40,870 nucleotides of DNA, from the IMG/VR virus record IMGVR_UViG_3300044953_000273, positions 1-40,870 of that record; one strand, written 5' to 3'. The translations under genes and the position numbers were made by a program. How positions within the stretch are numbered: the first letter of the stretch is position 1; each line of letters starts with the position of its first letter. The notes beneath the pieces are model-generated. The model was given only the letters and a program-made list of their open reading frames with translations. It had not been told where the DNA came from and made no database searches. Below, piece after piece: positions 1 to 40,870 of this stretch. Source of the DNA: a virus.

Positions 1-2
1 GT

Positions 3-425
3 GGATTTGCTGAGCAACCAACTTATTTAAAAAATATCCCAATTCCTGGGGATAAACCAGTCTTTGAAGATCTTAACGTTAGATTTCTTATTGATGAAGA
101 ACTTCTCAACTATATGGAAATACAAAGATGGATAAGAGGTATTAATTATCCAGAGAGTTTAAGTGAAATTTATAATTTTCAAAAACAAAAAGAACAATTT
201 ACTGGATTTACTGATCAAAAAAATCTTTACTCAGATGCAACAATGGTTGTACTGAATAGTAAGCAATTGCCACAGTTTCAGGTAAAATTTGAAAATATTT
301 TTCCATACACATTAAGTGCTATGCAAATGGATGCAACAGTAGAGGACTACTCCTACTTTACAGCAGAAGTTTCTTTCAAGTATACTATATACGACATCTA
401 TGATATGAAGAATAAAAAATTATGA
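3..425 (+). CDS. gp3: Tail completion/sheath stabilizer protein gp3-like, 5' truncated by window edge
   Basis: The frame is open from base 3 with no start, so the N-terminus lies outside the window; about 140 residues are visible. The visible part ends in a beta-rich segment (FEDLNVRFLIDEELLNYM, later DYSYFTAEVSFKYTIYDIYD) like the T4 tail-tube fold family, which includes gp3, gp19 and gp54. The gp3 call rests mainly on position: in T4-like cyanophages gp3 lies directly upstream of uvsY, as here. gp3 caps the head-proximal end of the tail tube and stabilises the contracted-sheath precursor. The stop overlaps the uvsY start (ATGA). A different tail-tube paralogue is the main alternative. Confidence 0.6.
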   Translation, partial: GFAEQPTYLKNIPIPGDKPVFEDLNVRFLIDEELLNYMEIQRWIRGINYPESLSEIYNFQKQKEQFTGFTDQKNLYSDATMVVLNSKQLPQFQVKFENIFPYTLSAMQMDATVEDYSYFTAEVSFKYTIYDIYDMKNKKL

Positions 426-859
426 CTTTTGATCTTGAAAATATTCAAGAGATGTGGGTTAAAGATTCCATCATGGATCCTGATAATTTGCATGACGAAT
501 CTTTAAAAATTCCAGCTCTTCATGCAAAATATCATGAACTTTATAATAATATAATTCTGTTAAAGAAAAAAGCAGAACAACAAAGAAAAAATATTCGTCA
601 TGAACGTTATGAATATTTTTCAGGAAAAGCAGATCCAGATGTGTATGTAAAAAATCCTTTTCTTAAAAAAATTCGTGATAAGGATACGATGCAAAAGTAT
701 CTTGATGCTGATGAAAAATTATCGGCAGTATCTCTTAAATTAGATTACTATGATACGATGATTAATTATATTGAGGACATTCTCAAACAAATTCATCAAC
801 GAAATTATCAAATCAAAAATGCTATTGAATTCATGAGATTCACTGCTGGGCTTGGATAG
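422..859 (+). CDS. uvsY: UvsY recombination mediator
   Basis: The protein has 145 residues; T4 UvsY has 137. The T4 architecture is recognisable: an N-terminal acidic helix, a basic helical segment (LLKKKAEQQRKN), the conserved YFSGKADPD region (T4 YYSGRGDGD), and a C-terminal helix ending IEFMRFTAGLG. In T4, UvsY loads UvsX recombinase onto single-stranded DNA coated with gp32. The start overlaps the end of gp3, so the two genes are translationally coupled. Its partner UvsX is encoded at 22139-23173. Confidence 0.9.
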   Translation: MTFDLENIQEMWVKDSIMDPDNLHDESLKIPALHAKYHELYNNIILLKKKAEQQRKNIRHERYEYFSGKADPDVYVKNPFLKKIRDKDTMQKYLDADEKLSAVSLKLDYYDTMINYIEDILKQIHQRNYQIKNAIEFMRFTAGLG

Positions 860-865
860 TGGTTG

Positions 866-873
866 AATAAATA
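866..873 (+). promoter_or_regulatory. Late promoter box upstream of uvsW
   Basis: AATAAATA lies 22 bases before the uvsW start, in a short gap. It differs from the T4 late consensus TATAAATA by one base. In T4 uvsW is transcribed only late, so a gp55-dependent promoter here fits the known expression pattern. Confidence 0.5.
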
Positions 874-894
874 TTCATAGCATAGATTATGTAA

Positions 895-2358
895 ATGTCG
901 GATTTAATCATTTCCAAGTCGAATGAGGTTTTTTTAAAGATAAAAGCAAAACCTCACATCGACTATGAACTTAGAGATCATTTCACTTTTGAACTAGAAA
1001 GTGCAAAGTTCATGCCGCAGTATCGTAATCGGCATTGGAATGGAGAAATACATTTATATAACACAAATACAAAACAAATTTATGTTGGTCTTTTAGACAA
1101 ACTTGTAAGTTTCTGTAAGAACCACGACTACTCTTATGAGTTTGTAGAAAACAAATATTACGGTCTTCCATTCGAAATTAACGAGATGATATCTTGTGAT
1201 GGAGTTAAAGACTACATGAAATCTATCTGTCGATTTGATCCAAGGGATTATCAAATTGACGGAGTATACGATGCTCTAAAACATAATAGAAGATTACTAA
1301 TATCTCCGACTGCATCAGGCAAATCTCTGATGATTTATTCACTCGTAAGGTACTATACAGCGAAGAAACAAAATATCCTGATAGTTGTTCCGACGACAAG
1401 TCTTGTAGAACAAATGTATAAAGACTTTCTAGATTATGGTTGGGATGTAGAAACATATTGTCACCGAATTTATTCGGGAAGAGAAAAGGATACAGACATG
1501 CCAGTTACAATTACAACATGGCAATCTGTTTATAAACTTCCCAGGACCTTTTTTGAAAAGTATAATGTAGTTATTGGAGATGAGGCTCACCTGTTTAAGA
1601 GTAAGTCTCTGGTGTCCATTATGACCAACTTACATCATGCTAAGTATAGATTTGGGTTCACTGGCACCTTAGACGGCACACAGACGCATAAATGGGTCTT
1701 AGAGGGACTGTTTGGACCAGCATACAAGATTACCAGAACATCTGAGTTGATGGAGAAGGGTCATATTTCAAAATTAGATATTACTTGTTTAGTTTTAAAA
1801 CATACTCCACAAAACTTTGAAACCTATGAAGATGAAATAAAATATCTCATATCTCATCAACAAAGAAATAAATTTATTACAAATTTAGCAAAAGATTTAA
1901 CTGGGAACACTCTAATATTATACAGTAGAGTTGCAACTCATGGGGATATTTTATATCAAATACTAAATAATATTGTGGATGAAACTAGAAAAGTTTTTTT
2001 TGTCCATGGGGGAGTAAGTGCAGACGAAAGGGAATTGGTGAGAGAAATAACTGAAAGAGAAAACAACGCGATTATCGTTGCCTCTTATGGAACTTTTTCT
2101 ACTGGTATCAATATTAAAAATCTCCATAACGTTATCTTCGCTTCACCCAGTAAATCCAAAATTAGAAATCTTCAAAGTATTGGACGAGTTCTTAGAAAGG
2201 GAAAAGACAAAGTAAAAGCAATGCTTTATGATGTTGCTGATGATTGTACTAAGAATTCAAGAAAAAATTATACATTAAATCACTTTATTGAAAGAATTAA
2301 AATATACAATGAAGAAAATTTTAATTATGACATACTTTCAATTAATTTAAAGACATGA
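895..2358 (+). CDS. uvsW: UvsW-type DNA/RNA helicase (superfamily 2)
   Basis: The protein has 487 residues (T4 UvsW about 500). The small N-terminal domain is followed by SF2 helicase motifs: Q-motif-like RDYQIDGV, Walker A SPTASGKS near residue 140, DEAH in GDEAHLFKS near 230, GFTGTL (motif III), and motif VI QSIGRVLRKGKDK. In T4, UvsW drives branch migration and fork regression and unwinds R-loops, switching replication from origin-dependent to recombination-dependent. The next gene overlaps its stop by 4 bases. No clear Shine-Dalgarno precedes the ATG. Confidence 0.93.
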   Translation: MSDLIISKSNEVFLKIKAKPHIDYELRDHFTFELESAKFMPQYRNRHWNGEIHLYNTNTKQIYVGLLDKLVSFCKNHDYSYEFVENKYYGLPFEINEMISCDGVKDYMKSICRFDPRDYQIDGVYDALKHNRRLLISPTASGKSLMIYSLVRYYTAKKQNILIVVPTTSLVEQMYKDFLDYGWDVETYCHRIYSGREKDTDMPVTITTWQSVYKLPRTFFEKYNVVIGDEAHLFKSKSLVSIMTNLHHAKYRFGFTGTLDGTQTHKWVLEGLFGPAYKITRTSELMEKGHISKLDITCLVLKHTPQNFETYEDEIKYLISHQQRNKFITNLAKDLTGNTLILYSRVATHGDILYQILNNIVDETRKVFFVHGGVSADERELVREITERENNAIIVASYGTFSTGINIKNLHNVIFASPSKSKIRNLQSIGRVLRKGKDKVKAMLYDVADDCTKNSRKNYTLNHFIERIKIYNEENFNYDILSINLKT

Positions 2359-2750
2359 TAGAAGACGATTTTTACTCTACAATAAAACTTACATCCGGTG
2401 AAGAAATATTTGCAAAAGTAGCTGTGTCTGATGAAGATAATCGCATGATGTTGATTTTAGATCATCCAGTTACAATTGAAAGTGTAGAGAGAAATGGAAA
2501 TGTTGTTGGATATAAATTAGAATCCTGGTTAAAAACTACAACAGAAGATATGTTTTTACTGAATATGCGTCATGTTATGACTATGACGGAATCGACAGAC
2601 ATTGAAATTATTTCTCTATATCAAAATTTTGTTAGACAATTTAACAAAATAAAAAAAGCAAGACAACCAAAGATTGATCGTAAAATGGGATATATTTCTA
2701 CTGTTGGTGATGCAAAAGACTTACTAGAAAAGATCTTTAAGAAGAGCTAA
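2355..2750 (+). CDS. Sm-like (LSm-fold) small protein, conserved in cyanophages
   Basis: The protein has 131 residues. The first 60 read like an Sm fold: a strand-turn start with LTSGEEIFAKV, then a strand with MLILDHPVTIE, a variable loop, and YKLESWLKTTTEDMFLL. The tail is basic (KIKKARQPKIDRK). The signature (T/K)SGE(E/D)I(F/I)A recurs in the protein at 17252-17590, suggesting paralogy. Sm-like proteins form RNA-binding rings (Hfq is the bacterial example), but no RNA-binding residues can be assigned here. It overlaps uvsW by 4 bases. The fold call is by pattern only. Confidence 0.55.
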   Translation: MIEDDFYSTIKLTSGEEIFAKVAVSDEDNRMMLILDHPVTIESVERNGNVVGYKLESWLKTTTEDMFLLNMRHVMTMTESTDIEIISLYQNFVRQFNKIKKARQPKIDRKMGYISTVGDAKDLLEKIFKKS

Positions 2751-2811
2751 ACCTTTTCTATCAAACCTAACAAAGAGAGTCTACTCATATATTTTGAGAG
2801 TGTCAAGAAAA

Positions 2812-2839
2812 TTGACATTAGATTATTAAATGTTATAAT
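2812..2839 (+). promoter_or_regulatory. Sigma70 early promoter driving gp55
   Basis: TTGACA (2812-2817) and TATAAT (2834-2839) are separated by 16 bp, and the -10 is extended (TGT before TATAAT). Both hexamers match consensus. Transcription should start near 2846, about 20 bases before the gp55 ATG. Confidence 0.85.
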
Positions 2840-2864
2840 ATCTACATAGTTTGGTTAATCTAAT

Positions 2865-3356
2865 ATGTACAGCGTAATGACAAAGAGAAAAAGACCAGAA
2901 CACTACGTTAACAACAAAGAATTTCTTGCTGCCCTGATTGAGTATCGCAAAAAAGTTACTGAGTCACGGGAGAACGGTACAATCTGTCCACAAATTCCAA
3001 GGTATATTGGAGAATGCTTTCTAAAAATTGCAACTCATTTATCATATAAACCAAATTTTGTAAACTACATGTTCAAAGAGGACATGATTAGTGATGGAAT
3101 TGAAAACTGTGTTCAGTACATTTACAATTTTGATCCAGAAAAATCTAATAATCCATTTGCTTATTTTACTCAAATTATTAACTACGCATTTTTGAGAAAA
3201 ATTCAAAAAGAAAAAAAGCAAATGGAGATCAAAGCAAAGATGATCGAACGTGGTGGATACGAAGTCGTGTTTTCTGAGGACGGAGATGTTGACGAATACA
3301 CCTCATCAGAGTATAATTCAATTAAGGAGTCTATATCTTCAAAACTCAGAAACTGA
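2865..3356 (+). CDS. gp55: Late transcription sigma factor gp55
   Basis: The protein has 163 residues (T4 gp55: 185). The sigma-region-2-like core is visible: helices ending in FVNYMFKEDMISDGIENCVQYI, then FDPEKSNNPFAYFTQIINYAFLRKIQKEKKQ, which resembles the sigma70 family segment for core binding and -10 recognition. It directs host RNA polymerase to late TATAAATA-type promoters, of which the window has many. A near-perfect sigma70 promoter lies just upstream, so the gene itself is probably expressed early. An in-frame ATG at 2877 is an alternative start. Its stop overlaps the gp47 start (TGATG). Confidence 0.9.
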   Translation: MYSVMTKRKRPEHYVNNKEFLAALIEYRKKVTESRENGTICPQIPRYIGECFLKIATHLSYKPNFVNYMFKEDMISDGIENCVQYIYNFDPEKSNNPFAYFTQIINYAFLRKIQKEKKQMEIKAKMIERGGYEVVFSEDGDVDEYTSSEYNSIKESISSKLRN

Positions 3357-4399
3357 TGAAAGTTGCCATTCTTACAGATACTCACTGGGGAGCCAGACGA
3401 GGATCTAAATTATTTCAAGATTACTTTGAATTATTTTATAAGGATGTGTTCTTTCCAATCTTAAAGAAGGAGGGAATCACTACGGTGATTCACATGGGTG
3501 ATGCTTTTGATAGTCGTAAATCAATTGATTATCAAAGTCTTGAATGGACTAAGAAAGTAGTTCTTGATCCTCTTTCTAAGTATAATGTTCATTTAATCAT
3601 TGGAAATCATGATTCGTATTACAAAAATACGAATTCTGTAAACTCTCCTGCTCTTCTATTGACTGGTTACAATAACATTAAAGTCTACGATGAGTGTGAT
3701 GAAATTGAACTGAATGGTAAAACTTTTCTTTTGCTTCCTTGGATCAATTGCGAAAATTACGATAAAACTATTTCACTCATAAAGTCCACCAAAGCAGAAG
3801 TTGCTCTTGGGCATTTAGAATTAAATGGATTCTATGCACATAGAGGTCATGTTATGGAAGAAGGTATTAATATTGAACCATTCAAAAAGTTCAAAAAAGT
3901 TTTTTCTGGACACTATCATACAAGATCTGATAATGGAAAGATTTTCTATGTGGGAAATCCTTATGAAATGTTCTGGAACGATGTGAATGATGTTCGTGGG
4001 TTCACAATCTTTGATACCGAAACCTATGAGCATGAGCACATTCAAAATCCACATAAAATGTTTTTCAGCATTTATTACGAGGACACTAATTACAAGTTGT
4101 TTAATACTTCTGAGTATCAGAACAAAATTGTAAAAGTTATTGTTCGTAAAAAGACAGATAGTAAGAACTTTGAAAAATTCATTGATAAGTTATACAATTC
4201 TGGTGTTGCTGATATGAAAATCGTGGAGAATCACGATTTTACTGGATGGAATGATAAAGTAGATTTGGAAGCATATGAATCCGAAGATACATTGTCAATT
4301 CTTAATCGTCATGTTGAAGAGTCGGATACTACCTTAGACAAATCCAAATTGCAGAGTATAATATCATCTATATATCAAGAGGCGTGTGAGTTAGTCTAG
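3356..4399 (+). CDS. gp47: gp47, nuclease subunit of the SbcCD/Mre11-Rad50-like recombination complex
   Basis: The protein has 347 residues (T4: 339). Metallophosphoesterase motifs appear in order: DTHWG near residue 8, GDAFDSRK, GNHDSYY, GHLELNG and SGHYHTR. Together with gp46 it resects double-strand ends for recombination-dependent replication and host DNA breakdown. It is separated from gp46 by a DUF3110-like gene, a cyanophage arrangement not found in T4. Confidence 0.94.
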   Translation: MKVAILTDTHWGARRGSKLFQDYFELFYKDVFFPILKKEGITTVIHMGDAFDSRKSIDYQSLEWTKKVVLDPLSKYNVHLIIGNHDSYYKNTNSVNSPALLLTGYNNIKVYDECDEIELNGKTFLLLPWINCENYDKTISLIKSTKAEVALGHLELNGFYAHRGHVMEEGINIEPFKKFKKVFSGHYHTRSDNGKIFYVGNPYEMFWNDVNDVRGFTIFDTETYEHEHIQNPHKMFFSIYYEDTNYKLFNTSEYQNKIVKVIVRKKTDSKNFEKFIDKLYNSGVADMKIVENHDFTGWNDKVDLEAYESEDTLSILNRHVEESDTTLDKSKLQSIISSIYQEACELV

Positions 4400-4400
4400 A

Positions 4401-4676
4401 ATGTATATTCTCACTATCGAAGAGAGAGAAGAACAAGGAGCGTTTTCTGTTGCCGATGACGATGGTGATAAAGTTCTCTACATGTTTGAAGAAGAAGATG
4501 ATGCATCAAGATATGCTATGCTTTTGGAAGAAGATGGATATCCAGATCTTAATGTAATGGAAATCGATGATGAACTTTTATTTCATGTTTGCGAAATAAA
4601 TGAACACAAGTATACTGTTATTACTCCTAACGACATCGTTGTGCCCCCAATAAAAAAAGATTATGATTTTATTTGA
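4401..4676 (+). CDS. DUF3110-like protein between gp47 and gp46
   Basis: The protein has 91 residues and is strongly acidic. It starts MYILTIEEREEQGAFSV and carries DGDKVLYMFEEEDDASRYAMLLEEDGYPDL, which matches the pattern of the cyanobacterial DUF3110 family (a strand, then V-L-x-MFE-x-x-DDAxRYAxxLE). It sits inside the gp47-gp46 operon: one base separates it from gp47 and it overlaps gp46 by 14 bases. Expression in step with the nuclease is therefore likely. The function is unknown. The family is otherwise mostly cyanobacterial, which supports a cyanobacterial host. Confidence 0.7.
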   Translation: MYILTIEEREEQGAFSVADDDGDKVLYMFEEEDDASRYAMLLEEDGYPDLNVMEIDDELLFHVCEINEHKYTVITPNDIVVPPIKKDYDFI

Positions 4677-6378
4677 AAAAATTAGATGGAAGAATTTTCT
4701 TTCAACTGGCAATAAATTTACTGAGGTAGATTTTCAAATCTCTTCCACTACTTTGATTATTGGAGTTAATGGGGCAGGTAAGAGCACTATTTTAGATGCT
4801 CTGACTTTTTCTCTGTTTGGTAAACCATATCGTAAGATCAACAAACCACAACTTCTTAATATCGTAAACGATAAAGATTGTCTTGTAGAAATTGAGTTTT
4901 CTGTGGGAAATACTCGATGGAAAATTCGTCGTGGAATCAAACCTAACATTTTTGAGATTCATAAAAACGGAAAAGTATTAGATCAACACGCATCTGCAAA
5001 TGATCAGCAGAAGTGGTTTGAGCAATCTGTTTTAAAGATGAATTATAAATCTTTCACTCAGATTGTAATTCTGGGGAGTGCCTCATTTATTCCGTTTATG
5101 CAACTTTCTGTGGTTCATCGTAGAGAAGTTATTGAGGATCTTCTTGACCTTAAAATTTTCTCTTCCATGAATGTTCTTATCAAAGAGAATATTCGCAGTG
5201 CAAAAGATTCTATTAAAACACTTGAACTGAAAAAAGATTCTCTAAAAGATAAAGTCGATATGCAGAAAGACTTTATCAAACAGATTGAAGAAAGTGGTCA
5301 AAAGGGAATCGATCAAAGAAAAATTAAAATCGATTCTATTTCAAATGAAATAAATGAAGTAGAAAGTAACATTCAAAAGATTGTTGTTAATATTGAAAAG
5401 AAGCAAAAACAACTCGAAGACTATATTGATGCTTCCGCAAAAGTTAGGAAACTCACAAATCTTCGAGCAAAGATTGAACAGAAAAAGGACAATATTGATA
5501 AGGAAGGTATCTTTTTTAACCAAAATGCAGTTTGCCCAACTTGCACTCAAAATATTGAGGAAGATTTTCGGTTAAATAGAATTGAAGTTCTCAGTTCTTC
5601 GATAAGGGAGTTAGATGAAGGTCTTTCCGAATTGGAGACTAAAATAGAAGAGGAAGAAACACGAGAACTTCAATTTCTTAACTTGTCGAAAGAGGTAACA
5701 AAACTAACTAATGGCATTTCTCAAAGCAACGTTCAAATTTTTGGACTTAGAAAACAGTCACGAGATTTGGAATCGGAAATTCAAGAAATTACCGAGAAAC
5801 TTGCAAATAGAGGTTCTGAGCATGAGAAGTTAGAAACTTTCAAAGAACAACTGAATAACACATTTAAATTACTCTCTGAACAAAGAGATGAGATTGACTA
5901 CCTCGATTATACATATTCTCTTCTAAAAGACAGTGGTGTAAAATCCAACATTATCAAGAAGTATCTACCCCTTATTAATCAGTCGGTTAATAAGTACCTA
6001 CAAATGATGGATTTCTATATTAATCTGCAACTTGATGAAGAATTTAATGAGGTAGTTCAATCTCCTATTCATGAAGACTTTACATATTCATCCTTCTCCG
6101 AGGGAGAAAAACAAAGAATAGATCTGGCTCTCTTGTTTACTTGGAGAGAGATTGCACAAATAAAAAATTCGGCAAATACAAATATCATGATTTTTGATGA
6201 AGTATTTGATTCCTCACTGGATACTGTGGGAACAGAGGAATTTTTAAAGATCATTCGTTTTGTAATTAAAGATGCTAATATCTTTGTGATTTCGCATAAA
6301 GAAGAAATTGCTGATAAGTTTGAATCAGTAATTAAGTTTGAAAAAATCAAAGGATTTAGTCGCATCTCTTCTACTTGA
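4663..6378 (+). CDS. gp46: gp46, ATPase subunit of the SbcCD/Mre11-Rad50-like recombination complex
   Basis: The protein has 571 residues (T4: 560). It is a Rad50/SbcC-type ABC ATPase: Walker A GVNGAGKST near residue 35, a long coiled coil on each side of a zinc-hook CPTC near residue 292, the ABC signature FSEGEKQRIDLAL near 480, and Walker B IMIFDEVFDSSLD near 508, followed by a switch histidine in ISHKEE. It partners gp47. Its N-terminal half lies in the same operon as gp47. Confidence 0.95.
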   Translation: MILFEKIRWKNFLSTGNKFTEVDFQISSTTLIIGVNGAGKSTILDALTFSLFGKPYRKINKPQLLNIVNDKDCLVEIEFSVGNTRWKIRRGIKPNIFEIHKNGKVLDQHASANDQQKWFEQSVLKMNYKSFTQIVILGSASFIPFMQLSVVHRREVIEDLLDLKIFSSMNVLIKENIRSAKDSIKTLELKKDSLKDKVDMQKDFIKQIEESGQKGIDQRKIKIDSISNEINEVESNIQKIVVNIEKKQKQLEDYIDASAKVRKLTNLRAKIEQKKDNIDKEGIFFNQNAVCPTCTQNIEEDFRLNRIEVLSSSIRELDEGLSELETKIEEEETRELQFLNLSKEVTKLTNGISQSNVQIFGLRKQSRDLESEIQEITEKLANRGSEHEKLETFKEQLNNTFKLLSEQRDEIDYLDYTYSLLKDSGVKSNIIKKYLPLINQSVNKYLQMMDFYINLQLDEEFNEVVQSPIHEDFTYSSFSEGEKQRIDLALLFTWREIAQIKNSANTNIMIFDEVFDSSLDTVGTEEFLKIIRFVIKDANIFVISHKEEIADKFESVIKFEKIKGFSRISST

Positions 6379-6425
6379 CGACTTTAAATCCTTCAACTAA
6401 ACTCAGATTATTGTCACCAAAAACT

Positions 6426-6725
6426 ATGAACGCTACTGAACTTAATAAAGCATTTCGTGAAGTTTATCTTCAAATGAAAGATCGTGCCTTTGTTGATGTT
6501 GATGACCTAATTCAAAAACGTCAAGAACTTGAATCTAAGCGTTTGGATTTTCTTGCCAATAAAGAATCAAAGTTTAGTATTGATGGTCATGAAGCTTTGG
6601 TTAGAATGTTAGATATGAAAAAGAATGGAATTATTGATAAAGAACATCGAGGGCACTATGAAGATCTTTTGATGGTCCGTCGAGCAAGAGTTAAATATTT
6701 TTATGATAATGATCTGGTTGCATAA
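6426..6725 (+). CDS. Hypothetical small protein
   Basis: From the ATG at 6426 the protein has 99 residues; the frame also opens at a TTG at 6375 overlapping gp46, but the ATG product begins MNATELNKAFREVY, a typical helical start. It is rich in charged helices (LIQKRQELESKRLDFLANKES, RRARVKYFYDNDL). No enzyme motif or membrane segment is visible. It sits between gp46 and the sulfotransferase-like gene and overlaps the latter by one base (TAATG). Confidence 0.65.
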   Translation: MNATELNKAFREVYLQMKDRAFVDVDDLIQKRQELESKRLDFLANKESKFSIDGHEALVRMLDMKKNGIIDKEHRGHYEDLLMVRRARVKYFYDNDLVA

Positions 6726-7411
6726 TGCCAACTTATAGACATAAACCAACAGGTAAGAGAATTCTTTTTGTTCATATTCCAAGAACTGCTGGAAGATTCT
6801 TTGATGAAAATTTGAGACTCAATGACTTTGAAGTTGAGCAAACTAATATTGGAAAATCAGTTGAAGGAATAGAAGCACTCCATTTTCACAGGGAATTGTA
6901 TGAAAAATATTTCGATGTAAAAGATATCCCTCATATTACAATCGTTAGAAATCCAATCAATAGATTCTTTTCTTCTTCAATCTTTATTCGAAGAATGTAC
7001 GGAAATGATGTTGATCATCTGTTAGAAGATGAGATGTATTTTCATTCCCTACTTCAAAATTTTCCTTTAACGGAGTCCGTAAATTGGTTTAGAAATCAAG
7101 TAGACTTTATTTCAGATAAAACAAATATTTGGAAGTTTGAAAATAAATTTGGTAAAGATTTTGAGAATTGGTTATCTGAAATCATTAGTATTCCTTTTAA
7201 AATTCATGATGTGCCATATCAAAAACTGAACACTGATGAGGACAATAAGGTTGTGAGGTCTGCTAAAATCATAGATAATCTTAGGAGATTTTACAGGAGG
7301 GACATTGAGCAACTCTACCCCGAACTGGCAACACCACAGCAAGAAGGAGCAGAAGCGGAAATTGAAACCGCAAGCACTTCGGCAAGCAAAAGCACGACTG
7401 AGCCACTTTAA
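6725..7411 (+). CDS. Sulfotransferase-family protein (P-loop-like)
   Basis: The protein has 228 residues. It has the two PAPS-binding signatures of the Sulfotransfer_2 superfamily: ILFVHIPRTAGRFF at residues 13-26 (5'-phosphosulfate loop; usual form HIPKTAGTSF) and ITIVRNPINRFFSS near residue 75 (3'-phosphate binding; usual form RDPxxRxxS). The lysine usual in the first loop is an arginine here. The C-terminal 35 residues are low-complexity (Ala/Thr/Ser/Glu). A substrate cannot be read from sequence; carbohydrate or lipid sulfation is possible. It is the last gene before a terminator. Confidence 0.7.
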   Translation: MPTYRHKPTGKRILFVHIPRTAGRFFDENLRLNDFEVEQTNIGKSVEGIEALHFHRELYEKYFDVKDIPHITIVRNPINRFFSSSIFIRRMYGNDVDHLLEDEMYFHSLLQNFPLTESVNWFRNQVDFISDKTNIWKFENKFGKDFENWLSEIISIPFKIHDVPYQKLNTDEDNKVVRSAKIIDNLRRFYRRDIEQLYPELATPQQEGAEAEIETASTSASKSTTEPL

Positions 7412-7423
7412 AAAGCGGCACAT

Positions 7424-7452
7424 GACCTCCACAAAACGTGGGGGTCTTGTTG
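7424..7452 (+). terminator. Rho-independent terminator after the sulfotransferase gene
   Basis: The hairpin GACCTCCAC-AAAA-C-GTGGGGGTC (one T-G wobble) is followed by a T-rich stretch TTGTTGT. It starts 13 bases after the stop codon. The T-run is broken by G, so efficiency may be moderate. Confidence 0.7.
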
Positions 7453-7480
7453 TATTGTAGGTTAATACCGAGGAAACCCT

Positions 7481-9688
7481 ATGACCGTCAACGCTGAAAT
7501 CAAAGGACAACTTGCAAGACTTCTGGCAACCGAAGATCTCATTGTGGAGCACCGTAAAGTCCCCACAGCGTCTTTTGATATTGAGCGTAGGGTTTTGACT
7601 CTCCCTCTATGGAACCGTGCTTCTGGGACCGTATATGACCTTCTGGTGGGTCATGAGGTTGGTCATGCTCTCTTTACTCCAAATGAAGATTGGAGGGAAA
7701 AGATTGATGTTCCTCAGCAGTTTGTGAACGTCGTTGAAGATGTTCGCATTGAAAAGATGATGAAGAAAAAGTATCCAGGATTGTCTAAAACTTTTTTCAA
7801 GGGGTATAAAGAACTTAGTGATGATGATTTCTTCTCAATTAAAGATGAGAATCTTTACGAAATGAATTTGGCAGATCGTGTAAATCTTCATTGTAAAATT
7901 GGTAACTTTGTTGCTATTCCTTTTAACAATGAAGAATTGGAAATTCTTAATATCATTGAAAACACTCAAACCTTTGATGAGGTTTTGAAAGTTGCTGAAA
8001 TTCTTTACAAATATTGTAAGAAAGAAAAAGAGGAGAAGCAGAAAGAATCTTTGGCACAAAATCAAAATCAAGATTCTGGTTCTTCTGGGTCCAGTGATGA
8101 ACAGCAAGGTCAAAATGATTCTTCTGATTCACTTGATTACGATCAAAATGGTTCACAATCTGATAGTGATCTTAAAAATCAACAACCTCAACCACAACAA
8201 CAGCAATCACAAAGTGATCCTCAAAATGGTGGTGGGGAAAATGATGAAGATCTTGAAGTCAAAACTGATTCCAATCTAAGTGACAAGATTGAAAATCTCA
8301 CCGACAAGTCTTCTTTTGATGACACTGTTTATGTGGAAATTCCAAAAATTGATACTAAAAAAGCAGTAGTTAAAAACAAAGAAGTTCATGATTACATTTT
8401 CCAATATTTTCAGACTTATGCAGATAACTTGAAAAATGATTTGAAAGAACGAGGATATGAAAAACATTTCATTGATCCTTATCATATTGCCGATTCTAAA
8501 TTTATTGAGTTCAAACGTTCTGCTCAGAAAGAGGTAAACTATCTTGTAAAAGAGTTTGAGTGCAGAAAATCTGCTGATAGTTATGCTCGCTCTACTGTGA
8601 GTCGAAGTGGAGTACTGGATACATCTAAACTTCATACTTACAAGTATAATGAAGATCTATTCAAAAAAGTTACAGTAATTCCTGATGGTAAGAATCATGG
8701 ATTGATTTTTGTTTTGGATTGGTCTGGATCAATAAGTGATGTTCTTCTGGATACTTGTAAACAGATGTATAATCTTCTTTGGTTCTGTAAAAAAGTTAAT
8801 ATCCCCTTTGAAGTTTATGCATTTACTAATGAGTGGGCATATTATGATCTAGACGAGAATTATGCTCATGTTCTTCATAAGCGAGCATATGAGGAAAAAG
8901 AAAATCTAATTTGTGTTGCACCAGAATTTCGACTGATGAATCTTTTCACTTCAAAGACTAATGCAAAAGATTTAGATCAGCAAATGAAGCACATTTGGAG
9001 AATTGCTTTCTCTTATGCAAATCGTTACAGCACTACTTGTCCTACTCCCGACAGACTTACTTTGTCTGGAACTCCTCTAAATGAATCAATTATTACCCTA
9101 TCTTCAATTATTCCTGAGTTTAAAAAAGAATTCAAAGTTCAAAAAGTGCAGTGCATTATTTTGACCGATGGTGAAGCTTGTGGAATTACTTATCATAAAA
9201 AGATCAAACGAATTTCTTATTATTCCAATGAAGTTTTTGAATATCTTGGTCATGTTTCTATTCGTTATGGTATGACATATCTTCGTGATCGCAAACTTGG
9301 AACAACATATAATGTTGGCAATGGGTTTACTGGAATGACAGAAGCTCTTCTTCGAAATATTCGTGATAAATTTGAGGATGTAAATTTTGTAGGGATTCGA
9401 ATTCTTGAAGGTCGTGATTTTACTAATTTTATTTCACGTTATCAATCCGATTGTTTGCAGATTGACAATTTGCGTCAACAATGGAAGAAGAACCGAAGCA
9501 TTGTGATTCGCAATTCTTCTTACCATGCTTACTTTGGACTCTCTTCTTCTGCTTTATCGAATGGTGTTGAATTTGAAGTCCAAGAAGATGCCACAAAAAC
9601 ACAAATTAAAAAAGCTTTTGTTAAGTCTCTTGGTGCAAAGAAACTAAATAAGAAAGTACTGTCTGAATTCATGAATTTGATTGCATAA
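7481..9688 (+). CDS. CobT-like VWA protein with N-terminal zincin (HExxH) motif
   Basis: The protein has 735 residues. Order of parts: HEVGHALF at residues 58-65, an HExxH zinc-protease signature, with a downstream candidate glutamate ligand in NVVEDVRIEKMM (83-94); a Gln/Ser/Asn/Asp-rich linker at roughly 195-265; then a von Willebrand A domain with MIDAS motif DWSGS near 412 and a later ILTDGEACG strand. Proteins of this kind work with MoxR-type AAA+ ATPases, and a CobS-like one lies at 10110-11243. In cobalamin synthesis CobT is the VWA partner of CobS, but no CobN is seen. A GAGG ribosome site precedes the ATG. The role is unknown. Confidence 0.75.
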   Translation: MTVNAEIKGQLARLLATEDLIVEHRKVPTASFDIERRVLTLPLWNRASGTVYDLLVGHEVGHALFTPNEDWREKIDVPQQFVNVVEDVRIEKMMKKKYPGLSKTFFKGYKELSDDDFFSIKDENLYEMNLADRVNLHCKIGNFVAIPFNNEELEILNIIENTQTFDEVLKVAEILYKYCKKEKEEKQKESLAQNQNQDSGSSGSSDEQQGQNDSSDSLDYDQNGSQSDSDLKNQQPQPQQQQSQSDPQNGGGENDEDLEVKTDSNLSDKIENLTDKSSFDDTVYVEIPKIDTKKAVVKNKEVHDYIFQYFQTYADNLKNDLKERGYEKHFIDPYHIADSKFIEFKRSAQKEVNYLVKEFECRKSADSYARSTVSRSGVLDTSKLHTYKYNEDLFKKVTVIPDGKNHGLIFVLDWSGSISDVLLDTCKQMYNLLWFCKKVNIPFEVYAFTNEWAYYDLDENYAHVLHKRAYEEKENLICVAPEFRLMNLFTSKTNAKDLDQQMKHIWRIAFSYANRYSTTCPTPDRLTLSGTPLNESIITLSSIIPEFKKEFKVQKVQCIILTDGEACGITYHKKIKRISYYSNEVFEYLGHVSIRYGMTYLRDRKLGTTYNVGNGFTGMTEALLRNIRDKFEDVNFVGIRILEGRDFTNFISRYQSDCLQIDNLRQQWKKNRSIVIRNSSYHAYFGLSSSALSNGVEFEVQEDATKTQIKKAFVKSLGAKKLNKKVLSEFMNLIA

Positions 9689-9690
9689 TT

Positions 9691-9906
9691 ATGAAACTTG
9701 AAGAGTTGATTAAGAATTTTCAATCCCAAGAAATTCAAATTAAGACAGCAATTCGTGAAGGTGAAGAACAACTAACTTTACTAAAAGAACATCTATTAAA
9801 GGTGCAAGGAGCAATAGAAGGTTTGCGATTAGCATCTGAAAATTTAGATTTATTCCCAACCGAGGAGGAAATCATAGATGGAAAAGATCAAGTTCTTTCA
9901 GAATGA
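9691..9906 (+). CDS. Small coiled-coil protein
   Basis: The protein has 71 residues, almost all one predicted amphipathic helix (heptad-like LLKEHLLKVQGAIEGLRLA), with an acidic end. It starts 3 bases after the VWA gene stop and its 3' end overlaps the next small gene by 29 bases, so it belongs to the CobT/CobS-like operon. An adaptor role is possible, but nothing in the sequence proves it. Confidence 0.7.
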   Translation: MKLEELIKNFQSQEIQIKTAIREGEEQLTLLKEHLLKVQGAIEGLRLASENLDLFPTEEEIIDGKDQVLSE

Positions 9907-10054
9907 TCCGCAAGGAGTAGTGTGTCCATACTGTAAACAATCTGGAAGACCTTGCACTTTTGTTAACAGTATGGCACGAGCATATGCCAGAGCTGCCTGT
10001 AAGAAAAAACATCCCACTATACCAGTTGGGGAACTGTCACAGGGGGGGTCGTAA
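9878..10054 (+). CDS. Small zinc-ribbon protein
   Basis: The protein has 58 residues. The start is set by a strong ribosome site GAGGAGG (9862-9868) nine bases upstream of the ATG. Four cysteines could form a zinc site: CPYC at 16-19, C26 in GRPC, and C41 in RAACKKKH (or the following histidine). The C-terminal codons form the left arm of the terminator that follows. It lies between the VWA and CobS-like genes. The function is unknown. Confidence 0.65.
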   Translation: MEKIKFFQNDPQGVVCPYCKQSGRPCTFVNSMARAYARAACKKKHPTIPVGELSQGGS

Positions 10055-10065
10055 GACCCCTTTTT
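10045..10065 (+). terminator. Rho-independent terminator overlapping the zinc-ribbon stop codon
   Basis: GGGGTC-GTAA-GACCCC forms a 6-bp stem (extendable by G-C/T pairs) followed by TTTTT. The loop is the TAA stop codon of the 58-residue gene plus its preceding G, so stop codon and terminator are fused. Confidence 0.85.
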
Positions 10066-10068
10066 AAT

Positions 10069-10077
10069 TGTTATAAT
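10069..10077 (+). promoter_or_regulatory. Extended -10 promoter for the CobS-like gene
   Basis: TGTTATAAT directly follows the terminator T-tract. No -35 hexamer is recognisable 16-18 bp upstream, so activity would rely on the extended -10. The start site would be near 10084, about 26 bases before the ATG. Confidence 0.55.
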
Positions 10078-10109
10078 GACTATGTTGAAAAAACCAATTC
10101 AAACCTGTT

Positions 10110-11243
10110 ATGCCTCGCAAGTCCTCTGTGAACGACCAACAACTTATTGAAAGCATTAAAGAACTTTACGGTTCTGAAATTACTTCTGGCGACCTCAAAG
10201 GTTTCTGTGCCTCTCGTGGCCTGAACTATCAGACTGTGACTCGTCGCCTTGAAGATTATAAGACTGCTCGCGGTCGTTGGAATTTGGAAGTGACCCAAGA
10301 AAAAGTTCAAGAGATTGAACGTAGTTTTCAAGCACCCTCGATTGATCCCGAACAGGAAATTCAGTGCCTCATTCCTGAGAAAGATACTACTTTTGTCCCG
10401 TTCGGGAACTTTAAAGATGTAAAAAAGATTATCAAATCTCGCTTGTTTTATCCTACTTTTGTCACAGGACTTTCTGGTAATGGTAAAACCTTTTCGATTG
10501 AGCAAGCTTGCTCTCAACTTGGTCGCGAATTGATTCGTGTAAATATTACAGTAGAAACTGACGAAGATGATCTTATCGGCGGCTTCCGTCTTGTTGGCGG
10601 CGAAACTATTTGGCACAATGGACCAGTCATTGAAGCTTTCCAACGAGGTGCTATATTGCTCCTTGACGAACTTGACCTTGCCTCTAACAAAATTCTCTGT
10701 CTCCAATCTGTCTTGGAAGGAAAAGGAGTTTTCCTTAAAAAGATTGGAAAGTTTATCAACCCAGCAAAAGGATTCAATGTCTTCGCAACCGCCAACACTA
10801 AGGGCAAAGGTTCAGACGATGGTCGGTTTATTGGAACTAATGTGCTCAACGAAGCCTTCCTAGAACGCTTCCCTGTGACCTTTGAGCAAGAGTATCCTGC
10901 CCCTGCTACTGAGCAGAAGATCCTTGAAGGCGTTGCTCTGGATCTTGGTGTGGAAGACCGTGATTTCTGTAAGCGATTGGTTGATTGGGCAGACGTGATC
11001 CGTAAAACCTTCTACGATGGCGGTATTGAGGAAATCATTAGCACCCGTCGCTTGGTTCATATCATTCGTGCATATGCTATCTTCCAAGACAAGGCAAAGG
11101 CAATCCAAGTGTGTGTGAACCGCTTTGATGATGAAACCAAACAGGCATTCTTGGAACTCTATGACAAAATTGATGTGGACTTTCAACTTCCCAAAGAAGG
11201 AATTCGAGTTGAAGGTCTCCTTGACCAAGACAATCCTTTCTGA
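10110..11243 (+). CDS. cobS: CobS-like MoxR-family AAA+ ATPase
   Basis: The protein has 377 residues. The N-terminal 70 are helical, with a helix-turn-helix-like segment (LKGFCASRGLNYQTVTRRLEDY). The AAA+ core has Walker A GLSGNGKTF near residues 120-128, Walker B AILLLDELDLA near 180, a sensor in VFATANTKGKG, and an arginine-rich NEAFLERFPVTF segment. The family includes cobaltochelatase CobS and is a cyanophage core gene usually named cobS. Its natural partner is the VWA protein at 7481. GC content appears higher than in most neighbours. A function outside cobalamin synthesis is as likely as inside it. Confidence 0.85.
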   Translation: MPRKSSVNDQQLIESIKELYGSEITSGDLKGFCASRGLNYQTVTRRLEDYKTARGRWNLEVTQEKVQEIERSFQAPSIDPEQEIQCLIPEKDTTFVPFGNFKDVKKIIKSRLFYPTFVTGLSGNGKTFSIEQACSQLGRELIRVNITVETDEDDLIGGFRLVGGETIWHNGPVIEAFQRGAILLLDELDLASNKILCLQSVLEGKGVFLKKIGKFINPAKGFNVFATANTKGKGSDDGRFIGTNVLNEAFLERFPVTFEQEYPAPATEQKILEGVALDLGVEDRDFCKRLVDWADVIRKTFYDGGIEEIISTRRLVHIIRAYAIFQDKAKAIQVCVNRFDDETKQAFLELYDKIDVDFQLPKEGIRVEGLLDQDNPF

Positions 11244-11249
11244 TATAAT
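11221..11249 (+). promoter_or_regulatory. Sigma70 promoter inside the 3' end of the CobS-like gene
   Basis: TTGACC (11221-11226) and TATAAT (11244-11249) are separated by 17 bp. The -10 overlaps the position just after the cobS stop codon. Transcription would start near 11256, right at the GAGGGAGG ribosome site of the following gene. Confidence 0.7.
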
Positions 11250-11264
11250 TGAGGGAGGTTAATA

Positions 11265-11291
11265 ATGACTTCCCCTTATTATTATGGGTGA
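11265..11291 (+). CDS. Leader peptide MTSPYYYG, or the shifted N-terminus of the DUF3310 protein
   Basis: An 8-codon frame begins at an ATG six bases after the best ribosome site in the region (GAGGGAGG, 11251-11258) and ends at a TGA lying 5 bases into the DUF3310 frame. It is in a different frame from the DUF3310 gene. Reading it one base further (+1) at TAT GGG TGA continues directly into the DUF3310 protein. Whether it acts as a coupling leader, as a programmed frameshift, or results from a one-base insertion cannot be decided here. Confidence 0.4.
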   Translation: MTSPYYYG

Positions 11292-11793
11292 GCATCCTTT
11301 TTCTGAGAACTTTGGAGACGTGACCAAACATACTGTCGAATACTACGATAAAGATCGTAATCGCCCATTTGATCAATGGGAAAATAAAACTAAAAATCCG
11401 TATCAATTCACCATGACCACGAATAAAGATACTGGAATGATTAATCTAGAAAAAACGCCTGCTACTATGAGTGAAACTAAAAATCATCTTTGGAAATACA
11501 ATGAGGATAAAATTCTCAAAGATGTTCAAGATTATGTGACTAGCACCTATGGAAGTCACTACTGTGGTCATAACGAAGCATACAAAGATACTCAAACAAT
11601 TGATTTGATGGCAGCAAAAGATCTTGCAACACATTTCTGTCAAGCCAATATTCTGAAATATGGGAGTCGTTATGGTGATAAGGATGGACGCAATAAGCGT
11701 GATTTGCTTAAAGTGATTCACTATGCTATGCTTCTTCTTCACTTCGATGGTCACTATTCTCGTAAGAATAATGGTCTTTCTGAATTTCGATGA
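11284..11793 (+). CDS. DUF3310-like (SaV-type) protein
   Basis: The protein has 169 residues from the ATG at 11284. The C-terminal half matches the phage DUF3310 pattern: HNEAYKDTQTIDLMAAK, then FCQANILKYGSRYGDKDGRNKRDLLKVIHYAMLLL. Such proteins are often labelled nucleotide kinase-like in phages, but a reaction is not established from this sequence. The ATG at 11284 has no ribosome site of its own; the strong site lies upstream of the MTSPYYYG frame, so translation probably enters through that frame. Confidence 0.75.
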   Translation: MGEHPFSENFGDVTKHTVEYYDKDRNRPFDQWENKTKNPYQFTMTTNKDTGMINLEKTPATMSETKNHLWKYNEDKILKDVQDYVTSTYGSHYCGHNEAYKDTQTIDLMAAKDLATHFCQANILKYGSRYGDKDGRNKRDLLKVIHYAMLLLHFDGHYSRKNNGLSEFR

Positions 11794-11843
11794 CTATTAT
11801 AAAAAATAATATTCTTTTAAAGAATAATAGTTGAAGAATATTA

Positions 11844-12542
11844 ATGCCAAAAAATCAATTTTACAATATGGAAAAAATGAAATTCTCTGACAAAACACTT
11901 ACGCTTCTGAAGAATTTTTCTTCTATTAATCAAAGTATTCTATTTAAAAAAGGAAATCACTTGCGTAGTATTAGTGTAATGAAAAACATCTTGGCAGAAG
12001 CAACAATTGAAGAAGAACTGCCTAAGGATTTTGGTATCTATGATCTGACTCAGTTTCTGAACGGTCTTAGCCTGCACCAGAGTCCTGAACTTGATTTCTC
12101 CAACGATAGTTATGTGAAAATTAGTGAAGGTAAGATGCGATCAAAGTATTTCTTCTCTGATCCGAATGTAATTATTACTCCTCCCGACAAAGATATTGCA
12201 ATTCCAAGTGTTGATGTTCAATTTGAATTGAAAACTCAACAACTAGATCGTCTGCTTAAAGCAGCTGCGGTTTATCAACTTCCTGATTTGTCTGCTGTTG
12301 GTGAATCTGGTGTTGTGAAACTTGTTGTTCGTGATAAGAAGAATGATACCTCTAACGATTTTTCTATCGTTGTGGGTGAAACTGATAATCAGTTTTCTTT
12401 CAACTTTAAAGTTGAGAATATTAAGATTCTTCCAGGAACTTATGAAGTTTCTATTTCCAAAAAACTTCTATCAGAGTTCAACAGTAAAGATCGTGATCTG
12501 AAATATTACATTGCTCTTGAACCAGATTCCAAGTTCGCGTAA
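11844..12542 (+). CDS. gp45: Sliding clamp gp45 (DNA polymerase processivity factor)
   Basis: The protein has 232 residues (T4 gp45: 228). The start MKFSDKTLTLLKNFSSINQSILF aligns with T4 MKLSKDTTALLKNFATINSG, so the true start may be the ATG at 11877 or 11868 rather than 11844; no ribosome site decides it. Later FGIYDLTQFLNGLSL matches the T4 clamp core. As a trimeric ring it tethers gp43 to DNA, and in T4 it also activates late transcription with gp55 and gp33. The upstream gap (11794-11843) is AT-rich with a 7-base inverted repeat CTATTAT/ATAATAG. Confidence 0.92.
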   Translation: MPKNQFYNMEKMKFSDKTLTLLKNFSSINQSILFKKGNHLRSISVMKNILAEATIEEELPKDFGIYDLTQFLNGLSLHQSPELDFSNDSYVKISEGKMRSKYFFSDPNVIITPPDKDIAIPSVDVQFELKTQQLDRLLKAAAVYQLPDLSAVGESGVVKLVVRDKKNDTSNDFSIVVGETDNQFSFNFKVENIKILPGTYEVSISKKLLSEFNSKDRDLKYYIALEPDSKFA

Positions 12543-12545
12543 AAT
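12517..12545 (+). promoter_or_regulatory. Possible sigma70 promoter at the end of gp45
   Basis: TTGAAC (12517-12522) and TAAAAT (12540-12545) are separated by 17 bp. The -35 matches at only four positions. It would start transcription near 12552, just before the gene with the unusual start. Confidence 0.3.
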
Positions 12546-12568
12546 ACCGCTGAGTTGAGGAACCTCCA

Positions 12569-13099
12569 ATTAACATTTTTGTCACTGACCCAGACCCCTG
12601 GAAATCCGCTCAGGTGCTCCCAGACAAGCATATAGTCAAGATGCCCTTAGAGACCTGTCAAATGCTCTCTATCGTTGCCTCAGAGCGTTGGGGGCATGGT
12701 TTTGGAACTCTTCCAAAAGCAGATGGAACTCCATACAATACAGAGAAGGGTGCTTTTAGAAATCATCCCTGTACTGTTTGGGCAAGTAGTTTTGTAATGA
12801 ATTGGCAATGGTTAATTGCTCATGGATTTGCTTTATGTCAAGAATACTCTGCTAGGTATGGAAAAGTTCATACGTGCTTCCAGACCCTCCTAGCAGCTCG
12901 TGAGATCTTTCCCACTGCTGACCCACAGGGACGCTCTGGGAGGGATCCTACTCCCTTTGTGCGGGCGATGCCAGAAGAATACAAGTTTGATGCCAGTATA
13001 GATACATTTACTGCTTATAAGATGTATATTGCATCTAAGCCTTGGGTATGCGATAATTATATTCGTCTTCCCCATCGTAAACCTGATTGGATAGGATAG
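12569..13099 (+). CDS. Conserved phage protein of unknown function, probable AUU start
   Basis: The first in-frame conventional start is GTG at 12614, but coding similarity runs further upstream: the frame reads INIFVTDPDPWKSAQVLPDKH from 12569, matching a phage family that begins MNIFV and carries DKHxVKMxLE. A GAGG sits eight bases before ATT at 12569, which is therefore the likely start, giving 176 residues. Other conserved blocks are FRNHPCTVWASS and LCQEYSARYGKVHTCF. No catalytic motif is recognised. It lies between gp45 and speD. Confidence 0.65.
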   Translation: MNIFVTDPDPWKSAQVLPDKHIVKMPLETCQMLSIVASERWGHGFGTLPKADGTPYNTEKGAFRNHPCTVWASSFVMNWQWLIAHGFALCQEYSARYGKVHTCFQTLLAAREIFPTADPQGRSGRDPTPFVRAMPEEYKFDASIDTFTAYKMYIASKPWVCDNYIRLPHRKPDWIG

Positions 13100-13435
13100 T
13101 TGAAACATGTACTTTTTACTTTAAAAGAATGCCCTTCGGATCTTCTAAATGATGAGGGGTGGATTCGAGATGCACTTTATGCTGCATCAAAAGATTGTAA
13201 TTCCACTTTGTTGGCATTGCATTCTCATAAGTTTCAACCACAAGGTGTAACTGCTATTGCTATGCTTGCTGAAAGTCATATCAGCATTCATACTTGGCCA
13301 GAGAAAGGAATAGCAGTATGTGATGTTTTCACCTGCGGAGATCATACAGATCCTCAAAAAGGTGTAGAACGTGTGAAGATGAAACTGGAAGCAGGATCCA
13401 TCATTTGTAATGAATTTGTAAGACCCCTGGAATAA
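13100..13435 (+). CDS. speD: S-adenosylmethionine decarboxylase (SpeD)
   Basis: The protein has 111 residues, the usual length of the small bacterial/archaeal pyruvoyl enzyme. The cleavage site lies in AESHISIHTWPE, with Ser59 becoming the pyruvoyl group; the conserved His64 and Cys79 (CDVFTCG) are present. It makes decarboxylated AdoMet, the aminopropyl donor for spermidine. A TTG start (13100) directly abuts the previous stop and no ATG is near. It sits in the clamp/clamp-loader operon and is known from many cyanophages. Confidence 0.9.
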   Translation: MKHVLFTLKECPSDLLNDEGWIRDALYAASKDCNSTLLALHSHKFQPQGVTAIAMLAESHISIHTWPEKGIAVCDVFTCGDHTDPQKGVERVKMKLEAGSIICNEFVRPLE

Positions 13436-13437
13436 CT

Positions 13438-14382
13438 ATGCGTGATGAATTTTTGTGGGTTGAAAAATATCGACCCAAGACTATTGAAGATTGTATTCTT
13501 CCTGAAAGTACTAAAAAGACCTTTCAGGAGTTTCTAAATAAAGGTGAAATACCAAATATGCTTCTTGCTGGTCCTCCTGGTATTGGAAAGACCACAATTG
13601 CTAAGGCACTCTGTAATGAATTGGGAGTAGATGTTTATGTTATCAATGGATCCGATGAGGGTAGATTCCTCGATACTGTCAGAAACAATGCGAAGAACTT
13701 CGCTTCGACCGTCTCGCTTTCGTCAACTGCTAAACACAAAGTCATTATCATTGATGAAGCAGATAACACGACCAACGATGTACAACTCCTCTTACGGGCT
13801 TCTATTGAGGAATTTGCTAACAACTGCCGATTCATCTTCACCTGCAATTACAAGAATAAAATTATCGAACCGCTCCATTCAAGGTGTGCTGTGGTTGAAT
13901 TTGGTATCAAGTCAAAAGACAAACCAAAAGTTGCATCACAATTCTTCCAGCGTCTCGGGACTATTCTTACGCAAGAAGGTGTTGAGTACGATCAAAAAGT
14001 TCTTGTTGAACTCATCAACAAACACTTCCCAGACTGGCGGCGTGTCCTTAATGAGTGCCAAAGATACAGTGTGGGGGGAAAGGTTGACTCAGCAATTCTT
14101 GCATCTTTCTCGGACGTTTCTGTAAATGAACTACTTAAAAGTCTTAAAGAAAAAGATTATCCTTCGGTACGTAAATGGTGTGTCAATAACCTGGACAATG
14201 ATCCTGGTGTACTACTGCGTCGTGTTTACGATGCTCTTCCTAATGCCGTCGATGGTCCTTCTCTTGCTGCTGCTGTGCTTATTATTGCTAAGTATCAGTA
14301 TCAAATTGCATTTGTTGCCGATCAGGAAATCAACATGCTCGCCTGCCTCACTGAAATAATGGTAGAATGCGAATTTCGTTAG
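13438..14382 (+). CDS. gp44: Clamp loader large subunit gp44
   Basis: The protein has 314 residues (T4: 319). AAA+ clamp-loader motifs are clear: WVEKYRPKTIEDC at the N-terminus, Walker A AGPPGIGKTT near residue 43, Walker B VIIIDEADN near 102, and the SRC arginine-finger motif in PLHSRCAVVEF near 150. Four copies with one gp62 open and load the gp45 ring. gp62 does not follow directly as in T4: four small genes and a methyltransferase lie between. Confidence 0.95.
   Translation: MRDEFLWVEKYRPKTIEDCILPESTKKTFQEFLNKGEIPNMLLAGPPGIGKTTIAKALCNELGVDVYVINGSDEGRFLDTVRNNAKNFASTVSLSSTAKHKVIIIDEADNTTNDVQLLLRASIEEFANNCRFIFTCNYKNKIIEPLHSRCAVVEFGIKSKDKPKVASQFFQRLGTILTQEGVEYDQKVLVELINKHFPDWRRVLNECQRYSVGGKVDSAILASFSDVSVNELLKSLKEKDYPSVRKWCVNNLDNDPGVLLRRVYDALPNAVDGPSLAAAVLIIAKYQYQIAFVADQEINMLACLTEIMVECEFR
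14360..14368 (+). promoter_or_regulatory. Weak extended -10 element at the end of gp44
   Basis: TGGTAGAAT fits an extended -10 (TGn TAnAAT), but no -35 is visible. It would serve the small genes after gp44. Chance occurrence is quite possible in this AT-rich DNA. Confidence 0.25.
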
Positions 14383-14502
14383 GGTTTGTATTTTTTTAAT
14401 TTGGAACCATAAGTCGTTATTAGGTAATAACTATCTCCAGTTATTTTCATACATTTTGAAAAAAAGAATGGTGATGGAATTAAGATTGGAAAAGGTTTTA
14501 TC

Positions 14503-14604
14503 ATGTACATGACTGAACCTGCGGATGAAATTTCTCAACAGTTTGAACGTATGATAAATCCTTCTGCAATTGCAACGCCAAACAAGAAGAAATTGATTCT
14601 TTGA
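14503..14604 (+). CDS. Small hypothetical protein, possibly the 3' part of a frameshifted gene
   Basis: An ATG at 14503 with AAGG seven bases upstream opens a 33-residue frame (MYMTEPADEISQQFERM...). The same frame is open back to 14431 and reads like coding sequence (FEKKNGDGIKIGKGF) with no conventional start. A second frame over 14384-14451 also reads plausibly (LLGNNYLQLF). A one-base change joining them would give one protein of about 70 residues. The whole 14383-14608 gap after gp44 may therefore be a degraded or recoded gene. Confidence 0.4.
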   Translation: MYMTEPADEISQQFERMINPSAIATPNKKKLIL

Positions 14605-14608
14605 TCTT

Positions 14609-14827
14609 ATGGTACTACTTAAAATCAGTAAGGCATCTCTTTATGAGGTGCCAGTCAAAACCACTCCTGAAAATGTAAAAGAAGCAAATGAAGGTTTGTT
14701 CCGTGCTAAAATGACTCTTCCTGCTGCCGCAAAACATTGTGGTATGACGCAGAAAGAAATGAAACTCACTTTTTTTGAATATTTGAAGTATCATCCTAAA
14801 GATTATGACTACTCAAAAGAGTCTTAA
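14609..14827 (+). CDS. Small protein with helix-turn-helix-like segment
   Basis: The protein has 72 residues. The segment LPAAAKHCGMTQKEMKLTFFEYLKYHP resembles a helix-turn-helix (helix, CGMTQ turn, recognition helix). The 3' end overlaps the methyltransferase gene by 23 bases, so the two are probably co-translated. A DNA-binding role is possible but unproven. Confidence 0.65.
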   Translation: MVLLKISKASLYEVPVKTTPENVKEANEGLFRAKMTLPAAAKHCGMTQKEMKLTFFEYLKYHPKDYDYSKES

Positions 14828-15656
14828 AACGCCTCTTAGATATCCTGGCGGAAAATCCCGTGCTTGTGAAAAGATGGGACCGTACTTTCCAGACCTCCGC
14901 AACTATGATGAATTCCGCGAACCATTTCTTGGTGGCGGAAGTGTTGCAATTTATGTCACAAAAAAGTATCCCAGCATAGATATTTGGGTGAATGATCTTT
15001 ATGAACCTCTTGTAAATTTCTGGCAACAACTCCAGATTTTTGGTTCTGACTTAAAGGATAAACTGGTAGATCTTAAATCAACACATAACAATCCAGAATC
15101 CGCAAAAGAACTTTTCCTCGCAAGTAAGGAGAAAGTCAATGACCAAAGTTTGCCCAGTCTTGATCGTGCTGTGGCTTTCTATGTTGTCAATAAGTGTAGT
15201 TTCTCTGGTCTTACAGAGAGTTCATCATTTTCAGCACAGGCATCCAACTCCAACTTCTCAATGCGAGGGATCGAAAAACTGCCTGCGTATTCTTCGTTAA
15301 TTACAAATTGGCGTATAACTAATTACTCCTACGATTATCTAATGGATGGAAACAAAGGTGCTTTTATGTATCTCGATCCTCCCTATGATATTAAGGATAA
15401 TCTCTATGGGCGTAAAGGAGCAATGCATAAAGGATTTGATCACGATAAGTTTGCTGCTGATTGCGACGCTAATCATATGGACCAGTTAGTGAGTTATAAC
15501 TCGGACCAACTTGTCAAAGACCGATTTAAAACTTGGAACGCTGCAGAGTTTGATTTGACATATACGATGCGTTCCGTTGGTGACTATATGCGTGAGCAAA
15601 AAGGTCGAAAAGAATTGTTGTTATTTAACTATGAACATGGGACCAAAATTAGTTAG
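14805..15656 (+). CDS. dam: D12-class (Dam-like) N6-adenine DNA methyltransferase
   Basis: The protein has 283 residues. D12-class motifs appear in order: LRYPGGKSRA near residue 11 and EPFLGGGSVAIYV near 38-50 (AdoMet binding), NDLYEPLVNFW, NKCSFSGL, and the catalytic DPPYDI near 190-196. The target is probably an adenine; the recognition sequence cannot be inferred. No matching restriction enzyme is visible, so it acts alone, perhaps protecting phage DNA or marking it. It lies between gp44 and gp62. Confidence 0.9.
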   Translation: MTTQKSLKTPLRYPGGKSRACEKMGPYFPDLRNYDEFREPFLGGGSVAIYVTKKYPSIDIWVNDLYEPLVNFWQQLQIFGSDLKDKLVDLKSTHNNPESAKELFLASKEKVNDQSLPSLDRAVAFYVVNKCSFSGLTESSSFSAQASNSNFSMRGIEKLPAYSSLITNWRITNYSYDYLMDGNKGAFMYLDPPYDIKDNLYGRKGAMHKGFDHDKFAADCDANHMDQLVSYNSDQLVKDRFKTWNAAEFDLTYTMRSVGDYMREQKGRKELLLFNYEHGTKIS

Positions 15657-15774
15657 TTATTCCTCTAATAATAAAGTGCAATTGTGTGCCTGGCAAAATC
15701 CAAAAGGTTGGACTCAAGAAGAAGTTAATATTTGTATTAGTTATTATGAACTTCAGTCAAAAAACTTGGCATGA
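15631..15774 (+). CDS. Small hypothetical protein
   Basis: A 47-residue frame starts at ATG 15631 (a second ATG is at 15637), overlapping the end of the methyltransferase gene in another frame. The product includes QLCAWQNPKGWTQEEVNICISYYE, a composition that looks coding rather than random. It fills the space before gp62. The function is unknown. Confidence 0.5.
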   Translation: MNMGPKLVSYSSNNKVQLCAWQNPKGWTQEEVNICISYYELQSKNLA

Positions 15775-15805
15775 ATATACAAAGATATATGAGAGAATTT
15801 TATTG

Positions 15806-16174
15806 ATGGAACTGAAAGATTGGCTTAACTCAATTAATTTTACAAAAGAAGATTTATCCGAAAATATTAAAGAATATCCCCCATACATTATTAATCGTTG
15901 TCTTTCTGGACATCTTGACACTATCATGTTTGCAAATGAAATGAATCTACATCATCAACTTGATAAAGATATGCAGTATCATTTCTATCTAAATACAATT
16001 AGGAAGCAGAAGAGATTTTCTCCTTGGATCCGTAAGGATAAGGTTGATGACTTAGAATGCGTTAAGCGTTATTATGGTTATAGTAATGAAAAAGCATTTC
16101 AGGCTCTAAAAATCCTAAATAATGAACAGATAAGTTTTATTAAGAAAAAACTTGATGTTGGAGGAACAAGATGA
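15806..16174 (+). CDS. gp62: Clamp loader small subunit gp62
   Basis: The ATG at 15806 gives 122 residues (T4 gp62: 187; cyanophage versions are shorter). Conserved features are PPYIINRCLSGHLDTIMFANEMN, QYHFYLNTIRKQKRF and YYGYSNEKAFQAL near the C-terminus. It completes the gp44/gp62 clamp loader. The frame is open further upstream, but the product from 15806 (MELKDWLNSIN) fits the family start. It overlaps the regA start by 4 bases. Confidence 0.88.
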   Translation: MELKDWLNSINFTKEDLSENIKEYPPYIINRCLSGHLDTIMFANEMNLHHQLDKDMQYHFYLNTIRKQKRFSPWIRKDKVDDLECVKRYYGYSNEKAFQALKILNNEQISFIKKKLDVGGTR

Positions 16175-16602
16175 CTACTGTGGAACCCACTGTTACCTGG
16201 TCGCAAGACCAAATGGTTGAGGTGAATTTGAGAGAACCTGATGATTTTCTGAAAGTTCGTGAGACATTGACTCGTATTGGAGTTGCGTCAAGAAAGGAGA
16301 AAAAACTCTATCAATCTTGCCACATTCTTCATAAGCAAGGCAAGTATTACATTGTACATTTCAAAGAATTATTTGCTCTTGATGGTAAACATGCAAACTT
16401 AACCATCAATGATGTTCAAAGAAGGAATAGAATTGCAAAACTTCTAATTGATTGGGGTTTACTTGATATTGTAAAACCCGATGCAATTTTTGATATTGCA
16501 CCACTCAATCAGATCAAAGTTCTTTCTTACAAAGAAAAGAACGAGTGGATTCTGGAACAAAAATACAACATTGGTAAAAAAACTAAAAAGGTGGAGGAAT
16601 AA
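16171..16602 (+). CDS. regA: Translational repressor RegA
   Basis: The protein has 143 residues (T4: 122). It matches T4 RegA closely over EPDDFLKVRETLTRIGVASRKEKKLYQSCHIL, KYYIVHFKELF and DWGLLDIV. RegA binds start regions of early mRNAs, including in T4 that of gp45, and blocks ribosomes; it also represses itself. The N-terminus is about 16 residues longer than in T4. A GGAGG ribosome site precedes the start, which overlaps gp62. A terminator follows. Confidence 0.95.
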   Translation: MTTVEPTVTWSQDQMVEVNLREPDDFLKVRETLTRIGVASRKEKKLYQSCHILHKQGKYYIVHFKELFALDGKHANLTINDVQRRNRIAKLLIDWGLLDIVKPDAIFDIAPLNQIKVLSYKEKNEWILEQKYNIGKKTKKVEE

Positions 16603-16615
16603 CCCCACTTTTATG

Positions 16616-16641
16616 GGCGGGTTTCATATCCGTCTTTTTTT
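16616..16641 (+). terminator. Rho-independent terminator after regA
   Basis: The stem GGCGGGT-TTCAT-ATCCGTC (7 bp with two wobbles) is followed by seven T. It closes the clamp/regA operon 13 bases after the stop. Confidence 0.75.
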
Positions 16642-16647
16642 GTGATG

Positions 16648-16656
16648 TGTTATAAT
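16648..16656 (+). promoter_or_regulatory. Extended -10 promoter for hsp20
   Basis: TGTTATAAT lies just after the terminator T-tract, the same arrangement as at 10069. No good -35 box is present. Transcription would start near 16663 and leave a 55-base leader containing AAGGAG. Confidence 0.6.
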
Positions 16657-16718
16657 TATTATTGGATGCCGAAAGGGTCCACAAAACACAAACTCGCTTT
16701 AAAAAAGGAGCTACCATA

Positions 16719-17153
16719 ATGACTAATCTCATGCGTTATACCGCTGCGGATCTTCCTGCCCTGATGGAGAAGATTACTCGCAACTCAATCGGAATGGATG
16801 AATACTTTGACCGTCTTTTCCATCTGCACGAAACAACCACTAACTATCCACCATATAATTTAGTTCAAGTCAGCAACGTAGAATCACGACTTGAACTTGC
16901 TCTTGCTGGATTTAAAAAGAAAGAAGTTTATGTGTACACCCAAGACGGTAAACTCTTCGTTGAAGGTCAGAAAGAAGACAAAGAAACGGAGTCCAACTAT
17001 CTCCATAAGGGTTTGGCTCAACGGAGTTTTACACGTTCGTGGACACTCTCTGATGATACGGAAGTTAGATCAGTTGATTTTGAGGATGGTCTTTTGAGTA
17101 TTACTCTTGGTAGAATTGTTCCTGATCATCATAAACGAAAGGATTATCTCTAA
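16719..17153 (+). CDS. hsp20: Small heat shock protein Hsp20
   Basis: The ATG at 16719 with AAGGAG (16705-16710) eight bases upstream gives 144 residues. The alpha-crystallin domain spans roughly residues 50-135: YNLVQVSNVESRLELALAGFKKKEVYVYTQDGKLFVEGQKE, then RSFTRSWTLSDDTEV and DGLLSITLGRIVP. The short N-terminal arm (MDEYFDRLF) is typical. Hsp20 holds unfolding proteins and is a core gene of T4-like cyanophages. It is a single-gene unit between two terminators. Confidence 0.92.
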   Translation: MTNLMRYTAADLPALMEKITRNSIGMDEYFDRLFHLHETTTNYPPYNLVQVSNVESRLELALAGFKKKEVYVYTQDGKLFVEGQKEDKETESNYLHKGLAQRSFTRSWTLSDDTEVRSVDFEDGLLSITLGRIVPDHHKRKDYL

Positions 17154-17156
17154 ATA
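17149..17156 (+). promoter_or_regulatory. Late-promoter-like box overlapping the hsp20 stop
   Basis: TCTAAATA includes the hsp20 TAA stop codon. CTAAATA is a cyanophage variant of the T4 late box. Transcription from it would start near 17162 and run straight into the terminator at 17177, giving an RNA of about 55 bases. Chance use of the TAA is possible. Confidence 0.35.
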
Positions 17157-17176
17157 GAATTGAATATCGTCGGCGC

Positions 17177-17218
17177 GAGGAGTCCCTGGCAAAATCCAGG
17201 TTGACTCCTCCTTTTTTT
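17177..17218 (+). terminator. Strong terminator after hsp20, fused to a promoter
   Basis: GAGGAGTC...GACTCCTC encloses a second stem CCTGG-CAAAAT-CCAGG, followed by CTTTTTTT. The descending arm contains the -35 box of the next promoter. Confidence 0.9.
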
Positions 17219-17229
17219 CTTGCTAAAAT
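17201..17229 (+). promoter_or_regulatory. Sigma70 promoter with -35 inside the terminator arm
   Basis: TTGACT (17201-17206) lies in the 3' arm of the terminator; TAAAAT (17224-17229), extended by TGC, follows after 17 bp. It would drive the Sm-like genes and DNA polymerase, starting near 17236. Confidence 0.75.
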
Positions 17230-17251
17230 GTGATGGAAAATAACAAAAATC

Positions 17252-17590
17252 ATGACAGTTAAATTGGTTTTGATGAAGTCTGGCGAAGACATTATCGCAG
17301 ATATTGAGGAAATGGTTATTGAAGAAAGAACTATTGGATATTTTTTAACCAAACCTTGTATCGTAAAACTTATGGATACTGAGGGAGTTACTCGGGATGA
17401 GGCAGCTAAGGGATTCAAAATTAAGATGTTTCCCTGGATGCCACTTTCTAAGAATGTTAAAATTCCAGTAAATGTTGACTGGGTTGTAACGATGATTGAA
17501 CCAGTTGATAATCTTCGCAACATGTACATTAATGAGGTATTGAAAGATGATAAAACTATTAGTTCTGGCGAATCAAACGCTGATCTCTAA
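17252..17590 (+). CDS. Sm-like (LSm-fold) small protein
   Basis: The protein has 112 residues. The N-terminal part VLMKSGEDIIADIEEM and YFLTKPCIVKLMD have Sm-fold strand spacing and share the SGE(D/E)I(I/F)A signature with the protein at 2355. The second half contains FPWMPLSKNVKIPVNVDWVVTMIEP. It is the first gene of the polymerase operon and overlaps the next gene by 44 bases. The function is unknown; RNA or protein binding is a guess from the fold pattern. Confidence 0.6.
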   Translation: MTVKLVLMKSGEDIIADIEEMVIEERTIGYFLTKPCIVKLMDTEGVTRDEAAKGFKIKMFPWMPLSKNVKIPVNVDWVVTMIEPVDNLRNMYINEVLKDDKTISSGESNADL

Positions 17591-17795
17591 AATTGATGAA
17601 GTTGGTTCGGAGTTGGGCGAACCAGATTGTAAACTTATAAATCCATTTTGTGTCAATTTAATTGATGGCACATTAACTCCTTGGTTGTCAGATTTTACAT
17701 CTCAAAGTGAGTTTATGATTCACTCTGATAAAATTTTGACAATTGCGGAACCAAATACTAAACTACTTGAACGATATCAGAAGGTAACTGACTAG
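17547..17795 (+). CDS. Small Sm-like protein upstream of DNA polymerase
   Basis: The protein has 82 residues: LLVLANQTLISKIDEVGSEL, then DCKLINPFCVNLID and SDKILTIAEPNTKLLERY. The strand order (N-terminal ANQTLISKI, middle KLINPF, terminal DKILTIAEP) resembles the other two Sm-like proteins. Its start is inside the previous gene and its stop overlaps the polymerase GTG by one base, so translation of the three genes is probably coupled. Confidence 0.6.
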   Translation: MIKLLVLANQTLISKIDEVGSELGEPDCKLINPFCVNLIDGTLTPWLSDFTSQSEFMIHSDKILTIAEPNTKLLERYQKVTD

Positions 17796-20290
17796 TGCGA
17801 TTTTATACTAATGTGCAGATGGTTGGTAATCGATTTCTTGTTCGTGGTTATGAAAATGGAAAAAGTTTCATGACCACAGATGAGTTTAAACCAACTCTCT
17901 TTGTGAAGTCAAAAAAGAAAACAAAGCATAAGACTCTTTCTGGTGAGCATGTTGAAGCAATTCAACCAGGATTTGTACGAGATTGTAGAGAATTCTATAA
18001 GAAATATGATAATGTAGAAGGATTTGAAATCTATGGAAATGACAGATACGTATGCCAATACATCTCTGAAAAATATCCAGAAGATGAAATTAAGTTTGAT
18101 ATTACCAAAATCAATCTAATTACTCTTGACATTGAAGTTCAATCAGAATATGGATTCCCTAATACGGAATCTTGTTCAGAAGAGATGCTTTTGATTACTA
18201 TTCAAGACTATTCAACTAAAAAGATTACTACTTGGGGAAGAAAACCTTTTAAATCAACAAACCCCAATGCCAAATACATCTTGTGTGAAAGTGAGCAATC
18301 TCTTTTGCAAAACTTTTTGGAATGGTGGGCAACTCACACACCAGAAGTAATCACTGGTTGGAATGTCCAACTTTATGATATTCCATACATCTGTGGAAGA
18401 ATTAATCGCATTCTTGGTGAAAAAGTACTCAAACGGATTTCTCCTTGGGGATTGGTAACACAGGAAGAGGTGTGGATTTCTGGTCGTAAGAATATTGCTT
18501 TCGATATTGGTGGAGTTACTCAACTTGATTACCTAGATCTGTACAAAAAGTTCACGTACAAAGCACAAGAATCATATCGATTGGATTACATTGCCAACGT
18601 AGAACTCGGACAGAAAAAACTGGATCACTCTGAGTTCGATACCTTCAAAGATTTTTATACGAAAGGTTGGAATAAGTTTGTAGAGTACAACATCGTTGAT
18701 GTGGAACTTGTTGACCGTTTGGAAGACAAGATGAAGTTGATTGAATTAGCTTTAACGATGGCGTATGATGCCAAAGTTAATTATAGTGATGTGTTCTATC
18801 AAGTTCGCATGTGGGATAATATCATCTATAACTATCTCAAAAAGAGAGATATCGTCATTCCACCGAAAGATAGAACAGAGAAAAATGAGAAGTATGCTGG
18901 TGCTTATGTAAAAGAACCCATTCCTGGTAAGTATGACTGGGTGGTGAGTTTTGACTTGAACTCACTGTATCCACACCTTATTATGCAGTACAATATTTCA
19001 CCAGAAACTCTTTTGGATGAGAGGCACCCGACTGTGACTGTGGATAAGATCCTGAACCAGGAGATTACCTTTGAACTGTATAAGGACAAGGCAGTTTGTG
19101 CGAACGGAGCAATGTTCCGTAAAGATGTGCGTGGATTCCTTCCAGAACTCATGGAAAAGATGTATAACGAGCGAGTCATCTTCAAAAAGAAGATGATTAC
19201 TGCTAAAAAAGAATATGAGAAAAAAAAGACAAAGGAGTTAGAAAAGGAAATTGCTCGATGCAATAATATTCAGATGGCAAAGAAGATCTCTCTCAATTCT
19301 GCATATGGTGCAATTGGCAATCAGTATTTCAGGTATTACAAACTAGCAAATGCAGAAGCGATTACTCTATCTGGTCAAGTAAGTATCAGATGGATTGAAA
19401 TGCAGATGAATCAGCACATCAATAAAATTTTGAAAACAGAAAATGTTGATTATGTTATTGCTTCGGATACTGACTCTATCTACCTCAATCTTGGTCCTCT
19501 CGTACATGCTGTGTACAACGGGAGAGAAAAAACTACTGAGAGCGTTGTCTCGTTCCTTAATAAGATCTGTGAGATGGAATTTGAACCTTATATTGAAAAC
19601 GCTTATAAGTCCTTGGCGCAATATGTTAATGCATATGATCAAAAGATGCAAATGAAACGAGAGAACATCGCGGATCGTGGCATTTGGACTGCCAAGAAGC
19701 GTTATATTCTCAACGTATGGGATAGTGAGGGTGTTCGTTATGAAGAACCAAAATTAAAAATTATGGGCATTGAAGCAGTTAAGTCTTCAACACCTGCTCC
19801 ATGTCGTCAAATGATTAAAGATGCTTTGAAGTTAATCATGTCTTCTACCGAAGATGATCTGATTGATTTCATTGATAGGTGTAGATCTGATTTTAAAAAG
19901 ATGACACCAGAAGAAATTTCTTTCCCTCGAACAGTTAGCGATGTAAACAAGCATCGATCAACTAGCATAATTTATAACAAAGGAACACCTATTCACGCCA
20001 GAGGAGCTTTGTTGTATAATCACTATATAAAAATGAAGAATCTTGATACCAAGTATTCATTTATTCAAAATGGAGAAAAGATCAAGTTTTGCTATTTAAA
20101 AACTCCCAATCCAATATATGAAAATGTATTCTCTTTTATTCAAGAGTTTCCGAGGGAGTTAGGCATAGAAAAGTATGTTAATTATGACATGCAATTCGAC
20201 AAAGGTTTTCTAGATCCACTTAAAGTTGTACTTGATGCAATTGGATGGAAATCCGAAAAACAAATTTCTTTGGAGGACTTTTTCTCATGA
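17795..20290 (+). CDS. gp43: DNA polymerase gp43 (family B)
   Basis: The protein has 831 residues (T4: 898) from a GTG start. Exonuclease motifs: TLDIEVQSE near 110 (Exo I), ITGWNVQLYDIPYI (Exo II), YNIVDVELVDRL (Exo III). Polymerase motifs: DLNSLYPHLIMQYN (A), KKISLNSAYGAIGN (B), ASDTDSIYLNL (C). All catalytic aspartates are present. The C-terminal tail (KQISLEDFF) fits a clamp-binding peptide. It replicates the phage genome with gp45, gp44/62, gp41 and gp61. Confidence 0.97.
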   Translation: MRFYTNVQMVGNRFLVRGYENGKSFMTTDEFKPTLFVKSKKKTKHKTLSGEHVEAIQPGFVRDCREFYKKYDNVEGFEIYGNDRYVCQYISEKYPEDEIKFDITKINLITLDIEVQSEYGFPNTESCSEEMLLITIQDYSTKKITTWGRKPFKSTNPNAKYILCESEQSLLQNFLEWWATHTPEVITGWNVQLYDIPYICGRINRILGEKVLKRISPWGLVTQEEVWISGRKNIAFDIGGVTQLDYLDLYKKFTYKAQESYRLDYIANVELGQKKLDHSEFDTFKDFYTKGWNKFVEYNIVDVELVDRLEDKMKLIELALTMAYDAKVNYSDVFYQVRMWDNIIYNYLKKRDIVIPPKDRTEKNEKYAGAYVKEPIPGKYDWVVSFDLNSLYPHLIMQYNISPETLLDERHPTVTVDKILNQEITFELYKDKAVCANGAMFRKDVRGFLPELMEKMYNERVIFKKKMITAKKEYEKKKTKELEKEIARCNNIQMAKKISLNSAYGAIGNQYFRYYKLANAEAITLSGQVSIRWIEMQMNQHINKILKTENVDYVIASDTDSIYLNLGPLVHAVYNGREKTTESVVSFLNKICEMEFEPYIENAYKSLAQYVNAYDQKMQMKRENIADRGIWTAKKRYILNVWDSEGVRYEEPKLKIMGIEAVKSSTPAPCRQMIKDALKLIMSSTEDDLIDFIDRCRSDFKKMTPEEISFPRTVSDVNKHRSTSIIYNKGTPIHARGALLYNHYIKMKNLDTKYSFIQNGEKIKFCYLKTPNPIYENVFSFIQEFPRELGIEKYVNYDMQFDKGFLDPLKVVLDAIGWKSEKQISLEDFFS

Positions 20291-20484
20291 ATAATGAATA
20301 CACAGTATATGATGCAGAATCAAAACAGACAAAATGGAATAGGGGAGTGGATTTGTTTATAGAGTCTGCACTTAAACCAGATAATGAACTTAGGCAAGCA
20401 GCACATGATCAAAAATGTTTTCATGAGCTTATGGATGTTCGAGAAAATGTGTTAAAATATCTGGATACACTGAGGTGGAATTGA
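20287..20484 (+). CDS. Small hypothetical protein
   Basis: The ATG at 20287, ten bases after GGAGG inside the end of gp43, gives 65 residues (MNNEYTVYDAESKQTKWN...). It is mostly helical and charged with no known motif. It overlaps gp43 by 4 bases and the next small gene by one. Confidence 0.65.
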   Translation: MNNEYTVYDAESKQTKWNRGVDLFIESALKPDNELRQAAHDQKCFHELMDVRENVLKYLDTLRWN

Positions 20485-20648
20485 TGGATTTACCTATTAC
20501 TGATGAAGAACTGAATACTATTGTTAATGCTATGGCTCTTGGTGGAGACACAGCATTGTTTCAAAAACTTAAACTGGTAAAAGAACTTAAAGACCAAGGT
20601 TTACCTTATAAAAAAATTCTTCATGAACAATACGGGATGGTAGCATAG
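20484..20648 (+). CDS. Small hypothetical protein
   Basis: A 54-residue frame (MDLPITDEELNTIVNAM...) starts at the ATG overlapping the previous stop (TGATG). It is compact and helical (LFQKLKLVKELKDQ) with no recognisable domain. It ends two bases before a strong promoter. Confidence 0.6.
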   Translation: MDLPITDEELNTIVNAMALGGDTALFQKLKLVKELKDQGLPYKKILHEQYGMVA

Positions 20649-20650
20649 GG

Positions 20651-20679
20651 TTGACACTTCTTTTTTTATCGCCTATAAT
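20651..20679 (+). promoter_or_regulatory. Consensus sigma70 early promoter
   Basis: TTGACA (20651-20656) and TATAAT (20674-20679) are separated by 17 bp, both matching consensus exactly. It drives the RAMA-like gene at 20706, with a start site near 20686. Confidence 0.9.
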
Positions 20680-20705
20680 AGATTTGCCTTTACATACACA
20701 TACAT

Positions 20706-21203
20706 ATGGCAAATTCAAATTTAAATTACGCTGAGTGGATTACAGATCAATATTTACATCACGCAGTTCAAAGTATTGATGCTAGACTTGGTAATGGGTA
20801 TGCAATTAAAAACCCTACCTTAATTTCAACTATGATTTGTTTAACCGCTCAAGAATTTGAACGACAAAATTCTTTGATTGAAGAAAAGGATGTAAAAAAA
20901 GTTTCAACAAAATACAATAAACCAAATTCACAATTTCAGTTTTTAAAAAATTCAACTAAAAAACAAAAACCAAAATTTAGATTTTGTGATTTTGGAATTC
21001 CACTTGGGGCAACCTTACATTATATAAATGATCCAAAAATTACTTGCGTTGTATCAAGTCCTAATAACGATGTAATTTTTAATGGAAAGAAGACATCTAT
21101 GAGTTCTATTGTAAATTATTTTTTAGGTGGATCTAAAAGAGGAACATCTTATTGGACCTATAATGGAAAACTTCTTGTTGATCTTTATAATGAAAAATAT
21201 TGA
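20706..21203 (+). CDS. RAMA-domain-like protein
   Basis: The protein has 165 residues. The N-terminal half is helical. The C-terminal 70 residues (about 95-163) match the RAMA pattern found on restriction-modification enzymes: DFGIPLGATLHYINDPKITCVV, then VIFNGKKTSMSSIV, and ending TSYWTYNGKLLVDLY. RAMA domains are predicted to read modified DNA or act near adenine methylation. It has its own consensus early promoter, suggesting an early role. The domain call is by motif only. Confidence 0.6.
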   Translation: MANSNLNYAEWITDQYLHHAVQSIDARLGNGYAIKNPTLISTMICLTAQEFERQNSLIEEKDVKKVSTKYNKPNSQFQFLKNSTKKQKPKFRFCDFGIPLGATLHYINDPKITCVVSSPNNDVIFNGKKTSMSSIVNYFLGGSKRGTSYWTYNGKLLVDLYNEKY

Positions 21204-21213
21204 AGATGATAAC

Positions 21214-21221
21214 TATAAATA
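21214..21221 (+). promoter_or_regulatory. Late promoter box after the RAMA-like gene
   Basis: TATAAATA matches the T4 late consensus exactly. Transcription would start near 21227 and produce a short structured RNA ending at the terminator, or reach the HNH gene by read-through. Confidence 0.55.
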
Positions 21222-21259
21222 ATAATACCTGACTTGTTCGCACCTTTCAGGTAAAGTTT

Positions 21260-21286
21260 GGGGGGCAGAAATGTCCCCCCTTTCTT
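21260..21286 (+). terminator. Hairpin terminator in the RAMA-HNH gap
   Basis: Six G (21260-21265) pair with six C (21275-21280) around a short loop, followed by TTTCTT. The T-tract is short. It lies in the loop of the larger 11-bp inverted repeat. Confidence 0.65.
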
Positions 21287-21287
21287 A

Positions 21288-21295
21288 TATAAATA
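21288..21295 (+). promoter_or_regulatory. Late promoter for the HNH homing endonuclease
   Basis: TATAAATA is an exact T4 late box. The expected start near 21301 falls at the right arm of the inverted repeat, so the late transcript lacks the left arm. Confidence 0.7.
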
Positions 21296-21320
21296 GTATT
21301 GCGAACAAGTTAGAGTAGAA

Positions 21321-22103
21321 ATGAATTATCTAAGAGTTTATTGTAATCTTATTAGGAAAGCAGAAAGTAGAATTGCTCCTAACGATTACACAGAAAGACA
21401 TCATATATTTCCTATAAGTATTTTTGGTAAAAATGATAAAATTGCTGTACTTACGGCACGAGAGCATTATATCGTCCACGCATTATTGGAAAAAGGATTT
21501 ATAAAGAGATATGGATTAAAAGATAAGAGAACTATTAAAATGATTCACGCTCATATTTTAATGAAATCAAAAGGTAAATATTATAATTCTTATCTTTATG
21601 AAAGTGCAAGAATTAGAATGTCTGAATCAAAGAAAGGTAAAAAACCATATGTTATGACTGAAAAAATTAAAAATAAAATGAGTAAATATTCTAAAAATAG
21701 AAATGAAGAGCACAAGAAAAAATTGAGCGAATCATTAAAAGGTAGAATACCTCCTAATTATGGAAAATTGCATTCTGAAGAAACTAAAAGAAAAATAGGA
21801 CAAAAAAATAAAGGTAGAAAAGTTTCAGAAGAAACGAGGAGAAAATTGAGTGAATGTAAGAAAGGAGAAAAGCATTTTTTGTATGGGAAGAAAAGAGATA
21901 TTGAAGTTGTAAATAAAATAGTGGAGAAAAAAAGTAAAAATTTTTCTATTATAAATCCAGATGGTGAAATAATTTATGGTAAAAATATAGCAGAGTTTTG
22001 TAGAGAAAATGATTTAGATAAGGCGACCATATGTAATATGCTTAATTATAAAAGAGGAATAAAGTCACATAAAGGATATCGTGCCGTTCCTCAAAATATT
22101 TGA
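21321..22103 (+). CDS. HNH homing endonuclease with NUMOD modules
   Basis: The protein has 260 residues. An HNH core is near the N-terminus (ERHHIFPISIFG, then LTAREHYIVHALL). Lysine-rich NUMOD3-like DNA-binding repeats follow (GRIPPNYGKLHSEETKRKIG, GRKVSEETRRKLSECKKG, and GEKHFLYGKK), and a NUMOD1-like C-terminal helix-turn-helix (IIYGKNIAEFCRENDLDKAT). It is free-standing, between the RAMA-like gene and uvsX. It probably cuts a homologous locus in co-infecting phages lacking it. Its stop overlaps the uvsX promoter. Confidence 0.88.
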   Translation: MNYLRVYCNLIRKAESRIAPNDYTERHHIFPISIFGKNDKIAVLTAREHYIVHALLEKGFIKRYGLKDKRTIKMIHAHILMKSKGKYYNSYLYESARIRMSESKKGKKPYVMTEKIKNKMSKYSKNRNEEHKKKLSESLKGRIPPNYGKLHSEETKRKIGQKNKGRKVSEETRRKLSECKKGEKHFLYGKKRDIEVVNKIVEKKSKNFSIINPDGEIIYGKNIAEFCRENDLDKATICNMLNYKRGIKSHKGYRAVPQNI

Positions 22104-22128
22104 CGGCACCAAAATTTTGTAGTATAAT
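22100..22128 (+). promoter_or_regulatory. Sigma70 promoter for uvsX
   Basis: TTGACG (22100-22105) overlaps the HNH gene stop, and TATAAT (22123-22128) follows after 17 bp. The start would be near 22135, only a few bases before the uvsX ATG, so the leader is very short. Confidence 0.8.
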
Positions 22129-22138
22129 CTTGTGTAGA

Positions 22139-23173
22139 ATGGCGGATAAAATGACTGACTCTGGATTAACATTCCTTAAAGAAATCGTAAAAGAGATTGG
22201 TGGTGAGTATACACAACTCGCCGCAGATATTGATGAGACGGAAAAGTATGTTGACACGGGTTCGTACATTTTTAACGCATTGGTTTCAGGTAGCATATTT
22301 GGCGGTGTATCTGGGAATAAGATTACTGCTATTGCTGGAGAGTCTTCTACTGGAAAGACTTTCTTTTCCCTCGCTGTGGTTAAGAATTTTCTTGATACTC
22401 ACCCCGATGGTTATTGTCTATATTTTGATACTGAGGCTGCCATTACTAAATCTCTCTTGCAATCACGTGGCATTGACACATCACGTCTTATCGTGGTTAA
22501 TGTTGTCACCATAGAAGAGTTTCGCAGTAAGGCACTTAAAGCAGTAGACATTTATCTTAAAAAACCAGTAGAAGAACGCAAACCTTGTATTTTTGTGTTA
22601 GACTCTTTGGGTATGCTTTCTACTGAGAAAGAAATTACCGATGCACTGAACAACAAACAAGTTCGTGATATGACCAAATCCCAACTGGTCAAAGGTGCAT
22701 TTCGAATGCTCACACTCAAACTAGGTCAAGCAAATGTTCCCCTCATTGTCACAAATCATACATACGATGTCATCGGAGCTTACGTACCAACGAAAGAAAT
22801 GGGCGGAGGTTCTGGACTCAAATACGCAGCATCTACGATCATCTATCTCAGCAAAAAGAAAGAAAAGGATGGAACAGAAGTGGTCGGCAATATTATCAAG
22901 GCTAAGACTGCTAAATCGCGTCTGAGTAAGGAGAATAAAGATGTTGAAGTCCGTTTGTATTATGATAAGCGCGGCCTTGATCGTTATTATGGTCTTCTGG
23001 AACTTGGTGAGATTGGTGGACTCTGGAAGAATGTAGCAGGACGTTATGAGATTGAAGGCAAGAAGATTTATGCCAAACAGATTCTAAAAGAACCTGAACT
23101 ATACTTCACCGAAGAAGTAATGCAACAACTTGATCAAATCGCACGTAAGGAATTTAGTTATGGAGAAAATTGA
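22139..23173 (+). CDS. uvsX: UvsX recombinase (RecA-like)
   Basis: The ATG at 22139 gives 344 residues (T4: 391). Walker A is GESSTGKTFF near residue 68, Walker B region CIFVLDSLGML near 145, and a RecA-type loop follows (VPLIVTNHTYDVIGAY). It forms filaments on single-stranded DNA and performs strand exchange, loaded by UvsY. The ATG is set by the promoter just upstream. The gene is coupled to gp41 by a 14-base overlap. Confidence 0.93.
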   Translation: MADKMTDSGLTFLKEIVKEIGGEYTQLAADIDETEKYVDTGSYIFNALVSGSIFGGVSGNKITAIAGESSTGKTFFSLAVVKNFLDTHPDGYCLYFDTEAAITKSLLQSRGIDTSRLIVVNVVTIEEFRSKALKAVDIYLKKPVEERKPCIFVLDSLGMLSTEKEITDALNNKQVRDMTKSQLVKGAFRMLTLKLGQANVPLIVTNHTYDVIGAYVPTKEMGGGSGLKYAASTIIYLSKKKEKDGTEVVGNIIKAKTAKSRLSKENKDVEVRLYYDKRGLDRYYGLLELGEIGGLWKNVAGRYEIEGKKIYAKQILKEPELYFTEEVMQQLDQIARKEFSYGEN

Positions 23174-24539
23174 ACTTTTAGTTCTCAATAATCTTCTACA
23201 AAAAGAAAAGTATACAAGAAAAGTTATACCGTTTATCAAAGAAGAATATTTTCAAGAACTAAAAGAAAAAGTCATCTTTCAAGAAATTTTTTCTTTTGTA
23301 GAAAAGTATAATCAGATTCCAAATAAAGAGTCTCTTTTGATTGAGATTGAGAATAGAACTGACATTAACGAAAGCTCATATAGAGAGATAGTTGAATGTG
23401 TTTCTTCATTTGAAGAAGTTGAATCTAATGATGAGTGGTTGGTTGACACTACTGAAAAATGGTGTCGTGATCGGGCAATTTATATTGCTCTGATGGATGC
23501 AATTCAAATTGCTGACGGTAAAGATGAGAAACGAGGAAGGAATGCAATTCCTTCAATTCTCTCTGATGCCCTCTCTGTAAGTTTTAATAGTCAGGTTGGT
23601 CACGATTATCTCGAAGACTATGAAAGTCGATATGAATACTATCATCGCAAAGAAGATAAAATTCCTTTCGATCTAGAATTTTTCAATAAGATTACGAGGG
23701 GTGGCCTTCCGAATAAAACTCTAAACATTGCTCTTGCTGGCACTGGCGTTGGTAAATCTTTGTTTATGTGTCACGTTGCCGCAGCTGCTCTATCTCAAAG
23801 TAAGAATGTCTTATACATTACTTGTGAAATGGCAGAAGAAAAAATTGCTGAGAGAATTGATGCCAATCTTTTAAATCTTAATATTCAAAAGATTGGAGAA
23901 CTTCCAAAATCAATGTTTGAAAATAAAGTAAATAGCATTGCTAAGAAGACTCAGGGTTCTTTAATCATTAAAGAATATCCAACTGCTTCTGCACATGTCG
24001 GACATTTTCGGGCACTACTAAATGAGTTATCTATTAAAAAGTCATTTAGACCTGATATTATCTTCATTGATTACCTTAATATATGTGCTTCCTCACGGTA
24101 TCGCGGAAACGGCACTGTTAATTCATATTCGTATATTAAGGCGATTGCAGAAGAGCTACGAGGATTGGCTGTGGAGTTCAATGTCCCTATCGTTAGTGCT
24201 ACTCAAACTACTCGTTCAGGTTATAGTAGCACTGATGTTGACCTCACTGATACTTCTGAATCCTTTGGTCTTCCTGCTACTGCTGATCTTATGTTTGCTC
24301 TTATTAGTACAGAAGACCTGGAACAGTTGGGGCAGATTATGGTGAAGCAGTTGAAAAATCGTTACAATGATCCAACAGTTAACAAACGATTTGTGGTTGG
24401 TATTGATCGTGCCAAGATGCGTCTTTTTGATTGTGAACAAGTTGCACAAAATGATATGATTGACAACATGGGTAACTCCGACTATGATGACGAAGAGAAA
24501 ACCACATTAAAAGATAAGTTTGGGGGATTCAAGTTTTGA
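23160..24539 (+). CDS. gp41: Replicative DNA helicase gp41 (DnaB-like)
   Basis: The ATG at 23160 gives 459 residues (T4: 475). The N-terminal helical domain (MEKIELLVLNNLLQ) is followed by a RecA-type ATPase: Walker A AGTGVGKSLF near 195, then YITCEMAEEKIAERI (motif 1a), DIIFIDYLNI (Walker B) and VPIVSATQTTRSGY. The end (KDKFGGFKF) is a typical terminal peptide. It unwinds the fork and partners primase gp61 (33250). Confidence 0.95.
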   Translation: MEKIELLVLNNLLQKEKYTRKVIPFIKEEYFQELKEKVIFQEIFSFVEKYNQIPNKESLLIEIENRTDINESSYREIVECVSSFEEVESNDEWLVDTTEKWCRDRAIYIALMDAIQIADGKDEKRGRNAIPSILSDALSVSFNSQVGHDYLEDYESRYEYYHRKEDKIPFDLEFFNKITRGGLPNKTLNIALAGTGVGKSLFMCHVAAAALSQSKNVLYITCEMAEEKIAERIDANLLNLNIQKIGELPKSMFENKVNSIAKKTQGSLIIKEYPTASAHVGHFRALLNELSIKKSFRPDIIFIDYLNICASSRYRGNGTVNSYSYIKAIAEELRGLAVEFNVPIVSATQTTRSGYSSTDVDLTDTSESFGLPATADLMFALISTEDLEQLGQIMVKQLKNRYNDPTVNKRFVVGIDRAKMRLFDCEQVAQNDMIDNMGNSDYDDEEKTTLKDKFGGFKF

Positions 24540-24829
24540 AATATAACTCGGAAGATTATTTTTCCGTAATTGACAAAAGATCTGGCAGAAAAATCTGTGA
24601 TTGTGCTGATGAAATTGATGCTTTAATGATAGTATCTTTTGACCCACAAACTAGAACAATTACGAGGAATCAATTTTTGATGGGACAAGATGTAGATATT
24701 CAAATGCCAAAAGCACTACCTACAAATGAAATTGTTCCAATTGAAAAAGATAAACCGAAAGAACCCAAAAGACTTAAACAGCATCAAAATAAACTACAAG
24801 AAAGTGAACTACAACCTATAAAAGTATGA
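24536..24829 (+). CDS. Hypothetical protein downstream of gp41
   Basis: The protein has 97 residues from a TTG that overlaps the gp41 stop; no ATG is near the start. The N-terminal half (MKYNSEDYFSVIDKRSGRKI) looks folded, and the last 40 residues are charged and proline-rich. It overlaps the mazG start by 4 bases. No motif is recognised. Confidence 0.6.
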   Translation: MKYNSEDYFSVIDKRSGRKICDCADEIDALMIVSFDPQTRTITRNQFLMGQDVDIQMPKALPTNEIVPIEKDKPKEPKRLKQHQNKLQESELQPIKV

Positions 24830-25239
24830 CAAAAACAATTGATACTCAAAAATATATTGAATTTGTTCGCCAGACCACTAGTCCAGCAAGCACTGATTTG
24901 GCACAACTTCTTTCTCGCATGACTCAACTTGATGTTGAAGCAGACGCAGATGTTCCTCGTCTTTTGACTGCTGCTCTTGGAATGTCCGCCGAAGCAGGTG
25001 AGTTTACAGAAGTGATTAAGAAAGTTTTCCTTCAAGGTAAACCGTACAATGAAGAAAATGCTTTTCATTTGAAGCGTGAACTCGGAGACATCTGTTGGTA
25101 TCTTGCTCAGGCATGTATGGCTCTTGATACCAACTTTGATGAAATTCTTCAAATGAATTATGAGAAACTGAGTGCTCGTTATCCAGAAGGAACATTCTCA
25201 GTTTACAAATCAGAGAATAGAAAAGAAGGTGATTTGTAA
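24826..25239 (+). CDS. mazG: MazG-like nucleotide pyrophosphohydrolase
   Basis: The protein has 137 residues. MazG metal-binding acid clusters are visible: MSAEAGEFTEVIKK near residue 52 (ExxE-type) and LKRELGDICWYLAQACMALD near 85 (ExxD). It hydrolyses nucleoside triphosphates to monophosphates; cyanophage MazG has been proposed to act on (p)ppGpp or on host dGTP/dCTP. It is a common cyanophage auxiliary gene. Confidence 0.88.
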   Translation: MTKTIDTQKYIEFVRQTTSPASTDLAQLLSRMTQLDVEADADVPRLLTAALGMSAEAGEFTEVIKKVFLQGKPYNEENAFHLKRELGDICWYLAQACMALDTNFDEILQMNYEKLSARYPEGTFSVYKSENRKEGDL

Positions 25240-25277
25240 TTTTATTATACATATAAAAATCGTAAGGAGGGAGACCT

Positions 25278-25454
25278 GTGAGTAAAGTAACTATTAAAAT
25301 GGATGTACGTTCCGTTGCTGCTGTTCGTCAGGTTCTTTTTGATTGTCAGAAAGGTTACACAACAGATACATCAATTGTTCCTGAACGTATTAATGAAATA
25401 CGAGAAGTTATCACTAATCTTGATCAATCAATTGAGGAAGTAATAAATGGATAA
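25278..25454 (+). CDS. Small hypothetical protein
   Basis: A GTG at 25278 with AAGGAGG (25264-25270) seven bases upstream gives 58 residues (MSKVTIKMDVRSVAAV...). It is helical, with a single Cys. The strong ribosome site argues that it is real. It overlaps the next small gene by 8 bases. Confidence 0.65.
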   Translation: MSKVTIKMDVRSVAAVRQVLFDCQKGYTTDTSIVPERINEIREVITNLDQSIEEVING

Positions 25455-25608
25455 ACCAATTACTCTTGAAGAGTACAAAGAGATAGCAGAAGAATTTTTT
25501 CTAAAATTTCATTTCGTTGCTTCTGAGTTGGGTGAAGGTTGTAAAACCGAAGACATTCTAAAAGTCATGGAGTCTCTTGCAGGTCTTGTGATGAAAAAAA
25601 AGATCTGA
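25447..25608 (+). CDS. Small hypothetical protein ending at an A8 tract
   Basis: The ATG at 25447 gives 53 residues (MDKPITLEEYKEIAEEFF...). The frame ends soon after eight A bases in ATGAAAAAAAAGATCTGA. A +1 reading past the tract continues to 25672 as KKRSEKKKVTLGFNKEK and ends NGGIENL, which reads like natural coding sequence. The C-terminus may be shifted by slippage or by an indel. Confidence 0.6.
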   Translation: MDKPITLEEYKEIAEEFFLKFHFVASELGEGCKTEDILKVMESLAGLVMKKKI

Positions 25609-25667
25609 AAAAAAGAAAGTTACTCTTGGATTTAATAAAGAAAAAGTAAACGGAGGAATCGAAAATT

Positions 25668-25675
25668 TATAAATA
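25668..25675 (+). promoter_or_regulatory. Late promoter for the virion gene at 25703
   Basis: TATAAATA is an exact T4 late box, 27 bases before the ATG. It marks the change from early/middle genes to late virion genes. Confidence 0.75.
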
Positions 25676-25702
25676 TGTTTTAGGAAACTAAAATGATTTA
25701 AA

Positions 25703-26575
25703 ATGAACAGTAAACTTTATAGAGAACTTTTTGAAGCCTATGTGGGAGTTTATTCTCCCGAAGAAATTTTAGAAGCAAAGCGCGAGAAAAAAGAAGAAGA
25801 GGAAGAAGATACTAAGAAAAAGTCTTCCAAAAAAGAAGACGAAGAAGATGTAGAAGAAATGGATGAAGAAGTTGAACAGATTGATGAAATCTCTGCTGAT
25901 CTTGCACTGAAAGCATCAAAGGCAGCAGATATCAAGCGTGGCAAACTTGCTGCTGCTGGTGATAGAGAAGGTGCTGCAGGAAAAGCAGCACAAGCAAAAA
26001 GACTTTATGATAAGCAAGCAGCAAAAAGGTTGAATAGAGAAGAACTAGAGAACGTTGATGAACTCTACAAAGGTAAGCACGGACAGTCGGAAACTGAGTA
26101 TCAGGACTCACGTTCTAATGCTGGTAAGATAGTTTCTGGAACCTCTAAGTTGAGTGGTGCTGCATACACTTATCGTGGTGTAAAGAACACTGGTCCCAAC
26201 CCTGCAGGTGGTTCCCAGAGACCTCACGGTCAAGGTCGTATGACTAGCGGACAACGCACAGAACTACAATACCGCAGAGCAAATCTAAAGAAAGAAGAAC
26301 TTGATATTTTTGATGTAGTTCTTGAGTTCCTTCAAGTAGAAGGATATGCAGAAACTCTGGAAGAAGCAGAGTGGATGATGGCAAATGTGATTGATGAGGA
26401 AGCGATTGAGATTGTTATTGGTGAAGCACAATACGCTCGTGAGAACCCAGAGAAGTATGAAAGAAAGCAGGAGAAGAAATATGCTCCTGTTCGTGGAGAA
26501 AGAACTCCTATGCCCCCAAGAGGTGATAAGCGTAGAGAGTACTTTGAGAAGTGGTATGCTAAGAACGTTCGCTGA
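25703..26575 (+). CDS. Probable virion structural protein
   Basis: The protein has 290 residues. The N-terminus LYRELFEAYVGVYSPEEIL is followed by a Lys/Glu-rich stretch (30-60), a segment rich in alanine and lysine (ISADLALKASKAADIKRGKL) and an acidic helical block VVLEFLQVEGYAETLEEAEW typical of cyanophage virion proteins. The C-terminal 40 residues are basic. It has an exact late promoter. The protein at 29398 shares a short (E/I)EQIDE motif with it. No enzyme motif is seen. Confidence 0.65.
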   Translation: MNSKLYRELFEAYVGVYSPEEILEAKREKKEEEEEDTKKKSSKKEDEEDVEEMDEEVEQIDEISADLALKASKAADIKRGKLAAAGDREGAAGKAAQAKRLYDKQAAKRLNREELENVDELYKGKHGQSETEYQDSRSNAGKIVSGTSKLSGAAYTYRGVKNTGPNPAGGSQRPHGQGRMTSGQRTELQYRRANLKKEELDIFDVVLEFLQVEGYAETLEEAEWMMANVIDEEAIEIVIGEAQYARENPEKYERKQEKKYAPVRGERTPMPPRGDKRREYFEKWYAKNVR

Positions 26576-26581
26576 TAAATA
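26574..26581 (+). promoter_or_regulatory. Late-promoter-like box before the terminator
   Basis: GATAAATA follows the stop of the previous gene. Transcription would begin near 26587 and stop at the hairpin at 26600, giving an RNA of about 45 bases. It may be a chance match. Confidence 0.3.
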
Positions 26582-26599
26582 ACCACGGAAGGTTGCTCT

Positions 26600-26630
26600 A
26601 ACCCACTTGACTTTTAGTTGAGTGGGTTTT
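26600..26630 (+). terminator. Terminator fused to the tRNA promoter
   Basis: AACCCACT (26600-26607) pairs exactly with AGTGGGTT (26621-26628), followed by TTTT. The loop holds the TTGACT -35 box of the tRNA promoter. Confidence 0.8.
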
Positions 26631-26635
26631 ATAAT
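26607..26635 (+). promoter_or_regulatory. Sigma70 promoter for the tRNA, overlapping the terminator
   Basis: TTGACT (26607-26612) in the hairpin loop and TATAAT (26630-26635) at the T-tract are 17 bp apart. The start near 26642 is just before the tRNA. The design matches that at 17177-17229. Confidence 0.75.
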
Positions 26636-26644
26636 GTTTTTATT

Positions 26645-26718
26645 GGGGGATTAGCTCAGTTGGTAGTAGCACTTGCTTTGCAAGCAAGATGCCATCGGTT
26701 CGAGTCCGATATCCTCCA
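26645..26718 (+). tRNA. tRNA-Ala (anticodon TGC)
   Basis: The cloverleaf can be drawn: acceptor stem GGGGGAT with ATCCTCC (one G-T pair), anticodon stem CTTGC/GCAAG with loop TTTGCAA giving anticodon TGC, T-arm ATCGG-TTCGAGT-CCGAT, discriminator A. CCA is not encoded. The D arm GCTC...TAGC has an extra T compared with the usual GGTAGAGC, leaving only three good pairs. It would read GCA and other GCN codons, common in the phage. Confidence 0.92.
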
Positions 26719-26720
26719 CT

Positions 26721-26728
26721 TCTAAATA
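26721..26728 (+). promoter_or_regulatory. Late promoter for the gene at 26756
   Basis: TCTAAATA, with the cyanophage CTAAATA core, lies three bases after the tRNA and 27 bases before the next ATG. Confidence 0.65.
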
Positions 26729-26755
26729 GTTGGAGTCGATAACAATGCTTTAACG

Positions 26756-28093
26756 ATGCCAATTTCATCTACTGAAAAAAAAACTAAGTTAGAACCATCT
26801 GAAATATTTTGTGCAGTTGGTCTAACAATGAATGAAATAGAAATGAAACAAGTTTGTAGTAACAGTGCATCTGTTCTATCTTGGTTGAATGAGGGTAAAA
26901 AAGTTGCTAGTGGATCAAAGGTTGAATATGGATCCTCCGCCGCAGTTTATCGTGGTATGTTTGATCTTCCAAGAGGAATGAAGGATAAGGATGTAACTGA
27001 TTTGATCAAAAACGTAGTGGCTGGATTTTCTGCTGCAATTGGAGTTAAAAAATTCATCAAAGACATGGATGGATATAATGACTCAATCGCTGAAAAAGTT
27101 TTCATGACGGGATCAACTTGGCCCCCAACCGTACAAAAATTTAGATTACAAAATGAATCTGACAACTTCGATTACAACTCTTCTGATCTTGTAATTCAAG
27201 TTAAAGAAGATGTATTTTATGGAATATCATTGAAGAAAAAATCAAATGCAAAGGGAGCAGATCCAACTTTAATTAATAAAGCATTTGATACTTTTTTGAA
27301 TGGTCCAGCATTCAATAAGACAAAACAAGAATTAGTTGATGTTCGTGCTAGATATTTTGCAGAACTCATGAGAAGGGCTCAAAAGCAGGGAATAATTTAT
27401 GTTGATGGATTGGAGACGATGACTTATGAGCAAATATGGAACGCAACAGTACAGGTAAATAATAAAACAAGAGCTCTTATTAATTTAAAAGGAAATAATA
27501 ATTCTATTCAACCAATTGAATTATCCGATATCAAAGGAAAATTGAAAGGAACTGGAACAGATTCATTAGATGAAGAAACCTCTGATGGATTACGTGCATT
27601 TATGAACAATGAATTGTCTGATCCTGACTGTGAATTATTTAAAGATTTTAATACAATTCTTTCAAAAAATGTAAATATTTTTGCCGAGGGTTTAATTGAC
27701 ATTGTTTTAAAAACAAAAATGCAAACTCGTCTTCGTGCAAAAGAAATTGGTGATTATCATTTTGAGTTTGCATTGATTACTGGATATGCAGATTATTCAA
27801 AAAGTAGTGGACCAAGATTAGTTGCAGCTGCTGTTACTCCTCAACATTCTATTCTATGTGGTCTTTCAGATCTGGCAGGAAATAGTAAACCATATGTAAT
27901 GGAAATTGACAGAGAAAAAAAATTAAATGCTAAGGCTGCTAAGTGTTTTTATAAACTAAAAAAAGATGGAGTTACTATTTTAAACTTGGAATTAAGATAT
28001 AAAGGCGATTTTAAATCACAACCACAATTTTTTGCATTTTTATCTGACGAGTTTAAACAACAGATGTATCAAAAGTGTGTTATTGATAGGTAA
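26756..28093 (+). CDS. Large late protein, possible PD-(D/E)xK-like nuclease fold
   Basis: The protein has 445 residues. Around residues 141-165 it reads SSDLVIQVKEDVFYGISLKKK, a strand-D-strand-(S)xK pattern that resembles the restriction-endonuclease-like (PD-(D/E)xK) core, though the second acid is a serine. N- and C-terminal regions show no known motif. It has a late promoter and sits among virion genes, so it is probably a virion-associated protein. A structural role without catalysis is equally possible. Confidence 0.55.
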   Translation: MPISSTEKKTKLEPSEIFCAVGLTMNEIEMKQVCSNSASVLSWLNEGKKVASGSKVEYGSSAAVYRGMFDLPRGMKDKDVTDLIKNVVAGFSAAIGVKKFIKDMDGYNDSIAEKVFMTGSTWPPTVQKFRLQNESDNFDYNSSDLVIQVKEDVFYGISLKKKSNAKGADPTLINKAFDTFLNGPAFNKTKQELVDVRARYFAELMRRAQKQGIIYVDGLETMTYEQIWNATVQVNNKTRALINLKGNNNSIQPIELSDIKGKLKGTGTDSLDEETSDGLRAFMNNELSDPDCELFKDFNTILSKNVNIFAEGLIDIVLKTKMQTRLRAKEIGDYHFEFALITGYADYSKSSGPRLVAAAVTPQHSILCGLSDLAGNSKPYVMEIDREKKLNAKAAKCFYKLKKDGVTILNLELRYKGDFKSQPQFFAFLSDEFKQQMYQKCVIDR

Positions 28094-28102
28094 ATACTAA
28101 AC

Positions 28103-28110
28103 AATAAATA
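28103..28110 (+). promoter_or_regulatory. Late promoter for the gene at 28131
   Basis: AATAAATA lies in a 37-base gap, 20 bases before the ATG. It is one base off the T4 late consensus. Confidence 0.5.
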
Positions 28111-28130
28111 AAAGTATATCAATACAAAAT

Positions 28131-29390
28131 ATGAAGAGTTTTTCACGATTTCTATCCGAGGCATCAAAGTCTCTTGCTGTTATGCAAGCGACTCGTCTTG
28201 GTTTGATTGGTGATGGTCATGGTGGATGGTATGATAAAAACGGAGAGTTTGTAGCAAAAACTGAGGGTGGCAGATTAAAGTTTTTTAATCAGAATCAAAG
28301 AATTGGGCAACAGGATCCTTCACAGCAAAGGACAGATGCAAATCAACAACCTGTTGCAACTCAGACACAACCTCCTCAACAGCAAGAACCAGAGGCAGAA
28401 GTAGAAGATAAGGGAGCACTTACGATTGCTTTTGGTCGATTTAATCCACCAACTGTTGGTCATGAAAAACTTTTAGATAAAGTTGCTGACGTTGCTGGTA
28501 AGGGGGAATATAAAATATATCCATCAAGATCTGAGGATCCTAAAAAGAATCCTCTTGACCCAGATACAAAAATTTCGTACATGAGACAAATGTATCCAAA
28601 ACATGGTGAGAGAATTGTGAACGATGCTGCATCAAAAACTATCTTTGATGTTTTGAAGCAAGCACATGCTGATGGATACTCATCTGTTAATATTGTTGTT
28701 GGATCAGATCGTCAAGTAGAATTTGAAAAACTTGTAACAAAATATAATGGTGATCTTTATGATTTTGCAGACATCAATGTGGTGTCTGCTGGTGGGAGAG
28801 ATCCTGATGCAGAAGGTGTAGAAGGAATGTCTGCATCAAAACTTCGTAAAGTTGCGGCGGAAGGTGATTTTGCTGCTTTTAGAACTGGTGTTCCAAAAGC
28901 ACTTGATGATAAAGCCGCTAGAAAATTATACATGACTATTCGTAAGTCAATGAAAGTTGATGAGGGGTGGAATCTTTGGGAAATTGCTCCAAAGTTTGAT
29001 TGGAATAACCTTAGAGAAAATTATATTCAAGAGAAAATTTATAGAGTTGGTGAGATGGTTGAAAATCTCAACACTGGTTTGGTTGGAAAAATTATTCGTC
29101 GTGGAGCAAATTATTTGATTTGTGTGACCGAAAATAATGTTATGTTCAAATCTTGGATTAGAGACGTTATGGAATATACTGAAAAAAGAATGGAAAGAAA
29201 GATGAGAGTTTCTGGAAAACCAAATACACTTGTGGGAACTGGTGGATATTTCAAGTATGCGGTAGACATGACTCCCGGTTTTGAAAAGGGAGATAAAACA
29301 AATCTTCAACCTGGTGCAAAACCGTATAGTGGTTACAAACAGACCAATATTCGCGAATTCATAAATAAGTATAAGAAAAAGACTACGTAG
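28131..29390 (+). CDS. Virion protein with HIGH-superfamily nucleotidyltransferase-like domain
   Basis: The protein has 419 residues. The start MKSFSRFLSEA is typical of cyanophage virion proteins. After a Gln/Pro-rich linker (70-95), residues 98-250 match the nucleotidyltransferase (HIGH) fold: AFGRFNPPTVGHEKLL is the (H/N)xGH loop, IVVGSDRQVEF follows, and GMSASKLRKVAAEGDF corresponds to the ISSTxxR motif. Enzymes with this fold transfer nucleotidyl groups (for example NMN or phosphopantetheine adenylyltransferases). The C-terminal 150 residues are not recognised. The protein is probably in the virion; catalysis is unproven. Confidence 0.7.
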   Translation: MKSFSRFLSEASKSLAVMQATRLGLIGDGHGGWYDKNGEFVAKTEGGRLKFFNQNQRIGQQDPSQQRTDANQQPVATQTQPPQQQEPEAEVEDKGALTIAFGRFNPPTVGHEKLLDKVADVAGKGEYKIYPSRSEDPKKNPLDPDTKISYMRQMYPKHGERIVNDAASKTIFDVLKQAHADGYSSVNIVVGSDRQVEFEKLVTKYNGDLYDFADINVVSAGGRDPDAEGVEGMSASKLRKVAAEGDFAAFRTGVPKALDDKAARKLYMTIRKSMKVDEGWNLWEIAPKFDWNNLRENYIQEKIYRVGEMVENLNTGLVGKIIRRGANYLICVTENNVMFKSWIRDVMEYTEKRMERKMRVSGKPNTLVGTGGYFKYAVDMTPGFEKGDKTNLQPGAKPYSGYKQTNIREFINKYKKKTT

Positions 29391-29397
29391 TTGAACA

Positions 29398-31233
29398 ATG
29401 TCAAATAACATCCTTAATGATATCTCTGCCGTTTATGTTGCGGAAGTTTTGGAACCAAAAATCAAAGCAGGTGGTGACGGAGAAGGTAAAAAAGTACAAA
29501 AGGGTGGAACCTCAGAAGAGGCATCTGCAAAAAGAGTTCGTCAAGCAGTTTACGATATTCGTTATCGTGCAAGAAGAGAAGGCATTGAACTGGAACAGGC
29601 TTTCAGTCAATACACTGGAAATAGTTCAATGACTGGTCAAGAAAAAACAGCAGTCAAAGAAAAACTTGGTCTTGTTGAGGAAGTCGAAGAAATTCAAAAA
29701 GCAGGAGATCGAAAATTTCAGGTTCGTGTAAGAGACAAAGAATCTGGTAAAACATATGTTCGTTATGCAACCAGAGAAAAGATTTCACAACTTCGTTTAA
29801 ATCCAAACATTTCTTCTGTTGAAATGACAAAGTATGGTAAACCATACGAGGGTGAAAAGGAAAGAGGAGAATATACTTCAAAAGTTAAGGCAGGAAAAGG
29901 ACTTGATCCAGTTGGACGTGAAGACAAAGACATTGATAATGATGGAGACCACGATAAGACAGATAAGTATCTTTTAAATCGTCGTAAGGTTCGTGGTGCA
30001 GCAATTGCCACCAGAAAAGAAGAGTTTTATTCTTGGAGAGATTCTTTAAATGAAGTTGCCGATGAACTTGATGACAATAAAAAGAAAGTTAAAGAGAAAA
30101 AAATTCAAAATAAAATTAAGATAAATCCAACAATGGGTGAATCTGCTCAAAATCTTGGTGGTGAACTTTTGGAAGCAGAAGAATTTGTTGGTGTTTTCTC
30201 TGATGTTGTTGATGTTGATTATTATCACATTAGTGATGAATTAATTGAACAAACTCTTGTAGAGTTTTATGAAGAAATTAAAGGAGAGTATGATCTTCTT
30301 GAAGTTCGCAAAGCAATTATTGAAGAAATTGACATTGAAATTGCAATTTTAAATGAAGCAAAAGTTACTTATGGTCATGATACTGATACCACAGGTTTAA
30401 AGCAAACCAAAATGGAAAGAATGAAGAGTGCAGTAAAGAAAGCCTATACGAAAGGCAAGACTGCTTATGATAGTGAAAAAGGAAAGAGAGTCAGAAATAA
30501 AATTAAAAAGGGACTTTATAGGGTTGCAAAAAGAATTTCTAAGGTTGCAGACGGTGCAGCACAAAGATTGATGGATGTTGGTGAGGCAGTAACTCAAATG
30601 CCTGGTAGAGAGACAACTCCACCAACAGGAACAACTGCAAAGCAGGATGATATTCAATTGATGCAAAAAGACAATGCTTTAAGAAAACAAATGCTTGCAA
30701 GAAAAAAGCAAATGATGATGAAGCAACAAACTCTTGATCGTCAAAGGCTTCAAGCACAACAGCAAGGACAAATTCCAATTGGTCATACCACAGAGGAAGT
30801 TGAGTATGATCTTGAAGAAAAGACTCTGACTTCTGTTGAAACCAAAAAGAAGGAAGAGATTGTAAAGTCAATGAAGAAGAGTGCTGGTGACTTTGAAAAG
30901 AGATATCCTGGACGTGGTAAAGAAGTCATGTATGCTACTGCCACCAAAATGGCAAAGAAAGTAGCAGAGGGTATCGAACAAATTGATGAAAGAAGAAGAG
31001 GGGACAAAGGAAATCCAGGAGGTCCTGAGCCAAGTCCTGCGTTTAAAGCAGTTTCTAAGATGATGGGTTCTGGTAGAATGGGTGTCAAACCAAGAGGGGA
31101 GAAAAAAGTTCCTGAACAAAAACCACCTGCTGCTGGTGAATATGGAGCACAAAGATCACCTGCACAAAAAGTAGCAATGCGTCGCGCAGCTGCTCAGAGA
31201 GCGCAGGACATGATGCATTCTCCAAGAGATTAA
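29398..31233 (+). CDS. Large helical virion structural protein with Ca-binding-like motif
   Basis: The protein has 611 residues. The N-terminus NNILNDISAVYVAEVLEPK resembles the starts of neighbouring virion proteins. A DxDxDG-type loop (DIDNDGDHDKTDKYL) near residues 180-195 resembles EF-hand/dockerin calcium sites seen in cyanophage structural proteins. The rest is long charged helices and Gln-rich stretches (MMMKQQTLDRQRLQAQQQG). It follows the 28131 gene by 7 bases, with no separate promoter visible. It is likely a late structural protein. Confidence 0.7.
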   Translation: MSNNILNDISAVYVAEVLEPKIKAGGDGEGKKVQKGGTSEEASAKRVRQAVYDIRYRARREGIELEQAFSQYTGNSSMTGQEKTAVKEKLGLVEEVEEIQKAGDRKFQVRVRDKESGKTYVRYATREKISQLRLNPNISSVEMTKYGKPYEGEKERGEYTSKVKAGKGLDPVGREDKDIDNDGDHDKTDKYLLNRRKVRGAAIATRKEEFYSWRDSLNEVADELDDNKKKVKEKKIQNKIKINPTMGESAQNLGGELLEAEEFVGVFSDVVDVDYYHISDELIEQTLVEFYEEIKGEYDLLEVRKAIIEEIDIEIAILNEAKVTYGHDTDTTGLKQTKMERMKSAVKKAYTKGKTAYDSEKGKRVRNKIKKGLYRVAKRISKVADGAAQRLMDVGEAVTQMPGRETTPPTGTTAKQDDIQLMQKDNALRKQMLARKKQMMMKQQTLDRQRLQAQQQGQIPIGHTTEEVEYDLEEKTLTSVETKKKEEIVKSMKKSAGDFEKRYPGRGKEVMYATATKMAKKVAEGIEQIDERRRGDKGNPGGPEPSPAFKAVSKMMGSGRMGVKPRGEKKVPEQKPPAAGEYGAQRSPAQKVAMRRAAAQRAQDMMHSPRD

Positions 31234-31235
31234 TT

Positions 31236-31243
31236 CCTAAATA
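31236..31243 (+). promoter_or_regulatory. Late promoter for the small genes at 31274 and 31444
   Basis: CCTAAATA, containing the CTAAATA core, lies three bases after the previous stop and 30 bases before the ATG; a GGAGG ribosome site follows at 31264. Confidence 0.65.
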
Positions 31244-31273
31244 GATCGGAATACTTTTTACACGGAGGACATC

Positions 31274-31447
31274 ATGGGCGCAGTAGTTGCGGTAGTAAAA
31301 CCACTTCTTCTTTTACTTGCTGCAAATCCAGCAGTAAAGAATCTTGTCTTAGACTTACTGAAAAAGTATGTTGATAGCACAGATAACAGCATTGATAACG
31401 TTGTCTATGAATTAGTAAAGGATAAACTCTTTACTCCACAAGTATGA
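31274..31447 (+). CDS. Small hydrophobic/amphipathic late protein
   Basis: The ATG at 31274 with GGAGG (31264-31268) five bases upstream gives 57 residues. The N-terminal 30 (MGAVVAVVKPLLLLLAANPA) are hydrophobic and the rest are charged helix. It may be a membrane peptide. It overlaps the next gene by 4 bases (ATGA). Confidence 0.65.
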   Translation: MGAVVAVVKPLLLLLAANPAVKNLVLDLLKKYVDSTDNSIDNVVYELVKDKLFTPQV

Positions 31448-31608
31448 TTTCCTGTTTTGTATCTAACTGGGGAATAACCATTGTCCTTGGTTTATTGTTG
31501 ACTGCTTCTGAGTGGTTATCAAAAACAAAAAGGTTTGAAGAGAATGGGTTGTTAGATTTTACAGCTAACTTTTTAAGATTAATTTTACGCAAAGGAGACA
31601 AAAAGTAA
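31444..31608 (+). CDS. Small membrane protein
   Basis: The protein has 54 residues. A transmembrane segment (WGITIVLGLLLTASEWL, about 9-25) is followed by a basic helix (SKTKRFEENGL). It starts inside the stop of the previous small gene (ATGA overlap). Size and layout allow a holin-like or membrane-accessory role, which is a guess. A terminator immediately follows. Confidence 0.6.
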   Translation: MISCFVSNWGITIVLGLLLTASEWLSKTKRFEENGLLDFTANFLRLILRKGDKK

Positions 31609-31623
31609 AGGTCTCCTTTTTTT
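31594..31623 (+). terminator. Terminator overlapping the end of the small membrane protein gene
   Basis: GGAGAC (31594-31599) pairs with GTCTCC (31611-31616), followed by TTTTTTT. The stop codon of the gene at 31444 lies in the loop. Confidence 0.85.
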
Positions 31624-31630
31624 ATAAATA
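31623..31630 (+). promoter_or_regulatory. Late promoter for the virion gene at 31665
   Basis: TATAAATA, an exact T4 late box, begins at the last T of the terminator tract. The start near 31636 gives a leader of about 30 bases. Confidence 0.75.
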
Positions 31631-31664
31631 TCTTATAGCAAATAAATTTTATCGGAAGACAGAC

Positions 31665-32192
31665 ATGGCACTCTGGGGAAATAATGATAGCGTTGGTTCT
31701 GGTGGAACCGTATCTCTGAATTACACAACTCTAACCGTAACTGGTACAGCAACAACTTTTGGTCAAGTTGGTGCTGCTGGCACTGGTGATGTCATTAGGT
31801 TTGGTATTCGCGGCGGCGGTGGAATTTTCATTGGAGATGCTGTAATCGTTGGTATCGCAAGCACCGCCCAACTGACAATTGGATCTACTGCTGGATTGAG
31901 TGGCGCAGCGGTTGCAGGAACATCGTTTCATGTAAGTCAACTTCCAAAATATACAATCAAAGATTCGCAGTATTCTCATACTCATACCAATTATGATTCT
32001 CTTGTTTATGGTATTGGTAGAACGGATGTTTGGGCAAGTTCTACAACAAGTTATCGCTTAGAAAGTGAAGGTTGGGTTGGAATCATCACTTATGTTGATA
32101 GTTCTGGTTCTCTAAGAGTTAAGAAAGAAACTCTTGTTGCAATGTCTGGTATCACAACTGACGACAGCATCCATTACCCAACACCTGAATAA
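31665..32192 (+). CDS. Virion structural protein (Gly/Ser/Thr-rich)
   Basis: The protein has 175 residues. The start MALWGNNDSVGSGGTVSLNY, then GDVIRFGIRGGGGIFIGDAVIVG and the terminal VKKETLVAMSGIT, match a family of cyanophage structural proteins known from virion studies. The composition (many Gly, Ser, Thr, beta-prone) suggests a tail or capsid decoration protein. An exact late promoter and a leader are present. Confidence 0.75.
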   Translation: MALWGNNDSVGSGGTVSLNYTTLTVTGTATTFGQVGAAGTGDVIRFGIRGGGGIFIGDAVIVGIASTAQLTIGSTAGLSGAAVAGTSFHVSQLPKYTIKDSQYSHTHTNYDSLVYGIGRTDVWASSTTSYRLESEGWVGIITYVDSSGSLRVKKETLVAMSGITTDDSIHYPTPE

Positions 32193-32214
32193 TAATTAAT
32201 TAGCAAAAGACGTG

Positions 32215-32604
32215 ATGAATTTTGATGAACTGAATGAAAAAAACTTTTTGATTTTTGCGATTCAAAACTATAATAATCCTCAGGCTGTATCAAAGGATGA
32301 CTTTGATAAAGACATGAATCACTTTAAATATATTAAAAGATTGATTAAAAAATATAAAAAGACTGGGGAATTAAAAACGCATCTTTTGCTAAATCATTTT
32401 ATAATCATCTACAATATTTTTGGTGAAGCTGCAACACCAATGTTGTTCTATAAAATAGAACCAGATCTTTGGGATACTGTTAAAACTTTTATTCTATTTC
32501 TAAATAGAATACCTGAGTATCCTAAGAGAACAGGTCTTCATGATATACAGGTTGACATTCAGTGTCTTTCGGAACTTCAAAGGATCTATCATGGAAAAGG
32601 ATAA
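32215..32604 (+). CDS. Conserved cyanophage hypothetical protein
   Basis: From the ATG at 32215 (a GTG at 32212 is the alternative) the protein has 129 residues. It is mostly helical: FKYIKRLIKKYKKTGELKTH, then LLNHFIIIYNIFGEAATPML and LWDTVKTFILFLNRIPEY. No catalytic motif is seen. The 3' end overlaps the next gene's start by 14 bases. It contains a CTAAATA within its coding region (32510), which could be chance. Confidence 0.7.
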   Translation: MNFDELNEKNFLIFAIQNYNNPQAVSKDDFDKDMNHFKYIKRLIKKYKKTGELKTHLLLNHFIIIYNIFGEAATPMLFYKIEPDLWDTVKTFILFLNRIPEYPKRTGLHDIQVDIQCLSELQRIYHGKG

Positions 32605-32866
32605 AATCGACAGAGTTATTGATGCATTTAGAAGTGCATTATATCAAGAGTTTTCTGTTTCTGAGGAAGTTCCCACAAATTCAGTATCAGGTGGAAAAAT
32701 TGCTGGTCTTCCCCCAGATGAACCTCCTGTAAAATTGGATGGAAGAAAAAAGTATGTTAAAAAGTATCTTGACCATTTGATGCAAAAAAGAAAGAAGCGG
32801 GAGGAAAAAAAAGTCATGCGTAAGGTGATGAACTTTAACCCTTACTTCGGAAATGGAAACAAATAA
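32591..32866 (+). CDS. Small basic hypothetical protein
   Basis: The ATG at 32591 gives 91 residues. The first part (MEKDKIDRVIDAFRSALYQEF) is helical, the middle SGGKIAGLPPDEPPVKLDGR is proline-rich, and the end is very basic (KKYLDHLMQKRKKREEKK). It overlaps both neighbours and is probably co-expressed with them. The function is unknown. Confidence 0.65.
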   Translation: MEKDKIDRVIDAFRSALYQEFSVSEEVPTNSVSGGKIAGLPPDEPPVKLDGRKKYVKKYLDHLMQKRKKREEKKVMRKVMNFNPYFGNGNK

Positions 32867-33266
32867 CAACCAAGTTAAAGTCGCTGTGCTAGAACAAAGA
32901 GTTGATGATTTTTCAACAGTAGTTACAAAGTTAGATGTTGCTATTGAAAAATTAAGTGAAGTAAATAGTAATGTGTTAAGGATGCTTGCCGTCCATGAAG
33001 AAAAAATATCGAAACAAGAGGAAATTGACTCAATATTATTTGATAGAATTGACAAACTCCGTGATAAAATGGACCTCGACCACAACTTGGTTACTTCAAA
33101 AATTCAATTGCTCGAAAAAAAATTATGGGCAACCATTTCAGCAATCGGAATAATTTTAGTATCTACAAACCCAAAAACATTAGAGTCAATTAAATCATTG
33201 ATATCAATCGATTCTGGTGTTATACTGAGACCAGTAGCGACTGTTATAAATGAATCAAATCGATAG
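32853..33266 (+). CDS. Coiled-coil protein with C-terminal hydrophobic segment
   Basis: The protein has 137 residues. Residues 8-90 form a long predicted coiled coil (VAVLEQRVDDFSTVVTKLDV...). A hydrophobic stretch near 95 (LWATISAIGIILVST) may be a short membrane anchor. It overlaps the primase start by 17 bases. A membrane-associated or structural role is possible, but no family is recognised with confidence. Confidence 0.65.
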   Translation: METNNNQVKVAVLEQRVDDFSTVVTKLDVAIEKLSEVNSNVLRMLAVHEEKISKQEEIDSILFDRIDKLRDKMDLDHNLVTSKIQLLEKKLWATISAIGIILVSTNPKTLESIKSLISIDSGVILRPVATVINESNR

Positions 33267-34242
33267 CAAATATATTGGACTTTTATCATCGCGTCTTGCA
33301 AAGTTTAAAAGGGTAAAGTCAAATCTATATAACTTTCGATGCCCTATTTGTGGAGACTCCCAAAGAAATAGAAACAAAGCACGGGGTTATCTCTACGTAG
33401 TAAAAAACAACACAAACTTCAAGTGCCACAATTGTGGCATTTCTTTATCATTTAATAATTTTCTCAAACAAATTGATGTTGAGTTGCATAAGCAGTTCAC
33501 ATTAGAGAAATTCAAAAATGGATTTACTGGGAAGAATTTTACAACAAATACTCCATTGGTTGTGGAAGAAGTTGTTAAAACATCTACACCAAAATTTGAT
33601 AAAGATCCAATCAAACAACTTTTACAAAAAGCATCTGACATACCAAGAGCAAGAGATTATTTGGTTAAAAGAAAGATTGATCCTTCCATCTTCTTCTATG
33701 CGAAAAGATTTAAGGAATTTGTGAATCAAATAAAACCAACCTTTTCCAATACAAACTGGGATGATGACCGTATTATTATTCCTTTGTATCGAAATGATCA
33801 ACTAATCGGTTTACAAGGAAGATCAATTGATCATTCTATCAATAAATATATTACCATAATGTTGAGTGAAGATGAACCAAAAATTTATGGACTCGATAGC
33901 ATCGACAAGAAACTTCCAGTTTTCATCACAGAAGGACCATTTGACTCAACATTCATTCGCAATTCGATTGCTATGTGTGGAGCTGATGCTGATATTAATA
34001 AGTGGGGGATTGGTAATCCTGTGTGGATCTATGATAACGAACCAAGAAATGCAGAAATCGTCGCCCGCATTGCCCGCACCATTAATCGAGAAGAAAAAAT
34101 CGTCATCTGGCCAACTGGTGTAAAAGAAAAAGACATCAATGACATGGTTTTGTCTGGACACAATGTTCAAAATATAGTAGAATCAAATGTCTACTCTGGT
34201 TTAGAAGCAAAAGTAAAGTTTACAATCTGGAAGAAAATATGA
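33250..34242 (+). CDS. gp61: DNA primase gp61
   Basis: The protein has 330 residues (T4: 342). The N-terminal zinc ribbon has CPICGDSQRN near residue 30 and CHNCGISLSF near 56. A TOPRIM-like core follows: KLPVFITEGPFDSTFI near 220, then CGADADINKWG and WIYDNEPRN, giving the acids needed for metal binding. It makes RNA primers on the gp41 helicase complex. It overlaps nrdA by 4 bases. Confidence 0.93.
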   Translation: MNQIDSKYIGLLSSRLAKFKRVKSNLYNFRCPICGDSQRNRNKARGYLYVVKNNTNFKCHNCGISLSFNNFLKQIDVELHKQFTLEKFKNGFTGKNFTTNTPLVVEEVVKTSTPKFDKDPIKQLLQKASDIPRARDYLVKRKIDPSIFFYAKRFKEFVNQIKPTFSNTNWDDDRIIIPLYRNDQLIGLQGRSIDHSINKYITIMLSEDEPKIYGLDSIDKKLPVFITEGPFDSTFIRNSIAMCGADADINKWGIGNPVWIYDNEPRNAEIVARIARTINREEKIVIWPTGVKEKDINDMVLSGHNVQNIVESNVYSGLEAKVKFTIWKKI

Positions 34243-36542
34243 GTAACGGAATCAAAGTTAAAAAGAGAGATGGTCGCGTTGAATCTCTTGACCTTGAAAA
34301 GATGCACAAGATGGTTGAAGAGGCATGTGAAGGTCTCTCAGGCGTCTCTGCTTCCCAAGTAGAGATCAACTCTGGAATTCAATTTTACGATGGTATTACA
34401 ACAGATCAGATTCAAGAAATTCTGATTCGTTCTGCTTCTGACTTGATTGATTTAGATCATCCTAACTATCAATTTGTTGCAGCCAGACTTCTTCTTTTTT
34501 CTTTGAGAAAAGGTCTCTATGGAAAGATGTGGGAAGTTCCCGATCTGAAATCTCATATTGTTAATTGTGTTCATCAAAAAGTTTACGACGCTGAAATTTT
34601 TACTAAGTATTCCTTAGAGGAAATTGAAAGGGTCAGCACCTATGTTGATCATGATCGCGATTTTTTGTTTACTTATGCAGGCCTGCGCCAGGTGGTTGAT
34701 AAGTACCTTGTGCAAGATAGAAGCACGGGTAAGTTGTACGAAATTCCACAGTTCATGTATATCATGATCGCTTTGACTATTTTTAGAGATTACCCGAAAG
34801 AAACGAGGCTCGATTATGTCAAACGATACTACAACGCAATCTCCAAACATAAACTCAACATTCCTACGCCAATCATGGCAGGTGTTAGAACCTCACTTCG
34901 CCAATTTGCAAGTTGCGTTCTTGTTGATGTTGATGACACCCTTGATAGCATCTTCAGCTCTGATATGGCAATTGGTAGGTATGTTGCACAAAGAGCAGGA
35001 ATTGGTATCAACGCAGGTCGCATCAGGGGCATCAACAGTAAAATCAGAGGTGGAGAAGTTCAGCACACAGGCGTTATTCCATTCCTCAAAAAGTTTGAAG
35101 CAACTGTCCGATGCTGCACTCAAAATGGCATCCGTGGTGGATCAGCGACTGTCCACTTCCCAATCTGGCACCAAGAAATAGAAGACATTATCGTTCTCAA
35201 AAATAACAAGGGTACGGAAGATAATCGTGTCCGTAAACTTGACTACTCAATTCAAATTAGCAAGTTGTTTTATGAAAGGTTTATTCGAGACGGCGAGATC
35301 ACACTTTTCTCTCCACATGATGTACCTGGACTTTATGATTCTTTCGGACTCCCTAGTTTTGACGATCTCTACGTTTCGTATGAAAAAAATCCGACCATTC
35401 CAAAAAAGACTCTTAAAGCGCAAGAACTCATTCTTAACCTTCTCAAAGAACGTGCTGAGACGGGCAGAATCTATATCATGAACATTGACCACTGCAATTC
35501 TCACTCATCCTTTAAGGATAAAGTTGAGATGAGCAACCTGTGTCAAGAAATTACTCTTCCAACTTATCCTTTACAGCATATTGATGATGAGTATGGAGAA
35601 ATTGCTCTGTGTATTCTGTCAGCAGTAAATGTCGGCAAGATTAAATCTGATGATGAATTGGAAAGTCTTTGTGATCTTTCTGTTCGTAGTCTTGACGAAC
35701 TAATTAATTACCAAGAATATCCTGTCAAAGCAGCAGAGATCTGTACAAAGGCACGGAGATCGCTTGGAATCGGTTTCATTGGTCTTGCACATTACCTTGC
35801 CAAACTTGGATTCAAATACGACTCTCAGGGGGCATGGGATGCCGTTCATGGTCTTTCTGAATCATTCCAATACTATCTTCTGAAAGCATCTAACCAACTT
35901 GCCAAAGAGAAAGGACATTGTGAATATTTTGGTAGAACCAAATATGCTGATGGTATTCTTCCTATTGATACGTATAAAAAAGATGTAGATGAAGTTAGTA
36001 GTCAGAAGTTGCAGCATGATTGGGAAGGTCTACGTGCCGAAATTCAAACACATGGTTTACGACATAGCACACTGTCTGCACAGATGCCTTCGGAGAGCAG
36101 TTCCGTTGTGTCAAACGCAACAAACGGCATCGAACCACCTCGTGACTACCTGTCCATTAAAAAGTCAAAGAAAGGACCCCTTAAACAGGTTGTTCCTCAA
36201 TATTCGTCTCTTAAAAACGATTATACTCTTCTTTGGGACATGGAGTCTAATCGTGGTTATATTAATGTTGTTGCTGTGATGCAAAAGTTTTTTGATCAAG
36301 CTATCTCTGGAAATTGGTCTTATAATCCACAAAACTATCAAGATAATGAAGTTCCTGTGTCGGTAATGGCAAATGACTTTTTAACTACATACAAATACGG
36401 ATGGAAAACATCCTATTATCAAAACACCCATGATGCTAAAACTGATGAAGTTGAAGCACCCGAAACAAAATCAAAACTTAATGCACTTATTGACGAACTA
36501 TCACAAGTAGAGGAGGGAGAGTGTGAATCCTGTGCTGTTTAA
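34239..36542 (+). CDS. nrdA: Ribonucleotide reductase class I large subunit NrdA
   Basis: The protein has 767 residues (T4 NrdA: 754). The N-terminal ATP-cone is visible (KVKKRDGRVESLDLEKM). The active site regions are RQFASCVLV, NLCQEI and the SNATNGIEPPRDYLS segment, and the C-terminal redox pair is ECESCAV. It reduces ribonucleoside diphosphates for phage DNA synthesis and partners NrdB. Its end overlaps nrdB by 20 bases. Confidence 0.95.
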   Translation: MSNGIKVKKRDGRVESLDLEKMHKMVEEACEGLSGVSASQVEINSGIQFYDGITTDQIQEILIRSASDLIDLDHPNYQFVAARLLLFSLRKGLYGKMWEVPDLKSHIVNCVHQKVYDAEIFTKYSLEEIERVSTYVDHDRDFLFTYAGLRQVVDKYLVQDRSTGKLYEIPQFMYIMIALTIFRDYPKETRLDYVKRYYNAISKHKLNIPTPIMAGVRTSLRQFASCVLVDVDDTLDSIFSSDMAIGRYVAQRAGIGINAGRIRGINSKIRGGEVQHTGVIPFLKKFEATVRCCTQNGIRGGSATVHFPIWHQEIEDIIVLKNNKGTEDNRVRKLDYSIQISKLFYERFIRDGEITLFSPHDVPGLYDSFGLPSFDDLYVSYEKNPTIPKKTLKAQELILNLLKERAETGRIYIMNIDHCNSHSSFKDKVEMSNLCQEITLPTYPLQHIDDEYGEIALCILSAVNVGKIKSDDELESLCDLSVRSLDELINYQEYPVKAAEICTKARRSLGIGFIGLAHYLAKLGFKYDSQGAWDAVHGLSESFQYYLLKASNQLAKEKGHCEYFGRTKYADGILPIDTYKKDVDEVSSQKLQHDWEGLRAEIQTHGLRHSTLSAQMPSESSSVVSNATNGIEPPRDYLSIKKSKKGPLKQVVPQYSSLKNDYTLLWDMESNRGYINVVAVMQKFFDQAISGNWSYNPQNYQDNEVPVSVMANDFLTTYKYGWKTSYYQNTHDAKTDEVEAPETKSKLNALIDELSQVEEGECESCAV

Positions 36543-37716
36543 AGTATCTCTTAATGATCCTTACGTGGAAAAGAAAATAAAAGAAATGACGGTGTTCAAC
36601 ACCAAGAAACATGATTACAAAAAACAACCAATGTTTTTTGGACAACCATTGGGTATTCAAAGATATGATTCTTTTAAGTATCCAATTTTTGAAAAACTTA
36701 CAACGCAACAATTAGGTTACTTTTGGAGACCAGAAGAAGTCTCACTTCAAAAAGACAGAGGAGATTATCACACACTTCGTCCAGAACAAAAACATATTTA
36801 CACTTCCAATTTGAAATATCAAATCATGCTTGACTCTGTTCAAGGTAGAGGTCCTGGTATGGCTTTTATGCCATATTGTTCTTTACCAGAACTTGAAGCA
36901 TGTATGGAAGTATGGGGATTTATGGAGATGATTCATAGTCGCTCATACACTTATATTATCAAGAATGTTTATTCAGATCCTAGTGAGATTTTAGATAAAA
37001 TTATTACAGACGAAAGAATTCTAGAACGTGCTTCTAGTGTTACTGAATCATATGATGACTTTATCTTATCTGCTCAACAGTATGGAACCAGTAATGATTG
37101 GATTCATGCTCAGAAAGGTGCGGGTAATTTTAAAGAGCAAAGATATGAACTGAAACGAAAGTTATATCGAGCAATTGCAAATGTCAACATCTTAGAGGGA
37201 ATTCGTTTCTATGTTAGCTTTGCATGTTCCTTTGCTTTTGGTGAACTTAAACTCATGGAAGGATCTGCAAAAATCATTTCTCTTATCGCAAGAGATGAAA
37301 ATCAACATCTTGCAATCACTCAGAATATTCTGAATAAGTGGAAGCAGGGCGATGATCCAGATATGAAAAAGATTTCCCAAGAGGAAGAAGAGTGGACATA
37401 CGCAATGTTTGATCGTGCAGTTAATGAAGAAAAACGTTGGGCAGATTATCTTTTCAGAGATGGTTCAATGATTGGACTCAATGATAAATTGCTGCAACAA
37501 TATGTTGAATGGATTGCTAATCGTAGACTGAAAGTGATTGGTCTAAAACCAGTCTATGACATTTCTGCAAATAATAATCCACTTCCTTGGACACAACATT
37601 GGATCTCCTCTAAGGGATTGCAAGTTGCTCCTCAGGAAACGGAGGTTGAGTCCTATGTTGTTGGAGGAATTAAGCAAGACCTCCAAAAGGATACTTTTAG
37701 TGGATTCAAACTCTGA
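36523..37716 (+). CDS. nrdB: Ribonucleotide reductase class I small subunit NrdB
   Basis: The protein has 397 residues from a GTG start preceded by AGGAGG (36511-36516). The ferritin-like core includes FFWRPEEV-type sequence (YFWRPEEVSLQKD), a metal ligand helix with EMIHSRSYTYI, and the later helix ARDENQHLAITQ. The product holds the diiron-tyrosyl radical. Aligned to T4 it has an extra N-terminal 20 residues, so the ATG at 36586 is a possible alternative. A strong terminator follows. Confidence 0.95.
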   Translation: MNPVLFKVSLNDPYVEKKIKEMTVFNTKKHDYKKQPMFFGQPLGIQRYDSFKYPIFEKLTTQQLGYFWRPEEVSLQKDRGDYHTLRPEQKHIYTSNLKYQIMLDSVQGRGPGMAFMPYCSLPELEACMEVWGFMEMIHSRSYTYIIKNVYSDPSEILDKIITDERILERASSVTESYDDFILSAQQYGTSNDWIHAQKGAGNFKEQRYELKRKLYRAIANVNILEGIRFYVSFACSFAFGELKLMEGSAKIISLIARDENQHLAITQNILNKWKQGDDPDMKKISQEEEEWTYAMFDRAVNEEKRWADYLFRDGSMIGLNDKLLQQYVEWIANRRLKVIGLKPVYDISANNNPLPWTQHWISSKGLQVAPQETEVESYVVGGIKQDLQKDTFSGFKL

Positions 37717-37735
37717 TTGATATTCCTCATCACCC

Positions 37736-37775
37736 ACCCCCAGGATCGCCTACAAGGTGCCTCTGGGGGTTTTTT
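37736..37775 (+). terminator. Strong terminator after nrdB
   Basis: ACCCCCAG (37736-37743) pairs exactly with CTGGGGGT (37763-37770), followed by TTTTTT. The inner loop can form a smaller CCT/AGG stem. Confidence 0.9.
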
Positions 37776-37794
37776 AATGTCTCTCCACATTCTC

Positions 37795-37823
37795 TTGACA
37801 GACATCCAAATCATGAGTAGACT
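37795..37823 (+). promoter_or_regulatory. Sigma70-like promoter pointing into the antisense homing endonuclease
   Basis: TTGACA (37795-37800), a perfect -35, is followed after 17 bp by TAGACT (37818-37823), which matches TATAAT at four of six positions. Transcription would start near 37830 on the + strand and run antisense to the GIY-YIG gene, towards the lysis genes. Confidence 0.55.
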
Positions 37824-37868
37824 AGGTTTGTTCGGGTTGATAGGATAGGTATATCTAAGTAAATAAAA

Positions 37869-38570
37869 TTAATCTTTTATCCAAATAATACCATCTTGTA
37901 ATCTTTGCTTGTATGTTTGGAATCCTATATTATTATCTTTCATATAGGAGACTACACTTTCCCATATTTTATTACCATCGCTAATGGTAATATTTCTAGA
38001 AGTTGTTAAAATTTGTTTATGTTTTTTTGTAAGAGTTTTTCCATACATAGGATTTCCTTCACCTGAAAACATTTCACTTAGTTTTTGTCTAACTTCTAGT
38101 CTTTTTGCGGGATTATTATCACCAATCATACGGTCTCTTAGCGATTCACAAAATCTATCGTTTCTTAAAACAACCTCATATATTCCAGTTCTTTCACTTA
38201 CAAAAAATCTACCTTCAATATTTGTGTTATAATATTCATCGGTCATTAATACATCTCTTTTAAATTGCTCATAAGTTTCATAATAAGACATAGATTTTTT
38301 ATGAGGACAAAGATAAAGTATTTCTCTCAAAAAATTTTCTTTTCCAAGTAGTTTAATATCTTCTTTTAGTTCATCACAGGAACCATAATAATTTCTCCAA
38401 TCACTTTCTTTCTTTTTTCTTCTTCCAGTTTTTCTATCTTTTTGACGAGTCCAGAAGTGTTTTTTACCAACGTACTTTTTTTCGTTTGTCAGGTTTGTAA
38501 TTAAATATACAAAACCTTCCATATTTTTTGGAACATCAACAAAATCTTCTTCGTTATATTTCCATTCCAT
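37869..38570 (-). CDS. GIY-YIG homing endonuclease with NUMOD3 repeats
   Basis: The protein has 233 residues, encoded on the opposite strand to all neighbours. The GIY-YIG domain is near the N-terminus: GFVYLITNLTNEKKYVGKKHF, with a conserved tyrosine and glycine, then WRNYYGSC, and FLREILYLC. NUMOD3-like repeats follow (GDNNPAKRLEVRQKLSE, GEGNPMYGKTLTKKHK), and a C-terminal helix-turn-helix-like end. It is free-standing between nrdB and the lysis genes. It probably targets this locus in phages lacking the gene. Confidence 0.88.
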   Translation of the reverse strand: MEWKYNEEDFVDVPKNMEGFVYLITNLTNEKKYVGKKHFWTRQKDRKTGRRKKKESDWRNYYGSCDELKEDIKLLGKENFLREILYLCPHKKSMSYYETYEQFKRDVLMTDEYYNTNIEGRFFVSERTGIYEVVLRNDRFCESLRDRMIGDNNPAKRLEVRQKLSEMFSGEGNPMYGKTLTKKHKQILTTSRNITISDGNKIWESVVSYMKDNNIGFQTYKQRLQDGIIWIKD

Positions 38571-38618
38571 AAAAATATTTTCTACCTTATATCACTATTT
38601 ATGATTGAAAATATTTTT
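38571..38618. repeat. Perfect 12-bp inverted repeat upstream of the GIY-YIG gene, with late promoter in the loop
   Basis: AAAAATATTTTC (38571-38582) and GAAAATATTTTT (38607-38618) are exact reverse complements 24 bases apart. The arm nearest the gene abuts its start codon. The loop contains the late box on the - strand and an AAGG ribosome site. Confidence 0.8.
38596..38603 (-). promoter_or_regulatory. Late promoter for the GIY-YIG gene
   Basis: On the - strand the sequence is CATAAATA, one base off the T4 consensus. Transcription would start near 38590, giving a leader that begins AUAAGGUAG and lacks the distal arm of the inverted repeat. Confidence 0.6.
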
Positions 38619-38648
38619 TACCTTAATCAAGATTTAAATATAGTTATT

Positions 38649-38656
38649 GCTAAATA
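38649..38656 (+). promoter_or_regulatory. Late promoter for the lysis genes
   Basis: GCTAAATA, with the CTAAATA core, is 24 bases before the ATG at 38681. It restores + strand late transcription after the antisense gene. Confidence 0.65.
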
Positions 38657-38680
38657 AGGGTGTTTGTCAGTTATAAGAAA

Positions 38681-39352
38681 ATGACCTTAGATCTTCATAA
38701 CTTTTTTAAATTTTATGATGAAAAGAACTCCAACCACGTTGCAGCAGTTCAGTGGTTAGAAGATAAATTACCACCAGAATTTCTTGATGATGCAGAAACT
38801 GATTGGGTTGGTATTTTCAGAACAAAACCACCAACTCCTACGGTTCTTGATGTACCATATTTCAACCAAGCAGATAATTACAGAGATGCACACAGAACTT
38901 GTAACAGTTCATCGTGCGCTATGTGCCTTGCTTTCCTCAAACCAGGATCGATTAAAGGCGACGATGAATATGTCAAAAAAGTATTTGCGATTGGCGATAC
39001 TACTGACCATGCGGTTCAGACAAAAGTTCTGGAAAGTTATGGAGTTAAGTCACATTTTAGTTACAATCTTTCTTTTGCTGATATTGATAAAAGTCTCGAT
39101 GCTGGGAAACCTGTTGTTATTGGTATTCTCCACAGGGGTCCTCTATCTGCACCTACTGGTGGGCACATGGTTGTAGTCATCGGTAAGACACCAGATGGCA
39201 AAGGTTACTATTGCAATGATCCATATGGTTCGTGCAATGATAACTACACAGGTCCAGTAACAAATGGTAAGAAGACCATTTACCAAAAAGCAATGCTCAA
39301 ACACCGTTGGTGCCCAGGTGGCAAAGACGGTTGGGGCAGAATTTTCGACTAA
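38681..39352 (+). CDS. C39-like papain-fold peptidase with cyanophage N-terminal domain
   Basis: The ATG at 38681 gives 223 residues and an N-terminus (LDLHNFFKFYDEKN) matching the next gene; a GTG at 38660 is the alternative. Residues 1-48 form the shared domain. Residues 55-223 look like a C39-type cysteine peptidase: nucleophile C74 in HRTCNSSSCAM, His in GGHMVVVIG near 168, and an acid in CNDPYG. It may cleave peptidoglycan cross-bridges or act in the virion. No signal peptide is present. Confidence 0.7.
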   Translation: MTLDLHNFFKFYDEKNSNHVAAVQWLEDKLPPEFLDDAETDWVGIFRTKPPTPTVLDVPYFNQADNYRDAHRTCNSSSCAMCLAFLKPGSIKGDDEYVKKVFAIGDTTDHAVQTKVLESYGVKSHFSYNLSFADIDKSLDAGKPVVIGILHRGPLSAPTGGHMVVVIGKTPDGKGYYCNDPYGSCNDNYTGPVTNGKKTIYQKAMLKHRWCPGGKDGWGRIFD

Positions 39353-39366
39353 TAGGAGACACAACA

Positions 39367-40038
39367 ATGGCAAAAGTAGATTTACACAACTTCTTTCAAT
39401 TCTATGATGAAAGAAATCCCAATCATGTCAAAGCAGTACAATGGTTAGAAGATAATCTTCCTGCTAAGTATCTCGAAGATAACGTAGATTGGGCGGAGAT
39501 TTTCAGAGGAAAAAAGACTAGTGCTGCACCAGCATCTAAACCAGATGATGCAGCTCCCGTAGTCGGTGGTGACGATGTTCCTATGATGGGCATCAAGTTA
39601 ATCAAAGAGTTTGAGGGATGTCATTTAAAAGCATATCCTGATCCTTTGACTGGCAATCTACCAATCACTATTGGTTGGGGTTCAACTCGTAAGAAGGATG
39701 GATCACCATTTAAGATGGGGGACACTCTGACTCAACAAGAGGCAGATGAACTTTTGATTGACCAGTGCAAAAGAGAGTTTCTTCCAGAACTCAGAAAAAT
39801 CCTACATTGGAGTGAAATGTCAGATGGAAAAAGAGGAGCTCTGCTCAGCTTTGCTTATAATCTTGGTGCCGCTTTTTACGGTGACTCTAACTTTAATACT
39901 ATTACTAAACGCTTGAAGAATAAAGAATGGGACTTAGTTCCCGATGCTCTTTATCTCTACCGTAATCCTGGTTCTAATGTGGAAGCAGGTTTAGCACGTA
40001 GAAGAAAGGCAGAAGGTGAAGTTTGGAAAAAAGGTTAA
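39367..40038 (+). CDS. Endolysin: N-terminal domain fused to GH24-type lysozyme
   Basis: The ATG at 39367 with AGGAG nine bases upstream gives 223 residues. Residues 1-48 repeat the domain of the upstream gene (VDLHNFFQFYDERNPNH). A linker is followed by a T4-lysozyme-like domain: EFEGCHLKAYPDP and LPITIGWGST, with Glu83, Asp92 and Thr101 as the likely triad, then SFAYNLGAAFYG and YRNPGSNVEAGLARRRKAE. It cleaves the glycan strands of peptidoglycan. It lacks a signal peptide, so a holin or virion delivery is needed. Confidence 0.88.
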   Translation: MAKVDLHNFFQFYDERNPNHVKAVQWLEDNLPAKYLEDNVDWAEIFRGKKTSAAPASKPDDAAPVVGGDDVPMMGIKLIKEFEGCHLKAYPDPLTGNLPITIGWGSTRKKDGSPFKMGDTLTQQEADELLIDQCKREFLPELRKILHWSEMSDGKRGALLSFAYNLGAAFYGDSNFNTITKRLKNKEWDLVPDALYLYRNPGSNVEAGLARRRKAEGEVWKKG

Positions 40039-40056
40039 ACTTCACACTTAGGACAA

Positions 40057-40119
40057 ATGGAAAACACCAAAAAAGAAAAATGTATGAGTCAAATTATTCG
40101 TATTTCTATTTTGAGTTAG
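40057..40119 (+). other. Short frame ending at an in-frame amber codon
   Basis: MENTKKEKCMSQIIRISILS ends at TAG (40117-40119). The same frame then continues as SAALLTASYAGMLSK, the next entry. The two halves together would form one membrane-spanning N-terminus. AGGA sits a few bases before the ATG. Confidence 0.45.
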
Positions 40120-40131
40120 TCCGCTGCTCTT

Positions 40132-40401
40132 TTGACTGCTAGCTACGCTGGTATGCTCTCTAAGATGGACCCAACATTCATCGCTACTGTTTTCACAGCA
40201 TCTGCTGCTACCTTTGGAATTAATACGATGAAAAAAGATGGAGAGGATGATGAAAAGAAAAAAGAACCTCGCAGAGAGGAAGTAGTTGTAGAGACACCAC
40301 CAGAACCTCCTGTTCCTGCCGTAGAAGCGCCAGCAGCGTCTCTTGAAGATAGAGTTGAAGCTCTGAAAGAAGGTTTCGTTCAACCTCGTACAGGGGCGTA
40401 A
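40132..40401 (+). CDS. Membrane-anchored protein with proline/acid-rich tail, 5' part cut off by amber codon
   Basis: From the TTG at 40132 (or the ATG at 40153) the product has about 90 residues: a hydrophobic N-terminus (MDPTFIATVFTASAATFGI), a charged segment (KKDGEDDEKKKEPRREE) and a proline-rich stretch (TPPEPPVPAVEAP) before a helix (LEDRVEALKEGF). No ribosome site precedes the TTG. The natural gene probably starts at 40057 and crosses the TAG. Its place after the endolysin fits a lysis or envelope role, which is a guess. Confidence 0.5.
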   Translation: MTASYAGMLSKMDPTFIATVFTASAATFGINTMKKDGEDDEKKKEPRREEVVVETPPEPPVPAVEAPAASLEDRVEALKEGFVQPRTGA

Positions 40402-40404
40402 ATA
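40397..40404 (+). promoter_or_regulatory. Possible late box before the 26-codon gene
   Basis: CGTAAATA overlaps the stop of the previous frame and lies 36 bases before the ATG at 40440. It is a weaker match than CTAAATA or TATAAATA. Confidence 0.3.
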
Positions 40405-40439
40405 GTGGTAATCATAACAGATTCTTGATCTTCTGATTT

Positions 40440-40520
40440 ATGGAAATTGGTATTACTCCTGCAACGGTTGCTATCACTCTGATTACTCCGCTGATAGGAA
40501 TATTGACAACGAGAGATTGA
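40440..40520 (+). CDS. Very small hydrophobic peptide
   Basis: A 26-residue frame MEIGITPATVAITLITPLIG followed by ILTTRD is almost one transmembrane helix. It has no strong ribosome site. A mini membrane peptide near lysis genes could modulate the holin or envelope, but it may also be a chance frame. Confidence 0.35.
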   Translation: MEIGITPATVAITLITPLIGILTTRD

Positions 40521-40526
40521 CAAAAT

Positions 40527-40534
40527 CCTAAATA
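40527..40534 (+). promoter_or_regulatory. Late promoter box before a terminator
   Basis: CCTAAATA has the CTAAATA core. The start near 40540 is only 12 bases before the hairpin at 40552, so it would give a tiny RNA or, by read-through, serve the gene at 40677. Confidence 0.45.
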
Positions 40535-40551
40535 TTGAATATTATGTATAG

Positions 40552-40574
40552 ACCCACCTTAATGGTGGGTTTTC
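40552..40574 (+). terminator. Terminator before the last gene
   Basis: ACCCACC (40552-40558) pairs with GGTGGGT (40564-40570), then TTTTC. The T-tract is short. Confidence 0.7.
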
Positions 40575-40676
40575 TCGTAATGAGTCATTGATGTGACATT
40601 TAGAGCCGTGGGATCTGCCCTCTGAGAAGAGGGAAGTGCGCTTTTCCTATACGGATGCCGAATTCTATTAATTTTA
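40575..40676 (+). ncRNA. Leader with GNRA-capped hairpin, possible structured RNA
   Basis: This 102-base gap holds CCCTCT-GAGA-AGAGGG (40618-40633), a 6-bp stem with a GNRA tetraloop, followed by AAGTGCGC. Hairpin plus GGGAAGTG loosely recalls the glnA/Downstream-peptide glutamine-sensing RNAs of cyanobacteria and their phages, but the match is too partial for a firm call. Confidence 0.25.
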
Positions 40677-40870
40677 ATGCTACTATTAACAATTACAGCC
40701 TTCTCAGTGTCTGCCTTAACTGCTTTCAATTCACCTTTATTACTTCCAGTGAATGAACTTCCAGCAGTTTCACAAGATAGTTTAGAGTTGACAATTCAAG
40801 ACTATCTAAAAAAAGCAGAATCCAAACCAGAAAAACCGAATATTGCAGAACAAGAAACAAAGGTCGAAAA
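40677..40870 (+). CDS. Membrane or exported protein, truncated by window end
   Basis: From the ATG at 40677 the frame is open to the end of the window (64 codons). The N-terminus MLLLTITAFSVSALTAFNSP is a signal peptide or signal anchor; a charged helical part follows (DSLELTIQDYLKKAESK). The 3' end is outside the window. No ribosome site is strong. The function is unknown. Confidence 0.5.
   Translation, partial: MLLLTITAFSVSALTAFNSPLLLPVNELPAVSQDSLELTIQDYLKKAESKPEKPNIAEQETKVE

Follow-up and report, generated by a model that had tools for sequence, protein, structure and literature searches.

The window analysed is a whole virus record of 40,870 bases (IMG/VR IMGVR_UViG_3300044953_000273), a fragment of a T4-like cyanophage; in the DNA polymerase-uvsX-helicase region the isolates closest to it are myoviruses of Synechococcus and Prochlorococcus. 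On its forward strand, at 21321-22103, lies a 260-aa HNH/NUMOD3 homing endonuclease-like gene, flanked by a 165-aa gene on one side and by uvsX on the other. The homology expected of a free-standing HNH homing endonuclease is present (Pfam NUMOD3, 5.7e-24; PHROG homing endonuclease, 2.3e-32) and, judged by these matches, the predicted product is a member of the phage homing endonuclease group with NUMOD3 repeats. The 165-aa gene upstream (20706-21203) has only a weak PHROG match, phrog_1231 (1e-4), where the function is unknown; its C-terminal half looks by eye like a RAMA-type domain, which Pfam does not confirm. Further upstream, a sigma-70-type promoter-like site on the forward strand (20651-20679, TTGACA-17-TATAAT) matches the consensus at 12/12 positions and could be a source of early RNA reading towards the leader of the endonuclease gene.

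The leader contains an inverted repeat with perfect 11-bp arms, ACTTGTTCGCA at 21232-21242 and TGCGAACAAGT at 21300-21310. The helix reaches 14 bp with one G-U pair when the left arm is taken as 21229-21242 (CTGACTTGTTCGCA) and the right arm as 21300-21313, and in the predicted structure its 3' strand runs into the ribosome-binding region and ends about 8 nt before the start codon. The arms, a copy of TATAAATA in the loop between them and a second hairpin, ACCTGA/TCAGGT, had been pointed out in a sequence-only reading of the window, and all lie where that reading placed them. On folding, the 119-nt RNA reaches -40.3 kcal/mol, where its shuffled versions average -21.6 (z -5.9, 0/200 shuffles), and the RNA that begins at 21301 shows no unusual structure (z -0.7). 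Nevertheless, the significance of the 11-bp repeat is weak when taken from the window alone: repeats of this kind with arms within 100 nt occur at 8 loci, where 30 shuffles gave 2.1 on average and 7 at most, and TATAAATA itself occurs 4 times against 2.95 expected. Given this weakness, comparison with relatives was used instead. It is the comparative evidence that makes the inverted repeat real, and by sequence the repeat is part of a larger conserved device.

Three parts of this device were absent from the earlier reading. A further copy of TATAAATA at 21214-21221 forms a putative late promoter (promoter 1) at the 5' border of the unit, the copy between the arms at 21288-21295 being promoter 2. 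The ACCTGA/TCAGGT hairpin, here termed P1 (21227-21252), pairs 21227-21232 with 21247-21252, holds most of the left arm in its loop and is conserved by covariation. Between the arms, at 21260-21286, stands a G/C-rich predicted intrinsic terminator with a GGGGGG/CCCCCC stem and a TTTCTT tail; a terminator-like hairpin with a T-rich tail precedes promoter 2 directly in 60/63 leaders, compared with 6.6% of control stretches. From the predicted start of promoter 1 to the terminator, these parts would delimit a small antisense RNA of about 60 nt (21227-21286, forward strand), predicted to fold into two hairpins at -22 kcal/mol (z -2.6). The promoter, the 5' stem-loop with a seed and the intrinsic terminator that characterise a small antisense RNA gene are all found at the level of sequence, and promoter 1, P1 and the terminator together have the layout of a small-RNA gene some 50-70 nt in length. 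Across leaders, the predicted duplexes between each small RNA and its cognate mRNA have a median energy of -22.3 kcal/mol.

A protein search returned 24 virus contigs, and in the isolate S-SRM01 blastn located a leader of the same kind. A pattern fixing only promoter 2, TGC and the ribosome site matched 91 contig stretches, and nearly all of the 63 leaders among the matches listed have 12-14 of the 14 arm positions paired. When 88 leaders were chosen only on the small-RNA half, promoter 2 and a complementary arm followed in 82/88, with a mean of 12.5/13 arm pairs to their own partner compared with 9.3 to mismatched partners. A descriptor of promoter, P1 and terminator gave 104 matches, 100 of them with an exact complement of at least 7 nt downstream; three of the other four retain an arm that pairs through G-U or over a shorter stretch, and one is decayed. 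In total over 100 distinct leaders were found, the IMG/VR contigs in these counts not being independent samples. Two isolates match the leader model, S-SRM01 (6) and B23 (3), as counted from two scans of which one had stricter filters, and there was no match in the marine isolates S-SCSM1, S-SM2, P-SSM2, S-SKS1, RB11-B and Sf-FS3 or in the lake isolates S-CRM01, DSL-LC02 and DSL-LC03. At the Rfam gathering threshold no family, C4 included, was found at the leader, and at E<1 there were only weak matches far below the cut-offs. A literature search, with most subscription journals outside its coverage, found no paper describing such a small RNA.

Nearly all homologous leaders have arms that give a helix of 13-14 bp over the ribosome-binding region. 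Across 56 aligned leaders, some of which came from a scan requiring at least 11 pairs, 92.5% of the cells of this helix are paired, 13/14 pairs show double changes and the covariation score is 0.612 compared with 0.177 when shuffled and 0.04-0.10 when slid, which upholds the claim that the arms pair and cover the ribosome-binding region. In two sets chosen without regard to pairing, all 13/13 arm pairs are formed in 58/65 and in 54/88 leaders. Placed side by side, the arms differ in sequence between loci and the match within each locus is always kept; 58 distinct 9-nt arm cores were counted. This covariation would look the same whether the arms pair inside a single RNA or join two separate ones. 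P1 is paired in 96.6% of cells, with double changes in 4/4 tested pairs, and its pairs covary independently of the arm helix, with which it shares a CUG strand, such that the two structures partly exclude each other. The covariance model was built on the arms only and given no base-paired terminator, since in alignment A1 the terminator stems are shifted by one column between classes.

The two late promoters are conserved in different ways. Promoter 2 lies between the arms in 82/82 of the leaders selected only on the small-RNA half and is exactly TATAAATA in 79, consistent with the earlier proposal of a late promoter at this position that gives an RNA from about 21301 without the left arm. The right arm always begins 4 nt after the motif and the predicted +1 is G in 82/82; given this fixed arrangement, the mRNA would begin inside the complement of the P1 loop. 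Promoter 1 is looser, with A or C allowed at the second place: N[AC]TAAATA stands 7-8 nt before the left arm in 64/65 leaders (64 upstream contexts) that were picked by promoter 2 and the ribosome site alone, compared with 0.24% of control positions, and one further leader has the motif 14 nt from the arm by the 13-nt window used for the count. The base before TAAATA is A or C in 64/64 and never G or T. Sequence conservation begins abruptly at this motif, with none upstream. In T4 late promoters the motif is at -13 to -6. Both predicted start sites rest on this spacing, which is why the start of promoter 1 is placed 5 nt after its motif, at 21227, the first base of P1 and a purine in 64/64 contexts.

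The same preference is seen in S-SRM01, where NTAAATA before late structural genes has A or C at that place in 28/29. Over the whole S-SRM01 genome, NATAAATA and NCTAAATA are biased 91:7 and 21:7 by strand, and GTAAATA and TTAAATA, at 33:29 and 49:37, are without such bias. By these sequence counts N[AC]TAAATA defines the putative late-promoter motif of the S-SRM01 phage group. A late promoter NATAAATA has been described for S-PM2 (PMC2984593), and the A/C preference and strand bias of S-SRM01 fit that description.

The leader behaves as a mobile unit, here called the cassette. It precedes HNH/NUMOD3, GIY-YIG and endonuclease VII-like genes in 64 contexts, and some of the downstream proteins, for example that of S-SRM01 56059-56742, have no family match in Pfam or PHROGs. 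Given that 13 of the 58 arm cores are common to more than one gene family, leaders have been exchanged between nucleases. A record may hold up to six copies (six in S-SRM01 and six in one IMG/VR record), which carry different seeds except for one near-identical pair in a single record (G006), where one of the genes is truncated. The presence of the gene in some relatives and its absence from others at cassette sites is observed at the level of the family, not to the base at the window's own site. Gene-less relatives at several sites (for example L161, L156, L100, L087 and L102) have no TAAATA at the junction, such that promoter 1 came with the cassette there; at the L018-type and L165 sites, however, a native late promoter was already at the junction and promoter 1 is thus not always imported. 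At L165 (G001:57581-57685), ACTAAATA is found upstream and ATACTAAAAAG downstream of the gene, and the cassette seems to have been inserted inside the native late promoter.

It is suggested, as the most economical account, that this leader is a portable cassette controlling the homing endonucleases of T4-like cyanophages and that it supplies a late antisense RNA against the gene's own mRNA, a reading to which a probability of roughly 0.6 is assigned. Late promoter 1 would direct an RNA of about 60 nt, starting at the first base of P1, which would display the antisense seed in the P1 loop and end at the terminator. Late promoter 2, taken to be the stronger of the two, would direct the endonuclease mRNA, whose first 14 nt or so would be complementary to the seed and overlap the ribosome-binding region. 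Pairing of the small RNA with the mRNA 5' end would lower translation or stability and thereby keep endonuclease levels low during late infection. Transcripts reading in from upstream would mostly be halted at the terminator, and in any read-through past it the same arms would fold in cis and hide the ribosome site, as in T4 I-TevI. What the sequences show is the elements themselves, their covariation and spacing, the portability of the unit and its association with homing endonucleases. We infer that promoter 1 and the terminator are functional, that the small RNA builds up and acts in trans, and that it represses; the cassette probably keeps the endonuclease gene quiet. A lock in cis and a free RNA share the same complementarity, and the free RNA is favoured because promoter 1, P1 and the terminator are conserved.

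The sequence-only reading had likened the locus to T4 I-TevI, with early read-through RNA that carries both arms and is locked, and late RNA that carries only the right arm and is open. If this cis switch were the whole device, promoter 1, P1 and the terminator would be incidental or insulating. The layout is that of I-TevI, I-TevII, I-TevIII, segB and Aeh1 mobE, in which a late promoter lies inside a hairpin at the ribosome site (PMC2988022); the arms covary, an early-type promoter stands upstream, and a plain cis form occurs in the same phage group. That form precedes the endonuclease VII gene (gene 49) of S-SRM01 (L118:26123-26173; record ~126123-126173), where a hairpin of ~20 bp with TATAAATA in its loop (z -7) ends at the start codon. 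A switch in cis alone is possible but rather doubtful for the cassette: with a conserved late-promoter motif ahead of the left arm, late transcripts too would include that arm and with it the lock, and the covarying P1 and the inter-arm terminator would be superfluous for a cis hairpin, the gene 49 hairpin having neither of them and no upstream late promoter. Furthermore, given the terminator between the arms, most left-arm RNA should end before the right arm. The claim that early RNA carries both arms is left with a possible source, the upstream sigma-70-type site, and with a terminator in its path, and the claim that late RNA carries only the right arm holds for the predicted RNA of promoter 2 but not for that of promoter 1. 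A separate small antisense RNA accounts for the leader anatomy no less well than one early hairpin does.

A cis-acting attenuator or timing device, in which P1 would fold before the other structures and expression would depend on how often transcription terminates or reads through, with no free RNA, would make use of the CUG strand that P1 and the arm helix share in mutually exclusive structures and of the terminator between them. This is improbable, given that no conserved competing pairing able to open the terminator was seen in alignment A1 and that promoter 2, separate and strong, lies downstream of the terminator and would drive the gene in any case. It could also be argued that the arms are DNA sites, either an operator bound by the endonuclease or a recombination site, and that RNA pairing is a by-product; the cassette is mobile, and I-TevI represses its own late promoter by operator binding (PMC2988022). 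However, the arms vary freely in pairs, through 58 cores and with G-U pairs accepted, and the same core stands before unrelated nucleases in 13 cases, the opposite of how a protein binding site would behave. A DNA-binding site was rejected as the reason for the repeat on account of this free variation, and DNA sites of any such kind are a very improbable account of the arms.

Homing endonucleases must cut rival genomes without harm to their own phage, and the T4 solution is a timing hairpin. T4-like cyanophages appear, from their sequences, to possess a modular form of it, equipped with a dedicated antisense RNA and with different seeds per copy. Like I-TevI, segB and mobE, the cassette has a homing endonuclease gene, a helix over the ribosome site and a late promoter between the arms, and to this extent the likeness drawn earlier stands. 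Unlike them, it has a second late promoter upstream, a left arm in its own hairpin and an inter-arm terminator, and it is modular and common to several nuclease families. In a T4-type switch late transcription does not begin ahead of the left arm; the cassette has a late-promoter motif there in nearly every leader and is therefore described as a variant working partly alike. The T4 gene 49-type hairpin likewise has a late promoter in the loop of a start-hiding hairpin, and to one such plain hairpin the cassette adds an upstream promoter and a terminator. The nearest antisense analogue is the c4 RNA of phages P1 and P7 (Citron and Schuster 1990, as cited in PMC12197685). This antisense RNA is encoded on the strand of its target and upstream of it. 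The loops of c4 are complementary to the downstream ribosome-binding region, and c4 is cut from a transcript shared with the target. The cassette resembles it in having an antisense unit upstream, on the same strand and complementary to the ribosome site of the target, and differs in having, by sequence, its own promoter and terminator, a homing endonuclease as target and no match to Rfam C4. CfrI of cyanophage S-PM2, an RNA of ~225 nt antisense to an endonuclease gene and psbA (PMC2984593, PMC12197685), is also a cyanophage antisense RNA linked to a homing endonuclease gene; it is encoded on the opposite strand, unlike the cassette RNA of ~60 nt with its short covarying seed on the same strand. 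None of the I-TevI group, c4 and CfrI has all the parts of the cassette. If confirmed, the cassette would represent a widespread family of lytic-phage antisense RNAs, with more than 100 distinct leaders and two isolates, and could readily supply short antisense pairs that differ from one another.

A further possibility, for now speculative and on balance unlikely, is that every cassette has an antisense specificity of its own and that the small RNA acts in trans on any endonuclease mRNA with a matching 5' end, including that of a co-infecting phage, such that the seeds would form incompatibility groups. Were this true, copies in one phage would have to differ and leaders would be swappable between unrelated nucleases. 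Seed cross-pairing at or below -15 kcal/mol is found 4 times within genomes compared with 12.5 expected (p 0.011, uncorrected for the three thresholds and for relatedness), and at -18 (p 0.17) or -12 (p 0.25) it is not rarer than expected; avoidance between the seeds of one genome is only suggestive. The descriptor and small-RNA-half scans found no intact small-RNA unit acting on a distant gene or lacking an adjacent endonuclease.

Some leaders depart from the common form. Truncated remnants at L192 and L228 and a rearranged one at L203 hold only the promoter 1 and P1 part. An intact-looking leader at L160:390-611 precedes a truncated 38-aa frame, and its seed nearly equals that of L163 in the same record. 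The leader at L106:303-408 combines the left arm of one class with the right arm of another, with 7 Watson-Crick pairs of 14, and is apparently a recombinant whose predicted small RNA no longer matches its gene. A short hairpin with TTTATAAATA in its loop (GTATCCACACTTTATAAATAACAAAGTGTGGATAC) was seen at L063:3590-3640 (+). In the window itself, an 11/12 sigma-70-type promoter lies at the 3' end of the endonuclease gene (22100-22128), directly before uvsX; the endonuclease insertion seems to have brought along, or left intact, a promoter for the gene that follows.

Follow-up and report, generated by a model that had tools for sequence, protein, structure and literature searches.

A conserved inverted repeat around a putative late promoter before a cyanophage GIY-YIG homing endonuclease gene, and the enrichment of similar stems before other endonuclease genes

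The GIY-YIG homing endonuclease gene described here is preceded by a conserved leader in which two perfectly complementary arms enclose a late promoter box, and in a survey of cyanophage loci such box-enclosing stems are enriched upstream of homing endonucleases when ordinary late genes serve as the comparison. The gene lies near one end of the window, by which is meant the whole stretch of DNA analysed, a contig of 40,870 bases that alone constitutes the source record. There is about an even chance that its leader is a self-contained expression leader of a free-standing GIY-YIG endonuclease, following the logic of T4 I-TevI and segB. A gp55-type late promoter would lie in the loop of the inverted repeat, the inner arm of which would cover the translation start; an RNA initiated upstream would include both arms, and its start region would be folded shut, while RNA begun at the late promoter would lack the 5' arm and be translated, the outcome being a nuclease confined to late infection.

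Organization of the GIY-YIG leader

The assignment of the encoded protein to the SegE type is based on a significant match across the whole domain profile PF19835 (SegE_GIY-YIG; E = 1.6e-37, profile positions 1-123), and Pfam also identifies a NUMOD3 motif (PF07460; E = 3e-6). The gene and the elements of its leader are as follows.

37869-38570, minus strand: free-standing homing endonuclease, SegE-type GIY-YIG with NUMOD3, 233 aa (Pfam)
38571-38582, minus strand: 3' arm GAAAATATTTTT, abutting the ATG and within the 5' UTR of the predicted late mRNA; 83% mean identity in 20 relatives
38583-38590, minus strand: predicted late transcript start (about 38590) and AUAAGGUA segment, placed by analogy with T4 spacing
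38603 to 38596, minus strand: late promoter box CATAAATA, occupying the loop between the arms; invariant in aligned relatives
38607-38618, minus strand: 5' arm AAAAATATTTTC, which forms the outer limit of conservation in the leader; mean identity among relatives 85%

Along the minus strand the order reads TAAGGTAAAAAATATTTTCAATCATAAATAGTGATATAAGGTAGAAAATATTTTT-ATG. In agreement with the original prediction, the segments 38571-38582 and 38607-38618 form a perfect inverted repeat with arms of 12 bp, exact reverse complements of each other with CATAAATA between them (in plain coordinates, AAAAATATTTTC is listed at 38571-38582 and GAAAATATTTTT at 38607-38618), and the arm nearest the gene directly abuts the ATG at 38570. 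Only 24 nt lie between the arms. Cyanophage late promoters have the consensus NATAAATA (PMC2984593). Nine of the ten ATAAATA boxes in the window are on the plus strand, mostly 27-41 nt before gene starts, and the single minus-strand copy is the present box, located 32 nt before the GIY-YIG gene. Transcription from T4 late promoters starts 5 nt past the box, and the same 5-nt spacer, applied here by analogy, predicts a late start at 38590 and an RNA beginning with AUAAGGUAGAAAAUAUUUUUAUG, matching the start near 38590 that had been proposed. The ribosome site that this RNA had been expected to expose was not confirmed: a distance of 14 nt separates the AAGG from the AUG, more than is canonical for a Shine-Dalgarno sequence, and the AAGG is replaced in relatives, among which the 38583-38590 segment differs, and it is therefore unconvincing in this role.

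Each arm contains the palindrome AAAATATTTT, which makes this stretch a direct repeat of 18 nt as well (38572-38589 / 38608-38625). The direct repeat reads TAAGGTA(A/G)AAAATATTTT and is found only in the window and in the near-identical leader of one other locus (L001).

Conservation of the arms and the box

Relatives of the gene at 60-99% identity were found at 80 loci in IMG/VR. Conservation of the leader extends to about 50 distinct relatives; nearly all of the loci display the succession of arm, NATAAATA, arm and ATG, and the sequence directly before the outer arm is unrelated between loci. Among 20 relatives below 90% identity, mean pairwise identity reaches 85% in the outer arm (a value somewhat inflated by the placement of this arm by best match), 100% in the box and 83% in the inner arm, compared with 32-35% in three upstream 12-nt stretches and 52% at the four-fold degenerate sites within the coding sequence. 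A pattern search with the box and the inner arm only returned almost exclusively members of the GIY-YIG family, nearly all of which had the outer arm too, and full 12/12 complementarity of the arms occurs in many branches of this family. As judged from these alignments, the arms and the box are conserved as a unit that has the 5' arm as its edge. A truncated relic relative in S-SRM01 is devoid of the leader.

The GIY-YIG stem is AT-rich, and a stem as good enclosing the box was obtained in two of 60 and in two of 200 dinucleotide-shuffled upstream sequences (p of about 0.01-0.03), a single-sequence result that is suggestive only.

Endonucleases compared with ordinary late genes

The survey covered ATAAATA boxes 8-50 nt before open frames of at least 80 codons in 3.13 Mb of loci, comprising 679 distinct leaders from 178 protein families; as retrieval of the loci was centred on endonuclease genes, the ordinary late genes used for comparison share their contigs. 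The best box-enclosing stem of each leader was scored against 200 dinucleotide shuffles, and stems were considered to be strong in families with a median z of at least 3. Families were named by scanning representatives against Pfam and PHROG and, beyond these, by patterns in N-terminal sequences; a few of the families so named have weak or no profile matches. Strong stems were found in 14 of 30 homing-endonuclease-like families and in one of the 148 others (Fisher test, 9e-12), with survey medians of 2.8 and -0.2, respectively. The strong-stem families include both GIY-YIG and HNH endonucleases, and the arm sequences are unrelated between endonuclease families. The frequency of stems before other late genes is thus far from equal to that before endonuclease genes, and the general claim of the original prediction stands.

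The sole strong-stem family not recognized as a nuclease (L278, 8206-9270, plus strand) encodes a 355-aa protein with a phrog_5104 match at its C-terminus.

Gene orientation was considered as a clean predictor of stems and rejected, since it amounts to a tendency only: stems are also present in two antisense families (MYCVYLT and one HNH family) and absent from other antisense families, and a co-directional 145-aa SegE-like group has none. Stems of 11-15 bp around the late box precede GIY-YIG genes that are co-directional with their upstream neighbour in L212 and L256-L334 (the MKTYIVYK family) and in L035, L173 and their relatives; several of these genes are located directly after nrdB. These co-directional genes are better candidates for read-through silencing than the window gene.

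Pairing, predicted folding and genomic setting of the GIY-YIG family

In the 23 distinct arm pairs of the GIY-YIG family, 11.04 of 12 positions are paired, exactly as with swapped partners (11.04; 298 of 500 swaps reach the observed value), and this swap test therefore reveals no covariation of the arms over the 12 pairs. A slight excess of pairing is seen for the six inner pairs (6 of 300 swaps reach the observed value), and in the clade AAAAACATTTTC the 5' arm is conserved yet poorly pairing (-2.4 to -3.3 kcal). Compensatory T:A to C:G changes, convincing by eye, were considered as proof of pairing and discarded upon failing the swap test.

The predicted read-through RNA folds at about -8.9 kcal/mol with its arms paired, and the late RNA is predicted to be open. 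The cost of opening the start region in the read-through compared with the late RNA is +2.7 kcal for the window gene, with a family median of 3.2. For comparison, three co-directional families have a cost of about 12, the HNH type one of 6-7 and ordinary late genes one of 0.8, and 23% of the ordinary late genes reach 3.

In 54 of 57 distinct loci the GIY-YIG gene runs opposite to the longest ORF upstream of it; with wider flanks, it is antisense to its upstream neighbour in 67 of 71 loci and to its downstream neighbour, which is nrdB in 34 loci, in 64 of 69. From neighbour orientation in these sets, no longer early or middle sense transcript over the gene is evident; being antisense to both neighbours in nearly all loci, the gene has no obvious read-through RNA to silence. 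In the window, a terminator-like hairpin seen by eye after nrdB (37735-37776, plus strand; CCCCCAGG ... CCTCTGGGGG TTTTTT) faces the convergent endonuclease gene.

Pairing no better than in swaps, a small opening cost and the antisense position make the GIY-YIG gene a weak case. Silencing by a hairpin until late infection, as originally predicted, is favoured by the enrichment across endonucleases as a group; at the window gene itself, the lack of a pairing preference, the 2.7 kcal and the antisense setting speak against it.

Three other readings of the arms were considered. In the first, the arms would be DNA half-sites of an operator on either side of the late promoter, to which the endonuclease, in autorepression as in I-TevI, or another protein would bind, and their complementarity would reflect a symmetric binding site and not RNA pairing. 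Such an operator is rather unlikely, yet it accounts for several observations: a single half-site consensus (AAAAAYAYTTTC, read outward) describes both arms, each of which independently tolerates the same transitions, even ones that break pairs; the arm motif is family-specific; the antisense setting requires no read-through RNA; and the autorepression of I-TevI through a site overlapping its late promoter provides a precedent (PMC2988022). No binding or homing site was identified, however, and in other endonuclease families unrelated arms occupy the same position relative to the start codon, which RNA pairing explains more readily.

Less probable still is that the arms are conserved separately, one as a promoter-adjacent upstream tract and the other as an AU-rich ribosome-loading leader, the hairpin being vestigial or incidental in an antisense family. 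The absence of a pairing preference over swapped partners and the small predicted occlusion (2.7 kcal) would be expected under such a separate constraint, and an AT-rich palindromic motif eases partial complementarity (2 of 200 shuffles). On the other hand, ordinary late promoters and leaders contain neither motif, complementarity is complete (12/12) in many branches and the same geometry recurs in other endonucleases. A general upstream element of late promoters was also considered and rejected, the 5' arm motif being no commoner than in shuffles across the 148 ordinary late-gene families.

Finally, a chance repeat within AT-rich sequence, for which a single-sequence p of only about 0.01 might speak, is highly improbable because both arms are conserved in relatives far above neutral expectation, which contradicts chance, and because the enrichment is specific to endonucleases.

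A two-promoter leader before the HNH gene

The leader of the HNH gene of the window, on the plus strand, comprises the following elements.

21214-21320, plus strand: HNH gene leader, before the HNH gene at 21321-22103
21214-21221, plus strand: outer late box
21228-21231, plus strand: CCTG
21232-21241, plus strand: arm
21248-21251, plus strand: CAGG
21260-21286, plus strand: terminator hairpin with T run
21288-21295, plus strand: inner late box
21301-21310, plus strand: complementary arm

The order is thus late box, ACCTG, arm, CAGG, terminator, second late box, complementary arm, AGTAGAA and ATG. The two window genes had been thought to have the same layout and perhaps one regulatory cassette; neither holds for this pair, as a terminator and an additional late box are present in the HNH leader only. 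A shared cassette was instead found between the HNH family and other GIY-YIG families: it precedes unrelated nucleases, sometimes with an identical arm, as is the case for CTGAATGGGTGGTT, which occurs upstream of an HNH gene in L112 and L135 and of a GIY-YIG-like gene in L121.

Pairing was evaluated in 29 HNH-type leaders picked blind to the arms, by protein homology or by the box plus TAGAGTAGAAATGAA. In all 29 the leader's own arms are perfectly paired over 9-14 nt (G.U allowed), compared with mostly 0-8 nt when upstream halves are swapped among them; the outer box is present in all 29 and a terminator-like T run in 28. A wider set, selected for complementary arms, contains 19 arm forms and 132 cells changed on both sides, and none of 300 swaps reaches the observed pairing. 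Among named records, only S-SRM01 has a near-full-length match to the HNH leader. In a scan of the window against Rfam at gathering thresholds, no match was obtained in the HNH leader region or anywhere else besides a tRNA gene (26645-26718, plus strand).

Another leader with two late promoters, a stem-loop, a terminator and hypervariable covarying arms is located at 1395-1505 of L112. Contigs that carry two such leaders (L121 and L138; L230) have different arms in each, as expected if pairing specificity keeps the leaders apart, although the cases are few.

With T4 spacing, the outer promoter is predicted to start at ACCTG and the inner promoter exactly at the complementary arm, a layout that points to either an attenuator or a distinct short RNA that would base-pair with the mRNA 5' end. 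We consider it possible, if somewhat short of probable, that unrelated cyanophage endonuclease families share exchangeable leaders and that in the HNH type the outer promoter and terminator yield an RNA of ~60 nt in the loop of which a hypervariable arm of 12-15 nt is complementary to the extreme 5' end of the inner-promoter mRNA. Such an RNA would be a small RNA, or attenuator, dedicated to one nuclease, each nuclease having a pairing code of its own.

Discussion

At the GIY-YIG leader we infer late transcription, folding in vivo and silencing. Working in the manner of the T4 hairpins is the leading explanation of this leader and is plausible but unproven; membership in the T4-type hairpins is withheld because no sense read-through transcript is evident and the pairing is not preferentially kept.

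The results extend a control principle from about five T4 and Aeh1 endonucleases to many cyanophage nuclease families and include an internal comparison with ordinary late genes. They also offer a test of why selfish nucleases delay their expression, since antisense families should not need a hairpin if read-through silencing is the reason. The two-promoter leader with covarying arms, common to unrelated nucleases, may be an undescribed phage regulatory RNA.

The T4-type principle of a late promoter within a hairpin is already known (PMC2988022): late promoters within or next to a translational hairpin have been described for I-TevI, I-TevII, I-TevIII and segB of T4 and for mobE of Aeh1 (PMC2988022 Figure 5), and the published hairpin-regulated genes are on long polycistronic early or middle transcripts (PMC2988022). 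As in these systems, the gene encodes an endonuclease, the late RNA would lack the upstream arm and the downstream arm would cover the translation start. In contrast to them, the present gene is a free-standing SegE-like gene of a cyanophage, antisense to both neighbours, with a weak AT-rich stem, no covariation and no canonical Shine-Dalgarno sequence in the stem. T4 segD is likewise a free-standing GIY-YIG gene that is antisense among opposite-strand genes, but it has no recognizable promoter of its own (PMC2988022), whereas the window gene has a conserved late box. The arms resemble the I-TevI operator in lying next to the late promoter of a GIY-YIG endonuclease gene, and differ from that single operator in being symmetric. 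CfrI of S-PM2, an antisense RNA of roughly 225 nt, provides a parallel as RNA-level control tied to a cyanophage homing endonuclease (psbA/homing endonuclease), although nothing resembling such an RNA was seen at the window gene. Finally, the RNA of ~60 nt proposed for the HNH leader would resemble a type I antitoxin RNA in limiting its own nuclease.
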